Shown here in pieces: positions 1-64,000 of a DNA stretch of 64,000 bases (position 1 is the stretch's first letter; each line of letters opens with the position of its first letter). The notes beneath the pieces were generated by a model, which worked only from the letters and a program-made list of their open reading frames with translations, did no database searches and was not told where the DNA came from. Origin of the DNA: Owenweeksia sp. (GTDB taxonomy: Bacteria > Bacteroidota > Bacteroidia > Flavobacteriales > Schleiferiaceae). The stretch lies in the NCBI GenBank assembly GCA_002695025.1, contig NZNV01000008.1, forward strand, positions 62,001 through 126,000, written 5' to 3'. A program made the position numbers and the translations under genes.

Positions 1-687
1 CTCTTGCTGGTGATATTTGCATTCTCAGGAAATCGCCATAAATCTCTGAAGACCAAAGGTGTTACTATCAATATCGACTATTCCCATGATCTGTACTTTG
101 TTACCCAGGAAGATATACAACAAATAGTATGGGATGAATACCCGTTTTTTGACAGCTTGTTCCTGCAAGAAATTAACATTCCCCTGTTAGAAGAAAGCCT
201 TGATAATCACCCCTCTATCCGTAAAGCAGAGGTATATTCGAAGCTGGATGGTAGTTTGCGGATTGATGTATACCAAAAGCAACCGGTTGCACGGATACAA
301 AACTCAGGTGCAGCCTTTTACATAGATGAACAGGGAGATAGCATGGCGCTGTCACCACGTTTTTCAGCCAAGGTTCCATTGGTAACGGGGCGGATTGATG
401 CAGAAGCCCATAAAAAGATCTACCATTTTTTTAAGGATTTACAGTCGGACGATTTTTATAAAGACTTTTTCAGCGCTCTTAAATTAGACAAGCAAGGAGA
501 ATGGATCTTGTATCCTAAACCCGGAAATCACACGGTGCTGGCGGGTACACCCGAACACCTGGAGAGCAAGCTCAAAAAGCTGAAAAGTTTTTATCAAAAT
601 ATGGGTACGGCACAAAACATTGCCCGTTTAAAAACGATAGACCTGAAGTATAAGGATCAGGTAATTTGTAGAAATATTAGCGAATGA
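1..687 (+). CDS. ftsQ: Cell division protein FtsQ (5' end outside window)
   Basis: This is the C-terminal 228 residues of FtsQ, the bitopic inner-membrane division protein that links the cytoplasmic Z-ring to the periplasmic septal synthesis machinery. The frame is open to base 1, so the start and most of the transmembrane helix lie upstream; the first residues (LLVIFAF) look like the end of that helix. A POTRA-like region follows (residues about 15-95), then the beta domain. The call rests mainly on position: the stop overlaps the ftsA start as ATGA (684-687), the standard ftsQ-ftsA-ftsZ order. FtsQ sequences are poorly conserved, so context carries much of the weight. Confidence 0.85.
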   Translation, partial: LLLVIFAFSGNRHKSLKTKGVTINIDYSHDLYFVTQEDIQQIVWDEYPFFDSLFLQEINIPLLEESLDNHPSIRKAEVYSKLDGSLRIDVYQKQPVARIQNSGAAFYIDEQGDSMALSPRFSAKVPLVTGRIDAEAHKKIYHFFKDLQSDDFYKDFFSALKLDKQGEWILYPKPGNHTVLAGTPEHLESKLKKLKSFYQNMGTAQNIARLKTIDLKYKDQVICRNISE

Positions 688-2096
688 ATCCCGAAAAAAT
701 AGCCGTTGGGCTGGATATAGGAACCACCAAGATCGTTGCCATGATTGGCCGTAAGAACGAGTACGGCAAGCTGGAGATCCTGGGTATGGGGAAAGCTAAA
801 TCACTGGGTGTACACCGTGGTGTGGTTACCAATATCACCCAAACCATTGAGAGTATCAAGCTGGCCATTGAAGAGGCCGAAAACGAATCAGACCTTGCCA
901 TTAAAAGTGTGGTGGTAGGCATTGCAGGCCAGCACATCCGCAGCCTGCAACACAGCGATTACATCATTCGCCAGAATTCGGATGATGTGATTGAAGACAA
1001 GGATATTGACAACCTCATCCAGAACGTTCACAACCTGGTAATGCTACCTGGTGAGGAAATTATACACGTACTCCCCCAGGAATACAAAGTTGACGGACAA
1101 GCCGAGATCCGTGAACCCCGCGGCATGTACGGCAGTCGCCTGGAAGCTAACTTCCACATTGTGGTAGGGCAGATCAGCTCCATCAAGAACATTGGCCGCT
1201 GCGTAAAAAGCAGCAACCTCAACGTGGCTGATATTACTCTGGAGCCATTGGCTTCTGCTGAAGCAGTACTCTCCCAGGAGGAAAAAGAGGCCGGAGTGGT
1301 ACTGGTGGATATTGGTGGCGGCACCACCGATGTAGCCATCTTCAAGGACGGCATCATCCGCCACACCGCGGTCATTCCATTTGGAGGCAATGTGATCACG
1401 GAAGACATCAAGGAAGGCTGCTCCATCATTGAGAAGCAGGCCGAACTATTGAAGATCAAGTTCGGCTCAGCCTGGCCCGGTGAAAACAAAGAGAACGAAA
1501 TTGTGAGCATCCCTGGCCTGCGTGGCCGTGAGCCTAAAGAGATATCCCTGAAAAACCTCTCCAAGATCATCCACGCCCGTGTGGTGGAGATCATTGAACA
1601 GGTGTACCTGGAGATCAAGAACTACGGCTACGATGAGAACAAGAAAAAACTGATTGCCGGTATCGTGTTAACCGGTGGTGGCAGTCAATTGAAACACATT
1701 AAGCAGTTGGTGGAATTTGTTACCGGTATGGATACCCGCATCGGCTTTCCTAATGAGCACCTTGCCAGTGAAAGTGATGACGAATTCAGTTCACCGGCTT
1801 ATGCCACCGCTGTGGGGCTGGTATTAAAAGGGGTGAGCAAGAACCAGACGGATGAAATATCTGTGGTAGACCCCAATAATTCCAACCACCCACAAACCTT
1901 TAAACAACCCAGTATCCCCGAACCTGAACCGGAAGCTCCTAAGGCCGAAGAGAAGGAAGAGGATATAAACCCAGATAACACCGATAAACCCGAAGAAAAT
2001 GAAGGGCCCAAAAACAAGAAGGCAGGGCAGCAACGCAAAGGCTTCCTGGAAAATTGGGCAGATAAGTTTCGCAACTTTTTAAATGACGATCTATAA
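684..2096 (+). CDS. ftsA: Cell division protein FtsA
   Basis: Actin-like ATPase that anchors FtsZ filaments to the inner membrane. Visible motifs: phosphate 1 near the N-terminus (VGLDIGTTKIV, residues 8-18), phosphate 2 (VDIGGGTTDVAIF, about 208-220) and the adenosine motif (TGGGSQL, about 330). After about residue 395 there is a Pro/Glu-rich linker, then a C-terminal amphipathic segment (GFLENWADKFRNFL) that would be the membrane-targeting helix. At 470 residues it is somewhat longer than Escherichia coli FtsA because of the acidic linker. The start codon overlaps the ftsQ stop by 4 nt, implying translational coupling; ftsZ follows after 14 nt. Confidence 0.96.
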   Translation: MNPEKIAVGLDIGTTKIVAMIGRKNEYGKLEILGMGKAKSLGVHRGVVTNITQTIESIKLAIEEAENESDLAIKSVVVGIAGQHIRSLQHSDYIIRQNSDDVIEDKDIDNLIQNVHNLVMLPGEEIIHVLPQEYKVDGQAEIREPRGMYGSRLEANFHIVVGQISSIKNIGRCVKSSNLNVADITLEPLASAEAVLSQEEKEAGVVLVDIGGGTTDVAIFKDGIIRHTAVIPFGGNVITEDIKEGCSIIEKQAELLKIKFGSAWPGENKENEIVSIPGLRGREPKEISLKNLSKIIHARVVEIIEQVYLEIKNYGYDENKKKLIAGIVLTGGGSQLKHIKQLVEFVTGMDTRIGFPNEHLASESDDEFSSPAYATAVGLVLKGVSKNQTDEISVVDPNNSNHPQTFKQPSIPEPEPEAPKAEEKEEDINPDNTDKPEENEGPKNKKAGQQRKGFLENWADKFRNFLNDDL

Positions 2097-2110
2097 AAAC
2101 AGACCTGAAT

Positions 2111-4132
2111 ATGAGCGACCAGAATCAAAATGACACTATTTCATTTGACTTGCCTAAAAACCAGTCATCTGTCATCAAAGTGATAGGCGTTGGAGGAGGA
2201 GGAAGTAATGCTGTAAACCACATGTTTAGCATGGGTATTCGCGGAGTAGACTTTGCGGTATGCAATACGGATGCTCAGGCCTTGAGCAACAGCCCCGTGC
2301 CTAACAAAATACAGCTGGGGGTAACCCTTACCGAAGGTTTAGGCGCAGGCGCAAACCCCGAGGTAGGTGAGCAATCCGCCCAGGAAAGCATTCAGGAGAT
2401 CAAAAGCCTGCTGGAAACCAATACCAAAATGGTGTTTATCACTGCCGGTATGGGCGGTGGTACCGGAACCGGGGCGGCACCTATCATTGCCAGGGCCGCC
2501 AAGGAGATGGGCGTACTCACCGTGGGAATCGTTACCATGCCTTTCCTCTTTGAAGGGAACAACCGTAAACAGCAGGCCGAAAAAGGAGTGGAATCCCTGC
2601 GTAGTAACGTGGACTCACTGATCGTTATCAACAACAATAAATTACGCGAGGTATACGGTAACCTCGGCTTTAAAGCCGGGTTTGCCAAAGCGGACGAAGT
2701 ACTGGCCACCGCTGCCCGTGGTATTGCCGAGGTAATAACCCATCACTACACCACCAACATTGACCTTCGCGATGCGCGTACCGTACTGGCCAACAGCGGA
2801 ACTGCCATCATGGGATCCGCTACCGCTTCAGGTGACAACCGCGCCAGCGAGGCCATTGCAGCGGCCCTGGACTCTCCCCTGCTCAACGATAACCACATCA
2901 AGGGAGCGAAAAATGTACTGCTGCTGATCGTTTCCGGCCAGGAAGAGATTACCATTGACGAGATAGGCGAGATCAACGATCACATCCAGGCTGAAGCCGG
3001 AGGAAGCGCCAACATCATCATGGGTATTGGTGAAGACGAAAGTCTTGGAAAAGATATTGCTGTAACCATTGTAGCCACCGGTTTTGCTCCTGATCAACAG
3101 GTGCAGGTAATCGGGAGAGAGCCCCAGAAAGTAGTGCATACCCTGGAGGACGAACAGGCAGTAAGCACCTCGGTTTACAATAAGCCTATACAGCATGACA
3201 CAGAAGATGAAGATGATATCATCAGTAGTGCCCTCGCTAAAACCGAAAAGGAAGAAAAAAAGAAAAAGGAGCAGGTAAACCTCTTTGACTTTGATACCGA
3301 AGACGAATACGGTAATGAAGAAGACACTATTGCGGAAGCCGAACCTGAAATTCCGTTAGGTGCAGCAGATGTGGACGATGAAATGATGGAGGAGGAGATC
3401 ACCACCTTTGAGTTGGAAGACGACACCCTCGAGGAAATGGAAGCCAGTGAGCAGGAAATTTCTGAAACAGAAGAACCCGAAGAAGAGATCAATGAACCGG
3501 TCTTCTCCATCGGTGACGTGGATGAAGAAAAGGCTCCTGAGGCAGAGTTCGAAATGGAACTTCCTAAAAAAGAAGAGGAAAGACAACCCGAACCACAGGC
3601 ACAACAGGAAACTGAGCTGCCTGCAGCGGAAGAAAAGCCCCGACCTGAGGAAAAGAAACCCGAAACCATTCGTTACTCCCTGGAAGATTACCTTCACCTG
3701 GAGCAACAACTGAAATCAGCTGGCCGTGAGCGCAGGGAAGAATCCAAGCCCGAAGCCAAAAAGGTGGAAACCCGGGAAGAAGAAGATGAAGACCTGCGTT
3801 TTGAGGTAAAACAGGTTTCCGCCTCCGGTGAGGACAATACGTCCAAAAATTCAGGTAACAACTCACCTATGGACAGCACCATTGAGGAAAGCATGCGCCT
3901 TAAAGCGGATGAAAGGAGAGCCAAGCTCAAGGCCTTTAACTACCGTTTTAAGAACCACCCCTTCTCGGTTGACGAGGCCGATAACGAGCCCGCCTATAAG
4001 CGACAGGGAGTAAGCATAGAGAATGAAAATTACAGCCGTGAGGGCCGGATCAGCCGCTTCAGCATTGACGATAGTGAAGATGGCAGCCAGATCAAGACCA
4101 ATAACAGCTTTTTACACGATAATGTAGACTAA
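2111..4132 (+). CDS. ftsZ: Cell division protein FtsZ with long acidic linker
   Basis: Tubulin-like GTPase that forms the Z-ring. The glycine-rich N-terminus (GVGGGGSNAV, residues 26-35) and the tubulin signature GGGTGTG (115-121) are intact. The globular GTPase and C-terminal domains end near residue 325. From there to about 600 runs an intrinsically disordered stretch extremely rich in Glu, Asp, Lys and Pro, much longer than the roughly 50-residue linker of E. coli FtsZ. The protein ends with a conserved-looking tail (NNSFLHDNVD) instead of the proteobacterial conserved C-terminal peptide; from memory, similar endings occur in Bacteroidota FtsZ. Total 673 residues. It is the last gene of the division cluster, followed by a strong terminator. 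Confidence 0.97.
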   Translation: MSDQNQNDTISFDLPKNQSSVIKVIGVGGGGSNAVNHMFSMGIRGVDFAVCNTDAQALSNSPVPNKIQLGVTLTEGLGAGANPEVGEQSAQESIQEIKSLLETNTKMVFITAGMGGGTGTGAAPIIARAAKEMGVLTVGIVTMPFLFEGNNRKQQAEKGVESLRSNVDSLIVINNNKLREVYGNLGFKAGFAKADEVLATAARGIAEVITHHYTTNIDLRDARTVLANSGTAIMGSATASGDNRASEAIAAALDSPLLNDNHIKGAKNVLLLIVSGQEEITIDEIGEINDHIQAEAGGSANIIMGIGEDESLGKDIAVTIVATGFAPDQQVQVIGREPQKVVHTLEDEQAVSTSVYNKPIQHDTEDEDDIISSALAKTEKEEKKKKEQVNLFDFDTEDEYGNEEDTIAEAEPEIPLGAADVDDEMMEEEITTFELEDDTLEEMEASEQEISETEEPEEEINEPVFSIGDVDEEKAPEAEFEMELPKKEEERQPEPQAQQETELPAAEEKPRPEEKKPETIRYSLEDYLHLEQQLKSAGRERREESKPEAKKVETREEEDEDLRFEVKQVSASGEDNTSKNSGNNSPMDSTIEESMRLKADERRAKLKAFNYRFKNHPFSVDEADNEPAYKRQGVSIENENYSREGRISRFSIDDSEDGSQIKTNNSFLHDNVD

Positions 4133-4154
4133 CACAAGTAGTTTCTTCAAGCTG

Positions 4155-4184
4155 CGCCCCGGGAATATTCCCGGGGCGTTTTTT
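4155..4184 (+). terminator. Rho-independent terminator after ftsZ
   Basis: A perfect 24-base palindrome (4155-4178, arms CGCCCCGGGAAT) is followed by six T residues (4179-4184), 22 nt after the ftsZ stop. It closes the ftsQAZ transcript. Confidence 0.93.
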
Positions 4185-4198
4185 ATACCCCTTCACAA

Positions 4199-4231
4199 CT
4201 TGCAAAACACCTCCCCCTCTGCTTACCTTTG
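4199..4231 (+). promoter_or_regulatory. Candidate promoter of the yqeY-like gene
   Basis: An exact Bacteroidota -7 box TAccTTTG lies at 4224-4231, with a partial -33 box (cTTG, 4199-4202) 21 nt upstream. An ATG at 4229 falls inside the -7 box and so cannot be the start; the ATG at 4253 lies a few bases past the expected transcription start. Confidence 0.4.
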
Positions 4232-4252
4232 GCCTTAAATAATATCATAATC

Positions 4253-4702
4253 ATGAGTTTATCACAGAATATTGGCGAGGAAATGAAAGCGGCTATGAAA
4301 GCCAAGGACAAAGTACGCCTGGAAGCCTTGCGTAGCATCAAATCGGCTATTTTGCTGGCCAATACCGAAAAAGGTGGTGGCGCAGAACTTTCTGATGCTG
4401 ATGAACTCAAGATCCTACAGCGCCTTCAAAAACAACGCAAGGACTCACTGGAAATATATGAGCAGCAGGGACGCGAAGACCTTGCCGGGGAAGAACGCGC
4501 TCAACTGGAAGTTATAGAGGGCTTCCTGCCCAAACAAATGGACGAAGCCGAACTCAAAGCTTACTTACAGGAACTCATCGTTCGCCTGGATGTCAAAGGC
4601 CCCCAGGATATGGGTAAAATAATGGGTGTTGCCTCCAAGGAACTGGCCGGTAAAGCGGATGGGAAAACTATCTCGGCCAAAACCAAGGAGCTACTGGGTT
4701 AA
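4253..4702 (+). CDS. GatB/YqeY domain protein
   Basis: Stand-alone YqeY-type protein of 149 residues, related to the tRNA-interacting C-terminal domain of the GatB amidotransferase subunit. Its molecular role is not firmly established in any organism. Family features visible are the N-terminal helical part (MSLSQNIGEEMKAAMKAKDK), the QRLQKQRKDSLEIYEQQGRE region and the C-terminal MGKIMGVASKEL segment. The start at 4253 is preferred over the in-frame 4229 because the latter lies inside a -7 promoter box and adds residues atypical for the family. It is monocistronic, set between the ftsZ terminator and a convergent barrel-protein gene. Confidence 0.88.
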   Translation: MSLSQNIGEEMKAAMKAKDKVRLEALRSIKSAILLANTEKGGGAELSDADELKILQRLQKQRKDSLEIYEQQGREDLAGEERAQLEVIEGFLPKQMDEAELKAYLQELIVRLDVKGPQDMGKIMGVASKELAGKADGKTISAKTKELLG

Positions 4703-4713
4703 GCACATCGGTT

Positions 4714-4743
4714 GGTTCCACCTGCTTTATTGGAAGTGGAACC
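4714..4743. terminator. Inverted repeat between convergent genes
   Basis: GGTTCCAC (4714-4721) and GTGGAACC (4736-4743) form an 8-bp stem between the yqeY-like gene and the convergent barrel-protein gene, overlapping the stop of the latter. There is no clear T tract, so a shared terminator role is only plausible. Confidence 0.3.
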
Positions 4744-5275
4744 TGAAGCCAACGTTGATCATAAAACCATTGGAGTAAATAGGCCTGGCAGGAAGTTTAT
4801 CAGCCGTAGCACTGGTTCCGGCTCCTCCTATTTCTATGAAGTAGTTGGCTGTCTCACAGAAATAGAACTCAAAGCCAAATAAGCCGTATCCGCCCAAGGA
4901 AATATCCTCAGAAGAAAAAGTACTGGAGGGAATCAGCCCTATGAGACCTCCCTCACCGTATAAGCGGATAGCATCAGCAATTGTGACCCCGCTGCCCACT
5001 AAACCAATGGTGAAGTTGGAATAAGGAGTCCAGGTAAACTCTCCTTCATCAATATGTTCGTAGAACATCATATTACCCCTGACCCTGATGGCCACGTTAT
5101 CATAAAGGAAATAAGGACTGGCTAAATTCATCCCTACCCCAAAATCACGTTGGATCTGGGTAAGTTCAAAGCCTAAAGCAAGCTTATTGCTGATCCCACC
5201 TTCCTGGGCTTTCAAATTCATGCTGAAGCCGATCAGCAAAATTCCGGGTAGTATAAATTGAAATAGTTTCTTCAT
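4727..5275 (-). CDS. Predicted outer-membrane beta-barrel protein, unknown function
   Basis: A 182-residue exported protein. The N-terminus is a classical signal peptide (MKKLFQFILPGILLIGFSMN, cleavage likely after LKAQ). The rest alternates hydrophobic and polar residues in strand-like runs rich in Gly, Tyr and Phe, ending with an aromatic residue pattern (NVGFRFHF) typical of outer-membrane barrel C-termini. It resembles small OmpW/PorT-like barrels in style only; I cannot name a family. It has its own promoter candidate and stands alone on this strand. Confidence 0.7.
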   Translation of the reverse strand: MKKLFQFILPGILLIGFSMNLKAQEGGISNKLALGFELTQIQRDFGVGMNLASPYFLYDNVAIRVRGNMMFYEHIDEGEFTWTPYSNFTIGLVGSGVTIADAIRLYGEGGLIGLIPSSTFSSEDISLGGYGLFGFEFYFCETANYFIEIGGAGTSATADKLPARPIYSNGFMINVGFRFHFQ

Positions 5276-5349
5276 GGTATTGAAATTAAATTAGTGCTTA
5301 TCATACTGTTACATTGCTTTCTAAAGTGATATACTTTCCTAAAGCGCAC

Positions 5350-5380
5350 CAAATGTAATTAAGTTTATAATATAAATAAA
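5350..5380 (-). promoter_or_regulatory. Candidate promoter of the barrel-protein gene
   Basis: Read on the minus strand: TTTA (5377-5380), 19 nt spacer, TAcaTTTG (5350-5357). Box and spacing fit the Bacteroidota consensus with one mismatch in the -33 box. It predicts a 5' leader of about 70 nt. Confidence 0.42.
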
Positions 5381-5456
5381 TTTACAAAATAAAAAAGATG
5401 CTACTGATCACCAAACGGTTAAGTATTATGATCAAAAAATAAAAATGTGGTGAGAA

Positions 5457-6101
5457 TTAGATAAGACGATTTTTCAACGCCAACTGCACGGCTTCCATCT
5501 TATTGTGTACCTGTAGTTTCTGGTAGATGTTCTCGATGTGCTTCCGCACCGTTCCGGAGCTGATGTATAGGTTTTCAGCAATCTGGTTGTAATTGATGCC
5601 CGTAGCCAGCTGTTCCAGTATCTCGGTTTCCCGCCTGGTAAGATTGTACTCCTCGGCCGGTTGTGAATAGTGTTCCCGCTGATAGCGGATCATGTTCAGG
5701 GCTTTTCTGGCCACACTGGAAGACATGGGCGCTCCGCCATCCATCACTTCACGGATGGAATCGTATAGTTTTTCAGGACGTTCATCCTTTAAAAGGTAGC
5801 CGTTGGCCCCCGCCAGTATAGCTTCAAAAATGTAGTGTTCCTCATCAAATACGGTGCTCATGATCACCTTTATATGGGGGTACAGGCGCTTTACCTCACG
5901 AGTGGTTTCTATGCCGTTCAAAACCGGCATATTGATATCCATGAGAACCACCTCCACACCGGAATTACGCTCCAGGTGGTTCAGAAGTGTACTTCCATTC
6001 AGCTCCCACCCCTTCACCTTAAGGTCCTCAAAAAGCTCCAGCTTTTCCATCAAGGAACGGGCTATGCGGGTGTTATCTTCGGCAATAAGGATTCGTAACA
6101 T
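5457..6101 (-). CDS. NarL/LuxR-type response regulator
   Basis: Two-domain response regulator of 214 residues. The receiver domain (about 1-120) shows the acidic pair (IAEDN, residues 5-9), the phospho-acceptor Asp in VVLMDINMP and the conserved Lys in LLKDERP. A LuxR-type helix-turn-helix follows (TRRETEILEQLATGINYNQI and SSGTVRKHIENIYQKL, about 148-200). The start at 6101 (MLRILIAEDN) gives the usual receiver N-terminus; an upstream in-frame start at 6131 would add ten non-family residues. No histidine kinase is adjacent; the nearest in the window is the hybrid kinase at 36018, which has its own receiver, so the partner is unknown. Confidence 0.93.
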   Translation of the reverse strand: MLRILIAEDNTRIARSLMEKLELFEDLKVKGWELNGSTLLNHLERNSGVEVVLMDINMPVLNGIETTREVKRLYPHIKVIMSTVFDEEHYIFEAILAGANGYLLKDERPEKLYDSIREVMDGGAPMSSSVARKALNMIRYQREHYSQPAEEYNLTRRETEILEQLATGINYNQIAENLYISSGTVRKHIENIYQKLQVHNKMEAVQLALKNRLI

Positions 6102-6170
6102 TCCAAAAAAATATGAGGCTAAAGGTATCATATTGACACCAATAGCCTCATACGCTATTTGTCCTATATT

Positions 6171-7007
6171 TTAATTCTGAACGTGCGGATAGTTGTAAAT
6201 AAACTTCTCGTTATAGGATGCCTGGGAGTTGGTAAGGAAGAACTCTACCGAGTGCGTTCCATACTCCTGTAAGCCGGTCAGGTCAAAGCTCTTGGTTTTG
6301 GTAATATACGCCTGGCAAGCATCGCCATGCGCCTCGTGTTCCAATACCAGCTCAGCGGGCGGTAAGGGCGGAGTTCCACACCAGGGCAGTGTTTTCACCA
6401 GGCGTACATCATGCTCCGCGCAACCACCGCTATAACTGAAATTAATGTAAAGGCAGTCCTGCACAATAGATGCAGAATTGATGAAAATAGGATCTTTATG
6501 GGTGGCCATGGAGTCCAGGGCGCCTCTCTCCAATATAGGAACACAGGCGTTAATAGCACGAACACAAGTGATGTCCACAATTTTACCTGCCATACAAATG
6601 GAAGCCAGGTCGGTCCGCTCCATGTAATCAAACTCCAGATCCTGACCGGTTTCCAATGTAAAGCCGTTCGGCAGGGAAGCCACTTCCAGGTAACTGCCAT
6701 CCAGAAGCTGTATCACCTCTCCGCATCCGTCCAGTCCGGTAAGATCCCTTACGATCCCGGAATACGGGTATTTACACCCGCAGGCTCCTTTGGTAAAGTA
6801 CTTTACACCATTCTGAAATTTGGCTATACACTCATTGGGATAGGTATTACCATCACAGCCACACACCGGGTCATATTCTGCTGTACAATCAATTACGTTA
6901 CCTTGCTTCAATAGTTCCTGATCAATACAGGAATTCGAGTTATCCTTACGGCAGGAAGCCAGGCCCACTGCCATTATGATCATTAAAGAGGGAATTGAGA
7001 TTTTCAT
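6171..7007 (-). CDS. Lipoprotein with a Kazal-type inhibitor domain
   Basis: A 278-residue predicted lipoprotein (lipobox VGLASC, Cys about 19). Residues about 35-75 match the Kazal serine-protease-inhibitor pattern: EYDPVCGCDGNTYPNEC, then KFQNGVKYFTKGAC, with the expected Cys spacing and Tyr-x-Asn-Glu-Cys core. The remaining 200 residues are Cys-containing and strand-like with no domain I recognise. Kazal domains block serine proteases; here it may protect the envelope against host or rival proteases. It lies 69 nt upstream of the response regulator on the same strand. Confidence 0.8.
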   Translation of the reverse strand: MKISIPSLMIIMAVGLASCRKDNSNSCIDQELLKQGNVIDCTAEYDPVCGCDGNTYPNECIAKFQNGVKYFTKGACGCKYPYSGIVRDLTGLDGCGEVIQLLDGSYLEVASLPNGFTLETGQDLEFDYMERTDLASICMAGKIVDITCVRAINACVPILERGALDSMATHKDPIFINSASIVQDCLYINFSYSGGCAEHDVRLVKTLPWCGTPPLPPAELVLEHEAHGDACQAYITKTKSFDLTGLQEYGTHSVEFFLTNSQASYNEKFIYNYPHVQN

Positions 7008-7055
7008 ATTAGTCTTTTAATTCCAGATGCAGAAAGCGGCTCAGAAGTTGCCTGT

Positions 7056-7691
7056 CTATGGAATTATAACCGGATCACCCAGGAATTTAGGCTCAGTATG
7101 AAGCACATAGATATCAAGGATCATTTTAACCCGTGCACCCACTTCTCTCAACTTAGTTTTGAAACCAGCCGCTACGTCAACGTCACGGGCATTGAACCCA
7201 TAGGCCTCGATACCCGATTTACGGGCAATGAAAACCGCGCGTTCATTATGAAAGGGCTGTGATATAACTATAAAGCTATCCTGCCCAAACACTTTTTCTG
7301 CCCTGATCATGGAATCAAAGGTCCGGAAGCCGGCATAATCCAGGATGATATGGTCTTCGGAAATTCCCTTTTTGATAAGGGCATCGCGCATAGCCCTGGG
7401 TTCATTGTATTCCTTCTTACGGTTGTCACCGCTCACCAGGATATACTCTATTTTACCCTGCTCATACAGATCTGTGGCAGCTTGCACTCGGTAGGTAAAA
7501 TAGAGATTGGGACGGCCACCTGAAAGCCTGGGACTGGTCCCCAACATCAAACCCACTTTCTGCGCAGGGAGGTCATCCATAGTACTGCTGATATAGGGTT
7601 GGGCAAAAGAGGATACTCCAGAATAGGTTATCCAGCAAATGATGGCCAGCAGAACTGCTAAAACCATGAACCAGCGAACTACTCTGCGCAC
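7056..7691 (-). CDS. SanA/YdcF-like DUF218 envelope protein
   Basis: A 211-residue protein with one N-terminal transmembrane helix (residues about 5-25) and a DUF218-type periplasmic domain. The family pattern is clear: VGLMLGTSP near the start, YRVQAATDLYEQGKIEYILVSGDN, NEPRAMRDALIKKGI, and FIVISQPFHNERAVFIARKSGI. It closely resembles E. coli SanA, linked to vancomycin exclusion and envelope integrity; the biochemical activity is not known. Its start is 2 nt from the stop of the upstream coiled-coil protein gene, so the two are probably cotranscribed. Confidence 0.87.
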   Translation of the reverse strand: MRRVVRWFMVLAVLLAIICWITYSGVSSFAQPYISSTMDDLPAQKVGLMLGTSPRLSGGRPNLYFTYRVQAATDLYEQGKIEYILVSGDNRKKEYNEPRAMRDALIKKGISEDHIILDYAGFRTFDSMIRAEKVFGQDSFIVISQPFHNERAVFIARKSGIEAYGFNARDVDVAAGFKTKLREVGARVKMILDIYVLHTEPKFLGDPVIIP

Positions 7692-7693
7692 CG

Positions 7694-8632
7694 CTAATCT
7701 TCGGGAATGTAATATTCTATAAGGTCGGCTTGGGTTTCAAAGAAGTCCTCCACTCGGTATTTATGACGCTTTATGAAACGTTCCAGTTCGCGCTGTGTAT
7801 CTTCGAATTCATCTTCGCTGAGGAATTTATTCTGAAGGTTCTCGGTAAGCTCCGGAAGGTTTTCATCTAGTTCCACTCGTATCTCTTCCAGGTAATCCTC
7901 CATTTCATTAAAGAGTACCTTTCTCCCGTCAAAATCAGCATACTCCTCCACCTCTTTTTTGGATTCATTATAGGCCGCCCTCATATCCCCTACAATGGTG
8001 CTGAGGCTATCTGTACCACCCACTTCAACCGTTTTAAGGTACTTACGCACCTCGGCATCTACCCGGAAAAAGGACAAGGTCATATCCCGGGTGTAAAGGG
8101 TTACCTCATCCAACATGCGGTACTCTTCTTCCATCTCCTCATCACGCGTAATGGTAAGATAGTAGGTCTTCGCAAAGTGTTCTTCGGCTTGTTGTATACG
8201 ATAGGCAGCATCCAGCATCTGGCCCTCTGCCTTGGTTACGGCATCGTAGTATTTTTTCAGATCTTCATAGGAATTGTAACGACCCTTATTCAGCTCTTCA
8301 GCCACCCCAAAATTATTAGCAAAAGCATCGATATACATCTGCAGGGATTTGATGTACTCTTTCTGAAGAATATCATAGTCCTCATAAGGCCCCAGTCTTT
8401 CTACAGCTTGCTGGCTTTCCTTAGCTTGCTCCAATACCATTTCACGGTATTTGGCCACTCTGCGTTCATCGGTAGAGCGCAATGATGATTTCAGGTAACG
8501 CAAATTCTTGATCCGCAACTTACGGTTCTCGTTCTGAAATTTCCGGAAGTAGGTTTGAGGATTGTTGTAACGCTGGGCATCAACCTGAAAGGCCATACCT
8601 ACTAAAAGCACAAAGGCCAGATATTTGAACAT
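7694..8632 (-). CDS. Exported coiled-coil protein, unknown function
   Basis: A 312-residue protein starting MFKYLAFVLLVGMAFQVDA, a clear signal peptide. The mature part is highly charged and helical, rich in Glu, Lys, Arg and Tyr, with long heptad-like stretches; no catalytic motif is visible. The start at 8632 is chosen over 8677 because it directly begins the signal peptide and sits downstream of a near-perfect promoter. It probably forms a two-gene unit with the SanA-like gene downstream. No family recognised. Confidence 0.7.
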   Translation of the reverse strand: MFKYLAFVLLVGMAFQVDAQRYNNPQTYFRKFQNENRKLRIKNLRYLKSSLRSTDERRVAKYREMVLEQAKESQQAVERLGPYEDYDILQKEYIKSLQMYIDAFANNFGVAEELNKGRYNSYEDLKKYYDAVTKAEGQMLDAAYRIQQAEEHFAKTYYLTITRDEEMEEEYRMLDEVTLYTRDMTLSFFRVDAEVRKYLKTVEVGGTDSLSTIVGDMRAAYNESKKEVEEYADFDGRKVLFNEMEDYLEEIRVELDENLPELTENLQNKFLSEDEFEDTQRELERFIKRHKYRVEDFFETQADLIEYYIPED

Positions 8633-8649
8633 ACAGTTATAGGTTTTCA

Positions 8650-8680
8650 CAAATATAGGTTGAAGACCGCTACGCACAAA
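8650..8680 (-). promoter_or_regulatory. Promoter of the coiled-coil protein gene, overlapping the groEL terminator
   Basis: Read on the minus strand: TTTG (8677-8680), 19 nt, TAtaTTTG (8650-8657): an exact match to the Bacteroidota -33/-7 consensus. The -33 box abuts and partly uses the T tract of the groEL terminator. The leader would be about 12 nt. Confidence 0.62.
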
Positions 8681-8709
8681 AAAACCCGGCAGCCATAGCT
8701 GCCGGGTTT
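8678..8709 (-). terminator. Rho-independent terminator after groEL
   Basis: On the minus strand, arms AAACCCGGCAGC and GCTGCCGGGTTT (8682-8709) form a 12-bp stem with a 4-nt loop, running into a tract of T residues (A residues 8678-8684 on the plus strand). It lies 24 nt after the groEL stop. Confidence 0.93.
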
Positions 8710-8732
8710 CCTATAATTAGAATGTGTTGTAA

Positions 8733-10388
<1,656 letters not shown>

Positions 10389-10416
10389 TTAAGATTTTGA
10401 AAATGGTTTGAATGAA

Positions 10417-10698
10417 TTAACCGAGAATGGCAAAAATGTCCGACTCGCGCATGATGAGATAATCTTTTCCTTCATGCTTGATCTCGGTACCGCCATATTT
10501 TCCATAAAGAACTCGATCACCCGCTTTTACGGTCATCGGCTCATCTTTTTTGCCGTTACCTACCGCTACTACAATCCCTTGCTGGGGCTTTTCCTGAGCC
10601 GTGTCGGGAATTATAATACCAGAAGCGGTTTTCGTTTCAGCAGCACTTGGTTCTACCAGAACCCGGTCTGCCAATGGACGAAGGTTAATATCTGCCAT
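10417..10698 (-). CDS. groES: Co-chaperonin GroES
   Basis: 10-kDa lid of the GroEL chamber, 93 residues. Visible: [20 protein letters not shown], the mobile-loop region [18 protein letters not shown], and the roof/C-terminal [14 protein letters not shown] and [13 protein letters not shown]. It is the first gene of the groES-groEL operon. No CIRCE inverted repeat is visible upstream; a different TGTCAG/CTGACA repeat set lies in the 118-bp leader region. Confidence 0.98.
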
Positions 10699-10749
10699 TG
10701 TGTTATTTGTTTTGGGTTATACTATTGATTTTTATGATGACTCCCCTGA

Positions 10750-10790
10750 TGTCAGAAAGTATGCCAAGGCCTTTAACTGACAGCCTGACA
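10750..10790. promoter_or_regulatory. TGTCAG/CTGACA repeats upstream of groES
   Basis: The gap upstream of groES (10699-10816) holds TGTCAG (10750-10755), the palindrome AAGGCCTT (10766-10773), and two copies of CTGACA (10777-10782, 10785-10790). The first hexamer is inverted relative to the others. No CIRCE and no TAnnTTTG box is seen here, so this may be the heat-shock control site. That role is inferred. Confidence 0.3.
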
Positions 10791-10816
10791 TTTTCAATGT
10801 CTCCACAGCCAGGAAA

Positions 10817-12259
10817 CTATGGTTGACGGTAGAAGTATAAATGATAATTTCCGTAATGCTCTTCAGTGATCACCGGGTAATGTTCTTCCAGTATGAACCC
10901 GTTATTTCGGAACGCTCCGCCTGAATCTTCCTCTCCATTTTCCGTCACCACCAATACCGGCTTGTAGTGCTCCATAAAACCATGCATGAGCGTAAAATCG
11001 TTCCATACAGGCACTACATAAGCAGTATTATTCCATACCAGACCGGTGGCCCAGACTCCGGCCACTGGCCTTCCCCGGAAATCGTTTACCGCCCATTGAT
11101 CAATGATCTTTTTTGAATCATACGTACGACTTAGCACTAAATGGCCCACCTGAAAAGAATGAAAACCTACCAAGATAATAGCTGCCAAAGCTGTCCAGCG
11201 CCTGAGAAGGGAATCTTCTCTCTTGAAGGCTACGTAGATAAAAACGGAACACCACAAGGCCATAGCCATGAGCAAGCTTAACGCATAACGCGTGGGCAGC
11301 CATTGAATAACTAATTTATGGTGCTCCAGCAACACCCAAATTCCCGCCAGGTATAAAAGCAGGAAATGAGACGGCCGGATGGATTTTCTTTTCACCATCA
11401 CCCATACCAGGCTTAACCAAAAGAAAAGAAGAAGGGGTAAGTTCTCCGGTCGCAAGTAAAAGGTTTGCACATTCCCTGTCAGCGCTTTTAACCAGGACCA
11501 GTCTCCCGAATAGCGATGGGTTACCTGGTTAAAAAGAACTTTATCAAAAACATCAGCCACCCATATATACCAGCCCAATATATAAACCGCTGTTGCTAAA
11601 ATGTACAATCCCAAAAGAGATAGGCCAATTTGCTTTACCGGCCGGCCTTTACCACCATGGTTCAAAAACTGAAAAAATACGCCTGCCGGAAAAACCATCA
11701 GGTAGAGGAACTGGATCTTCAGGCACACCGTAACAAAGAGGAACAGGAAATGCAAGATCAGGTCCTGCCGTCTTCCGGAATGAAGGAAATGGTAAGCATA
11801 GGCTATACTGAGCAAGATAAACTGGACCGCCAGGATCTCTACCATTGAAAAGTGAAAGAATTGGAAAACAAAATAATTCAATCCTCCGGTGAGCAAAAGG
11901 AGCAGGCTTAACCAGGGCTTGTTCAACACCTTTGAAAACACCATAAAAACCACAATGGCTCCTAGCAAAATGGCCAGCCTTGCTGTAATGCGTGAAGTAC
12001 CAAAAAGCTTAAAAACCCCGGCCAAGTAAAGGTTAAAGACAGGAGATTTTACCAAGTTATCACATTCTTCCACACCCCAACGTCCATGGTTGATGTAATT
12101 ACGGGCCTGGCAGGTATTGAGGCCTTCATCAGTAAAGGGCCCCCGGCTGGTTGAAATGTCCACAGAAGGGTCGGCCTGTATCAAAATCAATTGCATGGCC
12201 AGGAATAAGATCATTAAGCCCGCCAGCGCATACCAGCCCGTTTTTGGATGCAACAACAT
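10817..12259 (-). CDS. Polytopic membrane glycosyltransferase-like protein (ArnT/PMT type)
   Basis: A 480-residue protein with about ten hydrophobic helices. An acidic motif in the first extracytoplasmic loop (GPFTDEG, about residues 40-46) and the architecture fit GT39/GT83-type enzymes that move sugars from polyprenyl-phosphate carriers to lipids or proteins. A soluble C-terminal part follows the last helix (about 390-480). The substrate cannot be told from sequence. It starts 16 nt after the T tract of the secG terminator, so it depends on read-through or on a promoter hidden in that hairpin region. Confidence 0.7.
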   Translation of the reverse strand: MLLHPKTGWYALAGLMILFLAMQLILIQADPSVDISTSRGPFTDEGLNTCQARNYINHGRWGVEECDNLVKSPVFNLYLAGVFKLFGTSRITARLAILLGAIVVFMVFSKVLNKPWLSLLLLLTGGLNYFVFQFFHFSMVEILAVQFILLSIAYAYHFLHSGRRQDLILHFLFLFVTVCLKIQFLYLMVFPAGVFFQFLNHGGKGRPVKQIGLSLLGLYILATAVYILGWYIWVADVFDKVLFNQVTHRYSGDWSWLKALTGNVQTFYLRPENLPLLLFFWLSLVWVMVKRKSIRPSHFLLLYLAGIWVLLEHHKLVIQWLPTRYALSLLMAMALWCSVFIYVAFKREDSLLRRWTALAAIILVGFHSFQVGHLVLSRTYDSKKIIDQWAVNDFRGRPVAGVWATGLVWNNTAYVVPVWNDFTLMHGFMEHYKPVLVVTENGEEDSGGAFRNNGFILEEHYPVITEEHYGNYHLYFYRQP

Positions 12260-12274
12260 AGAACTCCCGAAAAT

Positions 12275-12306
12275 AAAAAACCCCGCAATTGAATTGCAGG
12301 GTTTTT
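12275..12306 (-). terminator. Rho-independent terminator after secG
   Basis: AAAAACCC-c-GCAATT-g-AATTGC-a-GGGTTTTT (about 12276-12305) is nearly perfectly palindromic. On the minus strand it ends in a T-rich tract (TTTTTTATTTT), 22 nt after the secG stop. The symmetric T/A flanks would allow activity on both strands. Confidence 0.85.
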
Positions 12307-12327
12307 AAAGTTCTTTAAAGGAAGTAT

Positions 12328-12717
12328 TTATTCATCGCCTCCATCCTCATCAACAGAGGTAGGCATATCTTCTTGCAGCATTTGTCCTTGTCCCTGAGCG
12401 GGAGGAGGCGCAACCGGGCTAGCTTGTGGCATGGTATTCAGCTCCTCTTCAATGCGGGATCCATTACCTTCGGCAGCACTGTTGTACATAGGATTCAGTA
12501 CAACGTTAGCAGCCAAAACAAGCACTACTAGTGCTACGGCCAATGCCCAGGTTCCACGGTCCAGAAAATCGGTTGTTTTTTTCACACCGCCAAAAAGCTG
12601 TGTTCCACCTCCGCCAAAAGAAGAACTCAAACCTCCTCCTTTAGGGTTCTGGATCAATACGATCAGGATAAGTAACACACAGGTAATGATTATCAAAACA
12701 GAGAACAACATCGTCAT
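12328..12717 (-). CDS. secG: Preprotein translocase subunit SecG
   Basis: Small membrane subunit of the SecYEG channel. Two transmembrane helices (about 4-22 and 55-75) flank the conserved cytoplasmic loop (LIQNPKGGGLSSSFGG and GGGTQLFGGVKKTTDFLDR). The 129-residue length includes a Pro/Gln/Asp-rich C-terminal tail common in Bacteroidota SecG. It is the last gene of the miaB-to-secG operon, 11 nt after the TPR protein gene, and is followed by a terminator. Confidence 0.95.
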   Translation of the reverse strand: MTMLFSVLIIITCVLLILIVLIQNPKGGGLSSSFGGGGTQLFGGVKKTTDFLDRGTWALAVALVVLVLAANVVLNPMYNSAAEGNGSRIEEELNTMPQASPVAPPPAQGQGQMLQEDMPTSVDEDGGDE

Positions 12718-12728
12718 AACAAACCGGC

Positions 12729-14093
12729 TTATTTACTCTTTTTCAGTTTTTTGATTTCCAAAATTTGGTCGGCAAAGAAACTACTTTTTTCCGGATATTT
12801 CAACTTCAGAATTTGATATGCCTTAATCGCTTTATCATAATGCCCCTGCTTAATGTACACCTTAGCAAGGGTTTCGGTTATCAGCGACCCGTCTCCTGAA
12901 CTTTGCAGCTCATTTATATTAAACTGGCGGGAGGCAGCAGGTTCTTTACTCTTTTGCTTAAGTTTTGGGAGCTTTTCCACGAAGGTATCGAAGAGTTGGA
13001 TCTTCTCCTCAAAGGCCATCGCCCCCTCTTCCATTCTGGCTTTGGGCGGAGCAGTATTTTCGTTACTTGTATCATCCCCTTCCGAAAGCCTCTTCAGCCA
13101 ATCGGAAAAGCTATGTTTTTCAGCGGGATCCAGTGGGCGCACACCACTATTTCGTTCAGATCCCGGTTCTTCCTCATCAATGGTGAATACGGGTTGCGAG
13201 TCTTCCCGGAACGAGACTTCCCCCTTATCTTCTTCCACAACCTCATCTTCTGCGGTAATTTCCTCCGGCTCAACCACAGCAGGCTCCGAATTGGCCTCTT
13301 CCTGAATTTCTTCCGCTTGAGGAATCTCAGGGGTTTCAGCACTCAGCTCTTCTTTTACCGCTTCAGGCTTTGGTTCTTCAATCGCTTGACTGTCCGCTTC
13401 TTCAGCTTTGGGCTCAAGCTCTTCCGGTCGATCCTTTTTCAGGCTTTCCAGCTTTTCCCTTATTCCCCGGATGCGGTCATCCATAGCCGAGTTTTCCGAC
13501 CCGCCTTTCTTTTTGGCTTCGTATTGCTCGCGCATTTTACGGCTTCTCTCCAGGATGGCCCTAATTCTTTCGGCTGCCGTCATTTCTTCCTCAGCAGGCC
13601 CTTCCTCGCTCTCCGTATTTTCCTCATGAATCTCCGGCTCCTGCTCTGCTTCAGGCTGGGGCTCCGGTTCAGGGGCTGGCTCTTCCATTTCTTTTTCAGC
13701 CACCGGCTCGGCAGGCATTTTTTCTTCAGGGACTTCTTCCTGCGTTCTTTCCTGGGGCGCAACTTCTTCTGATATTCCCTCTGTTACGTCTTTTTCCTCC
13801 AGTGGTTCCGGAACCGGCTTTCCAGGATCCATAGTTTCCAGTTCCTCGCGGGGAATGGATTCCACCCCTTCAAAGAGATCGTACAAAACCGTGCGATCAT
13901 TGGTAAGGATAGACGTTTTGCCCAGCTGTTGGTTAAAGAGATGCTCGTTGGAATTTTTAAGGCGTAAGGCGTACAGAAGTTGTACCGCCTGGCTGTACGG
14001 GTATTGAGCCGCCAGTTTTTTGAGCTCAGTCACTTCTTTCCGGTGAATTTTACCGGGTCGTTCAAGCAGAGTTGTAAATTCCTGGGCGTCCAC
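12729..14093 (-). CDS. Acidic Glu/Pro-rich protein with C-terminal TPR
   Basis: A 454-residue cytoplasmic protein. The N-terminus (about 1-95) is helical and conserved-looking (LLERPGKIHRKEVTELKKL, YPYSQAVQLLYALRLKN). Residues about 100-320 are low-complexity, dominated by Glu, Pro and Ala. The C-terminus holds a tetratricopeptide-like hairpin (ETLAKVYIKQGHYDKAIKAY, QILKLKYPEKSSFF). Such proteins recur between lptE and secG in Bacteroidota from memory, but the function is unknown. The start lies 3 nt after the lptE stop. Confidence 0.8.
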   Translation of the reverse strand: MDAQEFTTLLERPGKIHRKEVTELKKLAAQYPYSQAVQLLYALRLKNSNEHLFNQQLGKTSILTNDRTVLYDLFEGVESIPREELETMDPGKPVPEPLEEKDVTEGISEEVAPQERTQEEVPEEKMPAEPVAEKEMEEPAPEPEPQPEAEQEPEIHEENTESEEGPAEEEMTAAERIRAILERSRKMREQYEAKKKGGSENSAMDDRIRGIREKLESLKKDRPEELEPKAEEADSQAIEEPKPEAVKEELSAETPEIPQAEEIQEEANSEPAVVEPEEITAEDEVVEEDKGEVSFREDSQPVFTIDEEEPGSERNSGVRPLDPAEKHSFSDWLKRLSEGDDTSNENTAPPKARMEEGAMAFEEKIQLFDTFVEKLPKLKQKSKEPAASRQFNINELQSSGDGSLITETLAKVYIKQGHYDKAIKAYQILKLKYPEKSSFFADQILEIKKLKKSK

Positions 14094-14096
14094 GTA

Positions 14097-14600
14097 TTAC
14101 CAGCTACCGATTGATTGGTTCAATATATTTTCCGAGAGCTCCTGTGATATTTGTTCCAACAAAACTCCTTCCACACTGGAAAGCTCTTCCGAAGCATCAA
14201 AATCCGCAAAACGCGAAAACCTCTGCTCGAAGCTCTTCTTAGGTTCTAATTTATTGGTAAATATAACATTTACCGTTACAGTTAAACGGGTTTGGGCAGC
14301 AGCTCCAAAATCATCAGCCTGGGCGTTAATCGGTTCAATCCTGTAGTCCACTATAGAGCCTTCAAAATGAAGGTCACCGTTTCGCTCCTGTAGCTCCAAT
14401 GGCGTTTGTTGCACGAAGATATCCCGTAGTGTTTCGGTGAATGTCTGACTCAACTGCGGTTGCACCAGGCTGGCATTGTTCTGGAAAAAGTCAATGGAAA
14501 TGGTTTTGGCATCGCCTACGTCACCCCCGGTAAAAGAGTATCCCCCGTTACAGGAAGCAATGAGCAGGGCCAGGCTAAAAAAGGCAAGGATCTTCTTCAC
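14097..14600 (-). CDS. lptE: LPS-assembly lipoprotein LptE
   Basis: A 167-residue lipoprotein (lipobox LLIASC, Cys17) of the LptE family, which plugs the LptD barrel and delivers lipopolysaccharide to the outer leaflet. The signature start GYSFTGG just after the Cys, the TETLRDIFVQQTPLELQERNGD segment, and the C-terminal ISQELSENILNQSIGSW fit Bacteroidota LptE. The start codon is GTG, overlapping the TAG stop of the sigma-54 activator gene by one base (TAGTG), so translation is probably coupled. Confidence 0.85.
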   Translation of the reverse strand: MKKILAFFSLALLIASCNGGYSFTGGDVGDAKTISIDFFQNNASLVQPQLSQTFTETLRDIFVQQTPLELQERNGDLHFEGSIVDYRIEPINAQADDFGAAAQTRLTVTVNVIFTNKLEPKKSFEQRFSRFADFDASEELSSVEGVLLEQISQELSENILNQSIGSW

Positions 14601-15862
14601 TACAGATTGTATTGTTTTATCTTACGGTACAAAGTCCGTTCCGAAATACCCAGTTCATCAGCGGCATCCTTACGTTTTCCGCTGTTGCGTTCCAGGGCTT
14701 TGCGAATCAGTTCCAGCTCCTTATCCTGCAATGAGAGGTTTTCCTCTTCTACGGTTTCATGATCCGTATCATAGGTTTCATGGTGAACCTCAGTACTGCC
14801 CTCCTTATAGATAGGCAAGTACTGTTGACGCTCATCCTGGAGATCTTCACTTATGGCCTCCTCCTCTTCTTCATCCCCGTAGATCTTATGGATCAGCTTA
14901 CTATTATTTTCCTGAAATTTTTCCGAAACGCCACTCTTCATCAGCTCAAGGGTGAGCTTTTTAAGATCGGTCAGATCGTTCTTCATATCAAAAAGCACCT
15001 TGTACAGTATTTCGCGTTCGTTGCTGAAATCGCTCTGCTGCTTCTTCTCCGCATACAAGGCTGGAAGCTCACTTTTACCGATGCCAGGTAAATAATTCAT
15101 TAAGATATCCGGACCTATTTCACGATCCTGCTCCACCACCGAAAGCTGTTCGGCAAGGTTCCGCAATTGCCGGATATTTCCCGGCCAGCGGTAATTTTTG
15201 AGCAACTCTACGGCATCGTTGCTCAAACGGATAGGTGGTAAATGATACTTATCGGCAAAATCAGCTACAAACTTGCGAAATATCAGGTGAATATCTTCCT
15301 TTCGTTCGCGCAAGGGCGGTATTTTGATCTCTACCGTATTTAAACGGTAATACAGGTCTTCCCGGAACTTTGCCTTGCGGATAGCATCGATGAGGTCTAC
15401 ATTGGTGGCGGCTGTTATCCGCACATTGGTCTTTTGGGTTTTGGAAGATCCTACCTTTATGAATTCACCGGTTTCCAGAACCCTTAAGAGACGAACCTGT
15501 GTAGAAAGGGGAAGCTCGCCCACCTCATCCAGGAATATGGTGCCACCGTCTGCTTCTTCAAAATATCCTTTACGCGTACCTGTAGCACCGGTAAAAGCTC
15601 CCTTTTCATGACCAAAAAGCTCACTATCAATGGTTCCTTCAGGAATGGCCCCACAGTTTACTGCTATATAGGGGTTATGCTTACGATGTGACTGTCCGTG
15701 GATGATACGCGGAATAGCCTCTTTACCCACACCACTTTCACCTGTAATGAGTACGGAAATATCTGTGGATGCCACCTGCATGGCCTTGTTGAGGGCACGG
15801 TCTAAAAGCGGGGAAGCCCCGATGATGCCGTACCGTTGTTTTACCTCCTGTATTGAGCTCAC
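14600..15862 (-). CDS. Sigma-54 interacting transcriptional activator without receiver domain
   Basis: A 420-residue AAA+ enhancer-binding protein that remodels RNA polymerase-sigma-54. Walker A is GESGVGKE (41-48), the sigma-54 contact loop GAFTGA is at 88-93, and GGTIFLDEVGELPLS gives Walker B. After a linker rich in Glu/Gln there is a C-terminal Fis-type helix-turn-helix (RKDAADELGISERTLYRKI). No N-terminal receiver, GAF or PAS domain is present: the AAA+ domain starts almost at the N-terminus, so activity must be set by expression or a partner. It sits between an exported protein gene (4-nt overlap) and lptE (1-nt overlap). Confidence 0.93.
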   Translation of the reverse strand: MSSIQEVKQRYGIIGASPLLDRALNKAMQVASTDISVLITGESGVGKEAIPRIIHGQSHRKHNPYIAVNCGAIPEGTIDSELFGHEKGAFTGATGTRKGYFEEADGGTIFLDEVGELPLSTQVRLLRVLETGEFIKVGSSKTQKTNVRITAATNVDLIDAIRKAKFREDLYYRLNTVEIKIPPLRERKEDIHLIFRKFVADFADKYHLPPIRLSNDAVELLKNYRWPGNIRQLRNLAEQLSVVEQDREIGPDILMNYLPGIGKSELPALYAEKKQQSDFSNEREILYKVLFDMKNDLTDLKKLTLELMKSGVSEKFQENNSKLIHKIYGDEEEEEAISEDLQDERQQYLPIYKEGSTEVHHETYDTDHETVEEENLSLQDKELELIRKALERNSGKRKDAADELGISERTLYRKIKQYNL

Positions 15863-16275
15863 TTTATATAATACTTTATTTCAATGGGTTTATCCTGGTG
15901 TATCAATGTACCCGTAGAACGATTGACCACATGAGGTTTAAACGCCTTTATCATCAGGTAATCTGCTTCAGGAAGCGGCTTTGCCAGCTTCAACGTTTTG
16001 GCCCGGCCACTGCCAATACCCTTCCATATCTCTTTGCCGTCCCGGTTAAAAACCCTCACCTCCACACCGGTGGACAGGTTCTCCACGCAGTACCCTTGTG
16101 TGGTGTCCATCACGCAAAAGGTAAAAACACCCTTGCCTTTTATTTGATCATTGGTAACGGCAAATGTGAGGTTATTATCTACCCAGTTTTCACCCACTTT
16201 TTCCTGTGCATAACCTGTGTAGCCAAGTGTAAGTAAAGTGAGGACAACAAAAAACAGTTTTGGATTATTCATCAA
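15859..16275 (-). CDS. Small exported protein, unknown function
   Basis: A 138-residue protein with a clear signal peptide (cleavage likely after YTGYAQ). The mature part is strand-rich with two Cys residues (FTFCVMD, GYCVEN) that could form a disulfide. No family recognised. Its start overlaps the miaB stop (16265-16275) and its stop overlaps the sigma-54 activator start by 4 nt, so it is embedded in the operon. Confidence 0.78.
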
Positions 16276-17710
16276 TTCTTTCTCCTAATAATGTTGCGGC
16301 CGTACAATCGTGTATCTTCACTTTCACAAAATCACCCGGTTTTTCATTCCCTTTCGGGAATACCACTACAGTATTCCGGGTACTGCGACCAAACCAGTCG
16401 TCTTCGGATTTTTTAGAAGTTCCTTCAATCAAAACCTCTTCCACCTTCCCAATCTGCTCCTGGTTGCGTTCCAGCGAATGTTGCTGTTGAAGATCAATGA
16501 TCTCGGTAAGCCTGCGTTTTTTAATTTCAAGAGGAACATCATCCTCCATTTTCCGTGCCGCATAAGTATTGGGGCGCTCGGAATAATAAAACATATACCC
16601 GAAGTCGTACTTCACGTACTCCATCAGGCTGAGGGTTTCCCGGTGATCTTCTTCCGTTTCGGTGGGAAAGCCGGTAATCATGTCATGAGATATCCCGCAA
16701 TCGGGAATTATCTTTTTTACCCGGTCGATGAGATCAAAGTACTCCTGACGATTGTGGCCGCGGTTCATCAATTCCAGGATACGGCTGGAACCCGACTGCA
16801 CTGGTAAGTGGATGTAATTGCAGATATTACCATACCGGGCAATCGTATGCAGCACGTCATCCGACATATCCTGGGGATTGGAAGTAGAAAAACGAATGCG
16901 CATTCCCGGCACTGCCAACGCTACTTTTTCCAAGAGTCCGGCAAAGTGCACAGCAGTGGCTTTAGCCGCTTCACTGGCCTTTTCAAAATCTTTTTTCAGG
17001 CCACCTCCATACCATAAATAGGAGTCTACATTCTGGCCTAACAGAGTAACCTCCTTATAGCCATTGGTCCAAAGTTGCTGGCACTCTTCCACAATGGTTT
17101 CCGGATTCCGGCTACGTTCACGTCCCCGGGTGAAGGGTACCACGCAAAATGTACACATATTATCACAACCCCGTGTAATGGATACAAAAGCAGTGACGCC
17201 ATTGCTACCCAATCGCACCGGGTTTACATCCGCATACGTTTCCTCTTTGGAAAGGATCACGTTAACAGCCTTGCGCCCGGCATCTATTTCCTTAACCAGG
17301 TTGGGCAGATCACGATACGCGTCAGGGCCAACCACCAGGTCTACCAGTTTCTCCTCGTCCAGTAATTTACTCTTCAGGCGTTCTGCCATACAGCCCAACA
17401 CCCCGATCTTCATCTCGGGCCTTTCGTTCTTTATTTTGTTGAAGCTGGTAAGGCGTTTCCGAACGGTTTGCTCCGCTTTATCACGAATGCTGCAGGTATT
17501 GAGAAGTACTAGGTCCGCCTCCTCCATATTACGGGTAGTACCGTATCCTTCTTTGGAAAGTATGGACGCTACAATTTCACTATCTGAAAAATTCATCTGG
17601 CAACCGTAGCTTTCTATATACAGCTTCTTTTCGTTGATCCCGTCTTCCAGCAACACCGTTTCCCCCTGCCGGGATTCATTTATTTCCTTTTCGTTTACCA
17701 AGTTAGCCAT
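16265..17710 (-). CDS. miaB: tRNA-2-methylthio-N6-dimethylallyladenosine synthase MiaB
   Basis: Radical-SAM methylthiotransferase that thiomethylates i6A37 of tRNAs reading UNN codons. The N-terminal UPF0004 domain has the three cluster Cys ([27 protein letters not shown]). The radical-SAM motif CDNMCTFC follows, and a C-terminal TRAM domain ends the protein ([29 protein letters not shown]). 481 residues, slightly longer than E. coli MiaB. It is the first gene of the operon running to secG and is divergent from topA. Confidence 0.96.
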
Positions 17711-17739
17711 CAGCCTTTAGTCATCTAAAATTTGTACCG

Positions 17740-17747
17740 CAAAGCTA
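17740..17747 (-). promoter_or_regulatory. Candidate -7 box for the miaB operon
   Basis: On the minus strand TAgcTTTG, an exact -7 box, 29 nt before the miaB ATG. No good -33 box is seen at 19-21 nt, so confidence is limited. Confidence 0.35.
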
Positions 17748-17808
17748 CAAATAGCATTCCGCTTGTGCCAGTTTGGCAGACCAACTTTAACGTTCTGGTC
17801 ATCATTCA

Positions 17809-17841
17809 TTTGCACCATTCGAAAACATTTGATTTATTTTG
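17809..17841 (+). promoter_or_regulatory. Candidate promoter of topA
   Basis: TTTG (17809-17812), 21 nt, TTatTTTG (17834-17841), one mismatch to the -7 consensus, 34 nt upstream of the preferred topA start. Confidence 0.35.
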
Positions 17842-17875
17842 GCGGTTTCAAAAACACTCAAATACCGCTTCGGAA

Positions 17876-20194
17876 ATGCCAAAGAACTTAGTAATTGTAG
17901 AGTCCCCTGCCAAGGCCAAGACCATTGGTAAATACCTGGGAAAAGACTTCCAGGTAGAGTCTAGTTATGGCCACATTCGGGACCTGATAGCCAAAGATAT
18001 GGGGATTGATATTGAAAATAATTATGCTCCCAAGTATGCGGTTCCCAAGGAGAAGAAGGAAGTGGTAAACAAGCTCAAGAAGCTAACCAAGGATGCTGAA
18101 ACGGTATGGCTGGCATCGGATGAGGACCGGGAAGGAGAGGCTATTGCCTGGCATTTGGCTGAGGCACTGAACCTGAATCCCGGCACCACCAACCGCATTG
18201 TTTTCCACGAGATCACCAAACCGGCCATTGAGAAAGCTATTCAGAACCCGAGGCGCATTGATCAGAACCTGGTAAATGCCCAACAAGCCCGTAGAGTACT
18301 GGATCGGCTGGTGGGATTTGAACTATCACCGATACTTTGGAAAAAAGTGCAGCGGGGCTTATCGGCCGGGCGTGTACAATCTGTAGCAGTACGTTTGATC
18401 GTAGAGCGGGAAAAAGAGATCCGCAACTTTAAAGCAGTTTCCTTTTTCCGTGTGGTGGGTGAATTTACCAACTCCGATGGCAAATCCATTAAAGCTGAGT
18501 TAAGCAGTCGTTTTGAGACAGAAGAAGAGGCTAAAAAATTCCTGGAAGGATGCAAAGGCCACTCTTTCCACATCAACAGCATTGAAACCAAACCGGCCAA
18601 AAAATCACCGGCTGCTCCTTTTACAACTTCCACCCTACAACAGGAAGCTTCCCGGAAGCTGTATTTCTCGGTGGCGCAAACCATGTCTGTAGCACAAAAA
18701 CTTTACGAATCCGGTCATATAACCTATATGCGTACGGATTCGGTAAATCTTTCGGACCTGGCGCTGAATACTGCCCGAAAGGAAATCCATGACCAGTATG
18801 GAGAAAAGTTTGCCCAAACCCGTAAATATTCCACCAAAAGCAAAGGCGCACAAGAAGCTCACGAAGCCATCCGCCCTACCTTCATGGATAAGCATTCAGC
18901 TGGTACTGATGCCAACCAAAAAAAACTATACGACCTTATCTGGAAGCGCACCATTGCTTCACAAATGAGCGATGCAGAACTGGAAAGAACAGTACTCAGG
19001 ATATCCACACCACAGAAAGAGCTGGAATTTGTAGCGCGTGGTGAAGTGATCAAATTTGAAGGTTTCCTGAAGGTATACCTGGAAGGCACGGATGATGATG
19101 AGAGCGATGAACAGGAAGGAATGCTGCCCGCTTCTGAAAAAGGTGAACACCTGAATGCCTCTGAGTTATCCGCTACACAACGTTTCACTAAACATCCTCC
19201 ACGCTTTACGGAAGCCAGTCTGGTGAAGAAACTGGAGGAACTGGGAATTGGCAGACCCTCCACCTATGCCCCTACCATTTCTACCATCCAAAAAAGGAAT
19301 TACGTAGAGAAATCGGACCTGGAAGGTGAAAAACGAAATTATGTTCAGTATGTACTGACCGGTAGCCAAGTGAAGCAAAACAAACTATCTGAAACTACCG
19401 GTGCCGATAAAGGCAAACTTATTCCTACTGATATAGGGATGGTGGTGAACGACTTTTTGGTGGAGCATTTTAAGGACATCATGGATTACCACTTTACCGC
19501 CAACGTAGAAGAACAATTTGATGAGATTGCACGGGGCAGAGAGCAATGGGACCGGATGATCGACTCTTTTTACAAAGATTTTCACCCGCACCTTAAAGAT
19601 GTTGAAGAAAATTCCGACCGCGCCAAAGGAGAAAGACTCTTAGGCCAGGATCCCAAAAGCGGTAAGCCGGTGTATGCCCGTATCGGGCGCTACGGCCCGA
19701 TGATACAGATCGGTGAGGCCGATGACGAAGAAAAGCCGGAGTTTGCCAGCCTGATGAAGGGTCAGCATATCAATGACATTACCCTGGAAGAAGCACTCGA
19801 GCTATTTAAACTTCCCCGTAAGCTGGGCGAATTTGAAGATCTTCCGGTTTCTGCCAACGTGGGACGCTTTGGCCCTTATGTCCGTCATGGCAACAACTTT
19901 GTGTCTATGAAACCCAAAGAGGGTGACGATCCGATGTCCATAACCCTGGAAAGGGCTATCGAACTGATCAAAGCCAAACAGCAGGCCGACAAGGAAAAAT
20001 TCATTGCCCGTTTTGACGAGGAAAAACCGGTTATAGAGGTGTTGAACGGGCGCTACGGACCCTATATCAAATCCGGCAGAAAGAATTATAAGATCCCTAA
20101 AGATAAGGAACCTGCAACCCTCACCCGGGAAGAATGCCTGGAGATCATGAATGCTACACCTGAACCTAAAAAGCGTAAGCCCCGCAAAAAATGA
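17876..20194 (+). CDS. topA: DNA topoisomerase I
   Basis: Type IA topoisomerase that relaxes negative supercoils by single-strand passage. The start at 17876 (MPKNLVIVESPAKAKTIGKY) is the family N-terminus; an in-frame start at 17732 would add 48 unrelated residues upstream of the promoter candidate. The Toprim domain follows (DEDREGEAIAWHLA), and the catalytic Tyr is about residue 284 in ITYMRTDSVNLS. The C-terminus carries three repeats with the pattern GR(Y/F)GP(M/Y) (ARIGRYGPMIQ, ANVGRFGPYVRHG, VLNGRYGPYIKSG) and no Cys4 zinc fingers, unlike E. coli TopA. The stop overlaps the next start (ATGA). Confidence 0.97.
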   Translation: MPKNLVIVESPAKAKTIGKYLGKDFQVESSYGHIRDLIAKDMGIDIENNYAPKYAVPKEKKEVVNKLKKLTKDAETVWLASDEDREGEAIAWHLAEALNLNPGTTNRIVFHEITKPAIEKAIQNPRRIDQNLVNAQQARRVLDRLVGFELSPILWKKVQRGLSAGRVQSVAVRLIVEREKEIRNFKAVSFFRVVGEFTNSDGKSIKAELSSRFETEEEAKKFLEGCKGHSFHINSIETKPAKKSPAAPFTTSTLQQEASRKLYFSVAQTMSVAQKLYESGHITYMRTDSVNLSDLALNTARKEIHDQYGEKFAQTRKYSTKSKGAQEAHEAIRPTFMDKHSAGTDANQKKLYDLIWKRTIASQMSDAELERTVLRISTPQKELEFVARGEVIKFEGFLKVYLEGTDDDESDEQEGMLPASEKGEHLNASELSATQRFTKHPPRFTEASLVKKLEELGIGRPSTYAPTISTIQKRNYVEKSDLEGEKRNYVQYVLTGSQVKQNKLSETTGADKGKLIPTDIGMVVNDFLVEHFKDIMDYHFTANVEEQFDEIARGREQWDRMIDSFYKDFHPHLKDVEENSDRAKGERLLGQDPKSGKPVYARIGRYGPMIQIGEADDEEKPEFASLMKGQHINDITLEEALELFKLPRKLGEFEDLPVSANVGRFGPYVRHGNNFVSMKPKEGDDPMSITLERAIELIKAKQQADKEKFIARFDEEKPVIEVLNGRYGPYIKSGRKNYKIPKDKEPATLTREECLEIMNATPEPKKRKPRKK

Positions 20195-21369
20195 ATCTTG
20201 AAGATTTCCTAGCCCCTGTACGCCAGAGTCTTATAGAAGACAACGAACATCTTCACCCCCAGGCCCTGGTCCATCACATTGCGAAACACACGGAAATCGA
20301 AGGCATACCGGACCTTGAGCATTGCAAGATCGCCATTATCGGAGTTATGGAAGACCGGGGCACCAACAACAACCGGGGAGCTGCCCAGGCACCTGATTCC
20401 GTGCGCAGTTACCTGTACACTCTTTTTAAAGGCAAGTGGCAAAGCCCTATATGTGATCTTGGAAATATTTACAGTGGTGAAAGCCTGAGGGATTCCTATA
20501 TAGCGGTGAAAGAAGTGATCCACCATCTCCTGAAAAAAGGGATAACCCCGATTATTATAGGAGGAGGGCAGGATCTTACCTATGCCAATTACCGGGCTTA
20601 CGATGGCATGGAGCAAACCGTAAACCTGGTATCCATAGATTCACGTTTTGACCTGGGCCGCCATGATGCAAAGACCGGGGCGGATAATTTCCTTAGCTTC
20701 ATTGTTTTGGAAAAGCCTTATATTCTTTATAATTACAGCAACATTGGCTACCAGACCTACTTTGTCAACCAGGACGAGATAGACCTCATGGAGCGCATGT
20801 ATTTTGACGTGCACCGCCTGGGTATTTTCCGTAACAACATCCGCGAAGCCGAGCCTATTCTCCGTGATGCGGACATTGTGAGCTTTGACCTATCTGCCCT
20901 ACGGCAGGCGGATGCCCCTGGAAACCTGAACCATTCCCCCAACGGCTTCAGTGGTGAGGAAGCCTGCGCCCTGAGCCGCTACGCTGGTATCAGTGACAAG
21001 GTATCCTCCTTCGGTATTTACGAGCTCAACCCTGAATTTGATAACCAGGGTCGCACAGCACATCTGGTTTCACAAATGCTCTGGTACTTTATTGAAGGCT
21101 TTAATAATCGGAAGGGCGACTACCCCTACGCCTCCAAAAAAGAATATGATCGTTTTACGGTACTGATCAATGAAGGGGAACACGAACTGATCTTTTACCG
21201 TAGCAATTTGAGCGAGCGTTGGTGGATAGAAGTACCGGTAAAAGCTGGAAATACCAGTATGGATAGTGAGCGGCACCACCTTATTCCTTGTTCGTATGAG
21301 GATTATCAAAGGGCTTGCGAAAATGATATTCCTTTACGGTGGTGGCTGGCTTTGAAAAAGTCTGTATAA
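20191..21369 (+). CDS. Arginase-fold (ureohydrolase family) protein with altered metal site
   Basis: A 392-residue protein of the arginase/agmatinase/formimidoylglutamase superfamily. All three metal motifs can be located but are changed: GGGQD replaces GG(D)H(S), so the His is Gln; DSRFD replaces DAHxD, so the His is Arg; and SFDLSALRQAD replaces SxDxDxxD, so the second Asp is Ser. Three of six Mn ligands are therefore lost and normal hydrolase activity is unlikely. The fold is otherwise retained. It is translationally coupled to topA (4-nt overlap) and lies just upstream of the T9SS operon. Databases often call such proteins formimidoylglutamase; a non-catalytic role is my inference. Confidence 0.8.
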   Translation: MNLEDFLAPVRQSLIEDNEHLHPQALVHHIAKHTEIEGIPDLEHCKIAIIGVMEDRGTNNNRGAAQAPDSVRSYLYTLFKGKWQSPICDLGNIYSGESLRDSYIAVKEVIHHLLKKGITPIIIGGGQDLTYANYRAYDGMEQTVNLVSIDSRFDLGRHDAKTGADNFLSFIVLEKPYILYNYSNIGYQTYFVNQDEIDLMERMYFDVHRLGIFRNNIREAEPILRDADIVSFDLSALRQADAPGNLNHSPNGFSGEEACALSRYAGISDKVSSFGIYELNPEFDNQGRTAHLVSQMLWYFIEGFNNRKGDYPYASKKEYDRFTVLINEGEHELIFYRSNLSERWWIEVPVKAGNTSMDSERHHLIPCSYEDYQRACENDIPLRWWLALKKSV

Positions 21370-21456
21370 ACCTCTGCGTAACAAAAAATGAGGGATTAAT
21401 GCCCCTTAATTTTCGTTAAAATTAACCGAGCATTAACATTTTGTTGTTCAAAATTT

Positions 21457-21464
21457 TATCTTTG
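21457..21464 (+). promoter_or_regulatory. -7 box upstream of porP/gldKLMN
   Basis: An exact TAtcTTTG, 53 nt before the porP/sprF ATG, in an AT-rich gap (21370-21517). The best TTTG upstream (21440-21443) is only 13 nt away, shorter than the usual 19-21, so the -33 box is uncertain. Confidence 0.38.
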
Positions 21465-21517
21465 GAGATTTCAAAGGTTATAGTAGTAACATAAAACAAC
21501 CCTACAACCCTGCGTTT

Positions 21518-22459
21518 ATGAGAAAAATCTACGCACTACTTTTCTTGGTGGCATTGCCTTTCCTGAGTAAGGCACAGCAAAATGTGCAGTTTACCCAATA
21601 CATGTTCAACAAGATTTATTACAACCCGGCTGTGGCAGGGACAGGGGGTGCTATATGTATCAACGCCCTTCACAGGAGCCAATGGGTAGGCTTTGAAGGA
21701 GCTCCAACTACCCAAAACATAAATGGTAATATCCCGGTAAGGTCGGTTCACGGTGGTTTTTCTGTGAATATTGTAAATGACCAGATCGGTTTTTTTCAAA
21801 ATATTGAAGCTGGCCTGGGCTATGCGTATCAACTGGAATTAGCGCGGGGAACCCTGGGCTTTGGAGTGGGTTTACGTTTCATTAACAACTCTGTAAATGG
21901 AGCGGAATGGCGCCCGGCCGACCAAACTCTTGCAGGACTGGGAATACCTTCATCTGATGCTTCCGGCCTGGCAATTGACCCTTCTTTTGGAGTTTATTAT
22001 TCCAGCGAAAATATATGGGGAGGTATCTCCACTATAAACCTGATTGAATCTACATCTGCCTTGAACGGGCAGAATGGTAATATCGGATACCGCAACGCAA
22101 GGCACTATTATGTAATGGGTGGTTACAACTGGCAGATCCCCGCCAGCAACTGGATGCTCATGCCCAGCACCCTGATAAAAACCGATGCCCGCAGCTCTCC
22201 TTCGTTTGACGTGAATGTGATGGCCATGTACAATAACAAGTTTTGGGGAGGCGTTACATACAGGCTACAGGACGCTGTAGGGGTGAATATTGGATATCAG
22301 ATATTACCCTCATTAAAAGCAGGTTACTCTTATGATGTAGCAACGGGGGATCTTTCTTCTCAGGGCGGAGGGAGCCATGAGATCATGTTAAAATATTGTT
22401 TTAGAATAGAAATTCCCCCAAGGGAAAAAGGAAGTTATAGAAATCCAAGATTTTTGTAA
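21518..22459 (+). CDS. Type IX secretion outer-membrane protein PorP/SprF family
   Basis: A 313-residue outer-membrane beta-barrel with a signal peptide (ALPFLSKAQ). The mature N-terminus QNVQFTQYMFNKIYYNPAVA is the diagnostic start of the PorP/SprF family, whose members help anchor or secrete T9SS substrates such as SprB-type adhesins. It is the first gene of a cluster with gldK, gldL, gldM and gldN, 57 nt upstream of gldK. PorP and SprF paralogs cannot be separated by eye; the position next to gldK argues for the core PorP-type copy. Confidence 0.92.
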   Translation: MRKIYALLFLVALPFLSKAQQNVQFTQYMFNKIYYNPAVAGTGGAICINALHRSQWVGFEGAPTTQNINGNIPVRSVHGGFSVNIVNDQIGFFQNIEAGLGYAYQLELARGTLGFGVGLRFINNSVNGAEWRPADQTLAGLGIPSSDASGLAIDPSFGVYYSSENIWGGISTINLIESTSALNGQNGNIGYRNARHYYVMGGYNWQIPASNWMLMPSTLIKTDARSSPSFDVNVMAMYNNKFWGGVTYRLQDAVGVNIGYQILPSLKAGYSYDVATGDLSSQGGGSHEIMLKYCFRIEIPPREKGSYRNPRFL

Positions 22460-22516
22460 TATAGCGCTCTTCGATAAATGGCGTTATATTCCTTCGAAGA
22501 ATTAACAAGGTAGGAT

Positions 22517-23935
22517 ATGAAAAAACTGATTATCATCACAATAGGCATAGGAATGCTGGCAGCATGCAACAGCAATCCTCATGGCGAATTGGTTGGCGTT
22601 CAGGACAGACCGGAGTTCTATCCATCTGAACCTTATGGTATGGTATACATTCCTCAGGGTTCGTATAACATGGGTAATGCTGATCAGGATGTACCTTATT
22701 CCATGGTTTCTCCAACCAAGACGGTTTCCGTACCGGCTTTCTGGATGGACCAAACGGAGATTACCAATAATGAGTACCGCCAGTTTGTATATTGGGTGCG
22801 GGATTCTATTTTGAGGTATCGCCTCGGAGAAGACGGACTGGTTGAAGGCTACGAGTTTGATGATGCCGCTAATAAGGAAGATCCCACATTCTTTGAAGAA
22901 TATGTGGCGCTGAACTATCCTGACTCCATGCAGCGGAGGTTGAATTGGGAACCCTATCTGGAATGGGAAAATGATCGCTATCCTAGCATAGAGTACACCG
23001 AGATTATCCAAAGCATGTACCTTCCCCCCGAAGAAATGTTCATGGGCCGCAGAATGATTGATGCGCGCCAGTTGAATTACGCTTATTTCTTTATCAACAA
23101 GCAAAAGGCAGCTAAGAAAAATAACCGTGTAATTTTCGATTACAAGGATGAAGACCAGGATGGTCAGTATTTCTCCTATCGTGATTATATCAAGGAAACC
23201 AAGGAGATATCCGATCGTAGTTCCTTCTTTGAAGGAGGCGTGATTAACATCTATCCTGATACACTATCCTGGATACATGACTTTACGTACAGCTACAATG
23301 ATCCTATGCATGACAAATACTTCTGGCACCCCTCTTATGATGATTATCCTGTGGTAGGTGTAAACTGGAGACAAGCCCGTGCATTCTGTAACTGGAGAAC
23401 CAAATTCCGCAATGATTACCTCCAGGATGAAGGAGAACCCATCGAACAGGAGTTTCGTTTGCCAACTGAAGCCGAATGGGAATATGCTGCCCGTGGCGGA
23501 CAGGATCTGATGACTTATCCCTGGGGTGGACCTTATGCTATGAACAGTTCAGGATGTTACCTGGGTAACTTCAAACCGTTACGTGGTAATGTCACTGCAG
23601 ATGGTGGTTTCTACCCCGTTAAAGTAACCGCCTATAGCCCCAATGACTTCAACCTGTATAACATGGCAGGTAACGTTTCAGAATGGACCAATACCGCATT
23701 TGAGGCTGCTTCTTACTACTACGTAAGCGATATCAGTCCTAACTTTGAATACAATGCTTACGAAAGCGATGACGAAACCCTGAAACGTAAAGTGATCCGT
23801 GGAGGTAGCTGGAAGGATGTAGCCTACTTCATGCAGGTTAGCACACGCGATTATGAGTATCAGGATACTGCTAAGTGCTATATCGGATTCCGCACCGTAC
23901 AAAGCTTTATGGGTCGTGATATTAAAGACTTCTGA
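22517..23935 (+). CDS. gldK: Gliding motility / T9SS lipoprotein GldK
   Basis: Outer-membrane lipoprotein (lipobox GMLAAC, Cys17) of 472 residues that forms the periplasmic ring of the type IX secretion system with GldN. It has the formylglycine-generating-enzyme-like fold: GMVYIPQGSYNMGN, WMDQTEITNNEYRQFV, PVVGVNWRQARAFCNW, RLPTEAEWEYAARGG, NMAGNVSEW and VIRGGSW. In GldK/PorK this fold is structural, not an oxidase. The gene order gldK-gldL-gldM-gldN is intact. Confidence 0.96.
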   Translation: MKKLIIITIGIGMLAACNSNPHGELVGVQDRPEFYPSEPYGMVYIPQGSYNMGNADQDVPYSMVSPTKTVSVPAFWMDQTEITNNEYRQFVYWVRDSILRYRLGEDGLVEGYEFDDAANKEDPTFFEEYVALNYPDSMQRRLNWEPYLEWENDRYPSIEYTEIIQSMYLPPEEMFMGRRMIDARQLNYAYFFINKQKAAKKNNRVIFDYKDEDQDGQYFSYRDYIKETKEISDRSSFFEGGVINIYPDTLSWIHDFTYSYNDPMHDKYFWHPSYDDYPVVGVNWRQARAFCNWRTKFRNDYLQDEGEPIEQEFRLPTEAEWEYAARGGQDLMTYPWGGPYAMNSSGCYLGNFKPLRGNVTADGGFYPVKVTAYSPNDFNLYNMAGNVSEWTNTAFEAASYYYVSDISPNFEYNAYESDDETLKRKVIRGGSWKDVAYFMQVSTRDYEYQDTAKCYIGFRTVQSFMGRDIKDF

Positions 23936-23986
23936 TTCCAAACCCCGAACAACAAAAAATCCTATTTAATTTAAATTTCGAATACA

Positions 23987-24652
23987 ATGGCGTTAATTGA
24001 TGTAAACAGCAAAAGATTTAAGAACTTCATGTCCAAGCTCTATGGTATCGGAGCATCAGTAGTAATTCTTGGAGCGATGTTCAAGATCCTTCACTACCCC
24101 GGAGCCGACTTTATGCTCGTATTGGGTCTTACCACTGAAGCCGTGATCTTCTTCTTCTCTGCTTTTGAAAAACCACATGAGGAGTATGACTGGACTTTGG
24201 TGTATCCTGAATTGGCCGGGATGGAAGATCCAGATGAAGAAATAAGAGGTGAAAACCGCCTTTCTCCTACACAGGAGCTGGACAAAATGTTGGAAGATGC
24301 TAAAATTGACGGTGAACTGATTGAAAGTCTTGGTTCAGGTTTACGCAGGTTCGGTGACGCAGCCAGCAAGCTTAGCGTTACAGTTGATGCGGCCGCTGCC
24401 ACCCAGGAATATGGTGAGCAGTTAAGCCTCGCCTCCAAAAACATGGAATCACTGAACGCTCTCTATGCCGTTCAACTGGAAAGTTCAGCTAACCACATGG
24501 AAGCTCAGAACTCCCTGATCGAGAAACTGAACTCTTCTATCAATGATTCAGAGCGTCTTGCCGATGAGGTTTCTTCTTTGGCCAACAATATGAGCCAGCT
24601 GAACTCCGTATATGGTGGTATGCTTTCCGCAATGAATATCAATAAGAATTAA
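23987..24652 (+). CDS. gldL: Gliding motility / T9SS motor protein GldL
   Basis: Inner-membrane protein of 221 residues with two N-terminal transmembrane helices (about 18-35 and 43-60) and a long cytoplasmic coiled-coil. GldL pentamers surround a GldM dimer and form the proton-driven rotary motor that powers T9SS and gliding. The second helix contains the membrane-buried Glu (GLTTEAVIFFFSAFEKP) considered important for proton use. It lies 51 nt after gldK and 43 nt before gldM. Confidence 0.96.
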   Translation: MALIDVNSKRFKNFMSKLYGIGASVVILGAMFKILHYPGADFMLVLGLTTEAVIFFFSAFEKPHEEYDWTLVYPELAGMEDPDEEIRGENRLSPTQELDKMLEDAKIDGELIESLGSGLRRFGDAASKLSVTVDAAAATQEYGEQLSLASKNMESLNALYAVQLESSANHMEAQNSLIEKLNSSINDSERLADEVSSLANNMSQLNSVYGGMLSAMNINKN

Positions 24653-24695
24653 TCAGAAGAGCTTAATTTCTAAATCAACAAAAGACTGACCTGAT

Positions 24696-26228
24696 ATGGC
24701 GAGTGGAAAACAGACACCGAGACAGAAAATGATCAATATGATGTACCTCGTATTGACCGCACTTCTGGCTCTGAACATTTCAAAGGATATCCTGGAAGCA
24801 CTGACCAAGCTTAACGCCAGCCTGGATCAAACCGTTCAAACGGTGGATAAAAAGAATGCTTCTATTTACACCAAATTTGAGTCTGCCTATGCGCAAGACC
24901 CGCAAAAGACCAAGAAATGGAGAGATATGGCCCTTACGGTTCAAAAGGAATCCAATGATCTGTATGCTTACATTGCTCAACTGAAGGAAGACCTGGTGCA
25001 GGTTAGCGGAGGTTATGAAGAAGGAAGTACTACTGTACCTAAGAGTTTGGATGCCCGTGAAAAGCCAGCCAACTACCTTCTCAATGAGAAGCATGCTACG
25101 GAACTTAAAAATCAAATTGATGAGTACCGCAATACGTTGAAGCAATATGCTCTTAGTCCTCAAACACAAAATAATATTGAGACTACTTTCAGCACCGCTG
25201 ATCAGCCCATAGGTGAAGATAATGTGATGACCAGCTGGGAAAAGGCAAATTTTGAGCACTTTCCCCTTGCGGCCATTCTCCCCTTCCTCACAGATTACCA
25301 GGCAAAGGTTCGTAATTCTGAGTCTGACGTGATCAGCGAACTTCAAACAAAGATCGGTGAGTCCGACCTTAAATTTACCGATGTACGCGTAATTGTGGAT
25401 TCCAAATCCAACTATGTTACACAGGGAGATGAGTACAAGGCGGAAGTTTTTCTTGCTGCGTACGATGCTACACAAGAACCAGTTATTCTGGTAAATGGAC
25501 AGGCCTTACCTTCTGAGCAGATCAGCGAGGGAAAAGGACTGGTTAAATTCAAGGCAGATGGTGTAGGTGAGAAAAAGTGGGGTGGTAAAATCAAGATTAC
25601 CCAAATCGGTAAAGGTGAAGTGGAATATGATATTCCCGAACAAACGTATACCGTTGCTCCTCCTACGGCCGTAATATCCCCTACTGCCATGAACGTTCTT
25701 TACAAAGGGGTGGATAACCCTCTTGAAATTGGTGTTCCCGGAGTAGACCCTTCTAAAGTAAGGGTTAGTGGCGTTCCCCTTTCCGGATCCAATGGCAATT
25801 ATATTGCTGACGTTTCTAGTGTTAGCAGTCGTGAAATTAATATCCAGGTATCCGTTCAGGAAGAGGATGGTTCCGTAAGATCAGTAGGTACTAAGAAGTT
25901 CCGTGTTAAAGGTCTTCCTCCTGCTACAGGAAGTATTTTCGGAAAAACCGAGGGAATAATGTCCAAAAGCTTATTACAGAGAGCTACGGTTGAAGCCAAA
26001 TATGAAGATTTTCCTTTTGACCTCAACCTTACCGTAACCTCTTTTGAAATTGCTGTACCAGGATTTCCCCCGGAACAGGTTCGAGGTAATTCAATGTCCT
26101 CTGACGTTAAAACACGTATTGAAAAGCTACGTCCGGGACAAACAGTTTCTATCCGGAATATTAAGGCGGTAGGCCCCAAGGGCGTCCGTGTAAACCAGGT
26201 TGGTAATATTTCGATAGACGTAAACTAA
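24696..26228 (+). CDS. gldM: Gliding motility / T9SS motor protein GldM
   Basis: A 510-residue protein with one N-terminal transmembrane helix (MYLVLTALLALNISKDI, about 16-32) and a long periplasmic part made of consecutive domains that reaches the GldKN ring. The cytoplasmic start MASGKQTPRQKMINMMYLV is the family signature. Together with GldL it forms the energy-transducing motor. Twelve nt separate it from gldN. Confidence 0.96.
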   Translation: MASGKQTPRQKMINMMYLVLTALLALNISKDILEALTKLNASLDQTVQTVDKKNASIYTKFESAYAQDPQKTKKWRDMALTVQKESNDLYAYIAQLKEDLVQVSGGYEEGSTTVPKSLDAREKPANYLLNEKHATELKNQIDEYRNTLKQYALSPQTQNNIETTFSTADQPIGEDNVMTSWEKANFEHFPLAAILPFLTDYQAKVRNSESDVISELQTKIGESDLKFTDVRVIVDSKSNYVTQGDEYKAEVFLAAYDATQEPVILVNGQALPSEQISEGKGLVKFKADGVGEKKWGGKIKITQIGKGEVEYDIPEQTYTVAPPTAVISPTAMNVLYKGVDNPLEIGVPGVDPSKVRVSGVPLSGSNGNYIADVSSVSSREINIQVSVQEEDGSVRSVGTKKFRVKGLPPATGSIFGKTEGIMSKSLLQRATVEAKYEDFPFDLNLTVTSFEIAVPGFPPEQVRGNSMSSDVKTRIEKLRPGQTVSIRNIKAVGPKGVRVNQVGNISIDVN

Positions 26229-26240
26229 AAGCATAAGTCT

Positions 26241-27080
26241 ATGAGAAGGATTGTTTTAGGTTTAATGACGATTGGTTTGATGGCGGTAGCCGCTCATTCG
26301 GCTCAGGCACAGATCCTCACTCCACAGGACGATGGGATCATACCTGATCCACCCAAGCACTACCATCATAACCAGGTATTCCCCTACCCCCATTTGCGGG
26401 AAGCGGATATGATGTGGAGCACCCGTCACTGGGAGCGTATTGACCTTAGAGAAAAGATAAATCATCATCTCTACTATCCTATTGTTCCTATACCTGATCG
26501 CAAAAGTCTGTATGATGTACTCGTTGATGGTATCTTAAATGAAGGGACTATCATAGAAGTGTTTGCTGATGATCGTTTTGAAATTCCCCTTACACCTGAA
26601 CAGGTAGAAAACTATGCTGCCAAAAGAGATACTCTTTGGGATCCTGAAGATGCCTCACGCTGGCTGGCTGTAGATACCATCAGGGTAACCGCCAAAGACG
26701 TTCTGGCTTATGAAATTAAGTCTGACTGGTTCTTTGACAAGCAAAGGGGAGAAATGAAAAACCGTATTATCGGGATTTCACCTGTGGTAAAGAATCCGAA
26801 AACCGGTGATATTTACAATCTATTCTGGGTTTGGTTCCCTGATGCACGTTATGCCCTGGCTACGCATGTGGCCTTTAATCCGCAAAACAATGCAGCAAGG
26901 TTAACCTACGACCAGGTTTTTCATATTCGTTTCTTCAACTCCACCATCATCAAACAAGACAACGTTTATGACCGGTCTATTGCCGACTATAAGCGTAACT
27001 CACCGATGGATCAATTGCTGGAGGCCCAGGAAATTCGTGAAAACCTGCGGAATTTTGAACATGACCTTTGGGAATATTGA
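26241..27080 (+). CDS. gldN: Gliding motility / T9SS ring protein GldN
   Basis: Periplasmic protein of 279 residues with a signal peptide (AAHSAQA). It pairs with GldK in the periplasmic ring. The conserved WSTRHWERIDLREKINHHLY, WFFDKQRGEMKNRIIGI, FWVWFPDARY and SPMDQLLEAQEIRENLRNFE segments fit the GldN/PorN family. Last gene of the operon, followed by a terminator. Confidence 0.96.
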   Translation: MRRIVLGLMTIGLMAVAAHSAQAQILTPQDDGIIPDPPKHYHHNQVFPYPHLREADMMWSTRHWERIDLREKINHHLYYPIVPIPDRKSLYDVLVDGILNEGTIIEVFADDRFEIPLTPEQVENYAAKRDTLWDPEDASRWLAVDTIRVTAKDVLAYEIKSDWFFDKQRGEMKNRIIGISPVVKNPKTGDIYNLFWVWFPDARYALATHVAFNPQNNAARLTYDQVFHIRFFNSTIIKQDNVYDRSIADYKRNSPMDQLLEAQEIRENLRNFEHDLWEY

Positions 27081-27102
27081 TACCCTACTAAACTTACTAT
27101 AG

Positions 27103-27126
27103 CCCCGTCCTTTGACGGGGTTTTTT
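27103..27126 (+). terminator. Rho-independent terminator of the gldKLMN operon
   Basis: CCCCGTC (27103-27109) pairs with GACGGGG (27114-27120), loop CTTT, followed by six T residues, 22 nt after the gldN stop. Confidence 0.93.
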
Positions 27127-27141
27127 ATTTACCCGCACTCT

Positions 27142-28128
27142 ATGAAACCGTATCGAATAATCGGGCAAGGCCTGGCCGGAACCATACTTTCCATGGAAAT
27201 GGAAAACCGCGGAATTCCCCATAGGATAATTGATGAGCCGCAACTCTCCGCTTCCTCACGGGTTGCCGCAGGCCTCGTAAACCCCGTGGTTTTAAAAAGG
27301 CTGCGCCTGGTGTATGAGGCAAACCTTTTTTACCAGGCTCTTCCCGGATTTTACCGGAAATGGGAACAAAAGATTGACACATCTTTTTTACACTCCGCTT
27401 CTATCCAACATATTTTCCAAAGTCAGGGAGAGCAAAACGCATGGCTTGAAAAGTCTGAGAACCCAGCCTTTCAACCTTTTTTGGGCGAGGTGATCAGGAA
27501 TAACGATCCCTCTATTCAAGCTCCTTACGGCTTGGGCCAAACTCAGAATACTTATTGGCTGGATACCTCAACCTTGCTGGATGAATACCGGTCATACCTT
27601 ATGGCAAAGGATCGTTACGAAAACGGTAAAGTCCATACAGATCAGGCAAACGAGCATGATATCTGGTGCACCGGCCATTTATTCAGACAAACAGGCCTTC
27701 CAGAGAATATTTTCACCCCCACCCGAGGGGAATTGCTTCTTATCCACGCTGAGGAGCTTAAATTCCAAAATATTATTCATGCAGGGGTATTTATACTTCC
27801 GGTAGGTAATGATCTGTTTAAGGTCGGATCAACCTATGCATGGGATAATCTCAGCGATACTCCCACTGACAAAGGGCGTAAAAGCCTGGAAAGCGAATTG
27901 AAAAAAATATTCAGGGGCAATTATTCTGTAGTGGAGCATTGGGCCGGTGTACGTCCTAACATCCGCGATCGTAAGCCCATTATTGGGAAATGGCAACAAT
28001 CCTATATTTTTAACGGTTTGGGTTCAAGAGGAACCATGTTAGGTCCGCGCTTAGCCGGTATTTTCCTTGATTTTTTAACGGAGCAAAAGCCTATTCCGGC
28101 AGAGTACGATATCTCACGCTTTATTTAA
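27142..28128 (+). CDS. FAD-dependent oxidoreductase (DAO family)
   Basis: A 328-residue flavoprotein of the D-amino-acid oxidase / glycine oxidase group. The N-terminal dinucleotide fold carries GQGLAGT (residues 8-14), then SRVAAGLVNPV, which fits DAO members. The C-terminal FAD region (AGVRPNIRDRKPIIGK, FNGLGSRGTMLGP) is also typical. The substrate is unknown; MnmC C-domain and ThiO are the nearest analogues. The start at 27142 is used because the upstream in-frame start at 27112 lies inside the gldN terminator. Its last 8 nt overlap the convergent DUF983 gene. Confidence 0.84.
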   Translation: MKPYRIIGQGLAGTILSMEMENRGIPHRIIDEPQLSASSRVAAGLVNPVVLKRLRLVYEANLFYQALPGFYRKWEQKIDTSFLHSASIQHIFQSQGEQNAWLEKSENPAFQPFLGEVIRNNDPSIQAPYGLGQTQNTYWLDTSTLLDEYRSYLMAKDRYENGKVHTDQANEHDIWCTGHLFRQTGLPENIFTPTRGELLLIHAEELKFQNIIHAGVFILPVGNDLFKVGSTYAWDNLSDTPTDKGRKSLESELKKIFRGNYSVVEHWAGVRPNIRDRKPIIGKWQQSYIFNGLGSRGTMLGPRLAGIFLDFLTEQKPIPAEYDISRFI

Positions 28129-28519
28129 ACTTCTCTCCCCTCTTATTGGGCTCATATTTTACAAATACATTTAACCAGGTGATCCTGGCCAGGCGAAATA
28201 TAAGAGGAGAACCAATCACCAAAAGTATGCCCAGCACCGTTACAATATCCCCTACCGAAGGTTCATAAATCCAGTTCATGATAATATAAGTAGCTATAAA
28301 CACAGCCACCGTATAACCATAACTTACGTACATGGCCCCATAAAAAAAGGCGGGCTCCACCTCATACCGAAAACCACAATGTGAACAGGTTTCCTTCATG
28401 GCAAACATCTTCCTGAGGTTATAAGGATTCCGGGACTCAAAAACCTCCCCTTTATGACAACGGGGACATTTAAAATTCAGAATGCTGTAGAGTTTAGATC
28501 CAACAGGAAGTATTTTCAT
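28121..28519 (-). CDS. DUF983 membrane protein
   Basis: A 132-residue protein with a zinc-ribbon-like N-terminus (CPRCHKGE at about 18-25, CSHCGFRYE at about 45-53) and two transmembrane helices. This matches DUF983, a widespread family of unknown function. It overlaps the 3' end of the oxidoreductase gene tail to tail and is divergent from the ABC-F gene 26 nt away. Confidence 0.87.
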   Translation of the reverse strand: MKILPVGSKLYSILNFKCPRCHKGEVFESRNPYNLRKMFAMKETCSHCGFRYEVEPAFFYGAMYVSYGYTVAVFIATYIIMNWIYEPSVGDIVTVLGILLVIGSPLIFRLARITWLNVFVKYEPNKRGEKFK

Positions 28520-28530
28520 CGTAAGCCAAT

Positions 28531-28538
28531 TACTTTTG
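28531..28538 (+). promoter_or_regulatory. Candidate -7 box of the ABC-F gene
   Basis: TActTTTG matches the -7 consensus and ends only 7 nt before the ABC-F ATG, predicting a nearly leaderless mRNA. No convincing -33 box is seen. Confidence 0.32.
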
Positions 28539-28545
28539 CAAATCT

Positions 28546-30501
28546 ATGATAGGAATACAGAACATAAAATTACAGTATAACGACCGGGTTATTTTTGGAG
28601 GAGTTTCCTTTTTGATAAACCCCGGTGAAAAAATCGGACTGGTAGGAAGTAATGGCGCAGGTAAGTCCACGCTTCTAAAAGTAGTTACAGGCGAGGTATC
28701 GGCAGACTTCGGTGAAATATCCAAGCCCAAGGACTCACGCATTGGGTATCTGCCGCAGGAACTGCCTCTTTATGACGGCCGTACCGTTTGGGAAGAAGCC
28801 GAGTCTGCCCTGAGTTCCATCAAAAAGATTGAAAAGCAACTGGACTACATTAATGAGCAGCTAGCCACGCGAGAGGATTATGAGAGCGAAAGCTATTTAA
28901 AGCTGATCGAAGACCTGAACCATCTTACCGAACGCTTTAACCTGGAAGGTGGTTATACGTATCATGGCAGCCTCGAAAAGATCCTGACGGGTTTGGGTTT
29001 TAAACCTGAGGATTTCAGCCGGCAAACCACGGAATTCAGCGGTGGATGGAGAATGCGTATTGAGTTGGCCAAGCTCTTGTTACAGCCTCATGATCTTTTG
29101 CTACTGGACGAACCTACCAACCACCTGGATATCCATTCTATTGTGTGGCTGGAAGAATTCCTGCAACAGTATGAAGGCGCCATCCTGATGGTTTCACACG
29201 ACCGCACTTTCCTCGACAATATTACCACACGAACTGTAGAGGTGGTTAAAGGAAAAGTATTTGACTACCCGGTTTCCTATTCACGCTTTGTAGAGTTGCG
29301 GGCCGAACGCAGGGAACAGCAGATGCAGGCCCTCAAGAACCAGGAGAAGGAAATAAAGCACACAGAACAACTCATTGAAAAATTCCGGTATAAGGCCAGT
29401 AAGGCTTCCTTTGCACAGAACCTGATCAAGAAGCTGGATAATATGGACCGCATAGAGATCGATGAGGACGATGCCCGTAAGATCCATTTTCGCTTCCCCC
29501 CTGCTCCACGCTCCGGTAAAGTGGTGCTTAAGGCTAATCACGTAGGTAAAAAATACGGGGAAAGGACCATCTTCAAAAACGTGGACCTTGAGTTAGAGCG
29601 CCATGATCGGGTGGCCTTTGTAGGTCAGAATGGTCAGGGAAAGTCAACCCTTGTAAAGATCATAACCGAACATTTGCAGCACGAAGGCAAAATGGATATT
29701 GGCCACAATGTAGATATCGGGTATTATGCACAGGAGCAGGCCAAAACACTGGCAGGTAGCAAAACACTGTTAGAGACCATTGAAGATGCTGCCCCTGAAG
29801 ATCTCCGAAAAAGAGCACGGGATTACCTGGGAGCATTCCTTTTCAGTGGTGAGGATGTAGATAAAAAGGTAAGTGTGCTTTCCGGAGGTGAAAAAGGGCG
29901 CCTGGCCTTGTGCAAGCTTCTGTTACATCCCCACAACCTCCTGGTAATGGATGAGCCCACCAACCACCTGGACATGCGGAGCAAGGAAATGCTGAAGAAT
30001 GCATTGCTGGAGTTTGATGGTACCTTGTTGGTCGTTTCGCACGATCGTCATTTTCTGCAGGGCCTTACCAACAAGATCTATGAATTCAGGGAAGGTAAGG
30101 TAAAGCCCTTCCTGGGCTCCATTGATGAATACCTTGAAGCCCGAAAATTCGAAGACTTCAGGCAAGTAGAACAATCGGCTGCAAAATCACCGGAAAAAGA
30201 AAAAAAGAAAGCTGCCTCTCAGAATGATTATGAAGCCCGTAAGCAGCTTGAAAAAGACCTAAGAAAAGCAGAAAGTGAGGTACAAAGCCTGGAGGGTGAA
30301 ATTGAGAAACTCGAAAGCCAGCTCCAGCAACTGGATGAGAAGCTTCACGATCCCAAACAGTTCAAGGAGTTAAGCCAGGATCCTGATTTTTATGCCAATT
30401 ATGAGGCCGAAAAGGAAAAACTGGACAATCTTATGCAACAATGGGAAAAAGCCCAGAAGAAATGGGATAAGCTTTCCCGTGAAAAAGAAAGTATAGATTA
30501 A
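28546..30501 (+). CDS. ABC-F family ATPase
   Basis: A 651-residue soluble protein with two tandem ATP-binding cassettes and no membrane domain. Walker A is GSNGAGKST (first) and GQNGQGKST (second); the signatures are FSGGWRMRIELAKLL and LSGGEKGRLALCKLL, with DEPTNHLD in both cassettes. The C-terminal 110 residues form a charged coiled-coil as in Uup-type members. ABC-F proteins act on the ribosome; some give antibiotic resistance, but this housekeeping-like copy cannot be assigned to resistance. Its stop is directly adjacent to the stop of the convergent hydrolase gene. Confidence 0.94.
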   Translation: MIGIQNIKLQYNDRVIFGGVSFLINPGEKIGLVGSNGAGKSTLLKVVTGEVSADFGEISKPKDSRIGYLPQELPLYDGRTVWEEAESALSSIKKIEKQLDYINEQLATREDYESESYLKLIEDLNHLTERFNLEGGYTYHGSLEKILTGLGFKPEDFSRQTTEFSGGWRMRIELAKLLLQPHDLLLLDEPTNHLDIHSIVWLEEFLQQYEGAILMVSHDRTFLDNITTRTVEVVKGKVFDYPVSYSRFVELRAERREQQMQALKNQEKEIKHTEQLIEKFRYKASKASFAQNLIKKLDNMDRIEIDEDDARKIHFRFPPAPRSGKVVLKANHVGKKYGERTIFKNVDLELERHDRVAFVGQNGQGKSTLVKIITEHLQHEGKMDIGHNVDIGYYAQEQAKTLAGSKTLLETIEDAAPEDLRKRARDYLGAFLFSGEDVDKKVSVLSGGEKGRLALCKLLLHPHNLLVMDEPTNHLDMRSKEMLKNALLEFDGTLLVVSHDRHFLQGLTNKIYEFREGKVKPFLGSIDEYLEARKFEDFRQVEQSAAKSPEKEKKKAASQNDYEARKQLEKDLRKAESEVQSLEGEIEKLESQLQQLDEKLHDPKQFKELSQDPDFYANYEAEKEKLDNLMQQWEKAQKKWDKLSREKESID

Positions 30502-31914
30502 TTACAGCTTCGAAATATGGGCGGTGGCGGTATGATCTCCATTCCTGACTTTCAAAAGATAGATTCCTGGTGTAATGCCAGCGAGGGAAACCAATTCCTC
30601 ATTTTTCACGTGGGAATAGTGCTTTACAAGTTGCCCACCGACACCGTATATCCATAATTCCGCTTCGGTATTTTCCACGATACCCGTCAAGCGAATTTCA
30701 TTGGTAGCCGGGTTCGGGTAGCAATGCAACGTAAGTTGCCGGGTGTAATCTTCCAGGCGGACATACTGACAAGCAGTTTCGTAACTGGAAAAAAGGTCAA
30801 TCGCTCCTGAGAGAGCCGGAAGCACACACCCTCCGTGGGTAAATGCTCCTTTATTAATTGCACTTACATTAGCTCCATTGGCTGACATAGCCATGGCCGC
30901 ATCCAGTGAGTTCTGGAAAGCTACCTGTTCGTCCTGGGTACAATAATAAAGCTCCATAGGCACGCTGGGATTCCAGTCATAATTGTCATTCTTGATCAGT
31001 GCTTGCCACAAAGGATGACTTTTAGTGGTAGAAGCATTGGCAAAATTCTGCAGTACCGAATCCTGTATAAAGTCGTTGATCTTGGATGGAAGTTGGGCAT
31101 TCACCGAATCCATAGGATAAGTACCATCAAAATAGGGAGGTATGATCTGATCGTAAGGAGACTTCAGAATATCCGAATAATTGGTATACAGGTCACCGTA
31201 TACCCGGTTAAGGCCAAATAAAAGGTAACACACATAACCAGGATTGGAATAAGGTGCGTTGGAGAGAATAGACTGTGATTGCGAACCACTAAGGTTATAG
31301 GGTCCAGAGGCCGGGCCTGCCGCCAATACGTTAAACTCGCTGTACAAATTCTGGTCCTGTATATATTTCAGGGTTGCCATTGCAGCATGTCCACCCTGAG
31401 AATAGCCGGTTATAAAAACTTCTCCGTTCAGCGAAATAGTCAGCGAATCATTGATGTATTCCCGTACGGCCCTGATAAGGTCAATGGTAGCGGTAGCTTC
31501 ACTTTCTGCATGGAGATAAGGGTGAAGACCCGGGTTATCTCCCAGTCCCAAATAGTCGGGGCATACAGTTACCTTACCTGTGCTCGCCATAAGTTTGGGA
31601 ATTAAAGACTCCCCATTATTCCGGGAGGGCACATCCTCTTTTTTAAGTACGGTACCATGATTATAGGAGATCAACGGAAACTGATTGCAGGTGGTATTTA
31701 CTGGTATAACCATTGCCCCGCTCGCTACAGTCGGAGAACCATCAACATCTACCGTATTGTATGCGATCTTATAGATGTCTACATCAAATATAGCTTTGGG
31801 GCTTAACACTCCCAGTTGCGCTGACGTTGAGGTGCTCAGGTATTGAGCAGACACAAGTTTTTGGGCAGTTCCTGGAATGACTACAGCCAGGAAGAGAAGA
31901 ATAGAAAGCCTCAT
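30502..31914 (-). CDS. Secreted alpha/beta hydrolase with T9SS sorting domain
   Basis: A 470-residue extracellular enzyme. A signal peptide (residues about 1-23) is followed by a lipase-like alpha/beta hydrolase domain with the nucleophile elbow GYSQGG (Ser in the middle) and a C-terminal part with the conserved FTHGGC. The last about 75 residues form a type A T9SS C-terminal domain (YPNPATNEIRLTG, GQLVKHYSH, ITPGIYLLKVRNGDHTATAH). It is therefore a cargo of the secretion machine encoded by the gldKLMN operon. The substrate, lipid or other ester, is not known. Confidence 0.88.
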   Translation of the reverse strand: MRLSILLFLAVVIPGTAQKLVSAQYLSTSTSAQLGVLSPKAIFDVDIYKIAYNTVDVDGSPTVASGAMVIPVNTTCNQFPLISYNHGTVLKKEDVPSRNNGESLIPKLMASTGKVTVCPDYLGLGDNPGLHPYLHAESEATATIDLIRAVREYINDSLTISLNGEVFITGYSQGGHAAMATLKYIQDQNLYSEFNVLAAGPASGPYNLSGSQSQSILSNAPYSNPGYVCYLLFGLNRVYGDLYTNYSDILKSPYDQIIPPYFDGTYPMDSVNAQLPSKINDFIQDSVLQNFANASTTKSHPLWQALIKNDNYDWNPSVPMELYYCTQDEQVAFQNSLDAAMAMSANGANVSAINKGAFTHGGCVLPALSGAIDLFSSYETACQYVRLEDYTRQLTLHCYPNPATNEIRLTGIVENTEAELWIYGVGGQLVKHYSHVKNEELVSLAGITPGIYLLKVRNGDHTATAHISKL

Positions 31915-31952
31915 AACAGTTGATTTTGGCTTCCCAAGGTAACATAAAGAAA

Positions 31953-32474
31953 CTACTTCTCCGGTTTCAGCCAGCCGGAATACATTACATAGTTCCCCGC
32001 AATACGTTCAATTTCACCGGAAATCAGCTCCGGGGTAATATCTTTAACCTTCCTGGCCGGCACACCGGCATAAATAGAACCCGATTCAATACGGGTTCCT
32101 TCCAGCACCACAGCACCAGCAGCTACAATGGAGTCACTCTCCACCACACAACCGTCCATAACTATAGATCCCATTCCAATAAGCACATTATCATGAATGG
32201 TACATCCATGTACAATGGCATTATGGCCTATGGAAACATTATTTCCTATGTTGAGAGGATGCTTTTGGTAGGTACAATGCAGGGTGGCATTATCCTGAAC
32301 GTTTACCCGGTTACCCATGCGTATATAGTGTACATCTCCCCGAAGAACCGCTCCAAACCAGATGCTGCATTCATCACCCATGCTTACATCACCGATTATA
32401 GTACAGTTTTCTGCGGTAAAGCAGTTCTCCCCCATTTGAGGGGACTTTCCCTTTACGGGTTTAATAAGAGCCAT
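31953..32474 (-). CDS. Gamma-carbonic-anhydrase-like hexapeptide-repeat protein
   Basis: A 173-residue left-handed beta-helix protein of the gamma-CA/YrdA family. Hexapeptide repeats fill most of the sequence (IIGDVSMGDECSIWFGAVLR). The three metal His are visible: one in NATLHCTYQ and two in IGHNAIVHGCTI. Members may act as carbonic anhydrases or in other metal-dependent reactions; activity is unproven. It is divergent from the Nfu gene. Confidence 0.9.
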   Translation of the reverse strand: MALIKPVKGKSPQMGENCFTAENCTIIGDVSMGDECSIWFGAVLRGDVHYIRMGNRVNVQDNATLHCTYQKHPLNIGNNVSIGHNAIVHGCTIHDNVLIGMGSIVMDGCVVESDSIVAAGAVVLEGTRIESGSIYAGVPARKVKDITPELISGEIERIAGNYVMYSGWLKPEK

Positions 32475-32515
32475 TGAGCATATTTATATTATTCCCTACA
32501 AAAGTAATAAGGTTA

Positions 32516-32544
32516 TTGAAGCACTGGCATTAGCCCTATCTTTG
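32516..32544 (+). promoter_or_regulatory. Promoter of the Nfu gene
   Basis: TTG (32516-32518), 18 nt, TAtcTTTG (32537-32544). The exact -7 box lies 19 nt before the ATG at 32564. Confidence 0.45.
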
Positions 32545-32563
32545 CAAAAATTTTGCAATTGAT

Positions 32564-33193
32564 ATGGAAAGCACCTCCAAAATACCCGTGAGTATATATG
32601 CTGAGATGACCCCTAACCCGGCCGTTTTAAAATTTGTAGCCAACAAAAGGCTTATTGAAGCGGACAGTTACGAGTTCCGGAACATTGAAGAAGCAAAGTT
32701 TTCGCCACTGGCCACCAAATTGTTTCACTATCCCTTTGTAAAAGAGGTTTTTGTAAGTGGCAACTACCTGGCTATTACCAAGTATGATATTGTAGAATGG
32801 GATGACGTTACCCTGGAAATACGGGAGATGATCCGGGATTTCATCGCTTCCGGTGAGGTGGTGGTCAACGAAGGTCTGCTATCTCCTGACCATGATGCAG
32901 AAACTCCTATAGTACCCACGGCTTCGCACCCTGACGAAAAATCGCCCGGGGATTACCTGGAAATAGAGAAGAAAATTGCAGGGCTGCTGGATGAATATGT
33001 TAAACCAGCCGTTGAGCAGGACGGTGGAAACATCAAATTCCTCCAGTATGATGAAGGCACCGTAAAAGTACTATTACAGGGAGCCTGCTCCGGTTGTCCG
33101 TCTTCTACCATGACCCTCAAACAAGGGATCCAGAATTTATTGAATCAAATGCTACCTGGCCAGATTGATCAGGTGGTAGCCGTTAACGGCTGA
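32564..33193 (+). CDS. NifU-like iron-sulfur scaffold/carrier (Nfu)
   Basis: A 209-residue Nfu-type protein. An N-terminal Nfu domain (about 8-100; YAEMTPNPAVLKFVANKRL) precedes the C-terminal NifU domain (about 135-205) with the cluster-binding CxxC in LQGACSGCPSSTMTLKQGI. It hands 4Fe-4S clusters to apoproteins, for example MiaB encoded in this window. The last 25 nt overlap the convergent desaturase gene. Confidence 0.93.
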   Translation: MESTSKIPVSIYAEMTPNPAVLKFVANKRLIEADSYEFRNIEEAKFSPLATKLFHYPFVKEVFVSGNYLAITKYDIVEWDDVTLEIREMIRDFIASGEVVVNEGLLSPDHDAETPIVPTASHPDEKSPGDYLEIEKKIAGLLDEYVKPAVEQDGGNIKFLQYDEGTVKVLLQGACSGCPSSTMTLKQGIQNLLNQMLPGQIDQVVAVNG

Positions 33194-34290
33194 ACATTCC
33201 CGGGGCGCCTTCCCATCCTCAACAAGTAATCATTATGAGCTTTTAAGGCCTGCGAAAATTTGGTGTATTCGCGGTATGGGAGGTTAAACTCAGAAGCTGT
33301 TTGTTGTACAATCCTGGCAAGGGCCGGGTAGTGAACGTGACAAATATTCGGGAAAAGGTGATGTTCCACCTGGAAGTTCAAACCTCCCACAAACCAGCTG
33401 ATAAGCTTATTCTTACGGGCAAAGTTAGCGGTTGTCATCATCTGGTGTTCCATCCATTCATCATCCATTACTCCACTCTCCGGGATATCCATATTTTCTA
33501 CTCCTTCTACCATGTGGGCCAACTGGAATACATAGCTGAGAATAACGCTGGCGGTGAAATGCATCAGCACAAAACCAGCTACAACCCAGTACCAGGCCAC
33601 CGGGGTAAGCAGTATGGGCAGTACTATAAATAAACTGTAATAGACGGCCTTGGTAATAATGAGGATAATCCACTCGTTACGGATCTTGCGAAGGTTGCTT
33701 CCGGCTCCCCGCCTGTAATAGCGGATCAATTGTTTAAAGTCTTTGGCTACCACCCAGTTCAGGGTGAGGAGACCGTACACAAAAGGAGCATACCATTTTT
33801 GGTAACGGTGCATGGGTTTCCACTGCTGCGAAGGGTGCAAACGGATAAGACCGGCTGTTTCCATGTCCTCATCAAGGCCCTCAATATTTGTAAAAGTGTG
33901 ATGCAATATATTGTGTTGAATACGCCATGTAGCAGCATTCCCACTGATCAGGTAAATGGTGGAACCTATGATCTTATTAACAATGCGATTGCTGTGATAT
34001 GCCTCGTGAATGGCATCATGCATAACACCCATTCCGATACCGGCCATCCCGAAACCCATCAGTAAATAACAAACCAACACTATCCAGAAGCTCTGCCCCA
34101 GGGTAAGCATAATCGCAAAGGGAATAAAATACATGGCCAGCATACCTATGGTTTTCATTACCATTTTAGAATTGGCCTTGTTGGATATGTTGTTATCGCT
34201 GAAGTAAGCCCTCACCCGTTGGGTCAAGGTACTTCGGAATGAATCTTTACCTGGTCTTATAAACCTAACCTGCTTTCCGTCTTGGATCAT
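33169..34290 (-). CDS. Membrane fatty acid desaturase
   Basis: A 373-residue di-iron acyl-lipid or acyl-CoA desaturase. All three His boxes are present: [17 protein letters not shown], and [15 protein letters not shown] near the C-terminus. Several hydrophobic segments span the membrane. The QxxHH third box resembles front-end and linoleoyl-CoA desaturase-like members; regiospecificity is not deducible. It overlaps the Nfu gene by 25 nt tail to tail and is divergent from pgi. Confidence 0.9.
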
Positions 34291-34345
34291 TCTATCTTTC
34301 TATTATCAAAGTTTTGCAAATAACGGAACTTCTGGTTTCAAAATC

Positions 34346-34353
34346 TATTTTTG
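34346..34353 (+). promoter_or_regulatory. Candidate -7 box of pgi
   Basis: An exact TAttTTTG 17 nt before the pgi ATG; no -33 box at the normal spacing. Confidence 0.33.
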
Positions 34354-34370
34354 CCCAAAAGTGTTCCTAC

Positions 34371-36002
34371 ATGCTACCAAAAATCGACCCAACTTCCACT
34401 TCCGCCTGGCAGAAACTTGAACAACACCAAAGAGAAATGGCTGAAGAGAAAATGCGTAATTGGTTTATTAACGACCCTTTGCGCTTTAAGGAGTTCTCTA
34501 TGGAGTTTAACGATATTCTTTTTGATTTCTCCAAAAACCTTATTCAAAGAAAAACCCTAAAGCTCCTCCAATCGCTGTTTGACGAATGTGGCGTTCCCGA
34601 GGCCATAAAGGCACAATTTGCAGGAGAAAAGATCAACGAGACAGAAGGACGTGCTGTATTGCACACCGCTTTGAGGAACCGATCTGGTAAGCCTGTAATG
34701 GTCAATGGCAAAGATGTGATGCCGGAGGTGAAAAGTGTATTGCAGCATATGCAAGCCTTCTCGGATAAGGTGATCAGCGGAGAATGGAAAGGTTATACGG
34801 GTAAGCCTATCCGCCATGTTGTGAATATAGGTATTGGTGGATCAGACCTTGGTCCCTTGATGGTTTATGAAGCTTTAAAGCCCTACCACATTCCCCACAT
34901 CACCTGTCATTTTGTTTCTAATGTGGATGGTGCCCATATTATGGAGACGCTAAAAGACCTGAACCCTGAAACCACCCTTTTTATTATAGCTTCCAAAACC
35001 TTTACCACCCAGGAAACCATGACCAACGCACATACTGCCCGCCAGTGGTTCCTTCAAAGTGGTAAGGAGGAAGACATTGCCCGGCACTTTGTAGCCGTTT
35101 CCACCAATAGCGTCAAGGTAGCCGAATTTGGCATAGACACCTCCAATATGTTTATTTTCTGGGATTGGGTTGGCGGACGTTATTCCCTTTGGTCTTCCAT
35201 TGGCCTGTCCCTATGCATCGGCTTGGGTTTTGAGTCATTTGACCAACTGTTGCAGGGCGCTTATGAAATGGACGAGCATTTTCGTACTGCTCCCTTTCGA
35301 GAGAATGTTCCCATGCTCATGGCAGCCATAGGTATTTGGTACACCAATTTCTGGGACGCCCGTTCTGAAGCAATCCTGCCCTACAGCCAAAACCTCAACC
35401 GCTTTGCTGCCTATTTTCAACAGGGAAATATGGAAAGTAATGGGAAGTCGGTTGATCGTAACGGCCAGCCGGTCCATTACAATACCGGTCCCATTATATG
35501 GGGTGAACCGGGAACCAACGGGCAGCATGCCTTTTACCAGTTGATCCATCAGGGCACACATCTCATACCCTGTGATTTTATTGGTTTTGTAAACTCACAT
35601 TATACCGCTGGTGACCACCATCACAAGCTAATTGCCAATTTCTTTGCACAAACCGAAGCCCTTATGCGCGGCAAAACCCTGGAAGAGGTAAAAGCTTCCG
35701 AACCAAACCTGGATCCCTCGGTTTATCCGTTTAAAATATTCGATGGGAATAATCCTACGAATAGTATATTAGCCTTGGAATTGGATCAGAAAACGTTAGG
35801 TGCACTAATATGCTGTTATGAGCATAAAATATTTGTACAGGGGATAGTCTGGAACATTTTCTCTTACGATCAATGGGGGGTGGAATTAGGTAAACATCTG
35901 GCCAATAGAATACTGCCGGAACTTACCAATGAAAAACAAACCAAGGATCATGACAGTAGCACAAACGGACTGATCAACTTTTTTAAGAAAAAAAGGCTTT
36001 GA
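34371..36002 (+). CDS. pgi: Glucose-6-phosphate isomerase
   Basis: Glycolytic isomerase of glucose-6-phosphate and fructose-6-phosphate, 543 residues, normal length. Conserved blocks: [48 protein letters not shown] (family signature), [33 protein letters not shown] and the C-terminal [16 protein letters not shown]. The start at 34371 is preferred to 34314 because it lies just after a -7 box and gives the standard N-terminus. The hybrid kinase gene follows after 15 nt. Confidence 0.97.
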
Positions 36003-36017
36003 CCATTTAAATCCTAT

Positions 36018-38849
36018 ATGTCTGTTCTGCTGAAATACTGGAACGCTGTTTCCCTTTCAGGGATTGAAAGCAGAAAATCAGACTGGGAACGCAGAAAGCT
36101 AATCCTGATCAATCAATACAATGTGATTGCCATCCTGGGGCAATCAGCTTATCTTCTTATTAACCTGGTATTGGGTTTCTACCTGTTGGCCTTTTGTGAC
36201 CTTTTAGGAGTAATCATCGGTTTTTGGGGAATTGCACTCAACCGGAGAAAATCGGACTGGGCTGTTGACTTCCCCTTCCTGATGATCTCCATAAATATTC
36301 TCCTGGGGCATATTGTCTACGGGCCTGATTCCTTGTGTTTCCTTATTTCAGTGCCCCTGGTAATGGGAGTTACCATTTCCTACCAACTTAAAAATTCCTT
36401 AAAGCTGGTATTGCTTTTAAGCTTTCCTGCGCTGCTTTTTATTTTAGAGGACGCAGGTGCTTTTTCCTTTTTGGACCAGCCGCTTCTTTCTCCCGGACTT
36501 ATCACCTTTTTAAGATGGCATAGCCTGGGCTTCACCTTTGTTTGCACTACCCTCTTCTTTCTTCTCCTCATGCAATCACATAAGTTGGTGAGCAATATTG
36601 TAAATGAAAAGGAAAATATACTGAACGATATTATTTCCAGCACCAACGAAATTATATGGGGGCTTGATACTCAGTATAATCTTACTTATTTCAACCGGGC
36701 CTTTCGTCAATCATTCAAGATGAACTACAACATGGAGCCCTACCTGGGCATGAGTCTCCAGGATTTTTTTGAAGAACACGATATTATTTTCTGGAAAGAC
36801 TTTTATGATAATGCCCTTAGGGGAAAGGAAGTATACTTTGAAAAGGAAATCATGGGCTCCATTTACCAGAATTCCGTACACCCCATCTTCCGTAAAGGTG
36901 AGATACAGGGTGTAGCCTGCGTAAGCCATAACATATCGTCCCAGTTCCAGGGAGGTATTCCTTCCAGGGAACTATCCAGGGATATAGCCGCCTTGGTTTT
37001 TCAAAGTATCACCCACCCCGACTGTACCAGTGAGTTTACCTATATCAGCGCGCGGGTATGGGACATTTTCGGTATTAAAGCTGAGTCACTCATGACCGGT
37101 GAATGCAGTTTTATGGACTTTTTATTACCGGAAGAGAAAGAGCGCTTCCTGTACACCTACAAGCTTTCTCTTAAAAACACTTCCGTTTTTGATGAAAATT
37201 TCCGCATTCAGGTGAAGGGAGATATTAAAACCCTTAACATCAAAGCTTTTCCGGAAACCACTGACCGAAAAAAGGTTACACAATGGCATGGGGTGGTCAA
37301 TGACATTACCAATAGCCTGAGCCTAAGCCGCGAAAATCAGGATCTTAAGGAACTTCTGTTTTCACTGAACCGCAACCTCAGTGAATCCATTTTTCGCTCC
37401 TCTGAAGAAGGCGGCCTGTTGTACGCCAATGATGCCTATATCGACCTTTTTGGTTTCAGGGATATGGAAGACGCCAAACAGCAGAGATATGCCATACCGT
37501 ATGCTGATAATGATGTAAGGCAAATGCTGCTCAACAAGCTAAAGACACAGGGCTTCTTTCAGAACGAAGAGGCAAGGTTCCTGCGAAAAAATGGTACAAT
37601 CTTTTACGGGCTGGTAAGCGCCTATATTGCCTCTTACAAAAACCACAAGGCGATCATTGATGGCTCCATCCGGGATATTACCAAAATCAAGGAAGTTGAG
37701 GAAGAGTTGAGGCAGGCCAAGATAAAGGCGGACAAAGCCAATAAGGCCAAGACAGATTTCTTAAGCACCATGAGCCATGAGATCCGCACTCCACTAAACG
37801 CCATAATAGGTGTAAGCCAGATCCTGGCCGGCAAGAATCTTGACCCGGAAACAGAGGATAACATCAGTGTGATCTACAATTCCAGCAACATTTTACTGAG
37901 CCTTATTAATGATATCCTGGATTTTTCCAAGATCGAAGCCGGTCATATAGAACTGGAAAGGATAGATTTCGACTTAAGGCAATTAGTGATCAACATTACC
38001 CGCACCCTCAGTTTCCTGAAAGGTGATAAGAACATAAAACTCCGGTATACCCTGGATGAAAATCTAAAAAACTATTACCTGGGAGACCCAGGTCGACTGA
38101 GCCAGATCCTGCTTAACCTTAGTAATAATGCCATCAAATTCACCTTTGAGGGAGAAGTGTCCATTCATGTGAAGGTAATGGAGCGCAAAAAGGGTCAGGA
38201 TCTCCTTCTGTTTGAAGTAAAAGATACGGGTATCGGTATTTCTGCCGAGGCACAAAAAACTATCTTCAAGAGCTTTACCCAGGCCGAGGTGGGAATAACC
38301 CGTAAATACGGTGGGACGGGGCTGGGGTTGAGTATTGTTAAAAAACTCACTGGCCTTTTTCGCGGTAAAGTTTGGGTGGAAAGTGAATTGGATAGAGGAT
38401 CGGTCTTTAGCGTGGAGATACCGCTCCGCCATTCTATAGGCTCCACCATAGAGCGTTTATACGAAGAGGAAAAAGATCTCAGCAACGTAAGCATACTGGT
38501 TGCTGAGGATAATATGGTAAACGGCATGGTGGTAACCCGGCTTCTTTCCCAATGGGGAGCTGAAGTGAAGGTGGTGGAGAACGGCTCACTGGTTATGGAG
38601 GAACTTGGCACCCATAATTACGACCTCCTTTTACTGGATCTCCACATGCCGGTAATGGACGGTTTTGAGACCATTAAGGCGGTTCGTCAGGATCCACGCT
38701 GGAAACACCTGCCCGTTTTAGCCCTTACAGCTGATACTTTTGATACTACCAATGAGAAAGTTCATCAGGCCGGAATGAATGGTTTTATCCCCAAACCGTT
38801 CCAGCAAGATGACATTTACACTAAAATCAAGAAGGCCATATCGGTTTAA
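36018..38849 (+). CDS. Hybrid sensor histidine kinase with PAS domains
   Basis: A 943-residue membrane kinase. About six hydrophobic helices fill residues 30-195. PAS-like domains lie at about 203-300 (SSTNEIIWGLDTQYNLTYF), 320-430 and 445-560. HisKA carries the phospho-His in STMSHEIRTPLNA (about 583-595). HATPase follows (LLNLSNNAIKFT, DTGIGIS, GGTGLGLSI). The C-terminal receiver (about 822-940) has the Asp in LLLDLHMPVMDG. It has no DNA-binding output, so it may hand its phosphate on via an Hpt protein that is not in the window. It is 15 nt after pgi, an unusual pairing. Confidence 0.93.
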   Translation: MSVLLKYWNAVSLSGIESRKSDWERRKLILINQYNVIAILGQSAYLLINLVLGFYLLAFCDLLGVIIGFWGIALNRRKSDWAVDFPFLMISINILLGHIVYGPDSLCFLISVPLVMGVTISYQLKNSLKLVLLLSFPALLFILEDAGAFSFLDQPLLSPGLITFLRWHSLGFTFVCTTLFFLLLMQSHKLVSNIVNEKENILNDIISSTNEIIWGLDTQYNLTYFNRAFRQSFKMNYNMEPYLGMSLQDFFEEHDIIFWKDFYDNALRGKEVYFEKEIMGSIYQNSVHPIFRKGEIQGVACVSHNISSQFQGGIPSRELSRDIAALVFQSITHPDCTSEFTYISARVWDIFGIKAESLMTGECSFMDFLLPEEKERFLYTYKLSLKNTSVFDENFRIQVKGDIKTLNIKAFPETTDRKKVTQWHGVVNDITNSLSLSRENQDLKELLFSLNRNLSESIFRSSEEGGLLYANDAYIDLFGFRDMEDAKQQRYAIPYADNDVRQMLLNKLKTQGFFQNEEARFLRKNGTIFYGLVSAYIASYKNHKAIIDGSIRDITKIKEVEEELRQAKIKADKANKAKTDFLSTMSHEIRTPLNAIIGVSQILAGKNLDPETEDNISVIYNSSNILLSLINDILDFSKIEAGHIELERIDFDLRQLVINITRTLSFLKGDKNIKLRYTLDENLKNYYLGDPGRLSQILLNLSNNAIKFTFEGEVSIHVKVMERKKGQDLLLFEVKDTGIGISAEAQKTIFKSFTQAEVGITRKYGGTGLGLSIVKKLTGLFRGKVWVESELDRGSVFSVEIPLRHSIGSTIERLYEEEKDLSNVSILVAEDNMVNGMVVTRLLSQWGAEVKVVENGSLVMEELGTHNYDLLLLDLHMPVMDGFETIKAVRQDPRWKHLPVLALTADTFDTTNEKVHQAGMNGFIPKPFQQDDIYTKIKKAISV

Positions 38850-38851
38850 TT

Positions 38852-38895
38852 ATCATAATGGTGTGGAAGTATTCCACAGATCGTATCATTATGAT
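38852..38895. other. Composite inverted repeat after the hybrid kinase
   Basis: ATCATAATG (38852-38860) is inverted at CATTATGAT (38887-38895), and inside it TGTGGAA (38862-38868) pairs with TTCCACA (38872-38878) around a 3-nt loop. It starts just after the kinase stop. There is no T tract, so an mRNA 3' structure or operator is as likely as a terminator. The rest of the gap to 39047 is AT-rich with no clear promoter box. Confidence 0.45.
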
Positions 38896-39047
38896 GCACA
38901 CTTTTGCACTTGCACAACCTGCGCAACCTCTCCAAAAACTTATTAATAGTCTAAAAAACAGTAAATTAACCACACAAGTCCTGTTTAAATCTGAACGAGG
39001 CACAGTTTTTCGATTTTTACATTTCAAATTTCATTAAACCCAAAACC

Positions 39048-39917
39048 ATGAAACGAGTAATTTTTGCATCCCTGCTTTTTCCCTTCATGATGTCTTGCAA
39101 CCAAGGTGTTAAAAAGGAAAACGCACAACTTAAAAGTGAAAATGAGGAACTGGCCATTGAAAATCGGCAGAAAGATTCACTCATCAACGCTTTTGTAGAG
39201 GATTTCTCCACTATTCAGGAGAACTTGGCTACTATCCGTGAGAAGGAAGAATCTATCCAAAGTGCCCGTGAACAGGGTCTTGAAAAATCTCCCAATCTCC
39301 GTGAAGAAGTAATTCGTGACGTTGAAGCTATTAATGAGTTACTTTCTGAAAACCGCAAGACCATTGCGAACCTGAATGACAAGGTAAAGCGTTACAGTTA
39401 CGAGGTAGGAAAATTCAAAAAACTGGTGGCTAACCTCAATTCCGAAATTGAAGCCAAAGACAATCAGGTTGTTGAATTAAAAGAAAACCTGGCTACCATG
39501 AACTTCCAGATGGAGCGCCTGAACGCCAAACTGGATACCGCTACCGTTCAGAATCGTCAACAACGTGAAAGGATAGAACAGCAAACCGAGGCTCTCAATA
39601 CTGCCTATTATGCTGTTGGGACCTATGATGACCTGAATGAAAATAAAGTAGTTGTTAAGGAAGGTGGTGTAATTGGTCTTGGAGCTACCAAAGCACTGGC
39701 TCAGGATTTCAACAAAGACTATTTTACCAAGATTGATATTCGCAATACTACCGTTATTCCCCTTAATGTAGACGATGATGACGTGAAACTGATAAGCACA
39801 CACCCATCAGACTCTTACAAGTGGAATAAAGTAGATGATAAAGTGGGTAGTCTTGAGATCACTAACCCCGAAAAATTTTGGAAAAGTTCAAAGTATCTCG
39901 TGGTTTTGGTTGATTAG
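39048..39917 (+). CDS. Coiled-coil lipoprotein, unknown function
   Basis: A 289-residue predicted lipoprotein (lipobox FMMSCN, Cys17). Residues about 20-190 form a nearly continuous coiled coil of heptads with Glu, Lys, Asn and Leu. The C-terminal 90 residues form a compact domain (TAYYAVGTYDDLNENKVVVK, GGVIGLGATKALAQDFNKDY, and an FTKIDIRNTTVIPL strand). Such proteins are common Bacteroidota hypotheticals; no function is known to me. It is monocistronic, with a strong terminator. Confidence 0.78.
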   Translation: MKRVIFASLLFPFMMSCNQGVKKENAQLKSENEELAIENRQKDSLINAFVEDFSTIQENLATIREKEESIQSAREQGLEKSPNLREEVIRDVEAINELLSENRKTIANLNDKVKRYSYEVGKFKKLVANLNSEIEAKDNQVVELKENLATMNFQMERLNAKLDTATVQNRQQRERIEQQTEALNTAYYAVGTYDDLNENKVVVKEGGVIGLGATKALAQDFNKDYFTKIDIRNTTVIPLNVDDDDVKLISTHPSDSYKWNKVDDKVGSLEITNPEKFWKSSKYLVVLVD

Positions 39918-39939
39918 TTTTAATTAACTAACCAAAACG

Positions 39940-39967
39940 AACCCCCACATAGTGGGGGTTTTTTTAT
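39940..39967 (+). terminator. Rho-independent terminator after the coiled-coil lipoprotein gene
   Basis: AACCCCCAC (39940-39948) and GTGGGGGTT (39952-39960) form a perfect 9-bp stem with a 3-nt loop, followed by a T tract. Confidence 0.93.
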
Positions 39968-40064
39968 TTTTAAAAATTTATACTAAAAAACCTTATTAAT
40001 CAGCATATATCTAAAATTAAACTTCCTTTTAGCCAGGTGAACGACCTATACCATGGCTACTTTT

Positions 40065-40096
40065 ATTGCCTGATATTCCTTACAACAGTATATTTG
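40065..40096 (+). promoter_or_regulatory. Promoter of the small membrane protein gene
   Basis: aTTG (40065-40068), 20 nt, TAtaTTTG (40089-40096); the ATG follows 18 nt later. Confidence 0.45.
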
Positions 40097-40114
40097 CCCC
40101 ACTAAAGATTACTA

Positions 40115-40603
40115 ATGGCGGTAAGTAATAAAGGATATTTCCTCTTTTTCAGAGGCTTACTTATATTTCTTGTTTTTGTAGTGATTGCAGATCTTCTGCT
40201 TTCTCAAATTCCCGGAACCCTAAGCACCTATTTTGAAGATCATATTCCGGCCATTACAAGTGGCTGTATCATCTTATTACTTTTCGGGATACGGGTAAAT
40301 TACTTCAGCTACGAAGATGAATACGAAATTATTCACATCCGCTCCCAGTCTCTCATCTTTGGTCGCTTTGAAAGTATGTCCCAAACCCGTTACGAGTTTC
40401 CTAAACGCACCGTTGAACACGTTGAAGTACGGAAGTTACTTTTTCAGCGTCAGCTGATCATCCATCTCCGTACACAGCAGGGGGAAAAGAAAATCCGCAA
40501 ATTTGATCTGAGCTTTGTTCCGCTCAAGAAATTAAACTACGTTTTCGATTCCCTGCAAAAGATCATCCACCAAAATAAGGCTTATTCCGATACTGCCCTT
40601 TAG
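40115..40603 (+). CDS. Two-helix membrane protein with PH-like C-terminal part
   Basis: A 162-residue protein with two transmembrane helices (about 10-30 and 45-60) and a cytoplasmic strand-rich domain (about 65-150) patterned like bacterial PH-type membrane proteins (YEIIHIRSQSLIFGRFES, VEVRKLLFQRQLIIHLRT). The family is not certain and the function unknown. It has its own promoter candidate and is followed after 39 nt by another membrane protein gene. Confidence 0.72.
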   Translation: MAVSNKGYFLFFRGLLIFLVFVVIADLLLSQIPGTLSTYFEDHIPAITSGCIILLLFGIRVNYFSYEDEYEIIHIRSQSLIFGRFESMSQTRYEFPKRTVEHVEVRKLLFQRQLIIHLRTQQGEKKIRKFDLSFVPLKKLNYVFDSLQKIIHQNKAYSDTAL

Positions 40604-40642
40604 GGTTAATAGCTACATTTGCCTTACTAAAATCTAAGGAAT

Positions 40643-41080
40643 ATGTACAGCTTTCTATTACCCATACATTCATTCTTACCTTATATTGTACTAAGCCTGC
40701 TCACCATCTCTGTGCTGGTTTTTTCAGTAAAGCTGCTGGGTAACCAGGGTTTTTCCAAAGGCGATCAGATACTGGCACTCCTTAGCATGATCTTCACCCA
40801 TTTGCAGTTTCTAGTTGGTCTCATACTCTATTTTGTAAGTCCTAAAACCCAAGCAGCATTTAAAAACACTGATCAGCTAATGTCTAACCCTACCTACCGC
40901 TTTTACGCTGTGGAGCACATTGCGGTAATGCTTATTGCCGTAGTACTTATTACGGTAGGTCATTCGCGATCCAAAAAAGCAGCTCTGCCAAATCAAAAGT
41001 TTAAAAATCTTGTTATATTCTTTTTGCTGGGTCTGATCCTTATGCTATCAAGAATACCCTGGGAAGCCTGGGCTCATTAA
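40643..41080 (+). CDS. Four-helix membrane protein, unknown function
   Basis: A 145-residue protein with four predicted transmembrane helices. Conserved-looking polar residues lie inside or beside helices: His in FTHLQFLVGLILYFVSP, Glu-His in YAVEHIAVMLIAVVLITVGH, and the C-terminal RIPWEAWAH. Paired helix His residues could bind heme or metal, but nothing proves it. Four nt before hflX, so probably cotranscribed. A TAcaTTTG box (40614-40621) lies 21 nt upstream but lacks a -33 partner. Confidence 0.72.
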   Translation: MYSFLLPIHSFLPYIVLSLLTISVLVFSVKLLGNQGFSKGDQILALLSMIFTHLQFLVGLILYFVSPKTQAAFKNTDQLMSNPTYRFYAVEHIAVMLIAVVLITVGHSRSKKAALPNQKFKNLVIFFLLGLILMLSRIPWEAWAH

Positions 41081-41084
41081 TTAT

Positions 41085-42278
41085 ATGATTGAAGTAAAAC
41101 GCAAACGAGACATTCGGGAAACCACGGTGTTGATTGGAGTGATCAATCAATACCAGACGGAGGACAAAGTAGATGAGTATCTGGATGAACTTGCCTTCCT
41201 GGCAGATACAGCCGGAGCAGATACGGTAAAACGCTTTACCCAAAAACTGGATAAGCCCAACCCCAAAACCTTTTTAGGCAGCGGAAAGATCAATGATATT
41301 GCCGATTACATCAAGGACAACGCCATAGACATGGCCATTTTTGATGATGAGCTTTCGCCCTCGCAACTCAAGAATGTGGAGAAGATACTGAATTGCAAGG
41401 TGCTGGACCGCACCAATCTCATCCTGGATATTTTTGCTGCACGGGCACAAACTTCTTATGCCCGCACCCAGGTAGAACTGGCCCAATATGAATACTTATT
41501 GCCCCGCCTTACCAATATGTGGACGCACTTAAGCAAGCAAAAGGGAGGTATCGGTATGAAAGGCCCAGGGGAGACCGAGATTGAAACCGACCGGAGGATT
41601 GTTCGGGACAAGATCACTTTGCTCAAAAATAAGCTGGCCAAGATCGATAAGCAGATGGCCACCCAAAGGAGTAACCGGGGTGCAATGGTTAGGGCTGCCT
41701 TAGTAGGATACACCAACGTGGGCAAATCCACCCTTATGAACATCCTGAGCAAATCAGAGGTGTTTGCGGAAAACAAGCTTTTTGCCACCCTGGACACTAC
41801 TGTGCGTAAAGTAGTTATTAAGAACCTCCCCTTCCTGCTTTCGGACACCGTGGGTTTTATCCGTAAGCTGCCCACCCAACTGGTAGAGTCCTTTAAGTCT
41901 ACACTGGATGAAGTGCGTGAAGCAGATGTATTGGTTCACGTGGTGGATATCTCCCACCCCAACTTTGAAGAGCACATTGAGACCGTAAATCAAACGATCC
42001 GGGACATCGATCAACGGGAAAAACCCACCTTGATGGTATTCAATAAGATCGATGCCTTTTCCTATACCGAAAAGGATGAAGACGACCTGGCCCCCAAAAC
42101 GCGGGAAAATTATAGCCTGGACGATTGGAAAAAAACTTACCTGAGCCGTAATAAGACCAACGTGGTCTTTATATCAGCTACCCAAAAACACAACCTTGAA
42201 GAGTTAAGGGACCGCTTGTACGAAATGATCGCGGAAATACATGCAGAGCGTTTTCCCTACAATAATTTCCTTTACTGA
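41085..42278 (+). CDS. hflX: Ribosome-splitting GTPase HflX
   Basis: GTPase that dissociates stalled or hibernating ribosomes, 397 residues. N-terminal HflX domain (TQKLDKPNPKTFLGSGKIND, VLDRTNLILDIFAARAQT, GPGETEIETDRR) and a G domain with G1 GYTNVGKST, G3 DTVGFIRKLP and G4 NKID. It is 4 nt after a small membrane protein gene and 58 nt upstream of the malic enzyme gene. Confidence 0.95.
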   Translation: MIEVKRKRDIRETTVLIGVINQYQTEDKVDEYLDELAFLADTAGADTVKRFTQKLDKPNPKTFLGSGKINDIADYIKDNAIDMAIFDDELSPSQLKNVEKILNCKVLDRTNLILDIFAARAQTSYARTQVELAQYEYLLPRLTNMWTHLSKQKGGIGMKGPGETEIETDRRIVRDKITLLKNKLAKIDKQMATQRSNRGAMVRAALVGYTNVGKSTLMNILSKSEVFAENKLFATLDTTVRKVVIKNLPFLLSDTVGFIRKLPTQLVESFKSTLDEVREADVLVHVVDISHPNFEEHIETVNQTIRDIDQREKPTLMVFNKIDAFSYTEKDEDDLAPKTRENYSLDDWKKTYLSRNKTNVVFISATQKHNLEELRDRLYEMIAEIHAERFPYNNFLY

Positions 42279-42336
42279 AATCCCTTTTCCCAAACACTTT
42301 CTTTAACTTTCAGGTTACCATATCAAACATCAACGG

Positions 42337-44613
42337 ATGCCGAAAAAGTCTAAAAAACAAGATATACTTGATTACCACAGCCTGGGACGACCTGGTAAAA
42401 TTGAAGTGATCCCGTCCAAACCCAGCAACAGCCAGCGTGACCTCTCCATTGCTTATTCACCAGGAGTGGCTGAACCCTGTAAGGAGATTCATAAAAACCC
42501 GGACGATGTGTACAAATACACCGCCAAGGGCAACCTGGTGGCGGTAATCTCCAACGGAACCGCTGTATTAGGACTGGGTGATATTGGCCCCGAAGCCAGT
42601 AAACCGGTAATGGAAGGTAAAGGTGTTCTCTTCAAGATCTTTGCTGACATTGACGTTTTTGACCTGGAGCTGGACTGTAAGGACCCTGATCATTTTATTG
42701 AAACCGTAAAAGCACTGGAACCCACTTTTGGGGGTATCAACCTTGAAGATATCAAGGCCCCGGATGCTTTTTATATAGAAAGACGTCTGAAGGCCGAAAC
42801 CAATATCCCGGTAATGCACGATGACCAGCATGGTACTGCCATTATAACGGGAGCTGCCCTGGTGAACGCACTGGAGCTGGTTTCCAAAAAGCCCGAAAAT
42901 GTAAAAGTGGTGTTCAATGGGGCGGGTGCCAGCGCGGTGAGTTGTGCAAGGCTGTTCCTTTCCCTGGGTGTTAAAGATGATAATCTCTTTATGCTGGACA
43001 GTAAAGGCGTCATCAACTCGGAGCGCGACCCCGAGGATCTTACAGAAGAAAAAAAGGACTTTGTGCGCCAGACCAGTCTTTCCAGCCTGGAAGAAATTAT
43101 CAAGGGTGCTGATGTTTTTGTAGGGCTTTCGAGAGGAGGTGTGCTTACCAGGAAAATGGTAAAGTCCATGGCCAAAGATCCTATTGTTTTTGCACTGGCT
43201 AACCCTGATCCTGAGATTGCCTATAGCGATGCTGTGGCCGCCCGTAAAGATATCATCATAGCCACCGGCCGTTCTGACCACCCCAACCAGGTCAATAACG
43301 TTTTAGGATTTCCCTATATCTTCCGTGGTGCGCTGGACGTACGTTCGCGTAAGATCAACGAAGAAATGAAGCTGGCGGCAGTAAAAGCCATTGCAGACCT
43401 GGCCAAGGAAACGGTCCCGGAAATTGTAAACCTGGCCTACAACCAAACCAACCTGAGTTTTGGCAGGGAATACATCATTCCCAAACCTTTTGACCCAAGG
43501 CTTATCTACACGGTGGCCCCGGCTGTGGCCAAGGCTGCCATGGATTCCGGGGTAGCGCGGCAACCTATTGAAAACTGGGATGAGTACCGCAACACCCTGA
43601 TCGAGAGGCTGGGTCGCGATGACAAGTTCATCCGCCTCGCTCAGGAAAAGGCTCAGCGCAACCCGCAACGTGTGATCCTGGCTGAAGGAGACAATATAAA
43701 AGTGCTGAAAGCGGCTCAGATAGCGGTGGAGGAAAACCTGGCCAAGCCCATCCTCCTAGGAAATAAGGATAAAATAGAGCAACTCGCCAATGAACATAGT
43801 CTGGACATAGTCGATGTTCAGATCGTTGATCCTACTCACGACACCCAGTCAGCCGAGCGCTATGCACGCTTACTTTTCGAAAAGCGGCAACGAAAAGGGA
43901 TTACCTATACCGATGCCCTTAAAAAAATGCGGGATCGCAACTATTTTGGCGCTGCCATGCTGGAGCTGGGCGAAGCTGATGCCTTTATCTCTGGAAGTAC
44001 TAAAAAGTACACGGAAGTACTGGAACCTCTCTTTGAAGTGGTGGGTGCAGACCCAGGAGTAAGCCGGGTAGCCGGAATGTATATTATGCTCTCCAAGCGC
44101 GGCCCCATGTTCTTTGCCGATACCACCATCAACGAAGATCCCACGGCTGAAGAACTGGTGGAGATCACGGTACAGGTATCACGCCTGATCAAACGGATCA
44201 ATATTCGCCCCAAGGTAGCCCTGCTCTCGTACAGCAATTTTGGTTCATCCCGTAAAAAGGAGGCCACTAAAATGCAAAAGGCCGTTCAAATACTACGTGC
44301 CGAACATCCGGATCTCATTGTAGATGGTGAGATGCAAGCTAACTTTGCCCTGAACAATGAACTGCTCAAGGAAACCTTTCCTTTCAGCGACCTGGTGAAG
44401 AACCGGCCGAATACTTTCATCTTTCCCAACCTGGCAGCCGGGAATATTGCCTATAAGATGCTTCAGTCCTTTGAAGCGGCTGAAGCCCTGGGCCCTATTC
44501 TGGTGGGTATCAATAAACCGGCTCACGTGCTGCAGATGGGAAGCAGTCTTCGTGAAATTGTGAACATGCTTACCTTAGCTTCAGTTGACGCACAAACCCG
44601 TAAAAAATCCTGA
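42337..44613 (+). CDS. maeB: NADP-dependent malic enzyme with C-terminal phosphotransacetylase-like domain
   Basis: A 758-residue bifunctional-type malic enzyme that decarboxylates malate to pyruvate. The malic domain (about 1-400) has [33 protein letters not shown] and [14 protein letters not shown] (NAD(P) fold). The C-terminal PTA_PTB domain (about 430-758) is normally non-catalytic and thought to sense acetyl-CoA. The UspA-type gene follows with a 1-nt gap. Confidence 0.95.
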
Positions 44614-44614
44614 C

Positions 44615-45415
44615 ATGAACATCCTTTGCCCCACCGATTTTTCTGTGAATGCCGAGTTGGCCACCCAGTTTGCCATTGACCTCAGCAAGCGCTCCAATGG
44701 TAAACTCTATTGCTTCCATTCCTACGACATCCCTTATTCGGACCGTAGCTTAAGCACCTCACTGGTGGATGTAATGCGTAAGAATGCCGAGGAGAATATG
44801 AGTATTTTCAAACGTAAGCTCAACGCACAGTATGGTGAAGCTCACACCGAAGTCCGCATGGGCAACCCCATACGCATCACCAAGGAAATCGTGAAAAAAC
44901 ACGCTATTGACCTGGTGGTAATGGGCACCAAAGGTGCCAGCGGCCTGGAAGAATTTCTTATCGGGTCCAACGCTGCTTCCGTGATCCAGAATGTGGACAT
45001 ACCCGTTTACGTGATCCCTCCTAAATCACAGTTGAAACCGATTAAAAAAATCGTACTTGCTTCTGACCTGGACCTGAAGAATAAGGAAAGGCCCATTGTA
45101 CGCCTGCGGCAGTTTGCTGACCTGTACGGAGCAACCATCGACATCGTACATATTAAAAAGGATGGGGATGATTCTACTGAAAATGAGGCTTTCCTGGAAC
45201 GAGTGTTGGGAGACACCCCTCACTCCTATACAGCTATTCATAATGAGAACGTGGAAAACGCCATTTTAAACGAATGTGAGAGCCGTGATGCCGATGTTCT
45301 GGCCGCCATTACCAAACGCTATGGTTTCTTTGAAGGCCTGTTTCATCAAAGTTTCACTTCTAAGCTGGCCTATCACTCCACCATCCCCTTGCTGGCATTG
45401 CACGAACCGAAATAA
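44615..45415 (+). CDS. Tandem universal stress protein (UspA family)
   Basis: A 266-residue protein with two Usp domains. Domain 1 keeps the nucleotide-binding pattern G-x2-G-x9-G-S (GTKGASGLEEFLIGS, about 108-122); domain 2 lacks it, so it is probably degenerate. The start at 44615 is one base after the maeB stop; an earlier in-frame start inside maeB (44585) would add unrelated residues. It may link energy state to central metabolism encoded by maeB; this is inference from position. Confidence 0.88.
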   Translation: MNILCPTDFSVNAELATQFAIDLSKRSNGKLYCFHSYDIPYSDRSLSTSLVDVMRKNAEENMSIFKRKLNAQYGEAHTEVRMGNPIRITKEIVKKHAIDLVVMGTKGASGLEEFLIGSNAASVIQNVDIPVYVIPPKSQLKPIKKIVLASDLDLKNKERPIVRLRQFADLYGATIDIVHIKKDGDDSTENEAFLERVLGDTPHSYTAIHNENVENAILNECESRDADVLAAITKRYGFFEGLFHQSFTSKLAYHSTIPLLALHEPK

Positions 45416-45436
45416 ACCCACTCCAAGTACACATTT

Positions 45437-46534
45437 ATGGATGTTAACCATTCCATTAAAGAATGGCTGCCCGCAAGGGCTAAAACCCTGATTATTGCTG
45501 GTCCCTGTAGCGTGGAGAGCGAAGCCCAGATGCTGGAAACCGCAGAAGGGATTGCTGCCACCGGAATGGCTTCGGCCTTACGGGGAGGTGTCTGGAAACC
45601 CCGCACCAAGCCCGGATCATTTGAAGGAATCGGGGTACCGGCTCTTGAATGGCTTAAAAATGCCGGTGACAAGGTAAACCTGCCGGTGATGACCGAAGTG
45701 GCTAATGCCCTGCACGTAGAAGAAGCCTTGAAAGCGGACATTGATATGCTGTGGATAGGCGCACGCACCACAGTCAACCCTTTTTATGTTCAGGAAATTG
45801 CCGATGCCCTGCGTGGGGTGGATATCCCCGTTTGGGTAAAGAATCCCATCCATCCGGAGGTAGGTTTATGGCTGGGGGCTATGGAACGGTTGAATAGTAC
45901 GGGTATACAAAAAATTGGGGCTATTCATCGTGGATTTTATTCGTACCAAAGCAGTCCCTTCCGCAATGAGCCCAAATGGGAATTATCCTTTGAACTGAGA
46001 AGGCTCGCCCCGGATATTCCTATTATTTGCGACCCCAGTCATATTGCCGGTAAACAGGAGTTGATCAAGGAAGTATGCCAAAGCAGTCTGGATCTGGGCA
46101 TGGATGGTTTTATAATTGAAACACATTGTAATCCCTCCAAGGCTTTGAGTGATGCCCGCCAGCAAATAACTCCCACTCACTTGCAGGAAATCGTAAACAG
46201 CCTGGAAACGCGCGCTGACTTGCTGGATGATGAGCGTTTTATTGCCCGGCTGGAGGAACTGCGTAACGAGATCGATAAACTGGACCACCGTCTACTGGAT
46301 GTATTACGGGAAAGGGTTGACATCGTAGAGTCCATCAGCGATGTGAAAACCCGTAACCAGGTTAAGATCTTCCAGATGAAACGCTGGTTCAAGATCCTGG
46401 AGAACCGCGAGGCCTACGCCAGAGAACTGGGCCTCGATACCGAAATTGTACACGAACTTTTTCAGCTTATCCACAAGTATTCCATTGACATCCAAATCAA
46501 GGCGCAGCAAGGCCAAAAGGATTTTACTTCTTAA
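45437..46534 (+). CDS. Bifunctional DAHP synthase / chorismate mutase
   Basis: A 365-residue fusion that makes DAHP, the first shikimate-pathway step, and converts chorismate to prephenate. The N-terminal type I-beta DAHP synthase domain (about 1-260) shows IIAGPCSVESEAQM, GGVWKPRTKPGSFEG, WIGARTT and CDPSHIAGK. A type II (AroQ) chorismate mutase domain follows (about 265-355; LEELRNEIDKLDHRLLDVL, RERVDIVESISDVK). This order, synthase first and mutase at the C-terminus, allows the mutase to serve as a feedback-sensing domain. 22 nt after the usp gene. Confidence 0.94.
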   Translation: MDVNHSIKEWLPARAKTLIIAGPCSVESEAQMLETAEGIAATGMASALRGGVWKPRTKPGSFEGIGVPALEWLKNAGDKVNLPVMTEVANALHVEEALKADIDMLWIGARTTVNPFYVQEIADALRGVDIPVWVKNPIHPEVGLWLGAMERLNSTGIQKIGAIHRGFYSYQSSPFRNEPKWELSFELRRLAPDIPIICDPSHIAGKQELIKEVCQSSLDLGMDGFIIETHCNPSKALSDARQQITPTHLQEIVNSLETRADLLDDERFIARLEELRNEIDKLDHRLLDVLRERVDIVESISDVKTRNQVKIFQMKRWFKILENREAYARELGLDTEIVHELFQLIHKYSIDIQIKAQQGQKDFTS

Positions 46535-46560
46535 ATTGAAAGTTGTTCAATCCCCTGCTC

Positions 46561-48276
46561 ATGGAATACCAATGGAAATCACTCGAAAAACCGCATCCCG
46601 AAACCGTTCAAAAGCTTCAGAAGGAACTGGGCATCAACCCCATACTTTGCCAACTACTGGCCCAAAGAGAAATTTACGATTTTCAAACGGCCAAGGATTT
46701 TTTCAGACCTTCTTTAAAACAGTTGTACGATCCATTCCTGATGCAGGATATGGACAAGGCCGTAGCCCGGATAGACCTGGCTAAACAGAAAGGAGAAAAA
46801 TTGCTGATCTACGGAGATTATGATGTGGACGGGACCACCGCTGTTTCCCTGCTTAGCTCCTTTTTACGGAAACATCACCCCGAACTGGACATCTACATCC
46901 CGGATCGCTACGCGGAAGGCTACGGAGTTTCCTTCCAGGGCATTGATTATGCCAAAGAACAAGGCATGACCCTTATCATTGCCCTGGATTGTGGCATTAA
47001 AGCCGTGGACAAGGTAGAATATGCTTCTTCCCTGGGTATTGATTTTATCATTTGTGATCACCACCTGCCGGGTGATATGCTACCGCAGGCAGTAGCTATC
47101 CTGGACCCTAAGCGTAGAGAGTGTAATTATCCTTATAAAGAACTTAGTGGCTGCGGAATAGGCTTTAAACTGGTGCAGGCACTCTGCCAGAAATGGCATC
47201 TTCCAAAAGAAGAATGGTTGCCCCTGCTGGACCTGCTGGCCGTAAGTATCGGGGCCGATATAGTACCTATTACGGGTGAGAACCGTATCCTCGCCTACCA
47301 TGGTTTGCGGATGATTAACAGCCGCCCCCGGCCCGGTTTTGCCCTGCTTAAGGAATTGGCGGGTAAAAAGGACAAAGATCTTTCCATTACTGATGTGGTA
47401 TTTATGATAGGGCCCCGGATCAACGCAGCCGGGCGTATCTCACACGGTAAACTGGCGGTGGACCTGCTTACAGGCACCGAGCTTGATCGTATAGAAGAGG
47501 ATTCCCTGACCATTAACGATCAAAACACGGAGCGTAGAGAACTGGACCGGAGTATTACCGCTTCGGCACTGAGCTTAATCGAAGAACTGCAGGAGCAGGA
47601 GCGATCTGCTACCGTGGTTTTTAATCGTGACTGGCACAAAGGGGTTATAGGCATTGTCGCTTCCCGGCTCATTGAGACCTATTACCGCCCTACCATAGTC
47701 TTTACGGAAAGCAACGGCAAACTGACCGGCTCGGCCCGTTCTGTGCCAGGCTTTGATCTTTACCAGGCCCTGGAACGCTGTGGGGATATGCTGGAACAAT
47801 TTGGTGGCCATAAATATGCGGCTGGAATGACCTTACAACCGGAAAACTTTGATCGCTTTAAAACAGCCTTTGAAGAAGTGGTTACCGAATTGATATTGCC
47901 GGACCAAAAAATACCCACCCTACTAATTGATGCCACAGTAAGGTTCAGCGATATTCAAGCTAAGTTCTACAACATCCTGAAACAGTTCGCTCCTTTTGGA
48001 CCGGGCAATTTGAGCCCCGTTTTCAAAACAGACGGATTAATGGATACGGGACACAGCCGCATCGTGGGGAACGATAAAAATCACCTTAGGCTTGTTTTAC
48101 AGGAGCCCTCCAGCGGAATATGTATTTCCGGGATTGCTTTTGGAATGGCCAACAAAATGGACCTCGTACTATCCGGGCGGCCACTATCGGTTCTCTACCA
48201 CCTGGAAGAAAACGAGTTCAACGGCAAAAAGGGCCTGCAATTAATGGTGAAGGATCTTAAAATTTCGGAATACTAA
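46561..48276 (+). CDS. recJ: Single-stranded-DNA exonuclease RecJ
   Basis: 5'-3' ssDNA exonuclease of the DHH superfamily, 571 residues. Motifs: DYDVDGTTAVSLL, LDCGIKA, CDHHLPGD (DHH), GPRINAAGRI, and the DHHA1 GGHKYAAGMTL, followed by an OB-like C-terminal domain. The ATG at 46561 is used; the upstream TTG at 46543 would add six residues. It is 26 nt after the synthase-mutase gene. It acts in recombination and mismatch repair. Confidence 0.94.
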   Translation: MEYQWKSLEKPHPETVQKLQKELGINPILCQLLAQREIYDFQTAKDFFRPSLKQLYDPFLMQDMDKAVARIDLAKQKGEKLLIYGDYDVDGTTAVSLLSSFLRKHHPELDIYIPDRYAEGYGVSFQGIDYAKEQGMTLIIALDCGIKAVDKVEYASSLGIDFIICDHHLPGDMLPQAVAILDPKRRECNYPYKELSGCGIGFKLVQALCQKWHLPKEEWLPLLDLLAVSIGADIVPITGENRILAYHGLRMINSRPRPGFALLKELAGKKDKDLSITDVVFMIGPRINAAGRISHGKLAVDLLTGTELDRIEEDSLTINDQNTERRELDRSITASALSLIEELQEQERSATVVFNRDWHKGVIGIVASRLIETYYRPTIVFTESNGKLTGSARSVPGFDLYQALERCGDMLEQFGGHKYAAGMTLQPENFDRFKTAFEEVVTELILPDQKIPTLLIDATVRFSDIQAKFYNILKQFAPFGPGNLSPVFKTDGLMDTGHSRIVGNDKNHLRLVLQEPSSGICISGIAFGMANKMDLVLSGRPLSVLYHLEENEFNGKKGLQLMVKDLKISEY

Positions 48277-48288
48277 ACCCGGATCCGC

Positions 48289-49599
48289 TTACTTTCCAGC
48301 AGAAGCCATCAGTACATCATCCTCCGGAGCAGGCACCTCCTGTATTGGCATGGTATCCAAATGGGATTTCCACTTTTCCATAAAGCTGGTGTATTCGTCT
48401 TTATACTCCGGCTTGATAGGTTCTGCCTCGGGAAGATCCTGCTTGTAAGGGTCTACCTGCACCCCATTTTTCCAGAATCGGTAACATACGTGCGGACCGG
48501 TAGCCAGACCGGTACTACCCACATAGCCTATCACATCACCTTGCCTTACCACCTTACCCTTATGCATACCCTTTGCAAACTTGCTCATGTGCAGGTATTG
48601 CGTGGTATACGTTGAGTTGTGACGGATCTTCACATAGTTGCCATTACCACTGGTATAGGTAGCAGCGATGACCGTACCGTCTGATGTAGCTTTGATAGGT
48701 GTACCGTGTGGCGCGGCATAATCCGTTCCCAGGTGAGACTTCCAGCGTTTCAGCACCGGGTGAAAACGTTTGGGTGAATAACGGCTGGATATGCGGGAAA
48801 AATCCAGTGGTGCCTTAAGGAAAGCCTTTCTCAGGGTGTTACCCTCTTCATTGAAGTAATCGGAGTAATCATCTTTCTTAAAATAGAACGAGTAAAAGGA
48901 CTGTCCTCCGTGGTTAAAATCTGCGGCCAGGATACGGCCGGTACCCACACTTACAGTATCATCGATAAATTTTTCCTCATAAACCAGTTTGAAGTAGTCA
49001 CCCTTGCGCAGGTGAAAAAAGTCAATGGACCAGGCATAAATATCGGAAAGGCGCATGATCAGGCCCGCAGAAGCACCGCGATCGATCAATGCTTCATACA
49101 ATGAAGACTGTATGATTCCGCTTACTTCACGTTGCTTAACCGTTACTTCTTTCTTTCCCTGGTATACCTGAACTGAATCCTTAAGATCAAAAACATAGTA
49201 ATCCACCGCACTGGACTCATACACCAGGTAACGGGCCACGCGTAAGCTATCATTGCCTTCACAGAAAACCGAATAAGGTTTACCCATACGAAGCTTGCGA
49301 ACGTCAAAAATATCCTTGAACTCTGTAGCTATCTTATTGATGATGGGATAATCAATTCCATAAGCCATTAATATATTACCAAAGCTCTCACCGCGCTGCA
49401 CCACTTTAGTTTCCACCTCAAAGGAATCAACGGGAATACCAAAGAGCTTTTGAGCGGGAACATGTTCCGCCTTAATAATACCCCCTTCAGTTTGAGTGGG
49501 AAGTAATTTATGTTGTTGGGATTGGTAAAGGTGGTTGGCGATTAAAAGAGTAAAAAAAACAGCGCTTAGAACTGAAATCAGCTTGAATCTTTTCTTCAT
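48289..49599 (-). CDS. M23-family cell-wall peptidase, membrane anchored
   Basis: A 436-residue protein with an N-terminal hydrophobic helix (ISVLSAVFFTLLIANHLY), a LysM-like region (VVQRGESFGNILMAYGID, about 62-80), and a C-terminal M23 domain (about 285-390). Metal ligands: His and Asp of HLGTDYAAPHGT. The usual second motif HxH is GPHVCYRF here, so the third ligand position is Cys. Catalytic His is also present in QYLHMSK. It probably cuts peptidoglycan crosslinks or regulates amidases. Confidence 0.88.
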   Translation of the reverse strand: MKKRFKLISVLSAVFFTLLIANHLYQSQQHKLLPTQTEGGIIKAEHVPAQKLFGIPVDSFEVETKVVQRGESFGNILMAYGIDYPIINKIATEFKDIFDVRKLRMGKPYSVFCEGNDSLRVARYLVYESSAVDYYVFDLKDSVQVYQGKKEVTVKQREVSGIIQSSLYEALIDRGASAGLIMRLSDIYAWSIDFFHLRKGDYFKLVYEEKFIDDTVSVGTGRILAADFNHGGQSFYSFYFKKDDYSDYFNEEGNTLRKAFLKAPLDFSRISSRYSPKRFHPVLKRWKSHLGTDYAAPHGTPIKATSDGTVIAATYTSGNGNYVKIRHNSTYTTQYLHMSKFAKGMHKGKVVRQGDVIGYVGSTGLATGPHVCYRFWKNGVQVDPYKQDLPEAEPIKPEYKDEYTSFMEKWKSHLDTMPIQEVPAPEDDVLMASAGK

Positions 49600-49637
49600 T
49601 TAGTATCCTCCTTTTTATCAAATGTTTAAAAGCGGAT

Positions 49638-49669
49638 CAAATATATGATTTCAAGCGAATTGTACTAAA
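49638..49669 (-). promoter_or_regulatory. Promoter of the M23 peptidase gene
   Basis: On the minus strand TTTA (49666-49669), 20 nt, TAtaTTTG (49638-49645), 38 nt before the ATG. Confidence 0.42.
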
Positions 49670-49719
49670 AAAATCCAGCAAAAGAGCCAAATTTTAACAG
49701 TTTTTTGGATGAAAATCCC

Positions 49720-50691
49720 TTATTTCCCGGGTCCAACCTCTTCCAGTACGGATTTTACCCAACCTTTACCCCACTCTTCTATCTCTTTGTCCGACCATAA
49801 TTCAGGGTAAAAAATGCGTTTCTGGAAACGCGGTGGCAGGTATTTCTGCCAATTCGTTCCTCCGGTAGCGGCAATATCGTTGGGCCTTCTGGCCAGGTAT
49901 ACCACTGAAGTACGGTAGTGCTGCAAGGGCCAGTTTACATTTACGTTCAGATCCAGGGCTCGATAAGCATCAATAAGCTCCTGGTCTTTCTGATCGGCTG
50001 CGGGAAGCCTGGTGTACAATTGCCAAATATTAACGTTGCGGAAGCGGTAGGCCATACGGATCAATTCCTCCGAATACTTCTTTTCAAACTGCTTCAGGGT
50101 AAGGGTTTTTTCACCGGTTTTTTCAAGTGTAGCCCCTTTCTTCCAGTAAATATTCTCGTACATCTCCTCAATGGAATGCACATCGCTACGTATACCTTCT
50201 CTTACCTCCTTATCAACCAGGTTAATGAAATCAGTAGCCCCGATCTCCACCATACGGTACTGTGCCGACTGGAAGCCACTGGCCGGTATCAATGACATCC
50301 TGAACTTCAGGAACTGCTCGCGATCCATTCCTTTTTCCATAACCCCAAATGAATGCGTGAGGGCACTGAAATAACGGTTCATCCGTCCCAGCTTCGTTTT
50401 CAGGGTTTGCAGGTCCACGCTTTCCATTTCTGCCATCTGACGCATCTCGTGCAAGGTCAGCTTAAAATAAAGCTCCGTGATCTGATGGTACATAATGAAT
50501 ATTTCCTCATCGGGAATGCTGGTCCGGGGGGTTTGGAGACTCAGCAGCGTATCGAGGTGAACATAGTCCCAGTAAGTATTGTATTCCGCGTAAAGAAGAC
50601 CATCCAGGTAGGCAATGAGTTCCTGGCCACTGGCATGGTATTTATCAGCTAGTTTCTGAATGCGGTCATTCAGTTCGGGGGTAATTTCCAT
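49720..50691 (-). CDS. Tryptophan 2,3-dioxygenase family protein
   Basis: A 323-residue heme enzyme of the TDO family that opens the indole ring of tryptophan to N-formylkynurenine. The family blocks are TYWDYVHLDTLLSLQTPR, IMYHQITELYFKLTLHEMRQ and FRMSLIPASGFQSAQYRMVE (heme/substrate contacts). It is longer at the C-terminus than Xanthomonas TDO and ends with PNDIAATGGTNWQKYLPPRF. No kynurenine-pathway partners are nearby. A TAnnTTTG-like box (50716-50723, minus) lies upstream. Confidence 0.9.
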   Translation of the reverse strand: MEITPELNDRIQKLADKYHASGQELIAYLDGLLYAEYNTYWDYVHLDTLLSLQTPRTSIPDEEIFIMYHQITELYFKLTLHEMRQMAEMESVDLQTLKTKLGRMNRYFSALTHSFGVMEKGMDREQFLKFRMSLIPASGFQSAQYRMVEIGATDFINLVDKEVREGIRSDVHSIEEMYENIYWKKGATLEKTGEKTLTLKQFEKKYSEELIRMAYRFRNVNIWQLYTRLPAADQKDQELIDAYRALDLNVNVNWPLQHYRTSVVYLARRPNDIAATGGTNWQKYLPPRFQKRIFYPELWSDKEIEEWGKGWVKSVLEEVGPGK

Positions 50692-50733
50692 TAACTCGGG
50701 CTTGTATTAAAAAGCCAAAGTTACCAAATCTTA

Positions 50734-51534
50734 TTACCTGAAGTTTATGGAATGACGCAGATTCTTGTACTCCATCAGGTCTATCTTGATACTTCCTACC
50801 GCCAATTCTGACTCCAGACGGATAGGCACTTTGTTTTGATCATCGGTTACCCAAAGGGTCATACCTTCCTTTTCCTTAAACACACGTCCGGACTGCACCA
50901 GTGGCTGGAATTTCATACAACGTATACGACCGAAGTCGGATTTTACCGTTTCCTTACCCAGGTATTTAAAGCGAAACGGATACATTTCATGGTCCAGGAA
51001 CATATCCACCGGTACCTCCTGGCCAACTTTCAATGTATCGGCATTGATACAACGCGCGTAATAGAACGTACTCAGGAGATCCTGGGCATTGTTGTCAATG
51101 TTGAACGATTGATTATTAGCCTTAAGGTCCACCGCTTTGTTCTCATAATGATCGAAAATGATATGGCGATTGATCTTGTAACCACCTTCATCCACATCGC
51201 GGATGAATTCCCAGGGGATCATGGCTTCTGTATCTATGTAGGTCTCATAACGATCCCGGGTCTTGAAGAACCACTCTGCCATTCCTGTAGTTTTACCCAC
51301 ACCTACCATGTGGAAAACCGGACGATTTTTACGGGTGGTTTTCTTGGCTACGGTTAGCTCAGCAATACCGGCATTGATAATTCCATAGTGAATACGGTAC
51401 TTCAGGTATTCACCTACCGCGAAGGCATTGTTATTTACATTACGAAGGGTCTTTTTACCAGGTATCACATCCTGCGAAAAGGACATCCCGGCAGGGATAA
51501 CAACAAGACACACCAGTGCGAACCATTTTCTCAT
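50734..51534 (-). CDS. DUF3108 exported protein
   Basis: A 266-residue protein with a signal peptide (VCLVVIPAGMSFSQ) and the DUF3108 pattern: FAVGEYLKYRIHYGIINAG, NRPVFHMVGVGKTTGM, FFKTRDRYETYID and a C-terminal TLWVTDDQNKVPIRLESELA. These predicted beta-sandwich envelope proteins are of unknown function. 42 nt upstream of the dioxygenase gene on the same strand. Confidence 0.86.
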   Translation of the reverse strand: MRKWFALVCLVVIPAGMSFSQDVIPGKKTLRNVNNNAFAVGEYLKYRIHYGIINAGIAELTVAKKTTRKNRPVFHMVGVGKTTGMAEWFFKTRDRYETYIDTEAMIPWEFIRDVDEGGYKINRHIIFDHYENKAVDLKANNQSFNIDNNAQDLLSTFYYARCINADTLKVGQEVPVDMFLDHEMYPFRFKYLGKETVKSDFGRIRCMKFQPLVQSGRVFKEKEGMTLWVTDDQNKVPIRLESELAVGSIKIDLMEYKNLRHSINFR

Positions 51535-51590
51535 ACTGCAAATCCTTTGTTTTTAAAAATTACAAATTGGATGCCAAAGGGTTCGCAAGT

Positions 51591-51854
51591 CTACTTAAAA
51601 AACTCGGAAATGGTACCTTTTACAGCTCCATAAGTGTCATCAATGGAACTGTTGTACCCGGGAATTACGTCAATATTGTAGTATTGTTTGACCTCAAGAA
51701 GGGCCAGTAGAAAAATAAAAAACCAAACCAGTAAGCCCGATGATTTAAAGACTATACCTAAATTTTCCAGGAAAAGGGACCAGGATAGCCGGGTAGAGTC
51801 CCGGCCTACGGATTCAATGAGTCTCTCTTTCTTATGTACAACGTCTAATGCCAC
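51591..51854 (-). CDS. Possible 87-residue membrane protein
   Basis: A small ORF starting with GTG. It has one hydrophobic helix (GLLVWFFIFLLALL, about 40-53) between a basic N-terminal part and a polar C-terminal tail. Support comes mainly from a promoter-like TTTG-N20-CAtcTTTG just upstream and its placement 56 nt before the DUF3108 gene on the same strand. No homologue recognised; it could be chance. Confidence 0.42.
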   Translation of the reverse strand: MALDVVHKKERLIESVGRDSTRLSWSLFLENLGIVFKSSGLLVWFFIFLLALLEVKQYYNIDVIPGYNSSIDDTYGAVKGTISEFFK

Positions 51855-51877
51855 TTACTGTAATACTAATACTACAG

Positions 51878-51909
51878 CAAAGATGTGAGATATTATTTAC
51901 ATATGCAAA
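51878..51909 (-). promoter_or_regulatory. Candidate promoter of the small ORF and DUF3108 gene
   Basis: On the minus strand TTTG (51906-51909), 20 nt, CAtcTTTG (51878-51885), one mismatch to the -7 consensus. It could drive the small ORF and the DUF3108 gene together. Confidence 0.4.
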
Positions 51910-52020
51910 TTTTTTTGTAGTCTTTTACCTACCAAAATCATGGAAAGAAGAATTTCTCACCTTAAAAACGACATTTTCAGACCGTTAATCGATGAAGCCT
52001 AGAAACATCTGTAGGAAAAA

Positions 52021-54813
52021 CTATACAACTATATTAACGATCTTACCCGGCACCACAATCACCTTACGGATGCTTTTGCCTTCCAGGTAACCCTGGGTTT
52101 TCTCCAGAGATATAATATGTTTCTCTATTTCATCCTTGCTCATGGCCAGTGAAAGCTCCTCTTTGAAACGCATTTTCCCATTGAAAGCCACCGGGTATTC
52201 AAAAGTGTCTTCCACCAGGTATTGTTCCTCGGCTTGCGGAAAAGGAACTTCAGAAATACTACCGGCCGAAGGTTGTAGTTTTGACCACAACTCTTCCGCG
52301 ATGTGCGGAGCAAAAGGCGAAAGTAAAATAGCCAGGGGCTCCAGTATTGTGCGCTTGTTACACTTTAAGCCACCCAGCTCGTTTACGCAGATCATAAAGG
52401 CGCTAACCGATGTATTGAAACTGAACTGTTCAATATCATCATTCACCTTTTTAATAAGCGTGTGCAAGGATTTCAATTCCTCTTTGGAGGGTTCATCCTC
52501 ACTTACTATAAAGTCTCCATCCTTATGGTACAGGCGCCAAAGTTTTTTAAGGAAGTTGTATACCCCACTAATACCGGCCGTATTCCAGGGTTTGGACTGC
52601 TCCAGCGGCCCCAGGAACATCTCGTACATACGCAGGGTATCCGCTCCGTATTCTTCACAGATATTATCAGGATTCACCACGTTGTACTTGGACTTGGACA
52701 TTTTTTCCACCTCACGCGTAACCACGAACTTACCGCCTTCCAGGGCAAACTCTGCATTACCCACATCATCACGCCACTGGCGAAACTGTTCTATATCCAA
52801 TTCATCGGAGGCATTCACCATATTCACATCCACGTGGATCGGATCGGTAGGCACCTGGCGGGCTATTGAAGCCGTTACAAACTCATTCTTATTTTTAAGG
52901 CGGTGTGCAAACGCTGAAGTCCCCAGGATCATCCCCTGGTTGATCAGCTTTTGGAAGGGTTCACGGGTACTTACCCAGCCACGGTCAAACATGAACTTAT
53001 GCCAGAAGCGGGAATACAAGAGGTGACCTGTGGCATGTTCGCTACCACCTATATAAAGGTCTACATTCTGCCAGTACTCCTCCGCCTTTTCGCTCACCAT
53101 TCGATCCTCATTGGCCGGATCCATATAACGCAGGTAATACCAGCTGCTGCCAGCCCAACCGGGCATGGTAGTGGTTTCCAACGGATAGCCTTCGGAAGCC
53201 GTCACCACCCCTTTTTCAGGATGGTAAGACCAGGTAGCGGCCCTGGCCAGCGGAGGTTCTCCATCATCAGTGGGCAGGTAGGCATCCACCGCTGGTAATT
53301 GCAAAGGCAGGTGTTCCTCTTTCACGGTTTGCGCCACACCATTTTCATAATACACGGGGATAGGTTCACCCCAGTATCGCTGACGACCGAATACCGCATC
53401 GCGCAAGCGGAAATTAATCTTGCCTTTTCCTATACCTTTTTTCTCAATTTCTTCAATGGCCCTGGAAATAGCCTCCTTTACATCCAAACCGTTCAAAAAG
53501 CCGGAATTCACCAACTTTCCTTCTTTGGCATCGTAGGATTCCACCGCTACATTACCCCCGGAAACCACCTCAGGAATGGGAAGGTCAAAATGTTTGGCAA
53601 AGGCCCAGTCGCGGCTGTCATGAGCAGGTACGGACATTACTGCCCCGGTACCATAAGAAGCCAGCACGTAATCCCCTATCCAGATGGGTATCTCCTGGCC
53701 CGTGAAGGGATGTACAGCATAAGCCCCGGTAAACTGACCACTAACGGTCTTCACATCCGCCATACGGTCACGCTCGGTCTTACGGCCGGCCTGCTCTTTA
53801 TATGCCTGTACAGACTCGCGGTAAGCCTCCGCAGTGATCTGGTCTACCAATTCATGCTCCGGGGCCAGTACCATAAAGCTCACCCCAAAAACGGTATCAG
53901 GGCGAGTAGTGAATACCTCTATTTTTTCTTCAGAGTCTTTAATGTCAAAATGGATACTGGCCCCTTCAGAACGGCCGATCCAATTGCGCTGGCTTTCCTT
54001 TAAAGGTTCCGGCCAGTCAATGGTATCCAGACCATCCAGCAACCTTTGGGCATAAGCGGTGATGCGCATGCTCCACTGCATCATCTTTTTCTGTACCACC
54101 GGATAGCCTCCGCGTTCGCTACGACCATCCTTTACCTCATCATTAGCCAATACCGTTCCCAGTTCGGGGCACCAGTTAACGGTGGATTCCGCACGGTACG
54201 CCAAACGGTAATTTTGAAGTATATCCTCTCTCCGGGCATCATCATATCCTGCCCATTCTTCGGGTGTAAAAGCGAGTTCCAATCCACATACTGCAAAGGT
54301 GCCTTCCGTACCGTGGTTATCGAAACGGGTAATCAGCTCAGCGATGGGCAAGGCCTTGTCGGTTTCCTTATCATACCAGCTATTGAACAGTTGCAGAAAG
54401 ATCCACTGTGTCCAGCGGTAAAAATCAGGGTTGGAGGTACGCACCTCACGCGACCAGTCGTACGAGAACCCGATCTTATCCATCTGCTCCCGGTAGCGGG
54501 AAATGTTTTGCTCAGTAGTAAGGGCCGGGTGCTGCCCGGTTTGTATAGCGTATTGCTCCGCAGGCAAACCAAAGGAATCATAACCCATGGGGTGAAGCAC
54601 ATTAAAGCCTTTATGACGTTTGTAGCGCGATACAATATCCGAGGCGATATAGCCCAGCGGGTGACCTACGTGCAAGCCGGCTCCCGATGGGTACGGGAAC
54701 ATGTCCAGCACGTAATATTTTGGTTTTCCGGAATGATTGCTGGCTTTAAAAACCTGGTTTCCGGACCAGTATTTCTGCCACTTTTCTTCGATAGCCCTAA
54801 AGTTGTACTCCAT
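52021..54813 (-). CDS. leuS: Leucyl-tRNA synthetase
   Basis: Class I synthetase of 930 residues. HIGH-type motif is HVGH (in [13 protein letters not shown], about residues 42-54) and KMSKS is at about 704. The CP1 editing domain is present ([20 protein letters not shown]). An insertion of about 60 residues rich in polar residues precedes KMSKS ([19 protein letters not shown]), as in other Bacteroidota LeuRS from memory. The start at 54813 ([16 protein letters not shown]) is the family N-terminus; the in-frame 54846 adds eleven residues. Confidence 0.97.
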
Positions 54814-54873
54814 TACTTTGCTTTGTGAGCCTGCGAAGTTAATCAAGTCATAGCGAAGATAGAAGCCAAATAC

Positions 54874-56193
54874 CTACTTATCACCGGTATATACCACGCG
54901 CCAGACACGGCCGCGCACGGAATCGGAAATATACAAGGAGCCATCCGGCCCAACGGCCAGTCCGCAAGGTCGGTATTCCGCATCACCCGGGCTTTCAACC
55001 GGACCACCATCGTTGGGAAAGCCGGTAGCAAACTCCTCGTAGGCACCGCTGGGTTTTCCATTGGCAAACGGCACAAAAACCACTTTATAACCTTGCTGAG
55101 GCAAAGGAGCGCGGTTCCAGCTTCCATGAAAAGCCACAAAAGCACCTCCACGATATTCATCCGGGAAAGCTTCTGCATTATAAAAGGTGATGGCATTGGG
55201 GGCCCAGTGTCCTGGAAAGGCCATAATGGGATCTTCCTTTTCTGCACAACGACCGGTCTTTTCCTTGTCTCCCCCGTATTCCGGGTTCAGTAATTTAAGC
55301 TTGCGCTTATGGTCATAGTAGCAATAAGGCCAGCCAAAATCATCACCTTCCTGCACCTCGAACATTTCCTCAGCGGGAAATTCTGCACTTTCCTGCTCCG
55401 TATAAAGATCAGGCCAATGGGAATGCAACTGGTCCCGGCCGTGCTGCATGGCGTACAAAGTACTGTTGGCGGTATTCCAGGTAATGCCTACCGCATTACG
55501 GATACCGGTAGCGTAGCGCGTACCGTCTTCAAGTTTCTGATTGGCCTGTGTGGCGCTGAAGCGCCATATTCCCCCACTCCTTTCCAACAACGGACAGGGG
55601 TCCTGGCCCGGCACGCCCGGTTGACGATCCGGGTCCTGGCAACTGTTGGATGGCGCCCCAATGTTCACGTATAAATTACCTTTTCCATCCAGCGCAATGG
55701 ATTTTGCTTCGTGCTGGTATTGCTTGGGAAGGCTTACTATTAATTCCGGTTCCGCAGAAGGTATCGCCTCACCATTTTGAAATAGCTGCCGGAATACCTG
55801 GTCATCGGTAGCGTAGTATAAATAACCCTGGTATACCCTTATACCGGTACCGCTGCCGCTACCAAAATATTCCTTTTGATCGGCTTCCCCGTCACCATTA
55901 TCATCTACCAACACTACCAGTCCTTTGCCACCCACATCCGAACCTAAACGGGCATATACCCGCCCTTTTTCATCCACGTCTATATGGCGCACACGGCCCA
56001 ATTTATCGGCTACCACCACCGCCTTAAAACCTTCCGGAAGTTCCAGGCTTCCGTTTTCCGGATCAAAGGAAAGTGAAGTACCGGACGAGCTGGTGCCAGA
56101 AGTATCTGCTTCAGTGGCAACTTCATGGGCAGCAGGGTTATTGCACGCGGCCAGTACGAGCATCAAAACAAGGGAATACATACTTTTTTTCAT
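54874..56193 (-). CDS. PQQ-type sugar/sorbosone dehydrogenase-like lipoprotein
   Basis: A 439-residue predicted lipoprotein (lipobox LVLAAC) with a six-bladed beta-propeller of the soluble glucose/sorbosone dehydrogenase family. Typical blocks: GRVRHIDVDEKGRVYARLG, YATGIRNAVGITWN, EMFEVQEGDDFGWPYCYYD, AFHGSWNRAPLPQQGYKVVF and GLAVGPDGSLYISDS. An aldose or sugar-aldehyde substrate with a quinone cofactor is expected, but not shown. The start at 56193 begins the lipoprotein signal; 56220 would add nine residues. Confidence 0.87.
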   Translation of the reverse strand: MKKSMYSLVLMLVLAACNNPAAHEVATEADTSGTSSSGTSLSFDPENGSLELPEGFKAVVVADKLGRVRHIDVDEKGRVYARLGSDVGGKGLVVLVDDNGDGEADQKEYFGSGSGTGIRVYQGYLYYATDDQVFRQLFQNGEAIPSAEPELIVSLPKQYQHEAKSIALDGKGNLYVNIGAPSNSCQDPDRQPGVPGQDPCPLLERSGGIWRFSATQANQKLEDGTRYATGIRNAVGITWNTANSTLYAMQHGRDQLHSHWPDLYTEQESAEFPAEEMFEVQEGDDFGWPYCYYDHKRKLKLLNPEYGGDKEKTGRCAEKEDPIMAFPGHWAPNAITFYNAEAFPDEYRGGAFVAFHGSWNRAPLPQQGYKVVFVPFANGKPSGAYEEFATGFPNDGGPVESPGDAEYRPCGLAVGPDGSLYISDSVRGRVWRVVYTGDK

Positions 56194-56485
56194 GAACAGA
56201 ATTTGTACCCGAAGGTACACAATCGCTTATTAAACGAAGGAGAGTTAAGACCTTATCCTGAACCGGAAGCACTATCTGCTTTCGCTCATTTTCAAACCCG
56301 TTCTCCTTCCTTCTCTATGGATGGTGGTTATCCTGTAGATTATACCACCTACTTCGAAACCATACCAACTCACTATTTTGTAAGACCATAAGTACGTTGT
56401 TTAGCTTATCTTTACACCCGCAACCTGATGAGTTATGCAATGCGGGATTAACACTACCAACATACTTTAATATAAAGAGCCTACA

Positions 56486-57199
56486 ATGAAAACAACCCGA
56501 ATCATTACACTTAGCCTTACCCTTCTGGTTTCCTGCGTGAGTTTTGCCCAGGAAAATACGGATGATATTAAACCGGCTGCTTCTATGAGCGATGCCTCGT
56601 ACGCTAATAAAAGCGCTATTGCCCTGAACCTGTCTACCACCGGAATAGGACTGGAATATGCCTATAATTTTCAGCCCCACCTGAATGGAAGAGTGCGTTT
56701 TAATTATTTTTCACTCAGTGATTACCAAAGGACCATTACCCTCGAAAATAAACCCGTATTGATCACCGCCAACACGGACATCATGAATATGGACCTGGCC
56801 CTGGAATACCTGCCTTTTACCAAAAGCAGTTTTAAGCTGGTAGCAGGTGCGGCTATATTCTTTAATGCCAAGCTAAACGTAAAGGTGAATTACGAAGGTG
56901 AACTGGAATACGAGGATATTGTACTGAGCCAGGAAGAAGTGGGAGACATTACCGTAGACCTGGACCAATCAGGTTTTGCTCCTTATATGGGTTTGGGCTT
57001 TGGACGTGCCGTACCTAAAAACCGGGTAGGCTTTGGTATTGAGGTTGGAACCTATTACGCAGGATCTCCCAAGGTAGACCTTAGCGCTACCAAAATGTTT
57101 GAGCCCACTGCCACCGAAGAAAAAGAGCAGCTGGAGGAAAACCTTTCCGGGTACCAATGGCTACCTTATATCACGCTCCGTCTGGCGGTAAAAATATAG
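56486..57199 (+). CDS. Small outer-membrane beta-barrel protein
   Basis: A 237-residue protein with a signal peptide (LLVSCVSFAQ) and alternating strand pattern ending in an aromatic/hydrophobic strand (WLPYITLRLAVKI). It resembles OmpW-like or generic barrel proteins; function unknown. It is divergent from the sugar dehydrogenase gene across a 292-bp gap in which I see no exact promoter boxes (a near match TAtcTTTA lies at 56407-56414). A terminator follows. Confidence 0.76.
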   Translation: MKTTRIITLSLTLLVSCVSFAQENTDDIKPAASMSDASYANKSAIALNLSTTGIGLEYAYNFQPHLNGRVRFNYFSLSDYQRTITLENKPVLITANTDIMNMDLALEYLPFTKSSFKLVAGAAIFFNAKLNVKVNYEGELEYEDIVLSQEEVGDITVDLDQSGFAPYMGLGFGRAVPKNRVGFGIEVGTYYAGSPKVDLSATKMFEPTATEEKEQLEENLSGYQWLPYITLRLAVKI

Positions 57200-57230
57200 A
57201 TTGCTTATTCAAAATCCTTTATGACATTCC

Positions 57231-57262
57231 AAGCCCCGTTCTGTGAACGGGGCTTTTTTTAT
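57231..57262 (+). terminator. Rho-independent terminator after the barrel-protein gene
   Basis: AAGCCCCGTTC (57231-57241) and GAACGGGGCTT (57245-57255) form a perfect 11-bp stem with a 3-nt loop and a T tract. It marks the border to the RHS region. Confidence 0.94.
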
Positions 57263-57283
57263 TCAGGGTATTTTACAAGTAGT

Positions 57284-57302
57284 CTATGAGGCTACCTCAT
57301 AG
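57284..57302. repeat. Perfect hairpin at the broken end of RHS remnant D
   Basis: CTATGAGG (57284-57291) and CCTCATAG (57295-57302) with loop CTA. Homology of remnant D to the other RHS cores ends a few bases away (about 57305), so the inverted repeat sits at the deletion or insertion breakpoint. It also contains the in-frame stop of D. Confidence 0.6.
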
Positions 57303-57537
57303 TTTGTCCTTTATACTCCAGGCCGAAAGGATAGTAATTGTTCTGCTGGGTAATCTCGGTTTCGTCTACTTCTTCATCACCATCGTAATCGGAAAAGCCT
57401 AAGCGGGTATTGCCTAAATGGTCTTTATAGTAGTATTCATACCTCCAGCTACCGTTATCATCCACCGCACGGCATTCACCGGTGAAAATGAAATCCAGAG
57501 TGCCGTTGGTATAATTGTCAATGCTGGTATAAAGGGT
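57292..57537 (-). pseudogene. RHS core remnant D without a tip
   Basis: A fragment of about 75 codons of RHS core: NYTNGTLDFIFTGECRAVDD, then WRYEYYYKDHLGNTRLGFSD, ending at YYPFGLEYKG before running into three unrelated residues and a stop. An in-frame TAA bounds it upstream (57538-57540) and there is no start codon. The Gly-to-Cys change in TGECRA and the lost tip mark it as a decayed copy. It shares with copy B the same 225-bp upstream block. Confidence 0.82.
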
Positions 57538-57750
57538 TTACTTTCAAAGAACTACTTCGCAGCTATCTTTCATATCCTAATTTGATACACCTGGAAGCGA
57601 TTGATGCATTTTAAGCAACCCTAAGCGAATAAAAAGAGAACGGACATCTAAGTATACCCGCGATCGCTTTATTAAACTCTAGACTTTTTATTTGGTTATC
57701 AATTTGTTAGATGAGGCTTTATTACTTATTTCCTAATTTGAGACACTACC
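57526..57750 (-). repeat. 225-bp repeated block, copy 2 (upstream of remnant D)
   Basis: Near-identical to 60790-61015. It contains GCGATCGC and a pair of 16-bp direct repeats, TCCTAATTTGAtACAC (57575-57590) and TCCTAATTTGAgACAC (57731-57746), one mismatch apart. No ORF of length crosses it. Its left edge runs directly into the RHS core homology; its right edge stops at the base before unrelated sequence (57751). Confidence 0.88.
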
Positions 57751-57796
57751 CTCCTAGACGCTTTCATAAAACAGACTAAGCCGCAAGATGTCTTAT

Positions 57797-57827
57797 AAGA
57801 AAAGTCACTCATCGAGTGGCTTTTCTT
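57797..57827 (-). terminator. Hairpin terminator after the NTF2-fold immunity gene
   Basis: AAGAAAAGTCACT (57797-57809) pairs with AGTGGCTTTTCTT (57815-57827) with one G-T pair. On the minus strand the stem ends in a T-rich arm, 5 nt after the immunity gene stop. Confidence 0.75.
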
Positions 57828-57831
57828 ACAA

Positions 57832-58179
57832 TCACTTACCGTGTGTAACTTTAAGTATTTTACAATCTTTCTTTTGTATTTCAATATAAGCAACCCCACC
57901 TCTCTTATTTTCTGCGAGAGTGCCTGTAACAATCCAAATGCTATCATCTTTTAATGATACCATATAAGGTTTTTGACTATATATTTTTTCTCCATATATG
58001 GGTAGCCATACCGCTTCTGCAATTTTAATCGCTGTCGCTTTGTCTGGGACATAATTTATTGTTGACACATTATTATCGTTTAACTCCTTTTTATTTATTT
58101 TAATACCGTTACAAGCATTGGTTAACATCAACACAACAAAAACTAATACTAGAAATATGCTATTTCTCATGCTATTCAT
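57832..58179 (-). CDS. NTF2-fold immunity-type lipoprotein (cognate to tip C)
   Basis: A 115-residue predicted lipoprotein (hydrophobic stretch then LTNAC, Cys about 23). The mature part closely fits the NTF2-fold immunity domain found beside polymorphic toxins: VPDKATAIKIAEAVWLPIYG, KPYMVSLKDDSIWIVTGTL, GGVAYIEIQKKDCKILKVTH and terminal GK. It begins 1 nt after the stop of RHS tip C, so the two are coupled. The lipid anchor places it on the periplasmic side, so it should act against a toxin that works in the envelope or arrives from outside. A terminator hairpin follows. Confidence 0.82.
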   Translation of the reverse strand: MNSMRNSIFLVLVFVVLMLTNACNGIKINKKELNDNNVSTINYVPDKATAIKIAEAVWLPIYGEKIYSQKPYMVSLKDDSIWIVTGTLAENKRGGVAYIEIQKKDCKILKVTHGK

Positions 58180-58180
58180 T

Positions 58181-59140
58181 CTAAGGGTTATGGATAGTAT
58201 TTGTGGCAGGGTCTATATATGTTGGTTTTGTATCTACTGCGTTTACAGTATTAACTCTACTTGGCGAGTTAGGGTCACTGGGAATATTATTAGATGCCCC
58301 TGTAGGAATTGAAGATGTTTTAGTAGTAACATCATATTCCTTCAACTCTCCTGAAGGTGTTACAACATATTCATTCTGTCCTATCGATTCCGCAGCACTT
58401 TTATCCCCATCCCCAGGAGAGAAATTATTATTATCATATCCAGGATCTTCACTTCCGTGTGAATGAATAGCTCCTTCTCTAGTTGTTCCAGATGGTATAT
58501 TTTCATTGACATAGGTTTGATCCTGAGAACCAATATATGCAATAGTATAAGAATAAGTCCCATCACTATTTTGATAGATAGCAGAACCAAATTCGCTACT
58601 CATTACAATTGATGTCCCATTGTAATATTCACCAAAGTCATTAGCCGCTTCAACTTTTGTTGCAAACTTATCACCAGGACCATCAAATAAGATAGCCGCT
58701 CTACCATCAGGATCTATAAATAATATCGGGTTATTATTGAAGGCTGAGTATGGTGACTGGTCTAGGAACTCTTCAGCTAACGGGTCCACATTGAACCACC
58801 TCCCCACTGACGCATCATAATTCCGTGCTCCATAGTCCAGCCAGTTTAGAGCTAGTTCATCTTGTAATTCCTTACTATTATAAAGATACTTATGCGTAGT
58901 CTGCGTAGCTACGCCATAATCGGTGCCTTTATGTTCGAGGCCAAAAGGATAGTAATTGTTCTGCTGGGTAATTTCGGTCTCGTCTACTTCTTCATTACCA
59001 TCGTAATCGGAAAAGCCTAAGCGGGTATTGCCTAAATGGTCTTTATAGTAGTATTCATAACGCCAGTTGCCGTTATCATCCACCGCACGGCCTTCACCAA
59101 TATCACGGCTTATATATACAGATACTTTGCCTCTGGTAAC
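58181..59140 (-). CDS. Displaced RHS core with DUF4329/JAMM-like tip (orphan C)
   Basis: An open frame of about 319 codons bounded upstream by an in-frame TAG (59141-59143), with no ATG; the first possible start is a GTG at 59083 inside the core. The core part (WRYEYYYKDHLGNTRLGFSD, YYPFGLEHKGTDYG, GRWFNVDPLAEEFLDQSPYS) is nearly identical to copies A and B at DNA level. After FIDPDGR the tip (about 175 residues) is unique: HSH (58457-58465) and SPGD (58409-58420) make a JAMM-type HxH...SxxD metal motif, followed by YVVTPSGELKEYD, which resembles DUF4329 toxin tips. It begins 10 nt after the upstream immunity-candidate gene. Probably silent unless recombined. Confidence 0.75.
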   Translation of the reverse strand, partial: VTRGKVSVYISRDIGEGRAVDDNGNWRYEYYYKDHLGNTRLGFSDYDGNEEVDETEITQQNNYYPFGLEHKGTDYGVATQTTHKYLYNSKELQDELALNWLDYGARNYDASVGRWFNVDPLAEEFLDQSPYSAFNNNPILFIDPDGRAAILFDGPGDKFATKVEAANDFGEYYNGTSIVMSSEFGSAIYQNSDGTYSYTIAYIGSQDQTYVNENIPSGTTREGAIHSHGSEDPGYDNNNFSPGDGDKSAAESIGQNEYVVTPSGELKEYDVTTKTSSIPTGASNNIPSDPNSPSRVNTVNAVDTKPTYIDPATNTIHNP

Positions 59141-59149
59141 CTAATAAAC

Positions 59150-59638
59150 CTAATACCTGATGGTTACCGTATCGGTGAGAAGGAAAGCTTCATTTAAAGT
59201 ATCTCTTTCCCATAACCTGTTTACAAAAACCATCTTCTTGCATCTTTTGGAATCGGCAGGCAGTAATATTCCATAAAAAAATTGCTGCCCGGCATCAATT
59301 CGTTCAAAATGCCCACCAAACCCATCTATGATATCCTGCCAAGTATTCTTTTCCTCATAACAATACATGAACTCAGGAGAATAGAGATCAACCTGAGGTG
59401 AAAGAAAAATGTAGAGATCTTTCTCACTTTTATTAAACAGTTTCACTATAGCTATTTCAAAAGAACCAATATCTCCCGCATTTACTTTTGCTGCATATTT
59501 CTCCCATTCCAAAGAACCTGGAAGAAAAATTTCACCCGAATATAGATTGCTTCTAAACTGGTTAACTTTCGGTTTATCAGCAATCGAATTACATCCGATT
59601 AAAATAATTACACAGTAAATAAAAAGTACTTTATTCAT
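59150..59638 (-). CDS. Lipoprotein, candidate immunity protein for tip B
   Basis: A 162-residue predicted lipoprotein (lipobox VIILIGC, Cys16). The mature part is strand-rich with no domain I recognise (SGEIFLPGSLEWEKYAAKVN, FEIAIVKLFNKSEKDLYIFL). Its ATG overlaps the stop of RHS tip B as ATGA, the strongest evidence that it is the cognate immunity protein. It has no acidic run after the lipid Cys that would mark it for surface display, so a periplasmic location is expected. Confidence 0.68.
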   Translation of the reverse strand: MNKVLFIYCVIILIGCNSIADKPKVNQFRSNLYSGEIFLPGSLEWEKYAAKVNAGDIGSFEIAIVKLFNKSEKDLYIFLSPQVDLYSPEFMYCYEEKNTWQDIIDGFGGHFERIDAGQQFFYGILLPADSKRCKKMVFVNRLWERDTLNEAFLLTDTVTIRY

Positions 59639-60801
59639 CGATTTAAATTATATAATTCCCGGTAAGCACTAATTTTATCAGGCTGCCAACCTTTTAAAAA
59701 GGCTCTCACCATGTTTCTTTGGTAACCTAAAATTCTCTCAGCAGGTCTTAAATAGTTTGCTGCATGGCCAGGAACTTGAGCATAAAAACCCTCCATGTTA
59801 AGATTTTGTTGACTATTATCATGCGTCCATGTGGATTGATAACCTATACCGGTGCTCCAATAAGTAAGGTCTGCTTTTCTTATGTACTGATGCAAAATCT
59901 CATGGGCTAAAGTATAACCCAACTTATATAATCTTGAGCTTTCATCTCTCACACTTGAAAATTTATAGGATGTTACATTTAAGTAGGTATTAGATGGATC
60001 TGTATCTATAGTACCATATGAAGGACTTATTCTACTATTTCCAGGTTGCACATTTTCACCATGAGAAACTATATTAAGCATAGCATCATTAAAATCCATT
60101 TCATCAGCATCAAACTTCTCTGGGGTATAAATCTTAAAATTGATCTCTTCTATACCATTCTTATAAAAAATATCACCTGCGTGATTAGCGAGCATTGCTA
60201 ATTGCATAACTCCTAAACCAGAATTGGCATGATTAACCAAAAGGGCATTAGCTGGATTTGATCCAGCTGATTGCATCTGATTGAGTTTAGCTTCATTTCT
60301 AGCCTGGTTTTCCAGCATAATAGTATTACCTGAATGCCTCGACAAACTATTTCCCCCGTTAGGATCTGCATAAAAAGCCGGGTTATTATCAAAGGCATTG
60401 TATTGTGATAAGGAAAAATGTACAACTGGGTCTACACTTGTCCAACGTGCAATTGATGGGTCTAATTGCCTGAGATCCATACTATATAAAATTAAAGATA
60501 GCTCATCCTGCAGTTCCTTGCCATTATACAGATATTTATGCGTAGTCTGGGTGGCCACCCCATAATTGGTCCCCTTATGTTCGAGGCCAAACGGGTAGTA
60601 ATTCTGTTGCTGGGTAATCTCGGTCTCGTCTACTTCTTCATCACCATCGTAATCGGAAAAACCTAAGCGGGTATTGCCTAAATGGTCTTTATAGTAGTAT
60701 TCGTAACGCCAGGTTCCGTTATCATCTACGGCACGGCCTTCACTCGCAAAGATGAAATCCAGAGTACTGTTGGCATAGTTACTAATTCGGGTATAAAAGA
60801 T
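59635..60801 (-). CDS. Displaced RHS core with HExxH metalloprotease-like tip (orphan B)
   Basis: An open frame of 388 codons bounded upstream by an in-frame TAA (60802-60804) and lacking any ATG; the first usable codon is a GTG at 60558, inside the core. The core (NYANSTLDFIFASEGRAVDD to YYPFGLEHKGTNYG) matches A, C and D. After FYADPNGG the tip of about 238 residues is unique and contains HEILH (59890-59904), the zincin HExxH motif, in a LGYTLAHEILHQYIRKAD context; a later His or Glu (GYQSTWTHDN or PGHAAN) may be the third ligand. No known toxin family recognised beyond this motif. The tip is visibly AT-rich compared with the core. The downstream lipoprotein gene overlaps its stop. Confidence 0.75.
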   Translation of the reverse strand: MFYTRISNYANSTLDFIFASEGRAVDDNGTWRYEYYYKDHLGNTRLGFSDYDGDEEVDETEITQQQNYYPFGLEHKGTNYGVATQTTHKYLYNGKELQDELSLILYSMDLRQLDPSIARWTSVDPVVHFSLSQYNAFDNNPAFYADPNGGNSLSRHSGNTIMLENQARNEAKLNQMQSAGSNPANALLVNHANSGLGVMQLAMLANHAGDIFYKNGIEEINFKIYTPEKFDADEMDFNDAMLNIVSHGENVQPGNSRISPSYGTIDTDPSNTYLNVTSYKFSSVRDESSRLYKLGYTLAHEILHQYIRKADLTYWSTGIGYQSTWTHDNSQQNLNMEGFYAQVPGHAANYLRPAERILGYQRNMVRAFLKGWQPDKISAYRELYNLNR

Positions 60802-61015
60802 TTATTTTCAAAGAACTACCTCAAAGCTACTTTTTCATATCCTATTTTGATACACCTGGAAGCGATTGATACATTTTAAACGATCCTAAGCGAATAAAAA
60901 GAGAACGGACATCTAAGTATACCCGCGATCGCTTTATTAAACTCTAGGTTTTTTATTTGGTTATCAATTTGTCAGATGAGGCTTTATTACTTATCTCCTA
61001 ATTTGAGACACTACC
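60790..61015 (-). repeat. 225-bp repeated block, copy 1 (upstream of orphan B)
   Basis: Same block as 57526-57750, about 90% identical by eye, with direct repeats at 60840-60855 and 60996-61011. It occupies the gap between the immunity-candidate terminator and the RHS core, so it is present 5' of both displaced units. No conserved long ORF and no TAnnTTTG box leading into the core. Confidence 0.88.
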
Positions 61016-61024
61016 GGGCCTAAC

Positions 61025-61052
61025 CAAAAACCCAGCTATAAGGCCGGGTTGG
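61025..61052 (-). terminator. Hairpin terminator after the tip-A immunity candidate
   Basis: On the minus strand AACCCGGC pairs with GCTGGGTT (one G-T pair, 6-nt loop), followed by TTTTTGG, 22 nt after the gene's stop. It insulates the displaced units from transcription of the main RHS gene. Confidence 0.7.
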
Positions 61053-61074
61053 TAAGTTAGTTGTTCTTTGTAAA

Positions 61075-61638
61075 TCAATAACCAAATCTTTGAACGTTTT
61101 CTTCAAATACCCCTATGAGACTATCTTTTATGGGGTGATCCGATTGATAATGTTGCAGACTATCTAATATTTGAGGAAATGGAAGGTCTGCGCTCTCTTC
61201 ATATACCATTAACCGCAACAAATAACCCTTGTCGATATCCTTGCTAGATTCAAGGATCTTCATATAGTTGCTAAAATGGTAATAAAAACCTGCAACTAAG
61301 ACATCTCTGGCTATTTCTGCATAAGTAGATGCCCCATGCTGAACAAGAACACTATCACCACCTACTATAACTATTTCCTGTTCAGGAGAAGGGTATTTTT
61401 TTGACCATTTACAACCCCGATCGAATGCACACAAGAACTTTTCTAGATCAGAGAATGATACTAACTCTGCTTGCATTTCAGCTACTTTTCTAACTATTTC
61501 TTTATCACACTTATCACATTTACTTTCTTGGACCCGTGTCTTGTCATTCGTACTAGCCGGACTAGTCTTATTATTCTGTTTATTATCACAGGAAAACATA
61601 GTAGTCAAGAAAAAAATTGCAAAAAGAATACGTCTCAT
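61075..61638 (-). CDS. Lipoprotein, candidate immunity protein for tip A
   Basis: A 187-residue predicted lipoprotein (lipobox TTMFSC, Cys17). A CxxCxxC-like stretch (ESKCDKCDKE) and further Cys (FLCAFDRGCKW) suggest disulfides or metal binding. The rest is helical (YAEIARDVLVAGFYYHFSNY, DIDKGYLLRLMVYEESADLP). No family recognised. It starts 12 nt after the stop of the intact RHS protein and is followed by a terminator, the position of an immunity gene. Confidence 0.68.
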   Translation of the reverse strand: MRRILFAIFFLTTMFSCDNKQNNKTSPASTNDKTRVQESKCDKCDKEIVRKVAEMQAELVSFSDLEKFLCAFDRGCKWSKKYPSPEQEIVIVGGDSVLVQHGASTYAEIARDVLVAGFYYHFSNYMKILESSKDIDKGYLLRLMVYEESADLPFPQILDSLQHYQSDHPIKDSLIGVFEENVQRFGY

Positions 61639-61650
61639 AAACTATAGATT

Positions 61651-64000
61651 TTAATTGGTATCAGGAGTTCCATTTCCTATTAGCCTTACATTCTGCAAAA
61701 TCTGTCGTGTAGAACTCATAGTAGTCTGAGTTGTAGTGTTAATATTAAAATTAACTTGATTTACACTTCCTCCCATTGAAGCGGGAGTTAACCTATCAAC
61801 CACCCCATTATTTATTACATTCCTAGATGGAAAGCCAGCAGAAATTAACCCTGAGCTAAGGGTACTAAACCGATTGGAGAATAATGTACTGTTAAACTCC
61901 AGCTTCAAAGTAGACCGAATTGAAATACCGATGGTACTGGAACTGCTTATTGTAGTGGTAATATTTCCACTGGTGCTTGATGTAATGGAATTAGGTGCAA
62001 GTCCTACTAAATTGCTAAAGATATTAGGTGAAGTACTTGGAGCAAGAGTTGCCCTACCTGGAACAAAATTTATTACCGGGGTAATCGTACTAGAAGTCGA
62101 TGATGAAGTAGTAGAGCTTTGATTGGCAGTTGTGAATTGAATAGAGCCTATTCGGCCTGGATTATTACGATCTACAAAACCATTCCTATGGGGGTGTAAC
62201 CTATATTTTTCCTGAACCATCTGTCTCTCGTATGGGTACAAAAATTCACCTTCTGTTCTTTTACTGACAAGGTTATTGTTTGCATCATAGTTCTGATATT
62301 GAATTTGTAGAGGACTATTATGCCAATCCCCTAATTCCTGGTTGGATTGCGGGGTTATCGTGGTTTGAAAACCTCCATTAGTTTGTGCTACCCGTTTTAT
62401 ACTTAGATGTTCCAAGCCTTCTAGCTCTATACCATCGGTCACCCTATTCTCACTAAAAGCATAAACGCTGTTGTATACATACTTATCAGCCAAAGGATCC
62501 ACATTGAAAAAACGTCCCAGTTCCGGCATAGAGTTTCGCCATCTGAATGAGTACCACCCTAACCCTAGCTCATCCTGTAGTTCCTGCTTCTGAAAAAGGT
62601 ACTTATGCGTGGTCTGCGTGGCTATGCCGTAATCAGTTCCTTTATGTTCCAGGCCAAAAGGATAGTAATTGTTCTGCTGGGTAATTTCGGTCTCGTCTAC
62701 TTCTTCATTACCATCGTAATCCGAAAAACCGAGACGGGTATTGCCTAAATGGTCTTTATAGTAGTATTCGTAACGCCAGCTACCGTTATCATCCACCGCA
62801 CGGCCTTCACCGGTAAAAATAAAATCCAGAGTGCCGTTGGTATAATTCCCAATGGAAGCATAATCGGTTACGGTTACGGTACTGCCATCGGTTACCGTCT
62901 TTTGCAATTTGGCCCCGGTGGCATCGTATAAATACTCCACCTTATGGGTAGCACCCTTACTTACTTCCTGCGGCAGGTTCAGGTGGTTGTAGGTGATACC
63001 GGTAATACCTTTATTTCTGTCTTTGGTGAGGTTACCATTGTTATCATAGGTATAATCATCCAGGCCGGTGGTATAGTGCAGGTTGCCGTCTGCAAAGTCC
63101 AGGGGGTGGCTGCCTATCTCTTCATCCGTAACGTTGATCAATTGATCACCGCTGTAGGCATAGATTATATCATCCATCACCCCGAAAGCAGGAGTGCTGA
63201 TGGTACCGGTAAGCCCTCTGCGATTGAGGGTACCGATATTACCGTTAAGGTCGTAACTGATGCCGTTTACGCTGTAGCGGTTCACTTCCTTATCCCACAA
63301 CTCATTGCTATAGTTAAAGGCTTTAAAAGTGGCTGCTGTCAGACGGTTGAGGCCATCGTACTGGTAACCGTAGGCCCTGCGTATATTGTCACTACCGCTT
63401 TTCCAGTGCATTTCGGCTATGTTGCCGTTGTATAGTTGGGTACTCTGCAAGGGTTCATTATTTCCCAGCTGACTGCTTTTACTGTTGTATTTCAGCTCCA
63501 TGCCCCAAAGGTCGTTCTCATCGTTATTGAAATATACGTTGCCGTAATCATCAGCTGCGTAGGCGGCCGCAAAACGGTCCAGGGCGTCTTTGGTGGCTAC
63601 GTTGGTAATATTGTTATTGACCAGCTCAGCGGTCACATAGTCCTGGCAGGCCAGCATGGCCTCCACGGTGCCCATGTTTTCGGTAAGGGTAACGGTACCG
63701 AAGTTTACCAGGAGGGGATTGTAGCCACCTTCCCCGTTATCCGTAAGGGCCAGCAGGTGGTTGTATTCTTCCTGGTTGGAGGGTGTATGATCCATAATAA
63801 AGATCTCTGCTTCTTCCTGGTTTTCGCCTTTCACTTTCATAAAGAGCTGGTAGCCGTTCTTTTCCAGGTAGGTAAGGTACAACTTCTGGTCGGCAAAGGC
63901 TACGGAATCGGCCTCCATAATATGTCCGGCTTTACCGGCTACGTAGTTGAATACACTTTGCTGTACCGCGCCTATAGCGGTTTCATCAAACACCTCCTGA
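61651..64000 (-). CDS. RHS/YD-repeat protein A with Ser/Thr-rich tip (5' end outside window)
   Basis: At least 782 codons are open to the window edge; the true start lies beyond base 64000. YD repeats are visible (GYQYDGLNRLTAATFKAF, NGISYDLNGNIGTLNRRG, DDYTYDNNGNLTKDRNKG), then the RHS-associated core (WRYEYYYKDHLGNTRLGFSD, YYPFGLEHKG, MPELGRFFNVDPLADKYVY, ENRVTDGIELEGLE). RHS cores form a shell that encloses a C-terminal toxic domain. The tip (about residues 525-780 of the visible part) begins HLSIKRVAQTNGGF and becomes rich in Ser, Thr and Asn. I recognise no catalytic motif. A predicted immunity lipoprotein gene follows. This is the only copy with an uninterrupted upstream frame, so it is the expressed one. 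Confidence 0.88.
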   Translation of the reverse strand, partial: QEVFDETAIGAVQQSVFNYVAGKAGHIMEADSVAFADQKLYLTYLEKNGYQLFMKVKGENQEEAEIFIMDHTPSNQEEYNHLLALTDNGEGGYNPLLVNFGTVTLTENMGTVEAMLACQDYVTAELVNNNITNVATKDALDRFAAAYAADDYGNVYFNNDENDLWGMELKYNSKSSQLGNNEPLQSTQLYNGNIAEMHWKSGSDNIRRAYGYQYDGLNRLTAATFKAFNYSNELWDKEVNRYSVNGISYDLNGNIGTLNRRGLTGTISTPAFGVMDDIIYAYSGDQLINVTDEEIGSHPLDFADGNLHYTTGLDDYTYDNNGNLTKDRNKGITGITYNHLNLPQEVSKGATHKVEYLYDATGAKLQKTVTDGSTVTVTDYASIGNYTNGTLDFIFTGEGRAVDDNGSWRYEYYYKDHLGNTRLGFSDYDGNEEVDETEITQQNNYYPFGLEHKGTDYGIATQTTHKYLFQKQELQDELGLGWYSFRWRNSMPELGRFFNVDPLADKYVYNSVYAFSENRVTDGIELEGLEHLSIKRVAQTNGGFQTTITPQSNQELGDWHNSPLQIQYQNYDANNNLVSKRTEGEFLYPYERQMVQEKYRLHPHRNGFVDRNNPGRIGSIQFTTANQSSTTSSSTSSTITPVINFVPGRATLAPSTSPNIFSNLVGLAPNSITSSTSGNITTTISSSSTIGISIRSTLKLEFNSTLFSNRFSTLSSGLISAGFPSRNVINNGVVDRLTPASMGGSVNQVNFNINTTTQTTMSSTRQILQNVRLIGNGTPDTN
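62480..62900 (-). repeat. RHS core repeat, copy A
   Basis: Reference copy of the DNA repeat shared with C (about 58760-59098), B (about 60420-60790) and D (about 57305-57525). The stretch coding YKDHLGNTRLGFSDYDG to YYPFGLEHKG is nearly identical in all four; differences are a few single bases. Identity falls off sharply on entering each tip, and at different points upstream. Confidence 0.88.

Follow-up and report, generated by a model that had tools for sequence, protein, structure and literature searches.

The gene at positions 20191 to 21369 of the window (the whole 64,000-nucleotide stretch of Owenweeksia sp. DNA that was analyzed; all features given positions here lie on its forward strand) encodes a 392-amino-acid pseudo-ureohydrolase, as judged from the open reading frame list, Pfam, and alignment. 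Sequence comparisons make it look like an old pseudo-ureohydrolase conserved in the Bacteroidia and not a local oddity of its secretion neighbors. The family protein very likely is dead as a two-metal hydrolase, and it probably has a binding or regulatory role. The explanation that we consider best, and favor with some reserve, is that of an ancient pseudo-ureohydrolase acting through the binding of a ligand or partner.

Pfam analysis of the protein revealed an Arginase domain at residues 46 to 299 (E 3.3e-25; 89.6 bits against a cut-off of 22). An AF2 model of the entire protein had a mean pLDDT of 90.5, and the top Foldseek match of the arginase/formimidoylglutamase-fold domain (residues about 46 to 299; positions 20326 to 21087) was 4mxr, with a TMt of 0.82. 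By fold and descent, then, the protein belongs to the ureohydrolase (arginase) superfamily. The absence of a hydrophobic stretch at the N terminus, assessed by eye, indicates that it probably is cytosolic. The best NCBIfam model and the best PDB relatives (3m1r, 1xfk, and 4mxr, which also are the best Foldseek matches) are formimidoylglutamases (HutG), as they would be if this were a working formimidoylglutamase mistaken for a dead one. We regard that as extremely improbable. The score of 109.4 bits falls below the curated HutG equivalog cut-off of 229, the ligands of the second metal (MnB) are lost family-wide, and the same genome carries an intact HutG gene (L005) between hutI and a formiminotransferase-like gene; the score and this hutI-linked gene disfavor assignment as a true HutG. 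As in L005, the ligand motifs are intact in an agmatinase-like (L003) and an arginase-like (L002) protein encoded elsewhere in the genome, and these three genes speak for the explanation that we favor. The family protein further differs from HutG in residue 56, mostly changed from Glu to Arg, and in an extra C-terminal domain.

Active ureohydrolases hold two manganese ions by means of six ligands. In the alignment, three of these six ligand places are replaced in the window protein. GGGQD (residues 124 to 128; positions 20560 to 20574) has Gln127 in place of the first ligand, His; DSRFD (residues 150 to 154; positions 20638 to 20652) has Arg152 in place of His, with Asp150 and Asp154 retained; and SFDLS (residues 231 to 235; positions 20881 to 20895) has Ser235 in place of Asp, with Asp233 retained. 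This bears out the sequence-only reading, which had named these motifs as replacements of the canonical ligands. The changes are fixed in the family, as none of 137 members has both MnB-specific ligands, and with respect to six ligands and two metals the protein falls outside the superfamily as an enzyme. The MnA set, H/Q-D-D-D at residues 127, 150, 154, and 233, is retained in 124 of the 137 members (18 with His). Residue 152 is Lys or Arg in 80/137, and residue 278, which we take to be the position of the catalytic Glu277 of arginase, is Asn or Gly in 56/137. The 137 rows include a few cut by contig ends (L039, L093, and L108), leave two copies of the window gene (L001 and L004) uncounted, and exclude five f2 and five f6 proteins that align poorly (L142 to L151), among which no full ligand set was found. 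The comparison set of 22 intact homologues was chosen for D150, H152, D233, and D235; all 22 have D154, and position 127 is His in 17 and Asn in 5. Since the pattern recurs across the family, local chance is ruled out as its source.

Retention of the MnA set is good enough to make one-metal catalysis conceivable from the alignment, and this counts against our favored explanation. The enzyme would then work with one metal or be otherwise re-tooled, its new active site built from the MnA ligands together with new Arg/Glu residues. Going by PDB titles, there are two-Mn structures of Trypanosoma cruzi formiminoglutamase in both native and N114H forms; metal binding can therefore survive a first ligand other than His. 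Our reading is that N114 is the first ligand of that enzyme, the place at which 5 of the 22 intact homologues have Asn. A re-tooled enzyme nevertheless seems unlikely, given the Asn or Gly at position 278 in many members and the fate of the pocket in two lineages. In the five f2 proteins (356 to 358 amino acids), five of the six ligand places are changed, the sixth (235) being Asp, and the acidic MnA remnant is gone in f2 and f6, yet the gene persists there. Because both lineages have lost this remnant, the ligand pocket is not universal.

Another alternative is that, like MetCb in its complex with MetCa (metformin hydrolase), the protein is the noncatalytic partner of an intact paralogue. Two papers (PMC11271267 and PMC11399263) describe MetCb/MefH-beta as an inactive ureohydrolase-family subunit retained as a protein binder, which provides a precedent in the same fold. 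At least two Arginase-family matches, counted irrespective of their ligands, were found in 37 of 42 genomes examined. However, MetCb/MefH-beta adjoins and depends on its active sister, whereas no intact gene is paired with the family gene in the window. Moreover, the family gene is the sole Arginase-family match in 4 of the 42 genomes (G099, G138, G214, and G261, all f4 and 99 to 100% complete), leaving these without a candidate partner of the metformin hydrolase type. We consider such a mixed complex very unlikely.

In a tree of 38 family rows (35 of the 137, plus L142, L143, and L145) and 21 of the 22 intact rows, the two sets were separated by a branch at 100/100, which shows the family as a separate ureohydrolase branch at the level of sequence. 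dN/dS was 0.037 to 0.074 in the six measurable pairs; for three pairs with saturated dS, pN/pS was 0.08 (L066-L052), 0.13 (window gene-L035), and 0.30 (window gene-L036). As estimated by these ratios, purifying selection is strong in the measured pairs. Of the 336 genomes sampled from the class, 317 gave a match to the gene, one of which (G537) is doubtful. For the main family, the dN/dS values and the wide conservation rule out a decaying pseudogene; erosion may be under way in the short copies of f6 and f93. The family thus appears to have what characterizes a pseudoenzyme, namely, a conserved family under selection in which the loss of catalytic residues has become fixed.

The C-terminal domain (residues 306 to 392, about 85 amino acids; positions 21106 to 21366) is specific to the family. 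The alignment shows the motif F..S....RWW...PC..DY..A....P.RW, which is looser in f2 and f6, and the columns checked are gapped in 21 or 22 of the 22 intact homologues. No fold match was found in the PDB (best Foldseek E 2.0) and no profile match was obtained (best E 0.043). A search for the domain alone in genomes without the gene gave nothing convincing; it returned f93 remnants at E 9e-7 and 1e-5 and a match in G449 (E 0.002) that crosses stops. Among 43 representatives from families other than f2 and f6, residue 56 is Arg in 42, versus Glu in 16 of the 22 intact homologues, and R209, E221, R225, W344, W345, and C367 occur in all 43 and are unconserved or gapped in intact homologues. Invariant polar residues occupied 9/48 places formed by the last strand residue and the five following it, versus 15/213 (odds 3.0, p 0.023); the p value was 0.069 for the five following residues alone and 0.55 for a pre-strand control. 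As a test of enrichment at the pocket, this is weak (p 0.02 to 0.07). The earlier proposal of a pseudoenzyme kept for binding or regulation is supported at the level of sequence by the fixed ligand loss, the strong selection in the pairs measured, and the conserved added domain; the binding role itself is what we infer.

The gene starts within the end of topA (positions 17876 to 20194; ATG at 17876 by frame call, TGA at 20192 to 20194), confirming the ATGA overlap that had been read from the sequence. Downstream lie the T9SS genes porP-gldKLMN (positions 21518 to 27080), perhaps as a separate transcription unit, with starts at 21518 (porP), 22517 (gldK), 23987 (gldL), 24696 (gldM), and 26241 (gldN); neighbors were named by eye, with GldM and GldL backed by family searches. 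The spacer preceding porP (positions 21370 to 21517) contains TATCTTTG at 21457 to 21464, which resembles the Bacteroidota -7 element. TANNTTTG occurred in the spacers of 11 of 80 other loci, against 15% expected, i.e., at chance level, so a separate Bacteroidota promoter before gldK or porP is unsupported as a general rule. The order topA-gene-(porP)-gldK on one strand was found in 72 of 80 named loci and also in 19 families. In Flavobacterium johnsoniae UW101, in which gldK is Fjoh_1853 (PMC5445135), the orthologue may be Fjoh_1852, going by the gene order in other Flavobacterium loci. The gene usually lies within 20 nt of topA (a gap of ≤20 nt in 65/79 loci, with gene starts, and hence the gap, resting on frame calls) and about 155 nt ahead of the T9SS genes. 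From this spacing, the gene would seem to share a transcript with topA and not with the T9SS genes. The gene sits elsewhere in loci read from f4, f5, f9, and f10, and in three of five f6 loci, which carry the shrunken copy, gldK is about 2.4 kb off in another arrangement.

The sequence-only reading had further proposed that the place beside porP-gldKLMN may be meaningful. The gene product could be a T9SS-dedicated accessory, e.g., one that partners the GldLM motor from the cytosol or regulates how the motor is assembled. The conserved gene order and the nearby gldK in f6 are in keeping with this, as is the presence of GldM within 15 kb on the same strand in 45 genomes, in 19 families, among the 66 with positions listed for both genes. 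Gene and GldM occur together in 314 of the 336 class genomes, and in G281 (f2, gldK not adjacent) divergence of the gene is 2.07 times that expected, with gldKLMN and topA at 0.97 to 1.31. Distance correlations controlled for miaB (32 rows) were 0.63 for gldK, 0.59 for topA, 0.55 for gldN, 0.51 for gldL, and 0.29 for gldM, but with topA as the control they dropped to 0.37 (gldK), 0.20 (gldN), 0.15 (gldL), 0.07 (gldM), and 0.00 (miaB). Nor does the gene follow the T9SS in presence and absence: 13 of 327 GldM-bearing genomes are without it, and G487 (99% complete, with a full copy) and G344 (95%, 130 contigs) retain it without GldM, GldL, or SprA. Five genomes (G316, G230, G238, G406, and G500) are without the gene and all three proteins alike. 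The proposal therefore finds some backing in gene order, against a spacing that ties the gene to topA and a mismatched presence. A T9SS-dedicated accessory seems improbable, and we doubt that the role of the family protein is confined to the T9SS.

In loci without topA or gldK, no constant neighbor naming a pathway was found, and the nearest genes varied by family: a gene with Fer2, FAD-, and NAD-binding domains in f9 (presumably NqrF-like), a D-Ala-D-Ala carboxypeptidase S13 gene in f5, thioredoxin-like genes in f4, and an OmpA-family protein gene in f6. An NAD-dependent epimerase-like gene (cluster c1, 35 to 76% identical) recurs in 12 of 43 loci, always divergent. Of the seven f4 loci, six have it directly beside the family gene, as does L110, and the seventh has it one frame off; in four of ten f5 loci it is two genes off. 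It was absent from the topA-gldK loci read (L040 and L041). A relative (42%, E 2.2e-75) is also present in the window genome, on the contig that carries the window and at a distance of about 100 kb.

Hai et al. (cited in PMC11271267 and PMC8503589) reportedly described in 2015 how the arginase fold of a Trypanosoma brucei arginase-like protein evolved without the binuclear manganese cluster, a likeness to the present family. Its chains, which we take to be PDB 4rhi to 4rhq, match the family protein weakly (E 0.008 to 0.07). That protein is eukaryotic, whereas the family here is bacterial and class-wide and has an added domain. Pseudo-ureohydrolases are already known (the T. brucei protein and MetCb); what is new here is the class-wide spread and the fused new domain. 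With most subscription journals outside the search, and judging largely by titles and abstract openings, we found no publication on the family; within the same bounds, no paper treating arginase, gldL, and gliding together was found.

On the explanation that we favor, the family would have had a single origin from a formimidoylglutamase-like enzyme and would have lost hydrolysis of guanidino or formimidoyl compounds. The remodeled pocket at the former active-site face may hold a small ligand or one metal; alternatively, Lys/Arg at residue 152 may replace the lost metal. The C-terminal domain would touch a partner, and in many lineages the protein would be coproduced with TopA. A more specific scheme, which we offer tentatively and hold to be unlikely, is a core cytosolic sensor of the Bacteroidia. 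In it, a small ligand (arginine, for example, or a guanidino or formimidoyl compound) would bind in the rebuilt arginase pocket (one acidic site, new Arg/Glu), and the C-terminal domain would signal the state of the pocket to TopA; in many lineages, the recipient might instead be the T9SS motor, at the stage of its expression or assembly.

The protein resembles formimidoylglutamase yet, from its sequence, very probably cannot carry out that reaction. If this is true, metabolic models that rely on fold-based annotation would be led astray, and a protein that is widespread in the class would be left without a function. The family also offers a graded case of pseudo-ureohydrolase evolution, running from members with the MnA set retained, through those with five of the six places changed, to those with a shrunken arginase part, and the same case adds a C-terminal domain that has no fold match in the PDB.

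Inspection of the product of the gene at 20191-21369 (+ strand), a 392-aa member of the Arginase family, revealed changes at three of the six ligand positions, as the sequence-only reading had it; the ATGA overlap with topA was also present, and porP-gldKLMN lie next downstream. Metal-ligand assignments originate from established arginase structures, and we take MnA to be held by H101, D124, D128 and D232 and MnB by H126, D124, D232 and D234 (arginase numbering). Homologues were drawn from 296 genomes of the phylum and 80 named loci, plus added stretches, and 170 proteins were aligned: the window gene twice, 136 family members scoring at least 220 bits, 10 set aside and 22 ureohydrolases with intact ligands. 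The changes proved fixed, with His152 and Asp235 (window-gene numbering) occurring together in 0/137 members, that is, the 136 and the window gene. Asp150 was found in 137/137, Asp233 in 136/137 and Asp154 in 127/137; position 127 was Gln in 115, His in 19 and Asn in 3, and position 152 was Lys or Arg in 80. These residue counts indicate that the second metal site is gone in the family and that the first survives, diluted. The intact relatives (295-383 aa as called) have His at the first ligand place in 17 cases and Asn in 5. The earlier suggestion of a pseudoenzyme is thus backed by sequence, and is extended to the class, here called Bacteroidia on the basis of GTDB taxonomy and of how the named loci are titled.

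In the rows set aside from family f2 (L143-L147, 356-358 aa), the six ligand places read N-S-I-S-N-D, so that five are changed. Five copies from f6 (277-379 aa) also were set aside. Three of them (L148, L149 and L151) are shortened to 277-335 aa, as are two f93 copies (L199 and L200; open frames of 316 and 309 aa); in these f6 and f93 copies the arginase part is eroding and the C-terminal domain is still recognisable, less so in L151.

A 59-row tree, which leaves the root position undefined, placed the family and the intact enzymes on opposite sides of one branch (support 100/100), and because of this split MnB was probably lost before the family spread. The pair L143 and L145 is nested beside a Flavobacterium row, on a common branch of 1.78 changes per column. 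Six close pairs gave dN/dS of 0.037-0.074. Within the C-terminal 85 residues, F335, W344, W345, C367, Y372 and P381 were present in 43/43 representatives, and the same columns were gapped in 21 or 22 of the 22 intact homologues. The AlphaFold2 model of the window protein was confident (mean pLDDT 90.5, pTM 0.92), its closest structures being formiminoglutamases; the C-terminal domain folded by itself had lower confidence (75.3), and no fold match was found for it.

Among the 80 named loci, which were retrieved with the window protein and are biased to near relatives, 72 place the gene between topA (upstream) and gldK (downstream), all three in the same orientation. In L039, L069 and L093 the contig end is too near for topA to be included, the L108 contig stops 37 bp past the gene, L042 and L095 have topA only, and L098 (just 1 kb upstream) and L110 have neither. 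The topA-to-gene distance was ≤20 nt in 65/79 loci, and the median gap between the gene and the T9SS gene that follows was 155 nt over 80 loci. Both topA and gldK were absent within ~7 kb in loci read from f4 (7), f5 (10), f9 (7) and f10 (2); topA lay within 6 kb in 5/5 f2 loci, none with gldK, and gldK only was found in 3/5 f6 loci and one f7 locus. No topA stood by gldK in ten GldM loci of gene-less genomes (f11, f12, f97, f106 and f115; 3.7-10 kb upstream available). From this survey of neighbours, topA-gene-T9SS is probably the ancestral arrangement, and loss can occur at either end.

The spacer before gldK is near-constant in length in many Flavobacteriaceae (about 153-166 nt) and contains a shared A/T-rich block, a candidate promoter or leader (window 21370-21517; L050 11159-11319; L063 11141-11297). 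L148, L149 and L151 have gldK and a C25-peptidase gene near the shrunken pseudo-arginase, from which a murF-like gene (by eye) separates gldK; L148 and L149 also have a PorP-like gene, and the arrangement is unlike the window's.

In G281, an f2 genome, the divergence of the gene was 2.07x that predicted by the window-Flavobacterium distance; the ratio was 0.97-1.31 for gldKLMN and 1.01 for topA. These rates fit selection that is relaxed or altered where gldK is not adjacent, and hint at a local role; they do not separate an effect of topA from one of gldK, because topA likewise is distant (5.6 kb).

The sequence-only reading had also held that the place beside the T9SS genes may be meaningful. 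GldM was above cut-off in 71/296 phylum genomes, and the gene was matched in 69 of these (exceptions, G190 and G249); a further 91 gave matches of ≤118.6 bits, and the 20 read were all intact enzymes. Among 336 class genomes, with matches counted up to E 1e-5, 314 had the gene and GldM, 13 GldM only, 3 the gene only (G344, G487 and G521) and 6 neither, the 317 gene hits being scored by match rather than ligand by ligand. Four hits were weak, the rest reaching E 4e-55 or better; the C-terminal domain backs G346, G372 and G374 and gives G537 no backing. GldL and SprA also were absent from G487 and G344, and SprA was present in G521 and G399. Given these counts and the two genomes without T9SS markers, the gene is present almost throughout the sample without being tied to T9SS, and any T9SS role it may have is unlikely to be exclusive. 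G487 (L222), 99% complete, keeps the gene with no match to GldM, GldL or SprA and is a natural case in which to test for a role independent of T9SS.

A divergent epimerase-like gene recurs in f4, f5 and L110 (12/43 loci), a second association. This NAD-dependent epimerase-like gene adjoins the pseudo-arginase or stands up to two genes off (L175-L181, L110, L131, L134, L135 and L139), in families without the topA-gldK setting; the window's own genome has a relative at C11:182790-183782.

That genome encodes three further Arginase-family genes, with motifs and names assigned by eye: a HutG-like gene with intact ligands (L005; GGGH, DPHTD, DLD), an agmatinase-like gene (L003; GGDH, DAHAD, SFDID) and an arginase-like gene (L002; SGDH, DAHSD, SFDVD). 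L005 is a histidine degradation cluster in which hutI is directly followed by the HutG-like gene and then a formiminotransferase-like gene. In 4/42 genomes the family gene is the sole Arginase-family match, and therefore an active sister is not needed there.

The most economical account of these sequences is a binding protein: the former active-site face has stayed polar and invariant, the charge at residue 56 is reversed and Lys or Arg frequently stands in the place of the second metal. One report (PMC11271267) states that the functions of noncanonical arginase proteins lacking the binuclear metal centre, in eukaryotes as well as prokaryotes, are elusive; it also describes MetCb, the inactive subunit of metformin hydrolase, which has the same fold and binds and supports the active MetCa. 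MetCb thus offers a precedent within the ureohydrolase fold for the window gene product acting, as it may, as a binding protein.
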